A DNA stretch of 21,622 bases from Pseudomonadota bacterium (lineage in GTDB: Bacteria > BMS3Abin14). The notes under the pieces are model-generated. The model ran no database searches, had not been told where the DNA came from, and saw nothing but the letters and a program-made list of their open reading frames with translations. Within the stretch, counting starts at the first letter, position 1; each line of letters opens with the position of its first letter. Below are positions 1 to 21,622 of this stretch, one piece after another. The DNA lies in contig JAFGWO010000185.1 in the NCBI GenBank assembly GCA_016937135.1, positions 1-21,622 on the forward strand, read 5' to 3'. The translations under genes and the position numbers were made by a program.

Positions 1-498
1 GGGCTGGCCATTCTCCTTGGCAAGGTCAGCCCGGCAGGGGATGAAGACGCGGCATACCTCATCGAAAAACACAACCGTCCTCTCCCCCAGCTCAAAATGG
101 GGAGGGTTCTCGCGGAAGGAAACCTTTCCCGCTGCGCCATCGACATGAGCGACGGTCTTCTCCAGGATCTGGGCCACATCTGCGAGAGGAGCAGGGTGGG
201 GGCCAGGCTGGACCTCGAAAGGATCCCCATGAGCCCCCAGATCGTGAACCTGGGCAGGGAAAACGGGGTGGATCCCATGAAGGAATGGGTCCTTGGGGGA
301 GGGGAGGATTACGCCCTTCTCTTCACGGTCCGTCCCATGGAGGAAAGCCGGCTGGAAAAGATCCTGGAAAGCGAGGATCTTCAGGCGGTCCCGATCGGCC
401 AGATCGTACCGGGCACCGGGATAACCCTGACGGAAAAAGGGGAGCCGGTTCCCTTCGAAGGGATCAGGGGATTCAATCACTTCCGAAAGGAAGGATGA
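1..498 (+). CDS. thiL: Thiamine-monophosphate kinase ThiL, 3' part only
   Basis: This frame is open from the first base of the window, so the gene begins upstream and only the C-terminal ~165 residues are present. ThiL phosphorylates thiamine monophosphate to thiamine diphosphate in the cytoplasm, the last step of cofactor synthesis. The visible family marks are AIDMSDGLLQDLGHI, the conserved Asp-rich segment following the N-terminal half, and GGGEDYALLFTV, the glycine-rich strand of the second domain, in the right order and spacing for the AIR-synthase-like fold. The reading frame ends at a TGA shortly before an apparent terminator. The next gene is thiD-like, so this is a thiamine-salvage pair. 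The internal ATG at 97 is not the true start, because homology continues upstream of it. Confidence 0.9.
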   Translation, partial: GLAILLGKVSPAGDEDAAYLIEKHNRPLPQLKMGRVLAEGNLSRCAIDMSDGLLQDLGHICERSRVGARLDLERIPMSPQIVNLGRENGVDPMKEWVLGGGEDYALLFTVRPMEESRLEKILESEDLQAVPIGQIVPGTGITLTEKGEPVPFEGIRGFNHFRKEG

Positions 499-533
499 AG
501 GGCAGCAAAAAGGAAAAAGATAGAGGGTAGAGA

Positions 534-560
534 GAAGAAAAGCCACGGCGGCTTTTTCTT
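534..560 (+). terminator. Probable Rho-independent terminator after thiL
   Basis: AAAAGCC (538-544) and GGCTTTT (550-556) form a 7-bp stem around a 5-base loop. The outer flanks GAAG/CTTC can pair further if one extra T is bulged. The T run lies in the 3' arm, as in bidirectional terminators. It sits between the thiL stop and the thiD-like start. Confidence 0.5.
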
Positions 561-596
561 CCCTATTCCCTATTCAAGCATTTTATGAGGCGGCCA

Positions 597-1418
597 ATGC
601 AACATATTGATTTCCCAGTCCTTCTCATATCAGCTTCCGACAGCAGCGCGGCCGCCGGGATGCAGGTGGACCTGCGCGTTGTCAATGACCTCGGCCATCC
701 CGCGAGGTGCGCCGTTACGGCCCTGACCATCCAGGGGGAAAAAGGGCTTCTGGGCATCGATCCGGCAAGCCCGGAAAATCTCGTCCGGGCCATCGATACC
801 GCCGTTTCGGAGCCTCCGGGAGTGCGCGCCGTCAAGATAGGACTCATCACAGGGGAGAACGCGGTCCGGGCCGTCAGCGAAGGTCTTTCAGGACCAGCCT
901 GTCAAGGCATTCCCATCGTCCTTGACCCCGTCATGAAGTCCACCCCGGGATCGAAGCTTTCCTCCGAGGAGGCCAGAAGTATCCTTCTTGAAAGGCTCAT
1001 TCCCCTTGCGACCCTGGTCACCCCCAACCGGGAAGAACTGGCCGAACTTGCCGCTCTTTCGGGAGAAGGGCAGGGATCCGAAGAGGAGATGGCCCAAAGA
1101 TTGACCCGGAAAGGGGCCGACGCCGTCCTCGTCACCGGAGGGGACGACGGGAGTTCCATCTGCATGGATATCCTGTATCAAGGAGGAAAGCTCCCTGTCC
1201 ATTTCCGGCATCCCCGAATCGGGGATGGGCCGACGCGGGGAACCGGCTGTGCCCTGTCCTCTGCCCTCGCGGTTTTTCTGGCAAGAGGTCTTCCCGTCGA
1301 TGAGGCCGTCCGCCTCGCCATCGGGTATATTGCCGAAAGGATCGCCGGGGCCGCGCAGGTGGGGTCTTTCCGGCTCCTTTTCCCGGGGAAAGATGCCCGA
1401 TCCTCCGGAAAAGTGTGA
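597..1418 (+). CDS. thiD: Hydroxymethylpyrimidine/phosphomethylpyrimidine kinase (ThiD-like)
   Basis: About 273 residues, the usual length of ThiD, a ribokinase-superfamily enzyme that phosphorylates HMP and HMP-phosphate in thiamine pyrimidine synthesis. The N-terminal substrate motif reads ASDSSAAAGMQVDL where most ThiD have a GSDSSGGAGIQADL-like form. DPVMKST, TPNREELAEL, VLVTGG and the anion-hole motif GTGCALSSA follow in the expected order. The segment before GTGC is PTRGTGC rather than the common H-containing form, so the protein is a diverged member and a related vitamin kinase is possible. I chose ATG 597 because GAGG at 587-590 is correctly spaced before it, whereas the in-frame ATG at 585 has no ribosome site. 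The ThiL neighbour supports thiamine metabolism. Confidence 0.78.
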   Translation: MQHIDFPVLLISASDSSAAAGMQVDLRVVNDLGHPARCAVTALTIQGEKGLLGIDPASPENLVRAIDTAVSEPPGVRAVKIGLITGENAVRAVSEGLSGPACQGIPIVLDPVMKSTPGSKLSSEEARSILLERLIPLATLVTPNREELAELAALSGEGQGSEEEMAQRLTRKGADAVLVTGGDDGSSICMDILYQGGKLPVHFRHPRIGDGPTRGTGCALSSALAVFLARGLPVDEAVRLAIGYIAERIAGAAQVGSFRLLFPGKDARSSGKV

Positions 1419-1473
1419 TCCTTGACCCTCCAGGGCTTCGGATAGTCCAACATCCTTGCCTTTTTCCTGCGCC

Positions 1474-1479
1474 TATAAT
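1474..1479 (+). promoter_or_regulatory. Possible -10 element before the small ribosomal-type gene
   Basis: A perfect TATAAT lies in an AT-rich stretch of the 114-base gap after thiD. No good -35 box is visible at 16-18 bp upstream, so this is a weak call. If used, transcription would start near 1486, giving a short leader before the TTG start at 1533. Confidence 0.3.
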
Positions 1480-1532
1480 ACTTTTTATTGTTCGTGACTT
1501 TAATGCCATTTTTGGGAAAGGAGGGATGCGTC

Positions 1533-1622
1533 TTGGGAAGCGTCATCAAAAAACGCCGTAAGAAGATGAGAAAACACAAGCAAAGAAAACTTCTTGCCCG
1601 CAGCAGGCACAAGAGGAAGTAG
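1533..1622 (+). CDS. 29-residue basic protein, bS22-like / AURKAIP1-COX24 domain family
   Basis: The peptide is MGSVIKKRRKKMRKHKQRK followed by LLARSRHKRK, with about half of its residues Lys or Arg. The N-terminus MGSVIKKRRK and the LL-R-R-(H)KRK tail match the bacterial AURKAIP1/COX24 family, which I recall includes the mycobacterial small-subunit protein bS22. This suggests a ribosome-associated role, unproven here. The start is TTG, chosen because the strong Shine-Dalgarno AAAGGAGGG at 1517-1525 ends 7 bases before it and because the family begins with MGSVIKK. An in-frame ATG at 1503 would add ten residues that do not fit the family and would place the ribosome site inside the gene. The next gene starts 3 bases after this stop, so the two are probably co-transcribed. 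Confidence 0.75.
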   Translation: MGSVIKKRRKKMRKHKQRKLLARSRHKRK

Positions 1623-1625
1623 ATC

Positions 1626-2099
1626 TTGAAGCCGATGATCGGCGTCATTGGATCGGGAAACCCCGAAAAAAAGGATGACCCTCTGGCCAGGGAGGTTGGA
1701 AGCCTCCTGGCGGCCCGTGGGGCCGTACTGGTTTGTGGCGGTCTTTCCGGAATCATGGAGGCCGCCTGCAACGGGTGCTTTTCCTCCGGCGGGCAAACCG
1801 TCGGGATCCTGCCCGGAGAAAGAAAGGACGAGGCCAATCCCTACATTGTCCATGCCATTCCCACCGGGATGGGGATTGGCCGGAACGTCCTGGTCGTAAG
1901 AGCTTCCGATGCCGTCATCGCTTTTTCCGGCGGATACGGGACCATGTCTGAAATCGCCCTTGCCCTCAATATGGGGAAACCCGTCGTCGATCTGGGAGGG
2001 TGGGACACTCAGGGCACCCTCAAGGCCCGCACTGCGGCCCAGGCTGTTTCAATGGCGCTGGAAGGCAGTTCGGGAAACGGCTCTGATTTTCCGCGCTAG
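1626..2099 (+). CDS. LOG-family (TIGR00725-like) nucleotide-binding protein
   Basis: A 157-residue Rossmann-like protein. The N-terminal strand IGVIGSG, the central CGGLSGIMEAACNGCFSSGG and the C-terminal SGGYGTMSEIALAL are the SLOG-superfamily marks, related to lysine decarboxylase-like/LOG proteins and closest in pattern to the short TIGR00725 group. Some LOG relatives release free cytokinin-like bases from nucleotides, but for TIGR00725 proteins no specific reaction is assigned, so I give only probable nucleotide or phosphoribosyl binding. The start is TTG at 1626, 6 bases after AGAGGAAG in the end of the preceding small gene. ATG at 1635 would give a slightly shorter protein and is an alternative. 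Confidence 0.8.
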   Translation: MKPMIGVIGSGNPEKKDDPLAREVGSLLAARGAVLVCGGLSGIMEAACNGCFSSGGQTVGILPGERKDEANPYIVHAIPTGMGIGRNVLVVRASDAVIAFSGGYGTMSEIALALNMGKPVVDLGGWDTQGTLKARTAAQAVSMALEGSSGNGSDFPR

Positions 2100-2112
2100 T
2101 CGCCAGGGAAAA

Positions 2113-3432
2113 ATGGAAACGGAAAAGATCTTCGTCAAAACCTTCGGGTGCCAGATGAATTTCTACGACACGGAGAAGATTTACGCGTACGTGCAGGACC
2201 GGTATCTTCCGGCGTCGGTCCCCGAAGAGGCGGATGTCATTCTCCTGAACACGTGTTCCATCAGGGAAAAAGCGGAGCAAAAGGTTTACAGCCTCCTCGG
2301 CCGGATGGTTCCTCTCAAGGAAAGGAAACCGGGGCTTGTCATCGGGGTCGGCGGCTGCGTCGCCCAGCAGGAGGGGGAAACAATCCTCCAGCGCTGCCCA
2401 ATGGTCGATATCGTGTTCGGCACCCACAACATCGACGAGATCCCGGATATCATCCAGGAACGCCTTCGCACGGGGCGGCGGATCTGCCGGATCCGCGAAG
2501 ACGTCCAAAGGGTCCCCGGCGACCAGGCGCCCCTGAGCGCCGGCCCCCTTGGACCGACGGCCCTGGTTACCATCATCAAGGGGTGTGATAACTGGTGTTC
2601 CTACTGCATCGTGCCCCTGGTCCGGGGCAGGGAGGTCAGCAGGCCGGCGGCCAGGATCCTCGCTGAGGCTTCCGGCCTTGTGTCAAAGGGGGTCAGGGAG
2701 ATCACTCTCCTTGGGCAGAACGTCAACTCCTATCGCGACCCCGACACCGGAAAAGGGTTCGTCGATCTCCTCTCCAGGGTCAATGACATCGAGGGACTCG
2801 AAAGGTTGAGGTTCGTCACCTCCCACCCCAAGGATTTTTCCGTCGATCTTGCAGAAGCCATGGCCGGTCTTTCAAAGGTCTGCGAACACATCCACCTGCC
2901 TGTCCAGGCGGGATCCGACCGGGTGCTTGCGGCCATGAAACGGGGGTACACCGTTTCCCAATATCTCCAGAAGGTGGATCTGCTGCGCAAGCGGATTCCG
3001 GAGGTGGAATTAAGCACCGATCTCATCGTGGGATTTCCAGGGGAAGGACGCGAGGATTTCGAGAAGACCCTGGATCTTCTGCGTGAGGTCCGGTACCAGA
3101 ACGCTTTTTCCTTTCGGTATTCCCCCCGGCCGGGGACCAGGGCCGCTCTCATGGAGGACCCCATCGGGCCCCTCCTTCGCAAATCTTGGCTTCCCGAGCT
3201 CCAGCAGGTTCAGAACAGGATCACTTCCGAGAAACACACCATGATGGAAGGAAAAGAGGTTGAGGTCCTGGTCGAGGGATCGGATCGGAAGGACACGGGC
3301 CTCCTCGAAGGAAGGACCAGAACCAATTATATCGTCCATTTTCCGGGCGAAAAAACCCTCGCAGGAAAGACAGCAAAGGTCCTGATTCTCAGATCCAGGA
3401 CCATCCATCTTGAGGGGAAGGTGATAACGTGA
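2113..3432 (+). CDS. miaB: tRNA-2-methylthio-N6-dimethylallyladenosine synthase MiaB
   Basis: A 439-residue radical SAM methylthiotransferase that adds the 2-methylthio group to i6A37 of tRNAs. The N-terminal UPF0004 domain supplies three cluster cysteines: C13 (FGCQMN), C48 (NTCSIR) and C82 (GGCVAQ). The radical-SAM motif is GCDNWCSYC with C158, C162 and C165, followed by VPLVRGREVSRP, which is typical of MiaB. The remaining core (GQNVNSY, HLPVQAGSD, STDLIVGFPGE) and the C-terminal TRAM-like domain (~375-439) are all present. The frame stays open upstream to about 1909, overlapping the previous gene, but family homology starts at METEKIF, so ATG 2113 is used. Its stop overlaps the next gene's GTG by 4 bases. 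Confidence 0.95.
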   Translation: METEKIFVKTFGCQMNFYDTEKIYAYVQDRYLPASVPEEADVILLNTCSIREKAEQKVYSLLGRMVPLKERKPGLVIGVGGCVAQQEGETILQRCPMVDIVFGTHNIDEIPDIIQERLRTGRRICRIREDVQRVPGDQAPLSAGPLGPTALVTIIKGCDNWCSYCIVPLVRGREVSRPAARILAEASGLVSKGVREITLLGQNVNSYRDPDTGKGFVDLLSRVNDIEGLERLRFVTSHPKDFSVDLAEAMAGLSKVCEHIHLPVQAGSDRVLAAMKRGYTVSQYLQKVDLLRKRIPEVELSTDLIVGFPGEGREDFEKTLDLLREVRYQNAFSFRYSPRPGTRAALMEDPIGPLLRKSWLPELQQVQNRITSEKHTMMEGKEVEVLVEGSDRKDTGLLEGRTRTNYIVHFPGEKTLAGKTAKVLILRSRTIHLEGKVIT

Positions 3433-3929
3433 AAAACAGTGAAATGATCATCCACGGCCTGTCGATGGACCCAAAAAGCGGAAGCCCTGTTCTCCTTCTC
3501 AAGGAAGTCGACAGCCAGAGGACGCTCCCCATCTGGATCGGAATCAACGAGGCCAATGCCATAGCCACGAGCCTCGCGGAGATCGCTCCCCCTCGTCCCA
3601 TGACCCATGACCTTCTCAGCGGGATTCTGACCACCCTTGGTTACACGGTGGAAAAAGTGGTGATCACCGAGATCCGGGATTCCACCTTTTACGCCGTGAT
3701 CGCCCTTGGCTCGGCCTCGGGGGAGGTGGAGATTGATTCCCGGCCGTCGGACGCGATAGCCCTTGCCGTCCGGGCAAAGGCCCCGATATTCGTGAATGAG
3801 GAGGTTCTGGAGACATCGGCCATAGACCTTTCCACCATTGAAGGAGGCGGAAAGGCGGCGTCAGACGATGATCTTTCGGAACAACTCAGGAAAATGAACC
3901 CTGAGGACTACACCAAATACAAGATGTAG
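3429..3929 (+). CDS. Bifunctional nuclease family protein (BFN / DUF151)
   Basis: A 166-residue protein. The BFN domain covers about residues 5-135, with LLLKEVDSQRTLPIWIGINEANAIA, the signature strand-helix segment of this family, and EIDSRPSDAIALAVRAKAPIFV, the conserved RPSDAIALA block. Members have been associated with RNase/DNase activity, mainly in plants, and their bacterial role is poorly defined. The start is GTG, overlapping the miaB stop (GTGA), with AGGGGAAGG at 3413-3421 seven bases upstream, so translational coupling to miaB is likely. The charged C-terminal ~30 residues (DDDLSEQLRKMNPEDYTKYKM) lie outside the domain. Confidence 0.9.
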   Translation: MKNSEMIIHGLSMDPKSGSPVLLLKEVDSQRTLPIWIGINEANAIATSLAEIAPPRPMTHDLLSGILTTLGYTVEKVVITEIRDSTFYAVIALGSASGEVEIDSRPSDAIALAVRAKAPIFVNEEVLETSAIDLSTIEGGGKAASDDDLSEQLRKMNPEDYTKYKM

Positions 3930-4001
3930 AAAGGCAATCTCCCAGGTTCCGGACCTGAGATGTATGCCATGGAAAATCACCCATTGTCTGTGAGGTGTTA
4001 G

Positions 4002-4421
4002 GTGCCCGGAGAAAGCCGGCAGGAATACGGGGATTCCCGTTTTTGGCACGGCCTTAAACTTTGGGGGCCTCCCGCCGTTCTTTCCGCGGGGATTTTCATC
4101 CTCTCCTCCATCCCGGGAGACAGGTTCCCCCGGCATCCCGAAACCCTCAGCATGGCGGTCCATTTCCTCGAGTTTTTCGTTCTCGGGTTTCTTCTGGCCA
4201 GGGCCTTTTCGGTAACCCACGCTGGTCTCAGGGTGATGTTTCCAGTTCTTCTCCTTTGCGGGGGGTTCGGACTGCTGATGGAACTTTATCAGTTCACCGT
4301 ACCCTTCCGTTCCTTTGGTGCCATGGATATCCTCATCGACATTCTGGGATCCATGGCTGGTGGTCTGTCCTATGTCCTCCTGAAAAGGACGGGGAAAAAT
4401 TATACGGGGAACGGGCCATAA
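4002..4421 (+). CDS. VanZ-like integral membrane protein
   Basis: A 139-residue protein with about four hydrophobic segments. The VanZ-family pattern is visible: an N-terminal segment ending in LSSIPGD, the HFLEFFVLGFLLARAF helix with its conserved His/Glu, the MELYQFTVPFRSFGAMDILIDILGS block with its acidic and aromatic residues, and a last helix. VanZ proteins take their name from a teicoplanin-resistance accessory gene, but most chromosomal relatives have no known function, and resistance should not be inferred. The start is GTG at 4002 after GAGGTG at 3992-3997. The following gene begins one base after this stop, so the two are likely co-transcribed. Confidence 0.8.
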   Translation: MPGESRQEYGDSRFWHGLKLWGPPAVLSAGIFILSSIPGDRFPRHPETLSMAVHFLEFFVLGFLLARAFSVTHAGLRVMFPVLLLCGGFGLLMELYQFTVPFRSFGAMDILIDILGSMAGGLSYVLLKRTGKNYTGNGP

Positions 4422-4422
4422 A

Positions 4423-5871
4423 ATGAGAAGGGATGCCGGGAAAATAATCCGCAGGGAAGGGGATCTCCAGGATCTTTCCCGCCTTTCACAGAATCTTCTT
4501 TCAACCCTCATGGAAACAGCGGAAGCCGCTTTCGGCACGGTGTGGGTCCTGGAGGATGACCAGTCCTTCCGCCAGGTGGTCTCCCGCGGGAAGCCCGGTC
4601 AGGAATCCAGGGCAATGGACCCCGGAGGGATCATTCATCGGCACGAGGAGATCTCCAGGGGGATCCCCTTCTTCGAGCAGTCCCACGGAAAGGTCGTATT
4701 AAACAGCCTTTTTCTCCCCATCCGTTATCAGGACATTCTCCTGGCCCTTGTCCATCTGGAAACGGGTTCCCGGGGAGGGAGCGCACTCGGGGACGCGATC
4801 GTCTCCCAACTCCATGGAATTGCGGAGGATTATGCAGTTTTCCTCAATAACGCCAAGGTCCTGGACAGGATCAGAAAAAATCCTCTCAAGGACCTGGAAT
4901 CCGGTTCATACAACGAACCCTTCATCCTTGATTTCCTGAAGAGGCAGATAACGCTGAGCCGGCGTTTTAACCGCCGGCTTGGGATCATCAATCTGGAGTA
5001 CGAGGGGGCCGAGCAGTTTCAGAAGACTCACAGCTACGGGCTCGTCCAGGGGCTGACCAGGGACATCTCCGAAACCCTTCAGGGAATCCTCAGGGATTTT
5101 GACGTCGTGGCTCACGTCGGCAATTTTCGCTTTATCGTCGCCCTTCCCGAAACAGACAGCCTTGGCTGCCGGATCACCATCGAACGCCTGCGCCGGGGCT
5201 TCGCACGGCTTCCCTATCTTGAGGAAAGATTCGGCAGGTACGCCTTGAAGCCTCATTTCGGGTTTTCATGCTATCCCGAGGACGGGCTGACCGAAGAAGC
5301 CCTCATCATGAGAGTGCTGGAGAGGGCAAAGGCGAACCGCTCCGATCCCTTTAACAGGGTCCATTGGTCGGAAGCCGGATTCTGGGACCTGGTGACCCAT
5401 TTCACCAGCGACACGGGGATCCAGGAGATAACTTCGCTGGACTGGACGGAACCGACCTCTTTCCAGGTCAATTTCGCATATCTTCTGCAGGAGGCGGCCA
5501 TCAACAATGTTCTTCTCAGCCCGGAACGGAGGGGTTTGCTCTACATCGGGACGGAAAACTCCCTGATCACCGAAGCCCTCGTTACAAAAAATCCGGCAGT
5601 GTCCAGAACGGCCACGCGGATCACTGTTCTCGGGGATCTCTCCGGGGTGCGGGCGTTAAAGGAGATCAATATCAACACGGTTTCCCTTCCCCCCGAACAA
5701 TCCAAAGGGTTCCAGTTCCTCCTCCTTCTCACGGATCAGACGGCCTATGCCCTTGTGGGGGTTCATTTCAGGTCCCAGGAGTGGAGGGGATTCCACACGT
5801 CCAACGACCGGCTGGTGGAGAAGATCGTTTTCAGGTTGAGGGAAGAGTATTCCCTGCAGGAACAGGTGTGA
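4423..5871 (+). CDS. GAF-like / degenerate GGDEF / DICT-like signalling protein
   Basis: A 482-residue soluble protein. Residues ~10-150 look like a GAF sensor domain (helix, then FGTVWVLEDD, then LPIRYQDILLALVHLE). Residues ~165-305 align with a diguanylate cyclase domain (DLESGSYNEPFILDFLKRQ, then DFDVVAHVGNFRFIVALPE). The catalytic GGDEF is replaced by GNFRF at 233-237, so c-di-GMP synthesis is not expected. The last ~130 residues (RGLLYIGTENS...WRGFHTSNDRLVEKIVFRLREE) resemble the DICT sensory domain found beside cyclases and two-component proteins; this is by pattern only. It lies directly after the VanZ-like gene and 13 bases before a pseudo-receiver gene. It probably acts as a ligand sensor or scaffold rather than an enzyme. 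Confidence 0.65.
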   Translation: MRRDAGKIIRREGDLQDLSRLSQNLLSTLMETAEAAFGTVWVLEDDQSFRQVVSRGKPGQESRAMDPGGIIHRHEEISRGIPFFEQSHGKVVLNSLFLPIRYQDILLALVHLETGSRGGSALGDAIVSQLHGIAEDYAVFLNNAKVLDRIRKNPLKDLESGSYNEPFILDFLKRQITLSRRFNRRLGIINLEYEGAEQFQKTHSYGLVQGLTRDISETLQGILRDFDVVAHVGNFRFIVALPETDSLGCRITIERLRRGFARLPYLEERFGRYALKPHFGFSCYPEDGLTEEALIMRVLERAKANRSDPFNRVHWSEAGFWDLVTHFTSDTGIQEITSLDWTEPTSFQVNFAYLLQEAAINNVLLSPERRGLLYIGTENSLITEALVTKNPAVSRTATRITVLGDLSGVRALKEININTVSLPPEQSKGFQFLLLLTDQTAYALVGVHFRSQEWRGFHTSNDRLVEKIVFRLREEYSLQEQV

Positions 5872-5884
5872 GCGGGGCGGCGGC

Positions 5885-7357
5885 ATGAGAAAGATTCTCC
5901 TGGTCGACAATGACAGGATCATCCGCGAGAAACTGGGGACGCGCCTGACCAAAGAGGGTTTCGAGGTGTTGACCTCCGCGGATGGCGCAGGCGCCCTCGA
6001 GATCGCCCTCCGGGAGAAACCCGACCTCGTCATCTCCAACTACCATCTGCCCCTTTTTGACGCTGAAAGGCTGAGGGCCTTTTTAAAAAACAACCCCACC
6101 ACCAAATACATCCCGTTCATCTTCCTCATCAACCCTGACAGGGGGTATGAGGAGACTCTGGCTTCCATCGGCGGGGACGAATTTCTGGTAAAACCATTCC
6201 ACTGGCAGGACATCCAGGGCAAGATCCAGGCACTTTTCCAGCCCCCGAAAGAGGGTGTTTTAGCCTCCGGGACAAGGGGGAACGGTGTAGAAGGGAGCCT
6301 GGAGGAGGTCTCTCTCGTTGACCTTCTCCAGATTTTCGGTCTGAATCGCAGAACAGGCACCCTGACCCTCATCCACGATGACCAGTCGGGGATCGTGCAT
6401 CTTCTGGACGGTGCGGTGATAAGCGCTATCCTCGGTGAAACAAGCGGTGAAAAGGCGCTTTACCGGATCTTACGATGGTCGAAGGGCCGGTTCATCTACC
6501 AGCCCGGAGAAACCATGGCCACCAGAAATATCTCCCGGTCCATGGATGCCCTGCTGATGGAGGGGATGCGGCAGCTGGATGAGTGGGAGTCCCTGGTCAG
6601 CCTTCTGCCCGCTCCCGAAACAGGTTTGAACCTGATCCGGGACAAGGAGGATCTCCCCCAGGATCTCAGGCCGGTGACCCAGGAGGTGATCCTCCTGCTG
6701 GAATTTTTCAGCACGGTCCGGGAGATCATCGACCGATCCGCACACACCGATTACGAGGTTTGCAAATGCCTTCTGGGGCTCATCCAGAAGGGGATTGTGG
6801 TCCCCGGAACGGCAGGAAAGTCCCCGGCTAAAAAAGAGGGCCCCCTGATTCCACCCGAAAGGCTTATCCAGATGCACGGATACATGAGGCCGTCACCTGG
6901 CGGGAAGGGATCTTCAACCTCGTGGGGCCGTATTATCATTTTTTCCCGGCAGCCCGAACAATGCAAAGGGTTTCTCTCCGGGATCACCGGGATTGAGGGT
7001 TTCAGGCTTTCAAGGGATAATTTTTCCAATCAGGAGATCCTGACTGCTTCCTTCGGTACCATAGGGATCCTGGAAATCTCCGAAAATGCCGCTCTTTATC
7101 TCTCCCTTCTTCCGTCCTCTCCCGGGGCCGCCCCCTTATGGAGGGCCTTTTCGGAGGGGACGGTGGGGGCATTCTACCTGAGCAACAACGGCACCAGCAC
7201 GGAGGATCCCTCCCTGGCTGCGGTGGAAGAATTTGTGGAAGGCGAACTGGACAGGCCCGTCATAACAGCCCCGTGCGGGCCGAATCCCGACCCGGGCAGC
7301 GGAGCCGAAATGTTCAGGACCCTTTTCGATGCCGTTGTTGAGCGCCATCATCTATAA
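5885..7357 (+). CDS. Pseudo-receiver + PATAN (DUF4388-like) + degenerate GTPase-like protein
   Basis: A 490-residue protein. Residues 1-120 are a response-regulator receiver (ILLVDNDRIIREKL; VKPF near the end), but the phospho-acceptor Asp is Asn52 (LVISNYHLP) and the usual Thr/Ser after strand 4 is missing (FIFLINPD), so classical phosphorylation is unlikely. Residues ~135-240 match a PATAN/DUF4388 domain (GSLEEVSLVDLLQIFGLNRRTGTLTL, then GIVHLLDGAVISA, then LYRILRWSKGRFIYQPGE). Residues ~250-315 look like a small helical or winged-helix region. Residues ~335-490 (GRIIIFSRQ..., FGTIGILEI...LYLSLLPSSPGAAPLWRAFSEGTVGAFYLSN) follow the order of MglA-like small GTPases, but without a P-loop Lys. 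The last assignment is inference. Confidence 0.65.
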   Translation: MRKILLVDNDRIIREKLGTRLTKEGFEVLTSADGAGALEIALREKPDLVISNYHLPLFDAERLRAFLKNNPTTKYIPFIFLINPDRGYEETLASIGGDEFLVKPFHWQDIQGKIQALFQPPKEGVLASGTRGNGVEGSLEEVSLVDLLQIFGLNRRTGTLTLIHDDQSGIVHLLDGAVISAILGETSGEKALYRILRWSKGRFIYQPGETMATRNISRSMDALLMEGMRQLDEWESLVSLLPAPETGLNLIRDKEDLPQDLRPVTQEVILLLEFFSTVREIIDRSAHTDYEVCKCLLGLIQKGIVVPGTAGKSPAKKEGPLIPPERLIQMHGYMRPSPGGKGSSTSWGRIIIFSRQPEQCKGFLSGITGIEGFRLSRDNFSNQEILTASFGTIGILEISENAALYLSLLPSSPGAAPLWRAFSEGTVGAFYLSNNGTSTEDPSLAAVEEFVEGELDRPVITAPCGPNPDPGSGAEMFRTLFDAVVERHHL

Positions 7358-7371
7358 GGAAGGGAAAGGTC

Positions 7372-7767
7372 ATGGCGGATGAGCCGAATAAGAATATCCT
7401 CGTCGTGGATGACGATTCGAGCATCCAGGAACTCCTGCGCATCATCCTTTCGAAACATGGCTACAAGGTCTATCAGGCCAGGGACGGGGAGGAGGGTATT
7501 GAAAAATTTCTGGAGGTTAAACCTGATCTTGTGGTCAGCGATATTTCCATGCCGAAGGGCGACGGGTTTAATGTTGCAATCCTGATCCGGTGCAAGGAGG
7601 AATCGGTGGGGAAAAGAGTCCCGATCCTTCTCATAAGCGCTTTTTACGATGACCATGCGAATCAGGAAAACGCGGCAAGGTGCGGGGCGGACGATTTTCT
7701 TTCGAAGCCTTTCACACAGAAGCAGCTGATCGAAAAAGTCGAGGGGCTCCTCGAGCCGGGCCAATGA
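7372..7767 (+). CDS. Single-domain CheY-like response regulator
   Basis: A 131-residue stand-alone receiver. The acidic pocket D13-D15 (VVDDD), phospho-acceptor D57 (LVVSDISMP), the Ser at the end of strand 4 (PILLISAFYDDH) and the Lys in FLSKPF are all present, so unlike its upstream neighbour it should be phosphorylatable. There is no output domain, so it would pass its signal by protein contact. It starts 15 bases after the pseudo-receiver gene, with AAGGGAAAGG as ribosome site, which puts it in the same operon. No histidine kinase gene lies in this window, so the partner must be encoded elsewhere. Confidence 0.88.
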   Translation: MADEPNKNILVVDDDSSIQELLRIILSKHGYKVYQARDGEEGIEKFLEVKPDLVVSDISMPKGDGFNVAILIRCKEESVGKRVPILLISAFYDDHANQENAARCGADDFLSKPFTQKQLIEKVEGLLEPGQ

Positions 7768-7831
7768 TAAGGATGTCCACCCGACTTTTCGAATATCCGC
7801 AATCGATCAGAAGACCATGGAGGTGTGCTTT

Positions 7832-8809
7832 ATGAAAACGAATATATGGGGGTTAAAGACGATTCTTTTTGTCCTGGTCCTGATGGTTTCCGGGTGCGCC
7901 ACCACCGGGGACGGGCCTTCCAGCTTCACCGAGGCGCCCCGGACGGTGGAATCCTTCAAGGAACCCTATTTCGGGCCCAAAAAGAGAATTGCGGTCCTCG
8001 AGTTCGACAACCGGGTCAACCGGAGCTGGTGGGATGCGAGCTGGCGTGTTGAGGAAAACCTCACGGAAATGGTCATCACCGAGCTGATGGAAACCGGACG
8101 GTTCATCGTGGTGGAGCGCAGCGCCCTGAATGAAATCCTTTCCGAACAGGACCTTGCCGAGAGCGGCAGGGTCCGTCAGGAAACGGCCGCAAAAATCGGT
8201 GAGCTCCTCGGAGCCCAGGTCCTCCTGAAAGGGACAGTCACCGAATTTATCGAAAAAGAGAGCGGCGGGGCCGCAGGCATCATGCTTGGGGGAATCGGCA
8301 TCGGAGGAACAACCAGCGAGGGCTATGTGGCCATGGACCTTCGTCTCATCGACGCCACGACCGGTCAGGTCCTGGAGTCCCACAGGGCGGAAGGAAAGAT
8401 CAAAAGCACCGGGATCGGCGGGATCGCTTTTTTCAAGGGGATCGCCTTCGGCGGGACAACCTTCAATAAAACCGCCCTTGGAAAAGCGACCCGGGCAGCG
8501 GTGACGGATGCCGTCGGGTTTACCGTCAGCAATATGGAAGAGCAGGCCTGGCAGGGAAGGGTGGTCAAGGTTGAAGGGGCCAGCGTTTACATCAACGCGG
8601 GAAGCAATATGAACATCTCCGAGGATATGGTCCTCTCGGTATTTTCCCGGGGGGAGGAGCTCATAGACCCCGACACGGGCTTGTCCCTGGGAACCACCAT
8701 TTCCCGGAGCGGAACCATCCGGATTGTCCAGGTGGCCGAGAAGTTTTCCATCGCCCGGATCATGGAGGGAGCGGGGTTCCAGAGGGGGGATATCGTAAAG
8801 ATGCAGTAG
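7832..8809 (+). CDS. CsgG-family outer-membrane-type lipoprotein
   Basis: A 325-residue protein. The N-terminus is a lipoprotein signal peptide (basic start, LFVLVLMV, lipobox VSGC with Cys22). The CsgG-like core follows: KKRIAVLEFDNRV, LTEMVITELMETGRFIVVERSALNEILSEQ, AKIGELLGAQVLLKGTVTEF, then MDLRLIDATTGQVLESHRAEG. CsgG itself is the curli secretion pore, but many relatives outside curli operons have unknown roles, and no curli genes are present here. The C-terminal ~85 residues (GRVVKVEGASVYINAGSNMNISEDMVLSVF) resemble a small beta domain found behind CsgG domains in relatives. I chose ATG 832 bases into the 7 kb block (7832) because GGAGGTG at 7819-7825 is well spaced; ATG 7817 lies upstream of that site. 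Confidence 0.85.
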   Translation: MKTNIWGLKTILFVLVLMVSGCATTGDGPSSFTEAPRTVESFKEPYFGPKKRIAVLEFDNRVNRSWWDASWRVEENLTEMVITELMETGRFIVVERSALNEILSEQDLAESGRVRQETAAKIGELLGAQVLLKGTVTEFIEKESGGAAGIMLGGIGIGGTTSEGYVAMDLRLIDATTGQVLESHRAEGKIKSTGIGGIAFFKGIAFGGTTFNKTALGKATRAAVTDAVGFTVSNMEEQAWQGRVVKVEGASVYINAGSNMNISEDMVLSVFSRGEELIDPDTGLSLGTTISRSGTIRIVQVAEKFSIARIMEGAGFQRGDIVKMQ

Positions 8810-8818
8810 AAAACCGGG

Positions 8819-8861
8819 AAAAGGGAATAGGGAAGAGGGAAGAGGGAAGAGGGAAGGGGGG
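8819..8861 (+). repeat. Purine-rich low-complexity repeat
   Basis: Several near-tandem GGGAAGA/GGGAATA units follow the csgG-like gene. The unit GGGAATAGGGAAGA (8823-8836) occurs in reverse complement at 557-570 between thiL and thiD. Such purine-rich intergenic repeats may be dispersed in the genome. No coding sense is visible. Confidence 0.6.
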
Positions 8862-8888
8862 AACAGTCCAGAGTCCAGAGAAGATGAC

Positions 8889-8910
8889 GATCGCTCGAGC
8901 GACCCTTTTT
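8889..8910 (+). terminator. Possible terminator after the CsgG-like gene
   Basis: The perfect palindrome TCGCTCGAGCGA (8891-8902) can fold as a 4-bp stem with a TCGA loop and is followed by CCC and five T (8906-8910). The stem is short, so the call is tentative. The surrounding 8862-8990 gap also has a doubled CGTTGGAC (8911-8918, 8924-8931) and no other recognised element. Confidence 0.3.
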
Positions 8911-9010
8911 CGTTGGACGTCAGGCGTTGGACCTGGTTTTCCTTCGTCCTTCCCCCTTCCTCCTGTTTCCCTGTTTACTCACGTCAAGGGCCATGTTAGC
9001 GTTCTGGGTC

Positions 9011-9739
9011 ATGAATCCTTACAGGATTTTCGTGGCCATGAGGGCCCTTCTTTTCATTCCCGTAGTAGTCGTTATCGGCTCCTGCGCGGCCATCGCCCTG
9101 AGTTTTTTCACCCGCGACGGCAACCTCATCTGGAAAGGGATCATTCGGCCCTTTTCGCGCGCGATCCTCTGGCTGGCGGGGGTGAAGGTTGCCGTTTCGG
9201 GGGAGGAGAATGTGTCCCCGGGCAGTCAGAGCTGCATCGTCGTTTTCAACCACCAGAGCAACATGGACATTCCGCTCCTGGCGCGGCACCTGCCCATGCA
9301 GCTGAGGTTCATCGGGAAAGCGGAACTCAAGGCAGTCCCCGTCTTCGGACCGGCGATCGTGAGGATGGGACACTTTCTGATCAAACGCCAGGATCACCGG
9401 AGCGCCCTTCAGGACCTTTCGAGGGCCGCTTCCGATATCCGCAGAACCGGCTTGTCCCTGGCCTTTGCGCCCGAGGGGACGCGGTCACCGGACGGGCGGC
9501 TCCTTCCATTCAAAAAAGGGGCCTTTGTCCTGGCCATTCAGACGGGTCTTCCCATCCTTCCCGTCGCCATCAAGGGAACCTTTGAGCGGCTTCCCAAAAA
9601 AAGCCTGATCGCCCGCCCCGGTCCCGTCAAAGTGATAATCCATCCCCCGGTTTCTCCGGAGGGATTGACCTATGAGGATCGAGACCATTTCATGGAAAAA
9701 ATAAAAAATATCATCGAGCTGTCATTGAAAACATCATGA
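9011..9739 (+). CDS. 1-acyl-sn-glycerol-3-phosphate acyltransferase (PlsC family)
   Basis: About 242 residues. It transfers an acyl chain to lysophosphatidic acid or a related lysolipid at the inner membrane. An N-terminal hydrophobic segment (ALLFIPVVVVIGSCAAIAL) precedes the catalytic NHQSNMD (the HX4D motif), the RFIGKAELKAVPVFG block, the substrate-binding FAPEGTRS and the LPVAIKGTFE block, all in PlsC order. The start is uncertain: ATG 8993 and ATG 9011 are in frame and neither has a strong ribosome site; 9011 gives a typical N-terminus. The 3' end overlaps the MFS gene by ATGA. Whether it is the main PlsC or a specialised acyltransferase cannot be told from the window. Confidence 0.88.
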   Translation: MNPYRIFVAMRALLFIPVVVVIGSCAAIALSFFTRDGNLIWKGIIRPFSRAILWLAGVKVAVSGEENVSPGSQSCIVVFNHQSNMDIPLLARHLPMQLRFIGKAELKAVPVFGPAIVRMGHFLIKRQDHRSALQDLSRAASDIRRTGLSLAFAPEGTRSPDGRLLPFKKGAFVLAIQTGLPILPVAIKGTFERLPKKSLIARPGPVKVIIHPPVSPEGLTYEDRDHFMEKIKNIIELSLKTS

Positions 9740-10932
9740 CGGGCTTTAAAAGGATCTTCTTCTCCCTTTACATGGCTGTTTTCATGTCCTCCGTGGGACT
9801 GGGTATCCTGAGTCCCATCCTTCCGGCTTATGTGGATCAGTTCGCTGCCTCATCCCTCTCGCTCGGAGTTGTTTTCGGGGCCTATCCCATGGCGAGGACG
9901 GTCTTCATGCCCCTTGTCGGCCGGTTAAGCGACCGGGTCGGCTGGAAGCCTTTTATCCTCACGGGACTGGCCCTTTTCACCCTGGTTTCCCCGCTCTATG
10001 CCCTTTCGAGGAGCGAAATCCAGCTTTTTCTGGTCCGCTTTTTCCAGGGGATCGCGGCCGCCATGATTCTTCCGGTAGCCATGTCCGTTATAGGCAAGCT
10101 CTCCCCAAAAGGAAAGGAAGGGTTCCTGATGGGATCCTTTTCCTCCGCGTTTTTTGCCGGGCTGGGCTTCGGTCCCCTGATCGGCGGTTTTTTAAAGGAT
10201 ACCTATTCCACTGAGGCCGCCTTCTACGGAATGGGTTTTATGGCCCTTGCCGCTTTTCTGCTGGCGTTGGTCACTCTGGGGACGGGCCCATCGGAACCCG
10301 TTCCCGTTGCCAGGAAAAAGGACCTTTCCGGACCTTTACCCTTTTTCAGGGATCTTCCCCTGATAGGACTTCTGGTATTCCGGTTCTGCCGCGCGGTGGG
10401 CATCGGGCTCGTATGGGTTATCCTGCCTCTTTATGCCATCCGTTATCTGGAGATCAGCGCGATCAGGGTCGGGATCCTCCTCTCGGCAAACACCTTTATC
10501 ACCACGATCCTCCAGGCCCCCGTCGGGCACCTCGCAGACAAGGCCGGGCACCTCAAAAGCCTGACCCTGGGCAGTTTCCTCGCGGCCGGGGCCATTGGAA
10601 GCATCGGATGGTGCAATTCCTTTTCCCGATTAATCATTGTCTCGGTCACACTGGGGATAGCCGGCGCCCTGATCGTCCCCTCCGGTTCCGCCCTGGCCGT
10701 CATGCTGGGCAGGGAAAGGGGGATGGGGTCCGTCATGGGGCTTTTCAATTCCTCCCTGAGTTTCGGAACCATGGTAGGGCCCGTGGTCGGCGGAGCCCTT
10801 CTCGATTTCGCCGGGATCCAGACTGTTTTTTCCGCCGGCGGCCTTATAGGGTTGACGGGGTGGGGCTGCCTGATGATCATGGGAAGAAGGGAATTCGCAC
10901 CGGAAAAAAAGGATCTGACTCCGGAGGGGTAG
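9736..10932 (+). CDS. Major facilitator superfamily transporter
   Basis: A 398-residue protein with about 12 hydrophobic segments in two halves. The loop after helix 2 carries the MFS motif in the form GRLSDRVGWKPF, and the second half has a degenerate equivalent (GHLADKAGHLKS). MARTVFMPLVGR and the helix-5 GPLIGGFLKD are like drug:H+ antiporter-1 proteins. The substrate cannot be inferred. The start ATG overlaps the acyltransferase stop (ATGA), so the pair is translationally coupled. A lipid or lysolipid substrate is an attractive guess from context, because lysophospholipid-flipping MFS proteins are often fused to or next to PlsC domains, but nothing in this sequence proves it. Confidence 0.85.
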   Translation: MTGFKRIFFSLYMAVFMSSVGLGILSPILPAYVDQFAASSLSLGVVFGAYPMARTVFMPLVGRLSDRVGWKPFILTGLALFTLVSPLYALSRSEIQLFLVRFFQGIAAAMILPVAMSVIGKLSPKGKEGFLMGSFSSAFFAGLGFGPLIGGFLKDTYSTEAAFYGMGFMALAAFLLALVTLGTGPSEPVPVARKKDLSGPLPFFRDLPLIGLLVFRFCRAVGIGLVWVILPLYAIRYLEISAIRVGILLSANTFITTILQAPVGHLADKAGHLKSLTLGSFLAAGAIGSIGWCNSFSRLIIVSVTLGIAGALIVPSGSALAVMLGRERGMGSVMGLFNSSLSFGTMVGPVVGGALLDFAGIQTVFSAGGLIGLTGWGCLMIMGRREFAPEKKDLTPEG

Positions 10933-10975
10933 GGGGAAGAGGGCAGGAAAAACCCTGATGTCGGCCCTTCCCCCT
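10931..10975 (+). terminator. Intergenic inverted repeat after MFS gene, possible terminator
   Basis: AGGGGGAAGAGGGC (10931-10944) and GCCCTTCCCCCT (10964-10975) can pair over about 12 bp with a 2-base bulge and a 19-base loop. The left arm overlaps the MFS stop codon. There is no T run after the stem, so it could equally be an mRNA 3' stabiliser or a chance product of purine-rich spacer. Confidence 0.3.
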
Positions 10976-11010
10976 GGCGCCCGTATTCCTTTGCGCGTTT
11001 TCTGGCGGCC

Positions 11011-11039
11011 TTGACACTTCTTTCCGCAGGGTCTAAATT
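11011..11039 (+). promoter_or_regulatory. Sigma70-like promoter of the SH3b gene
   Basis: A perfect TTGACA at 11011-11016 is followed after 17 bp by TAAATT (11034-11039, 4 of 6). A start of transcription near 11046 would lie only a few bases before the ATG at 11050, so the mRNA may be nearly leaderless. Confidence 0.5.
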
Positions 11040-11049
11040 TCTATCCGAA

Positions 11050-11583
11050 ATGAAAATACCGTTAAAATCGCCAGTTTCCGTAATTTTCGCCCTTCTTATC
11101 CTTTTTCTCTCGGTTGTCACAATTCCCAGGCCGGTTCATGCCGATTTTGTGAGGATCAGGGGATCTGTAGTGAACGTCCGTCAGGGGCCTGGCACGACGC
11201 ATCCTGTCCTCTTTCAGGCAGAGCAGGGCGAAGAATTCCCCCTGATAAAAACGGAGGGGCTCTGGTGTCTCATCCAGCTGCAGGGAGAGGATCAGGCCTG
11301 GGTTTTCGCCAGGCTGGTCGATGTCATTCCCGGGGAGATCGCTAAAAGGGGTGTTGAAACCCCGGAACCCGAGCCGGTGAAGCCCGCCACCAGCCTGAAG
11401 CATAAAGCTTTCAAGGCAATTTTGTACCTGGCTCTCGTCCTTTTCATTTTCTACCTTATCGGGAAGAGACGTCGAATCCTTGAGAAAATCGGATTCAAAC
11501 TGAGGGAGGCCTCGGGATATGACCGTGAAAAACCCTTTCGTTACGATGACCATCAACCTAGGGATGACAGCTGGGAACTGTGA
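11050..11583 (+). CDS. Secreted/anchored bacterial SH3-domain protein
   Basis: A 177-residue protein. Residues 1-~32 form a clear signal peptide (MKIPLKSPVSVIFALLILFL, ending ...RPVHA before DF). Residues ~35-95 are a bacterial SH3b domain: VRIRGSVVNVRQGPGTTHPVLFQAEQGEEFPLI, then WCLIQLQGEDQAWVFARLV, which is the standard SH3_3 layout. A Pro/Glu linker follows, then one membrane helix (AILYLALVLFIFYLIG, ~135-150) and a basic cytoplasmic tail, so the SH3b domain should sit outside the inner membrane, where such domains often bind the cell wall. No ribosome site precedes ATG 11050. The start is chosen because it gives a full signal peptide. Confidence 0.8.
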   Translation: MKIPLKSPVSVIFALLILFLSVVTIPRPVHADFVRIRGSVVNVRQGPGTTHPVLFQAEQGEEFPLIKTEGLWCLIQLQGEDQAWVFARLVDVIPGEIAKRGVETPEPEPVKPATSLKHKAFKAILYLALVLFIFYLIGKRRRILEKIGFKLREASGYDREKPFRYDDHQPRDDSWEL

Positions 11584-11589
11584 CTCCCC

Positions 11590-11618
11590 TTGACAGACCT
11601 CAATATTATTGTTAAAAA
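11590..11618 (+). promoter_or_regulatory. Sigma70-like promoter of the PHP gene
   Basis: A perfect TTGACA (11590-11595) and TAAAAA (11613-11618, 4 of 6) are separated by 17 bp, and the spacer is AT-rich. The 10-bp palindrome TTTGATCAAA (11629-11638) lies just after the expected start of transcription and could be an operator, which is unproven. Confidence 0.5.
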
Positions 11619-11661
11619 TCGCGGTTGATTTGATCAAAACACCAGGAGGCAGCTCCTTCAT

Positions 11662-12351
11662 ATGCGCTTAAAATGTGATTTTCATATCCATACAGCCGAG
11701 GATCCCCGTCATCAGCTTTCCTATTCAGCTAAAGACCTGATCGAAAGGGCGGCGCAACTCGGATATGACGCCATTTCCATAACCAATCACAACACGGTCA
11801 CCTACAACCCTGAACTGGCCGAGTTTGCCGCCAGCAAGGGGGTACTCCTCATTCCGGGAGTCGAAGCCACCGTCATGGGCAAGCATGTCCTGATCTATGG
11901 TGTCGATGAGATGGTGGAAAACTGGGGGAAACTGACCTTTTTCGACCTTAAAAGGATCAAGGCAAAGGGGGCTTTTGTCATTGCCCCTCACCCCTTCTAT
12001 CCCAACTACAACTGCCTCGGAGGTTTTCTCAAGCGGTTCCCCCGTCTTTTTGATGCCGTGGAATACAGCCATCTTTACATCAAGAAGGTCAATTTCAATC
12101 TCAGGGCCCAACGGTTTGCGAGAAACAACGGGATGCCCCTTATCGGACTCTCCGACGCCCATTCGCTGAAACAGCTTGATTTCACCTTCACCCTTATCGA
12201 TGCCCCGAAAGATCCCGCCTCCATTTTTCAGGCCATCCGCGACGGAAGGACCACCATCGTCACCCGGCCGGCCAAGGTAGTAACCAGCGGCATCGTCGGG
12301 ATCAAGCTTTTCAGCACCTTCCTTTTTCTTCTCCTTCTCCACAGGTTGTAA
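11662..12351 (+). CDS. PHP-domain metal-dependent phosphoesterase
   Basis: A 229-residue protein. PHP domains bind two or three metals and hydrolyse phosphoesters. The four motif regions are visible: CDFHIHTAED near the N-terminus (HxH), ISITNHNT (~40), PHPFYPNYN (~112) and GLSDAHS (~170). It belongs to the short PHP group rather than to DNA polymerase III or histidinol phosphatase. The extreme C-terminus (IVGIKLFSTFLFLLLLHRL) is hydrophobic and may anchor it to the membrane, which is unusual for this family. AGGAGG at 11644-11649 lies 12 bases before the ATG, slightly long. The physiological substrate is unknown. Confidence 0.82.
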   Translation: MRLKCDFHIHTAEDPRHQLSYSAKDLIERAAQLGYDAISITNHNTVTYNPELAEFAASKGVLLIPGVEATVMGKHVLIYGVDEMVENWGKLTFFDLKRIKAKGAFVIAPHPFYPNYNCLGGFLKRFPRLFDAVEYSHLYIKKVNFNLRAQRFARNNGMPLIGLSDAHSLKQLDFTFTLIDAPKDPASIFQAIRDGRTTIVTRPAKVVTSGIVGIKLFSTFLFLLLLHRL

Positions 12352-12460
12352 AACCGCGGCCCTTTTTCAGCCTCTCTTCCGGATTAATTGAGGGGAATGC
12401 GCCTTGACCGGGGGCCTTTATCCCGGCAGGGAGGATTTTCCCGCCATGATGCGCTGGTTC

Positions 12461-12489
12461 TGGACTCAGGCTTTTCTTTTCCCTATAAT
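12461..12489 (+). promoter_or_regulatory. Sigma70-like promoter of the kinase gene
   Basis: TGGACT (12461-12466, 4 of 6) and a perfect TATAAT (12484-12489) are spaced by 17 bp. The expected start of transcription falls at about 12496, on the ATG at 12497. This fits a leaderless mRNA, or the box is incidental and translation begins at ATG 12446. Confidence 0.4.
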
Positions 12490-12496
12490 TCCACAA

Positions 12497-14917
12497 ATGT
12501 TCGACACATTCAGAAGCGCCATCGAACATCTGCTGGCCAGGTTTTCCATTCCATCGCCATGGGGTCTGGGGCTGGTCGACACCCTGACTCTTCTTTTCGC
12601 CGGCCTTTCCGTCCTCTTTCTGCTCCTCTTCGTCTTCGCCCACCGCGCGCCTTCCGGAAAAGAGCGGGGAATGCGCCCTGTTGGCCAGCTCCTTCGAAAA
12701 GCCCGAAACGCCCAGAAGAGGGGGAACTTCAGGGAGGCGGGCCAGTTTTTCTTCCAGGCAGGGGACTATCGCGAAGCCGCGAGGGCCTTCGTCAACGACG
12801 AGGATTACGAAAAAGCGGCCGAAGCCTGTCTTAAAAGCAGCGATTTTACCAATGCGGCCCAATGCTTTCTCCGGATGGGTGAAAAGGAAAAAGCTGCCGA
12901 CCTTTTTATCAAGGCCAGGGATTTTTCCTCTGCGGCCGAGAATCTCCTTTCCCTCGAAAAGGTCAGCGAGGCGGCGGTTCTCTTTGCGAAAGCCGGGGAT
13001 CATTTAAAATCCGCGCAATGTTTTTCCAGGGCGGATTACCACCAGAAGGCCGGGGAACTCTTTTTTCTGGAGGACCGGTTTCAGGAGGCAGGCCCCCTCC
13101 TTCTCAAGGCTCTCCAGGAAAGGGCCAGCCGCCGGAGTTCCTATATCCGTGCCGGGGAGGATGCGGTGTCGAGAAACATCGCGCGGATGGCTGGGTCCTC
13201 CTTTCTGGAAACCGGGCAAAAAAAAGCGGCGGCCCAGTCCTTTGAACTCGGGGGGCTTTTCTCTCAAGCCGCCCAAATCCTCGAAGAACTGGGTGAAAAA
13301 GGAAAGGCCAGCGATCTGTACATGAAAGCCGGGAACACAGCCGCCGCGGCGCGGATCCTGGAATCCTCCAATGATGCCGGCGACAGCGCCATCCGCATCG
13401 CTCAGGCCCTTCTGGAAGAGGGGAAGCCCGTAGAAGCCGCGGAGATCTTTGCCCGTGCCGGGCAATGGCAAAAAGCCGCCCGTCTTTTCCATGAAAACGA
13501 CCTGCCGGACCTGGCCGTTGAAACCTACACCCGTCACGGCGACACCAGGGCCGCCGCGGATCTCCTGGAAAAGATGGGTCGTCTCGAGGAAGCGGCATCC
13601 CTTCTCATGTCCGACGGGAAAGCGGGGGAGGCGGCCCGGATTTTCGGGAAGCTCGGGGAAAAGGAGCGGGAGATAGAGGCCTTTCTGGCGGCAGGGGAAT
13701 ATCTCAAGGCGGGAAGGGGATATTTTGCCCTCGGGAAGGAAAACGAGGCCATGCAGGCTCTTCAACAGGTTGAAGGAAAGGGTCCCGAGGCGCAAGAGGC
13801 CAAGGGGATCCTCGGGGATATCTTCTACAACAGGCAGGACTGGTCCCTGGCCATAGCCAATTTTCAGGAAGCCTTATCAGACGAAAACGCGTCCAGGGGA
13901 AACCTGGATTCCCTCTATCGTTTTGCCATTGCCCTCAAGGAGGACGGGCAGCTTCAGGCGGCGCTGACTATTCTCGAAAGGATCCTGATGGTGAACTATC
14001 ACTTCCGGGATGCGCGGGAGCAGGCGCGAACCATCAAAAACATCTTGAACCTCTCTTCCCTGGCGGGCGGACCCGGGACTTTTCCGGAAGCAACCCTCAT
14101 CGGAAAAGGTCCTGCCCAGAAGAGAAAAATTGATCGCTACGAGATCATCCAGGAACTGGGCAGAGGGGGAATGGGGATCGTGTACAAGGCCCGGGATACC
14201 CTTTTAGACAGGATCGTAGCCTACAAAGTCCTTTCCCCACAGGTTCGGAAGGATCAAAGGGTTCTGGATCTGTTTCTCCGGGAGGCTCAATCGGCCGCAA
14301 GGTTGTCCCATCCCAATATTGTGGCCATTTTCGACGCCGACGAGGATCAGGGGGATTTTTTCATCATAATGGAACTCATCGAAGGGGAGTCTCTCAAGGA
14401 AATCCTTCAGAGTCAGGGGAAAATTCCCCCCAGGACGGCGGTCCTGCTGGCTGGACAGGTTCTCAAAGCCCTTGCCTACGCACACCACAAGGGGATCGTC
14501 CACCGCGATATCAAACCGGCCAACCTTTTATGGGCCCGGATGGAAAAAAAGGTCAAAATCACCGATTTCGGCCTTGCGAGAGTCATGGAAGAGGGGAATC
14601 GGAACCATACCCAGATGGCGGGGACCCCCTATTACATGTCTCCGGAGCAGATTCTCGGAGGCGATGTGGACCATCGGTCCGATCAATATGGCCTGGGGGT
14701 GACCCTCTTTGAAATGGTCACAGGAACGGTTCCTTTCAAGGAGGGGGATGTCCTGTATCATCACGTCCATTCCGGCCCCCCGTCCCCTCTGGAATATGAA
14801 CCCTCCCTGCCCCCCTCCCTTTCCCGATTCATCCTCAGATGCATCGAAAAAGATCCGGGAAACCGTTTCCCTGATGTGGGGGCGGCCCTGGCGGAATTAA
14901 AGCAGGTAGTCCTTTAG
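12497..14917 (+). CDS. Membrane-anchored TPR-like repeat protein with C-terminal Ser/Thr kinase
   Basis: About 806 residues. A single membrane helix (~27-48, LTLLFAGLSVLFLLLFVFA) is followed by ~450 residues of Ala-rich antiparallel-helix repeats resembling TPR or Sel1/SNAP (AGDYREAARAFVNDEDYEKAAEACLKSSDFTNAAQCFL and so on), then a complete Hanks-type kinase from ~545. Its motifs are GRGGMGIVY (glycine loop), VAYKVL (ATP Lys), HRDIKPANLL (catalytic Asp), DFGLA (metal) and GTPYYMSPEQ. All catalytic residues are present, so it should be active. The order is the reverse of the common kinase-membrane-sensor layout: repeats sit between the membrane and the kinase, all cytoplasmic. The frame is open from 12404, and ATG 12446 has GGGAGG 11 bases upstream, so the start is uncertain. 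FHA and pentapeptide genes follow. Confidence 0.85.
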   Translation: MFDTFRSAIEHLLARFSIPSPWGLGLVDTLTLLFAGLSVLFLLLFVFAHRAPSGKERGMRPVGQLLRKARNAQKRGNFREAGQFFFQAGDYREAARAFVNDEDYEKAAEACLKSSDFTNAAQCFLRMGEKEKAADLFIKARDFSSAAENLLSLEKVSEAAVLFAKAGDHLKSAQCFSRADYHQKAGELFFLEDRFQEAGPLLLKALQERASRRSSYIRAGEDAVSRNIARMAGSSFLETGQKKAAAQSFELGGLFSQAAQILEELGEKGKASDLYMKAGNTAAAARILESSNDAGDSAIRIAQALLEEGKPVEAAEIFARAGQWQKAARLFHENDLPDLAVETYTRHGDTRAAADLLEKMGRLEEAASLLMSDGKAGEAARIFGKLGEKEREIEAFLAAGEYLKAGRGYFALGKENEAMQALQQVEGKGPEAQEAKGILGDIFYNRQDWSLAIANFQEALSDENASRGNLDSLYRFAIALKEDGQLQAALTILERILMVNYHFRDAREQARTIKNILNLSSLAGGPGTFPEATLIGKGPAQKRKIDRYEIIQELGRGGMGIVYKARDTLLDRIVAYKVLSPQVRKDQRVLDLFLREAQSAARLSHPNIVAIFDADEDQGDFFIIMELIEGESLKEILQSQGKIPPRTAVLLAGQVLKALAYAHHKGIVHRDIKPANLLWARMEKKVKITDFGLARVMEEGNRNHTQMAGTPYYMSPEQILGGDVDHRSDQYGLGVTLFEMVTGTVPFKEGDVLYHHVHSGPPSPLEYEPSLPPSLSRFILRCIEKDPGNRFPDVGAALAELKQVVL

Positions 14918-14938
14918 GACGATGGGTGGAAGAAGTTT

Positions 14939-16021
14939 ATGGCGGATTACACACCAGAAGAGATCCTGATCAGAAAATCCAGAAAGGAGAGCCTCGCCGG
15001 GGCCAATCTTGTGAGGCTTTCCCTGAAAGGGAAGGATCTGTCCGGGATGGACCTTGCCGGTGCGAACCTTCAATATGCCGATCTTTCCGGGGCAGACCTT
15101 AAAGGTTCTGACCTTTCCGATGCCGATCTTTCCTATGCCACCCTGGTGGGCGCCGATCTTTCCTTTGCCCGCATGAGACAATCCCGCATGATCGGTACGG
15201 ACCTTTCCAGGGCATTTCTGAAGGAAGGGGACCTCACGGACTGCACACTGGATGACTCCAGGATGGCGGGCTGTGATTTAAGCGGATGCCGTCTGGAAAG
15301 ATGCTCCCTGAGAAGGTCCAGAGGGGAAAAAATCACGGCAATCGGCTGTATTTTCGATGGGGCCGACATGGAGGAGTCGCGGTTTGAGGTGGCCGGTTTT
15401 CGAGGATCTTCCCTGATAAAAGCCAATCTTTCGAAATGCGTCCTTACCGGCTCGGATTTTTCCGGCTGCGACTTCAAGGAGGCGACCCTTTCCAGAACGG
15501 ACCTGGAGGGGGCCTCACTCTTTCTGGCCGGATTCATGGAGGCGGTCCTCATAAAAGCCGTTTTGCGATCCGCGGAAGGTGAGGGGGTCGATTTTTCCCT
15601 TTCCAACCTCATGGGAGCGGATCTTACCGAAGCCGCCTTTCCGAAGTCCTTTTTCCGGGGGGCGGATTTATCCCAATCCAACCTGGAATCCGCCACCTTC
15701 GCCCAAAGCGACATGACCCATGTCAAAATCACCTATGCTTCCGTCCAATCCGCCAATTTTTCCAGGTGTTCCCTCGCCGGGGCCAACCTGAGCGATACGA
15801 AGGCCCGGAAATGCGATTTTTCCGGTTCCGACCTTTCCCACTCGAAACTGATCGGGTGCAACCTCATAGGAGCCAGCCTTTCCGGGGCCAACCTGTTCGA
15901 AGCCGACCTCACCAGGGCGATTTTCGGGGGCACCGACCTGTCCAGGGCAAACTTGAGCGGGGCAATCCTGGTGGGAACCGACCTGGCTGACGCAAACCTG
16001 GAAGGAACCATTCGAAACTGA
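14939..16021 (+). CDS. Pentapeptide-repeat protein
   Basis: A 360-residue protein. From about residue 20 to the C-terminus it is built of A(D/N)LXX-type pentapeptides (GANLVRLSLKGKDLSGMDLAGANLQYADLSG... to LSRANLSGAILVGTDLADANLEG), which form a right-handed quadrilateral beta helix. The middle (~100-190) is more degenerate. There is no signal peptide, membrane helix or fused domain, so it is probably cytoplasmic. Some family members mimic DNA and protect gyrase, but most have no known role, and gyrase protection cannot be inferred. It starts 21 bases after the kinase stop with GGTGGAAGAAG upstream, so it probably shares the kinase transcript and may be a partner or substrate of it. Confidence 0.9.
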   Translation: MADYTPEEILIRKSRKESLAGANLVRLSLKGKDLSGMDLAGANLQYADLSGADLKGSDLSDADLSYATLVGADLSFARMRQSRMIGTDLSRAFLKEGDLTDCTLDDSRMAGCDLSGCRLERCSLRRSRGEKITAIGCIFDGADMEESRFEVAGFRGSSLIKANLSKCVLTGSDFSGCDFKEATLSRTDLEGASLFLAGFMEAVLIKAVLRSAEGEGVDFSLSNLMGADLTEAAFPKSFFRGADLSQSNLESATFAQSDMTHVKITYASVQSANFSRCSLAGANLSDTKARKCDFSGSDLSHSKLIGCNLIGASLSGANLFEADLTRAIFGGTDLSRANLSGAILVGTDLADANLEGTIRN

Positions 16022-16064
16022 ATAAACCCCCCGGAGTTTTTTCTCGCCGACCGGCCCATTGCCC

Positions 16065-16093
16065 TTGTCAACCACCCTGACGTGGGATAGCAT
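16065..16093 (+). promoter_or_regulatory. Possible promoter upstream of the FHA gene
   Basis: TTGTCA (16065-16070, 5 of 6) and TAGCAT (16088-16093, 4 of 6) are separated by 17 bp in the 253-base gap after the pentapeptide gene. Transcription from about 16100 would give a leader of roughly 175 bases. Confidence 0.35.
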
Positions 16094-16128
16094 TGTCCAT
16101 GCCTGCCTTTGGGGGTCCATATTCCGAT

Positions 16129-16248
16129 GACAGGAAGCTGGACCTGTCCCGGGCTTTTTACCAAAAAAGGCGGGGAAAATGCTCGCCTAATCGTGTTAAC
16201 CGTACAGGTCAGACGGCCGCGGCAGAAAAAGACCGCGACGCTTCGCGG
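16129..16248 (+). other. Structured-looking leader region of the FHA gene
   Basis: Two short hairpins are visible in the untranslated stretch. GACAGG/CCTGTC (16129-16134/16143-16148) is followed by CCGGGC and five T (16154-16158), which is attenuator-like. CCGCGA/TCGCGG (16233-16238/16243-16248) has a CGCT loop. I recognise no known riboswitch. Frames through it give basic, low-quality peptides that I do not regard as genes. Confidence 0.25.
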
Positions 16249-16274
16249 ACCCGTGAGAGCCATAGAGGAAGAAG

Positions 16275-17480
16275 ATGAAAGACAGCAGGAGTTTTTTGAT
16301 GGATGATCCTGAACCCTCCTTTCCATTTCCGTTTCATTCCCTTGCCATGAACGATATAGCCACCAATCCCCTTATTTTCGATCAGATCCTTACAGGGGAG
16401 GGGGAAATAAAGGATTTTGAATTCGGGTATTGCCTCGCCAACGATCTGGAATCGGGACAAAAACGGTATCTGCTTTTTTTCCAGCGAAAACCTTACGCGG
16501 CGGGCATTCTGGGTCCGAGCGGGGAAACAGGCTCCACTACCCTGAGGGATTTCTTCGTCAACCTGGCCAGACGACCCAGAATGCGTCTGACCTTTCTTCT
16601 GACGGACGCGGTTCTGATCAAGTCCATCCTCGTTCTTCAGGAGAGTTCTCCCTCTATCCAGGGGGCGGCTGAATTTCTCAGGATCGAAAACCAGATCGTG
16701 GCGCTGATGGAGGGAAGAAAGGACGCCCTTGTGGCGCTCATCCAGGATGGGCGCTACAGCTTTGCCTTCGTCAAAGGGGGGAAGGTGGTGCGCGCCTATT
16801 TTAACGACCAGGTCCTCGACGCAGCAAGAGGCATGGATTGGCTCGATCTCATCAAAAGGATCGGGGAACATCGATCAAAAGGCCAGGAAATGACGATCCG
16901 GATCTATGAGAACATGAGGACCGCCCCTGCTCCGGACTACATCGAGGACAAGGAGCGCTTCCCTGACGGAGTCTTCAAATACTACACGAGACCCCTTCCG
17001 GAACTCATCCTCAGAGACCGTTTCAGGACCTTGAAGCGGGTGGACCTTACGCGGTTCCCCTTCATCATCGGGCGAAGCGCCCAGTCCGATCTTGTTCTTG
17101 CCGAATCCGGTGTTTCCAGAAGACACGCCGCCATCGAGGAGAAGGACGGGAAATTCCTCGTCCGCGATCTGGAAAGCACCAACGGTCTTTTCGTCAACGA
17201 ACATTTTACCCGGGAATTCGCCCTTCAGGATGGCGACAAGATCACCATCGGGGATTTCAACCTTCATGTGGTTTTGCCGCGATCACCCGCCGAAGATGTC
17301 AATCTCGTGCCTGCGGACAGCCAGGATGCCACCCTGGCCATGGACCGGGAATTGAGGGTCCAGATTACCTGCCCCAAGTGCGGCGCCTCGGGCAGCGTAC
17401 CGGCCAAAAAGCTCTATCTGAAAAACCGGGTCCGGATTCGTTGTCCCGGGTGCGGATTTCTCTTTGAACCTGAAAAATGA
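16275..17480 (+). CDS. FHA-domain protein with C-terminal zinc ribbon
   Basis: A 401-residue protein. The N-terminal ~200 residues (LLFFQRKPYAAGILG..., ALVALIQDGRYSFAFVKGGKVVRAYF) are unrecognised but recall PATAN/DUF4388-like beta-rich domains. The FHA domain spans ~250-335, with FIIGRSAQSDLVL (G266, R267, S268), SGVSRRHAAI, and LVRDLESTNGLFVNE, which are the residues that bind phospho-Thr peptides. A linker contains DATLAMD (Thr353), like the phospho-Thr motifs of kinase-linked FHA proteins. The C-terminus is a zinc ribbon of the MJ0042 type, with C366/C369 and C390/C393. It lies in a cluster with a Ser/Thr kinase and overlaps the next gene by ATGA. The ribosome site AGAGGAAGAAG is just upstream of ATG 16275. 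Confidence 0.85.
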   Translation: MKDSRSFLMDDPEPSFPFPFHSLAMNDIATNPLIFDQILTGEGEIKDFEFGYCLANDLESGQKRYLLFFQRKPYAAGILGPSGETGSTTLRDFFVNLARRPRMRLTFLLTDAVLIKSILVLQESSPSIQGAAEFLRIENQIVALMEGRKDALVALIQDGRYSFAFVKGGKVVRAYFNDQVLDAARGMDWLDLIKRIGEHRSKGQEMTIRIYENMRTAPAPDYIEDKERFPDGVFKYYTRPLPELILRDRFRTLKRVDLTRFPFIIGRSAQSDLVLAESGVSRRHAAIEEKDGKFLVRDLESTNGLFVNEHFTREFALQDGDKITIGDFNLHVVLPRSPAEDVNLVPADSQDATLAMDRELRVQITCPKCGASGSVPAKKLYLKNRVRIRCPGCGFLFEPEK

Positions 17481-18532
17481 ACAGGGCTGATGGACAATCC
17501 CCGTCGAGGGAGGCAATCCTTTACGAAAAAAAACCGGGCGGCGACGTCATCTGCCGTCTTTGTCCACACCTGTGCCGTATTCCCGAAGGAAAACGCGGTC
17601 TTTGCGGTGTCCGGGAAAACCGTGCCGGAACTTTGTACACCCTTGTCTACGGCAGGCTGATTGCCCGGCACGTGGACCCCATCGAGAAAAAACCCCTCTA
17701 CCATTTTCTTCCAGGGACCTTGAGCTATTCCGTTGCCACGGCCGGGTGCAATCTTTCCTGTCGTTATTGTCAGAATTACCAGATAAGCATGGAAGCCCGA
17801 TCCCTCACTCCCATTCCCGGGCAGATGGCCACCCCCGAGGAAGTGGTCGGATCGGCCCAGGCAGCAGGGTGCCTTTCCATCGCCTACACCTATACGGAAC
17901 CGACGATCTTTATGGAATTCGCCCTGGATTGCGCCTCCAGGGGAAAAGAAGCGGGTCTGGCCAATATTTTCGTGACCAACGGGTTTATGACCCCGGAAGC
18001 GGCCGCAATGGCCTCTGAAGCCATCGACGCCGCCAACATCGACATTAAAGCGGCAACGGAAGAAGGTTACCGCGCCGTCTGCGGAGGGCGTCTGCAGCCC
18101 GTCCTGGACACCGTCAGACGGTTTTACGAAAAAGGGGTCTGGATAGAGATAACCACCCTGATCATCCCGGGCTTTAACGATGACAGGGAATCCCTTGAAT
18201 CCATCGCATCCTTCATCGCGTCCCTGGACCCGGCCATTCCCTGGCACCTGTCCCGTTTCTTTCCCGCCTTCAAAATGCCCGACAGACCGCCCACCCCCGT
18301 TAAAACCCTGGAACTGGCTGAAAAGGTGGGAAAAGATGCCGGATTGAAATATGTCTATCTGGGCAATGTTTCCCGGAAAGAGGATAACACCCGCTGTCCC
18401 CGATGCGGGGAACTGCTCCTTGAGAGGTCGGGGTTTTTCCTTCTGGCCAATCGGATCACCGATGAGGGAAAATGTCCGGGATGCGGTGCCAAATTTGACG
18501 GAATGGTTAGAAAAAATAAAATAAAAACATGA
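17477..18532 (+). CDS. amrS: AmmeMemoRadiSam system radical SAM enzyme
   Basis: A 351-residue radical SAM protein of the PflA-like group. The cluster motif is CNLSCRYC (C91, C95, C98) in the family context TAGCNLSCRYCQN. An N-terminal CRLCPHLCRIPEGKRGLCGVREN supplies further cysteines, and YTYTEPTIFMEF and the SRFFPAFKMPDRPPTP block are typical of AmrS. A C-terminal extension (~305-345) has two CPxCG-type pairs (CPRCGE, CPGCGA), a probable zinc ribbon found in many but not all relatives. The usual partners, Memo-like and AMMECR1-like proteins, are not encoded in the window. The substrate is unknown. It is translationally coupled to the FHA gene. Confidence 0.9.
   Translation: MNRADGQSPSREAILYEKKPGGDVICRLCPHLCRIPEGKRGLCGVRENRAGTLYTLVYGRLIARHVDPIEKKPLYHFLPGTLSYSVATAGCNLSCRYCQNYQISMEARSLTPIPGQMATPEEVVGSAQAAGCLSIAYTYTEPTIFMEFALDCASRGKEAGLANIFVTNGFMTPEAAAMASEAIDAANIDIKAATEEGYRAVCGGRLQPVLDTVRRFYEKGVWIEITTLIIPGFNDDRESLESIASFIASLDPAIPWHLSRFFPAFKMPDRPPTPVKTLELAEKVGKDAGLKYVYLGNVSRKEDNTRCPRCGELLLERSGFFLLANRITDEGKCPGCGAKFDGMVRKNKIKT
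18495..18522 (+). promoter_or_regulatory. Possible promoter for the PD-(D/E)XK gene
   Basis: TTGACG (18495-18500, 5 of 6) and TAAAAT (18517-18522, 5 of 6) are spaced by 16 bp, inside the 3' end of the radical SAM gene. The region is markedly AT-rich compared with its surroundings. Transcription would start near 18529. Confidence 0.4.
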
Positions 18533-18576
18533 GGTTCCACGTAATTCTTAATGCTGTTTTCCGGGATTTTTAGTCT

Positions 18577-19458
18577 TTGGGAATCCAAACCCTTCAAAGG
18601 ATATGCGGGGGCAGGGGACTGGTGATCGGCCGGATCAATCCCCTGGACGATCTGCTTCTTCCTCCTTCGGGGTCGCCGGAGGACCTGCTCCTTTTTAAAA
18701 ATCTCCTGGATCACTATGCGGCGCGCCTTATCCTGAAAGAAATCCTCAAATCGGAATCCCTGGCTCAATGGAATAAAAGCAGGAAATCCGTGGAACGTTT
18801 TTGTGAACCGCAGGCCCTGGACAGTTTTCTGGAGGCTTTCGCCGGACTCGGGGTCATCCTTCAGGGAGGAAAAAGCCAGCATCCTTCTCCCTGGACGCCG
18901 GTTAAAAGTTTCGGACCGACTTACGAGTGGTATGTCTCCCGGGTTTTTTCCGACGACCTGGGGTGTCCCTCGGGCTGGGGGGTTCGCTTTGCCGGGATGC
19001 CGGCGGGAGGGGACCACGATGTCATCGCGTCCATCTCAGGGCAGTTCCTTTACCTCGAGGCCAAAACCGCCCCTCCCAAACACATTGAAAAGCCCGAAAC
19101 CTCCGCGTTCATAAGGAGGCTGTATGACATGACCCCGGATATCGCAATTTTTCATAACGATACCCATCTGAGGATGAAGGACAAGATCATACCGATGCTG
19201 GAAGAGGCAATAGGCCAGTTACGAGTCCAGCGTTGGAAGTCCAGAGGCAAAGACCTCCCTTTAAAGGTCCACCCTGCGGATTTAAACGGAGGGAATCACC
19301 GTTTTCAGCGTCTGGAAAGGGAGATCTTTCACCTGGATTCCTGTGTCTATGTGGTAAACAGCAAACCGGACCTTAAAAGGAACCTTCTGGTGATATTAAG
19401 ACATCATTTCCACGAAGGGAGTGCCGTGGTAAAAGCCCTTGAAGGGAAAGGGGAATAG
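18577..19458 (+). CDS. Uncharacterised protein with PD-(D/E)XK nuclease signature
   Basis: A protein of about 293 residues that I do not recognise as a named family. Residues 144-163 read GGDHDVIASISGQFLYLEAK. Asp148 at the end of a glycine-rich turn, a 12-residue strand-turn-strand, then Glu161-x-Lys163 is the layout of restriction-endonuclease-like PD-(D/E)XK sites, and Glu117 (TYEWYV) could be the helix acid. The N-terminal ~110 residues are helical, and the C-terminal ~90 contain DSCVYVVNSKPDL-type strand patterns. The start is uncertain: TTG 18577 has no good ribosome site, while GTG 18622 has a G-rich stretch just upstream. It lies alone between amrS and ade with its own possible promoter, so a link to defence or DNA repair is not shown by context. 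Confidence 0.6.
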   Translation: MGIQTLQRICGGRGLVIGRINPLDDLLLPPSGSPEDLLLFKNLLDHYAARLILKEILKSESLAQWNKSRKSVERFCEPQALDSFLEAFAGLGVILQGGKSQHPSPWTPVKSFGPTYEWYVSRVFSDDLGCPSGWGVRFAGMPAGGDHDVIASISGQFLYLEAKTAPPKHIEKPETSAFIRRLYDMTPDIAIFHNDTHLRMKDKIIPMLEEAIGQLRVQRWKSRGKDLPLKVHPADLNGGNHRFQRLEREIFHLDSCVYVVNSKPDLKRNLLVILRHHFHEGSAVVKALEGKGE

Positions 19459-19530
19459 GATTTTCCTTCCGCGGCATAGGGGCAGCGCCAACGAAACGCC
19501 CCTTCCCTGATTTCTGAATGAGGAGAGCAG

Positions 19531-21285
19531 ATGGAGCCTGAAGTCTTGAAGCTGCCGCACTTGACGGAACTGATTCTAGCCGCCCGCGGGGATTCCCCGT
19601 GTGATCTGGTCCTGAAAAACTGCAGGATTATCAATACGTTCACTCTCGAGATCCTCAATGGCGAGGTCGGGATCAAAAACGGGTTCATCGCCGGGGCAGG
19701 GGAGGTGGAATACGACGGGATCGATATCGTTGACCTTGACGGGGCCTATCTCGCACCGGGCTTCATCGAATCCCATTTCCACGTGGAGAGTTCCCTTCGC
19801 CGGCCCTCGGAGCTGGCCAGGCTTGTGGTGCCCAGGGGGACGACCTGCATCGTCGCGGATCCCCACGAGATAGCCAACGTCGCCGGCGTTCCCGGGATTG
19901 AGTATTTTTTAAAAGACAGCGAGGGAATCCCGCTGGATCTTTTCCTGATGGCCCCTTCATGCGTCCCTGCGACGGAGTTCGAGACGTCGGGGGCGCGGCT
20001 GGACGCCGGGGATATCGAGAGGCTCTACAGATACCCGCGGGTGATCGGTTTAGGCGAGGTGATGAATTTTCCGGGTGTCATCAACGGGGCCCCGGACATG
20101 ATGGAAAAGATCCTGGCAAGCCGGGGCAGGCCCATTGACGGCCACGCGCCCATGCTCTCGGGAAAGGAGCTTTGCGCCTACATCGCTGCCGGACCCCGGA
20201 GCGACCACGAATGCTCGGACGAGAGGGAAGCCCTGGAAAAAGTGCGTCTTGGTATGCACATCATGATCCGTGAGGGCGCCGAACCAGGCAACCTGGGGAA
20301 ACTGGCGGCCATCGTCAATGAGAAAAACCTCGACCGTTTCATGCTTTGCACCGATGACAAGCCACCCTATAAACTCTTTGAGGAAGGCCACGTAGACTAC
20401 CTCCTCAGGCAGGCGGTCCTTTCCGGCCTGGATCCCGTCATGGCCATCCGAATGGTGACGTTAAACCCCGCGCGGTATTTCGGGTTTGCCCGACGGGGGG
20501 CCGTGGCCCCCGGCTATATGGCCGACCTCGTCGTAACAGAGGACCTGGAATCCTTCAGGGCCGCCCGGGTATACAAATCCGGCCGCCTGGCAGCAGAAAA
20601 CGGCTCATCGATGTTAAAAAGCCCATCTGCCCCCCCGGATCCGGCAATCCTTAACACCATAAAGATCCAATCCCTTGAACAGGAAGACCTGACGCTGAGA
20701 TTCGGATCGGCCAAACCCGCCGCACGGGTCATGGAGCTTGTCAGGGGGACCATCCTAACCAGGCACCGGGTGGAAAAGGTCCCCGTGGACGATGCCGGAT
20801 CCTTCGTATTTGACCCGGAAACGGACCTTGCCCCTGTTTTCGTCCTGGAAAGGCATAGGGGGACCGGCAATGTCGGCAAGGGTCTCGTCCGGGGATTCGG
20901 CCTCAAACGGGGCGCCTTGGCCTCGAGCCTTGCCCACGATTCCCATAACATCATCTGCGTCGCCGCCGACAGCCAAAGCGCTTACACTGCAGTCAGGACC
21001 CTCGTGGACCACGGGGGCGGGTTCTGCGCGGCCGTGGGGGATCGCTGCACCGGGCTGGTGGACCTGGGAATTGCCGGCCTTATCCATGAGGGGACCTACG
21101 AGAGCATCCTTGAAGCTTTTAAAGACCTGGAGAAGGGAATCACGGAGACAGGATGCGCCCTGCCGCACCCGTTTTTTTACCTGAGCTTTCTATCCCTGCC
21201 GGTCATCCCCGAGCTGAAGATCACGGACAGGGGCCTCTTCGACGTCGCCGCGTTCTCGCAAGTAAACCTTGAGGTAAAAACGTAG
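19531..21285 (+). CDS. ade: Adenine deaminase
   Basis: A 584-residue amidohydrolase that converts adenine to hypoxanthine and ammonia in purine salvage. The N-terminus (LVLKNCRIINTFTLEILNGEVGIKNGFIAGAG) and metal motif APGFIESHFHVESS are characteristic; most adenine deaminases have D or E-S-H-x-H-I/V-E-S-S here. ADPHEIANV, GLGEVMNFPGVI, DGHAPMLSGKELCAYIAAGPRSDHE, LCTDDKPP and the NPARYFGF block are all intact. The C-terminal domain (~430-584) is full length (HDSHNIICVA, LPHPFFYLSFLSLPVIPELKITD...), as in the Ade family. ATG 19531 has AGGAGAG just upstream. It is the last gene before the non-coding repeat region at the right edge. Confidence 0.95.
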   Translation: MEPEVLKLPHLTELILAARGDSPCDLVLKNCRIINTFTLEILNGEVGIKNGFIAGAGEVEYDGIDIVDLDGAYLAPGFIESHFHVESSLRRPSELARLVVPRGTTCIVADPHEIANVAGVPGIEYFLKDSEGIPLDLFLMAPSCVPATEFETSGARLDAGDIERLYRYPRVIGLGEVMNFPGVINGAPDMMEKILASRGRPIDGHAPMLSGKELCAYIAAGPRSDHECSDEREALEKVRLGMHIMIREGAEPGNLGKLAAIVNEKNLDRFMLCTDDKPPYKLFEEGHVDYLLRQAVLSGLDPVMAIRMVTLNPARYFGFARRGAVAPGYMADLVVTEDLESFRAARVYKSGRLAAENGSSMLKSPSAPPDPAILNTIKIQSLEQEDLTLRFGSAKPAARVMELVRGTILTRHRVEKVPVDDAGSFVFDPETDLAPVFVLERHRGTGNVGKGLVRGFGLKRGALASSLAHDSHNIICVAADSQSAYTAVRTLVDHGGGFCAAVGDRCTGLVDLGIAGLIHEGTYESILEAFKDLEKGITETGCALPHPFFYLSFLSLPVIPELKITDRGLFDVAAFSQVNLEVKT

Positions 21286-21373
21286 ATTAATTTTCGCTTT
21301 CCGATGCCGGATTCTGAGGGGGAAGGGGGGCGCGGAGGGAAGGTCAGGGACAGAGGATCTTGCCATGGTCTTG

Positions 21374-21401
21374 ACTTTACATAATATACCTTATGCGTAA
21401 T
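21374..21401 (-). other. dif: Candidate chromosome-dimer resolution site dif (XerC/XerD site)
   Basis: Read on the - strand, the site is ATTACGCATAA (XerC arm), GGTATA (6-bp centre), TTATGTAAAGT (XerD arm). Against my recollection of E. coli dif, 22 of 28 positions agree, including CGCATAA and TTATGT and the exact 11-6-11 spacing. XerCD recombine here to resolve chromosome dimers at the terminus. It lies outside genes, ~90 bases after ade. The XerD arm faces the ade side. The call rests on pattern alone. Confidence 0.7.
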
Positions 21402-21450
21402 TATGGGTTGCCTGTTCCAGGGGCATTCTCCCATAATCACGCATAAGGTA
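21387..21450 (+). repeat. 21-bp-arm inverted repeat overlapping the dif site
   Basis: The left arm (21387-21407) and right arm (21430-21450) are reverse complements over 21 positions with a single mismatch, around a 22-base loop. The left arm contains the XerC arm and part of the centre of the dif candidate. The right arm repeats them in opposite orientation (CACGCATAAGGTA). In single strands this would fold into a long hairpin. Confidence 0.85.
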
Positions 21451-21470
21451 ATCCCCACTCCCGGGGTCAT
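21397..21470 (+). repeat. 74-bp direct repeat, copy 1
   Basis: This copy is identical over 74 bases to 21525-21598. It begins inside the XerC arm of the dif candidate and contains the 8-bp stem ATTATGGG/CCCATAAT, an XerC-like half-site ATCACGCATAA (21437-21447), and a small CCCC/GGGG stem near its end. Confidence 0.95.
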
Positions 21471-21524
21471 AAGGCTTCAGAAGGCCCCAAGGCCCATTGG
21501 CAGGCTGTCGCCAGAACGGCTTCA

Positions 21525-21598
21525 GTAATTATGGGTTGCCTGTTCCAGGGGCATTCTCCCATAATCACGCATAAGGTAATCCCCACTCCCGGGGTCAT
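21525..21598 (+). repeat. 74-bp direct repeat, copy 2
   Basis: Second identical copy, offset 128 bases from the first. It lacks the left XerC arm that precedes copy 1 but keeps the internal half-site ATCACGCATAA (21565-21575). The 54-base spacer between the copies starts and ends with GGCTTCAG (21473-21480, 21518-21525). The sequence up to the window end (21622) shows nothing further that I recognise. Confidence 0.95.
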
Positions 21599-21622
21599 TG
21601 GGCCTCATACGGGACCGAGCAC

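Follow-up and report, generated by a model that had tools for sequence, protein, structure and literature searches.

The window analysed here, 21,622 nucleotides of DNA from a Pseudomonadota bacterium, is the whole of contig C30 of genome G000 (1.71 Mb in 292 contigs, 81% complete). Ten genes of the window were scanned, with three more, and were assigned to housekeeping, regulatory or transport families (Pfam); the neighbouring gene at 18577–19458 was without a Pfam match. An adenine deaminase gene (19531–21285, + strand; PF13382, PF01979) is the conserved neighbour on the XerD side of dif, the same as in relatives. The dif site, where chromosome copies are separated, was read from the letters on the − strand at 21374–21401 as ATTACGCATAA GGTATA TTATGTAAAGT, with the XerC arm at 21391–21401, the centre at 21385–21390 and the XerD arm at 21374–21384; its core was located by pattern search at 21376–21396. 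The same site lies between the same genes in relatives. Within the final 250 bases of the window lie dif and, on the + strand, the first part of a tandem array, of which only the first two units are visible because the window ends where the contig ends.

The initial annotation had described two identical 74-bp repeats, the first beginning inside the XerC arm of dif, an inverted repeat with 21-nt arms overlapping dif, and in each repeat a kept XerC arm and GGTA of the centre, lacking a XerD arm. All of these were found again in the letters. The repeats (21397–21470 and 21525–21598) are 100% identical and each reads ATCACGCATAA GGTA AT CCCCACTCCCG on the + strand; repeat-finding returned 95-nt copies at 92% identity with a spacing of 128. 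Unit 1 (21397–21524, + strand, 128 bp) has spacer type A and shares its first 74 bp with unit 2 (21525–21622, + strand, spacer type B), which is cut at the contig end and was completed from contig C1. The 21-nt inverted arms, at 21387–21407 within dif and unit 1 and at 21430–21450 in unit 1 (both given on the + strand), are 95% complementary and join dif to repeat 1. The inverted XerC arm of unit 1 (21436–21446) with GGTA of the centre (21436–21450, + strand) matched dif at 14 of 15 bases (0/500 shuffles), and the equivalent in unit 2 (arm 21564–21574, with GGTA 21564–21578, + strand) is conserved in units 1–4. The inverted 21-mer matched dif at 21/21 and both copies at 20/21; its best score anywhere else in the window was 14/21, and it was therefore not ascribed to chance. 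The best XerD arm in the unit reached 5/11, which is the level of shuffles. No gene lies in the array units, and no transposase-size open reading frame was found in them.

The stretch from dif to repeat 1 had a predicted DNA fold of −20.4 kcal/mol (z −6.3, 0/200 shuffles as good). Copy 2 with its own flanks folded no better than shuffles (z −0.5, 55/200 as good), so a strong hairpin is expected only where dif gives the second arm. The XerC cut lies 6 bases past the unit boundary, and 24 bases of the identical block follow it.

Contig C1 of the same genome, reverse-complemented, begins with the 87 bases that end the window (exact 87-bp overlap). Joining the two placed unit starts at 21397, 21525, 21653, 21785 and 21914 (join coordinates), giving four full units of 128, 128, 132 and 129 bp and a partial fifth that extends into the end of a flippase gene; the further units looked for to the right were thus present. 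The number of units is a minimum, since the contigs end inside the array. Spacer types alternate A, B, A, B, and similarity was 89% between units 1 and 3, 81% between 2 and 4 and 85% between 1 and 2, the last pair with the identical 74-bp start. Beyond the array lie a flippase-like gene (PF03706), DUF362 and UbiA. Of the ten neighbour proteins of the array with a Pfam match, seven were in housekeeping-type families. No phage or conjugation gene was found among the neighbours searched with Pfam, and no second dif-like site with a GCATAAG core in dif orientation was present in the 10.9 kb of C1, a search that a mutated junction would escape.

The repeats had originally been taken for the possible edge of a Xer-exploiting integrative element, and a CTXphi-like layout adjoining dif is what the edge of a large integrated element would give. 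To the right, however, a few gene-free units are followed by syntenic ordinary chromosomal genes, an outcome that the initial annotation had itself named as contrary, and in the relatives G009 and G010 these genes occur without an array. Given the overlap with C1, the shared gene order and these array-free relatives, the edge of a large element was considered very improbable and close to refuted.

The family comprised 12 genomes (the relatives that carry a name being MAGs recorded as unclassified 'bacterium'). Sites were found by pattern in eight; no dif with up to 3 mismatches was found in G002, G005, G006 and G011. The order flippase–dif–adenine deaminase is common to the relatives: both genes flank dif in G008, G009 and G010 and are on two pieces in G001, while the flippase-like gene alone was seen in G003, the adenine deaminase alone in G004, and neither in the stretch taken from G007. 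Flippase and dif are about 100 bases apart in G009 and about 220 in G010. In G008 they are separated by 1.7 kb with two reading frames, which were taken by eye, without a family search, for dihydrofolate-reductase-like and hydrolase-like proteins; a faint XerC-arm relic near the G008 flippase was sought by eye and none is claimed. G009 has an unrelated GC-rich hairpin between flippase and dif. Such a hairpin at the same place, and the convergence of the adenine deaminase and flippase genes on the array, would suit a bidirectional terminator or a REP-like intergenic palindrome between converging genes. This explanation is quite unlikely: dif itself supplies sequence for the strong hairpin, and no dispersed copies occur in the genome, whereas REP-like repeats are usually dispersed.

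The 160 bases flanking each of the nine dif copies of the eight genomes on the XerC side were searched for an inverted XerC arm with 4 centre bases. Scores were 14/15 in G000, 13/15 at both copies in G001 and 15/15 in G008 (0/500 shuffles each), the inverted partner starting 49, 64 and 60 bases from the arm, respectively. The other five genomes gave 7–10/15, scores reached by 62–500 of the 500 shuffles, which is chance. As controls, inverted XerD copies on the XerD side scored 6–10/15 in all nine and direct copies 7–11/15. A XerC partner is therefore present beside dif in three of the eight genomes with a found dif, in three genera and in unrelated sequence. The partner includes 3–4 centre bases in all three and matches the local dif (GG centre and AC in G000; GA and TTC in G001 and G008). 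Folds at dif gave z values of −6.3 (G000), −4.3 (G001) and −5.2 (G008), with an 8-base unpaired run in the hairpins of G001 and G008. In 400 kb of G008 the 15-mer was exact only at dif and its partner (next best 12/15). A XerD arm in the partners was not recoverable in seven sequences (26–100% of shuffles as good). The similar layout in two relatives, in unrelated sequence, hints that the arrays may reflect a recurring side-activity of Xer and not the edge of a virus.

Tandem units are present in G000 and G001. Those of G001 (3 full and 1 cut in one piece, 1 full and 1 cut in the other) have two spacer types, are unrelated in sequence to G000, and by eye their spacers diverge right after GAT, 3 bases past the XerC cut. 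G001 (CP070719) has its dif in two copies (L022, L023) turned towards each other, separated by 79 kb and each adjoining an N gap of 100 bases. The ends of the two pieces overlap, over a stretch that begins at the flippase and stops 57 bases beyond dif; the copies are best explained as one locus, with overlapping, wrongly turned contigs and two array variants in the assembly. In G001 and G008 the bases adjoining the XerC arm on its outer side look by eye like those of partner-less G004, as though the host arm were still in place. GC skew over 400 kb of G008 showed no clear switch at dif, in an assembly whose order is made unreliable by N gaps. Runs of 7-base tandem repeats were noted near dif in G008 and G001 (TRF; L024, L041, L050, L027) and by eye in G007. 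At the level of the protein family, XerC and XerD taken together, PF00589 gave two strong matches each in G000, G001 and G008, a third, weaker one on another contig of G000 (81% complete), and at least one match in 12/12 genomes. Zot was found in 0/12 family genomes.

Within G000 units 1–4 the two longest conserved runs, CACGCATAAGGT (12) and GTAATTATGG (10), are the XerC block and its hairpin partner. All 22 columns of these blocks are conserved against 58/105 elsewhere (Fisher p 1e-5) and, a smaller difference, 23/34 in the remaining hairpin columns (p 0.002), for blocks picked after viewing the alignment and for four units of one array that are not independent. Over the hairpin part, units 1–4 match unit 1 at 56, 50, 49 and 40 of 56 bases, so divergence grows away from dif. 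Conserved XerC blocks and a common layout in three genera would also be expected of an accessory part of dif under selection, with extra XerC-binding half-sites or a cruciform that tunes XerC loading or regulates dif. That role is improbable, because the partner is missing at five of the eight family dif sites, including that of G003, which belongs to the same genus as G008, and because no such part is described in the available portions of the literature on Xer sites.

Unit 1 had no match in 50,697 phage or 72,556 plasmid records, and a phage or plasmid origin by similarity was rejected on that ground. The G000 array matched its own genome only, with 243 bases searched against 61 genomes and 126 bases against 12. 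The unit does not recur elsewhere in its own genome and so is linked to dif, as had been proposed. The G001 array matched only G001 among 12 genomes, along with two short dispersed pieces of 51–56 bases. A gapped pattern was found in 3/12 family genomes and 6/374 others; with 4/386 for the backwards control, the six outside-family matches are at chance level and there is no excess outside the family. A scan of 84,980 species yielded 40 stretches, many of which may be chance by our own estimate (for each dif, 31 flanking positions in which a 7-mer can occur), so the bare number was left unused. Six of the 40 (L031, L041, L043, L050, L051, L063) share at least 3 contiguous centre bases and pair at most 5/11 XerD bases, and three of them come once more from G001 and G008. 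Four scans for hairpins in viral contigs returned 7, 3, 1 and 0 stretches. The ten from the first two looked unrelated to the array by eye, and the single one from the third, L120, which has tail-sheath and tail-tube families, was set aside as matching Pseudomonas loci beside dif. Three sub-threshold matches to RNA families were taken as chance. No repeat array beside dif was described among the literature matches listed, in the parts available and with subscription journals thinly covered.

Several other layouts flanking dif were recorded. Two complete, opposite dif-like sites with XerC arms facing, 38–62 bases apart with differing loops, were seen in Magnetococcales MAGs (L032, L037, L046, L047, L055, L059), a Desulfarculales MAG (L042) and a Piscirickettsiaceae/Methylophagaceae MAG (L034); their centres agree in L046, L047, L055 and L042 and differ in L032, L037, L059 and L034. 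At two Pseudomonas loci (L045, 7554–7604; L066, 795–845) and in viral contig L120 (3507–3590), dif and an inverted partner have TGT of the centre in common. In a Pseudomonadaceae MAG (L031, 2762–2840) a 13-bp inverted XerC arm lies beside dif between EAL and CHAD genes, and no element genes were seen there.

The explanation we favour, with a probability of roughly 40%, is that the array is a tandemly amplified, gene-free, XerC-only hairpin site that XerC strand exchange at dif left behind as a scar or by-product. As the sequence shows, the array sits without genes between the flippase-like gene and the chromosomal dif, and each unit has an inverted XerC half-site of dif (arm and first centre bases) and the outer half of its hairpin partner. 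The nearest unit and dif can fold, as a single strand or a cruciform, into a XerC-only site like attP of the CTXphi type. The inverted half-site would have been placed by XerC exchange at dif, through integration of a now lost single-strand-type element or, alternatively, an abortive exchange of XerC with a folded strand, and would subsequently have been multiplied by tandem duplication beside dif. This is suggested by the inverted XerC arm in three of eight genomes with lower controls (6–11/15), by its occurrence in three genera with partners that track the local dif and strong folds in all three, by XerC blocks that are the best conserved part and a divergence that rises away from dif, by the absence of the unit elsewhere in the genome, by the need of CTXphi for XerC-proximal centre pairing, and by G001 spacers that part close to the XerC cut. 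Points against it are the G000 unit boundary off the XerC cut, the irrecoverable XerD arm, the post hoc choice of blocks, the poor folding of units after the first, the G004-like outer flank in G001 and G008, the absence of phage or conjugation genes among the neighbours searched and the lack of the far junction expected from CTXphi-type integration. It is because a XerC arm, 3–4 centre bases and a fold occur, but no phage genome or far junction, that a scar or by-product is favoured.

The partner could also have arisen without Xer catalysis, by a template switch at the replication terminus that copied the XerC half in inverted orientation, followed by multiplication through slippage or unequal crossing-over. 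A partner that tracks the local dif is equally expected from such a host fold-back, as are the direct tandem arrays with a two-spacer period and the duplication ends within the XerC arm, both seen in G000 and G001, and by eye the sequence flanking the dif arm resembles that of the host. The inverted stretch nevertheless ends after 3–4 centre bases in all three genomes, the 8-base unpaired run in G001 and G008 would have been copied by a simple fold-back, and conservation in the XerC blocks exceeds that in the remainder of the unit. With the G000 unit ending off the XerC cut and the G001 spacers parting 3 bases past it, fold-back was ranked as possible, behind strand exchange. If a host dif has repeatedly gained inverted XerC half-sites and built gene-free arrays from them, it would reveal how XerC treats folded strands at dif in the absence of a phage; the array would be a plausible intermediate state, and such loci would be small natural substrates for testing XerC.

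Known systems were compared with the array. IS1202-family elements target dif and insert a few bases from the XerC arm, according to the available text of PMC10132070; they are 1.5 kb long with a transposase and target duplications, whereas the array units of about 130 bp have no gene, and instead of a transposase, terminal inverted repeats and target duplication, units of 128–132 bp between identical arms were found. Acinetobacter dif (pdif) modules resemble the array in having inverted Xer sites close together. They contain genes and complete XerC/XerD sites and are mostly on plasmids, as far as described in the accessible parts of PMC12907356, PMC13141974 and PMC6449649; the locus has a single complete dif and gene-free units, with no gene between two complete inverted sites. 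Close inverted Xer sites of pdif type were observed at L048, L054, L064, L068 and L070.

Integrons (attI/attC) likewise line up imperfect hairpins next to the site of a tyrosine recombinase, the repeats being shared and the spacers different. According to the available text of PMC4792948, XerC/XerD and the integron integrases are closely related, and no reaction other than CTXphi integration resembles the capture of cassettes. The array could by analogy be integron-like and run by Xer, dif being the entry site and XerC-arm hairpins the attC-like sites, with short non-coding units added by host XerC alone, newest first and repeatedly, in one small bacterial group. This is unlikely. The array differs from integrons as portrayed there in having no cassette genes, two spacer types only and a XerC-type arm. 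No integron integrase was found among the window and C1 genes searched with Pfam in this 81% complete genome, whose third, weaker PF00589 match lies on another contig.

CTXphi-type elements have a similar anatomy. In CTXphi, two opposite dif-like sites on the single-stranded DNA pair with each other, and a strand is exchanged with dif by XerC; this reaction needs the centre bases near the XerC cut to be paired (PMC3089051, available text). The array differs in its loop (about 22–60 nt versus about 90), in its tandem gene-free units and in its bacterial group; no phage genome with replication and Zot genes was found, the array having no genes and ordinary genes lying beyond, nor was a second, non-functional far junction found in the 10.9 kb of C1. 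The likeness noted in the initial annotation nevertheless holds, and it recurs in two relatives. As in the attP1/attP2 sites of CTXphi-type IMEX, to the extent covered by PMC3089051 and PMC5357621, inverted dif-like half-sites with XerC arms pair on one strand (here 14/15, z −6.3), the XerC arm and XerC-side centre (GGTA) are kept while the XerD side has diverged, and one working dif stays beside the site.
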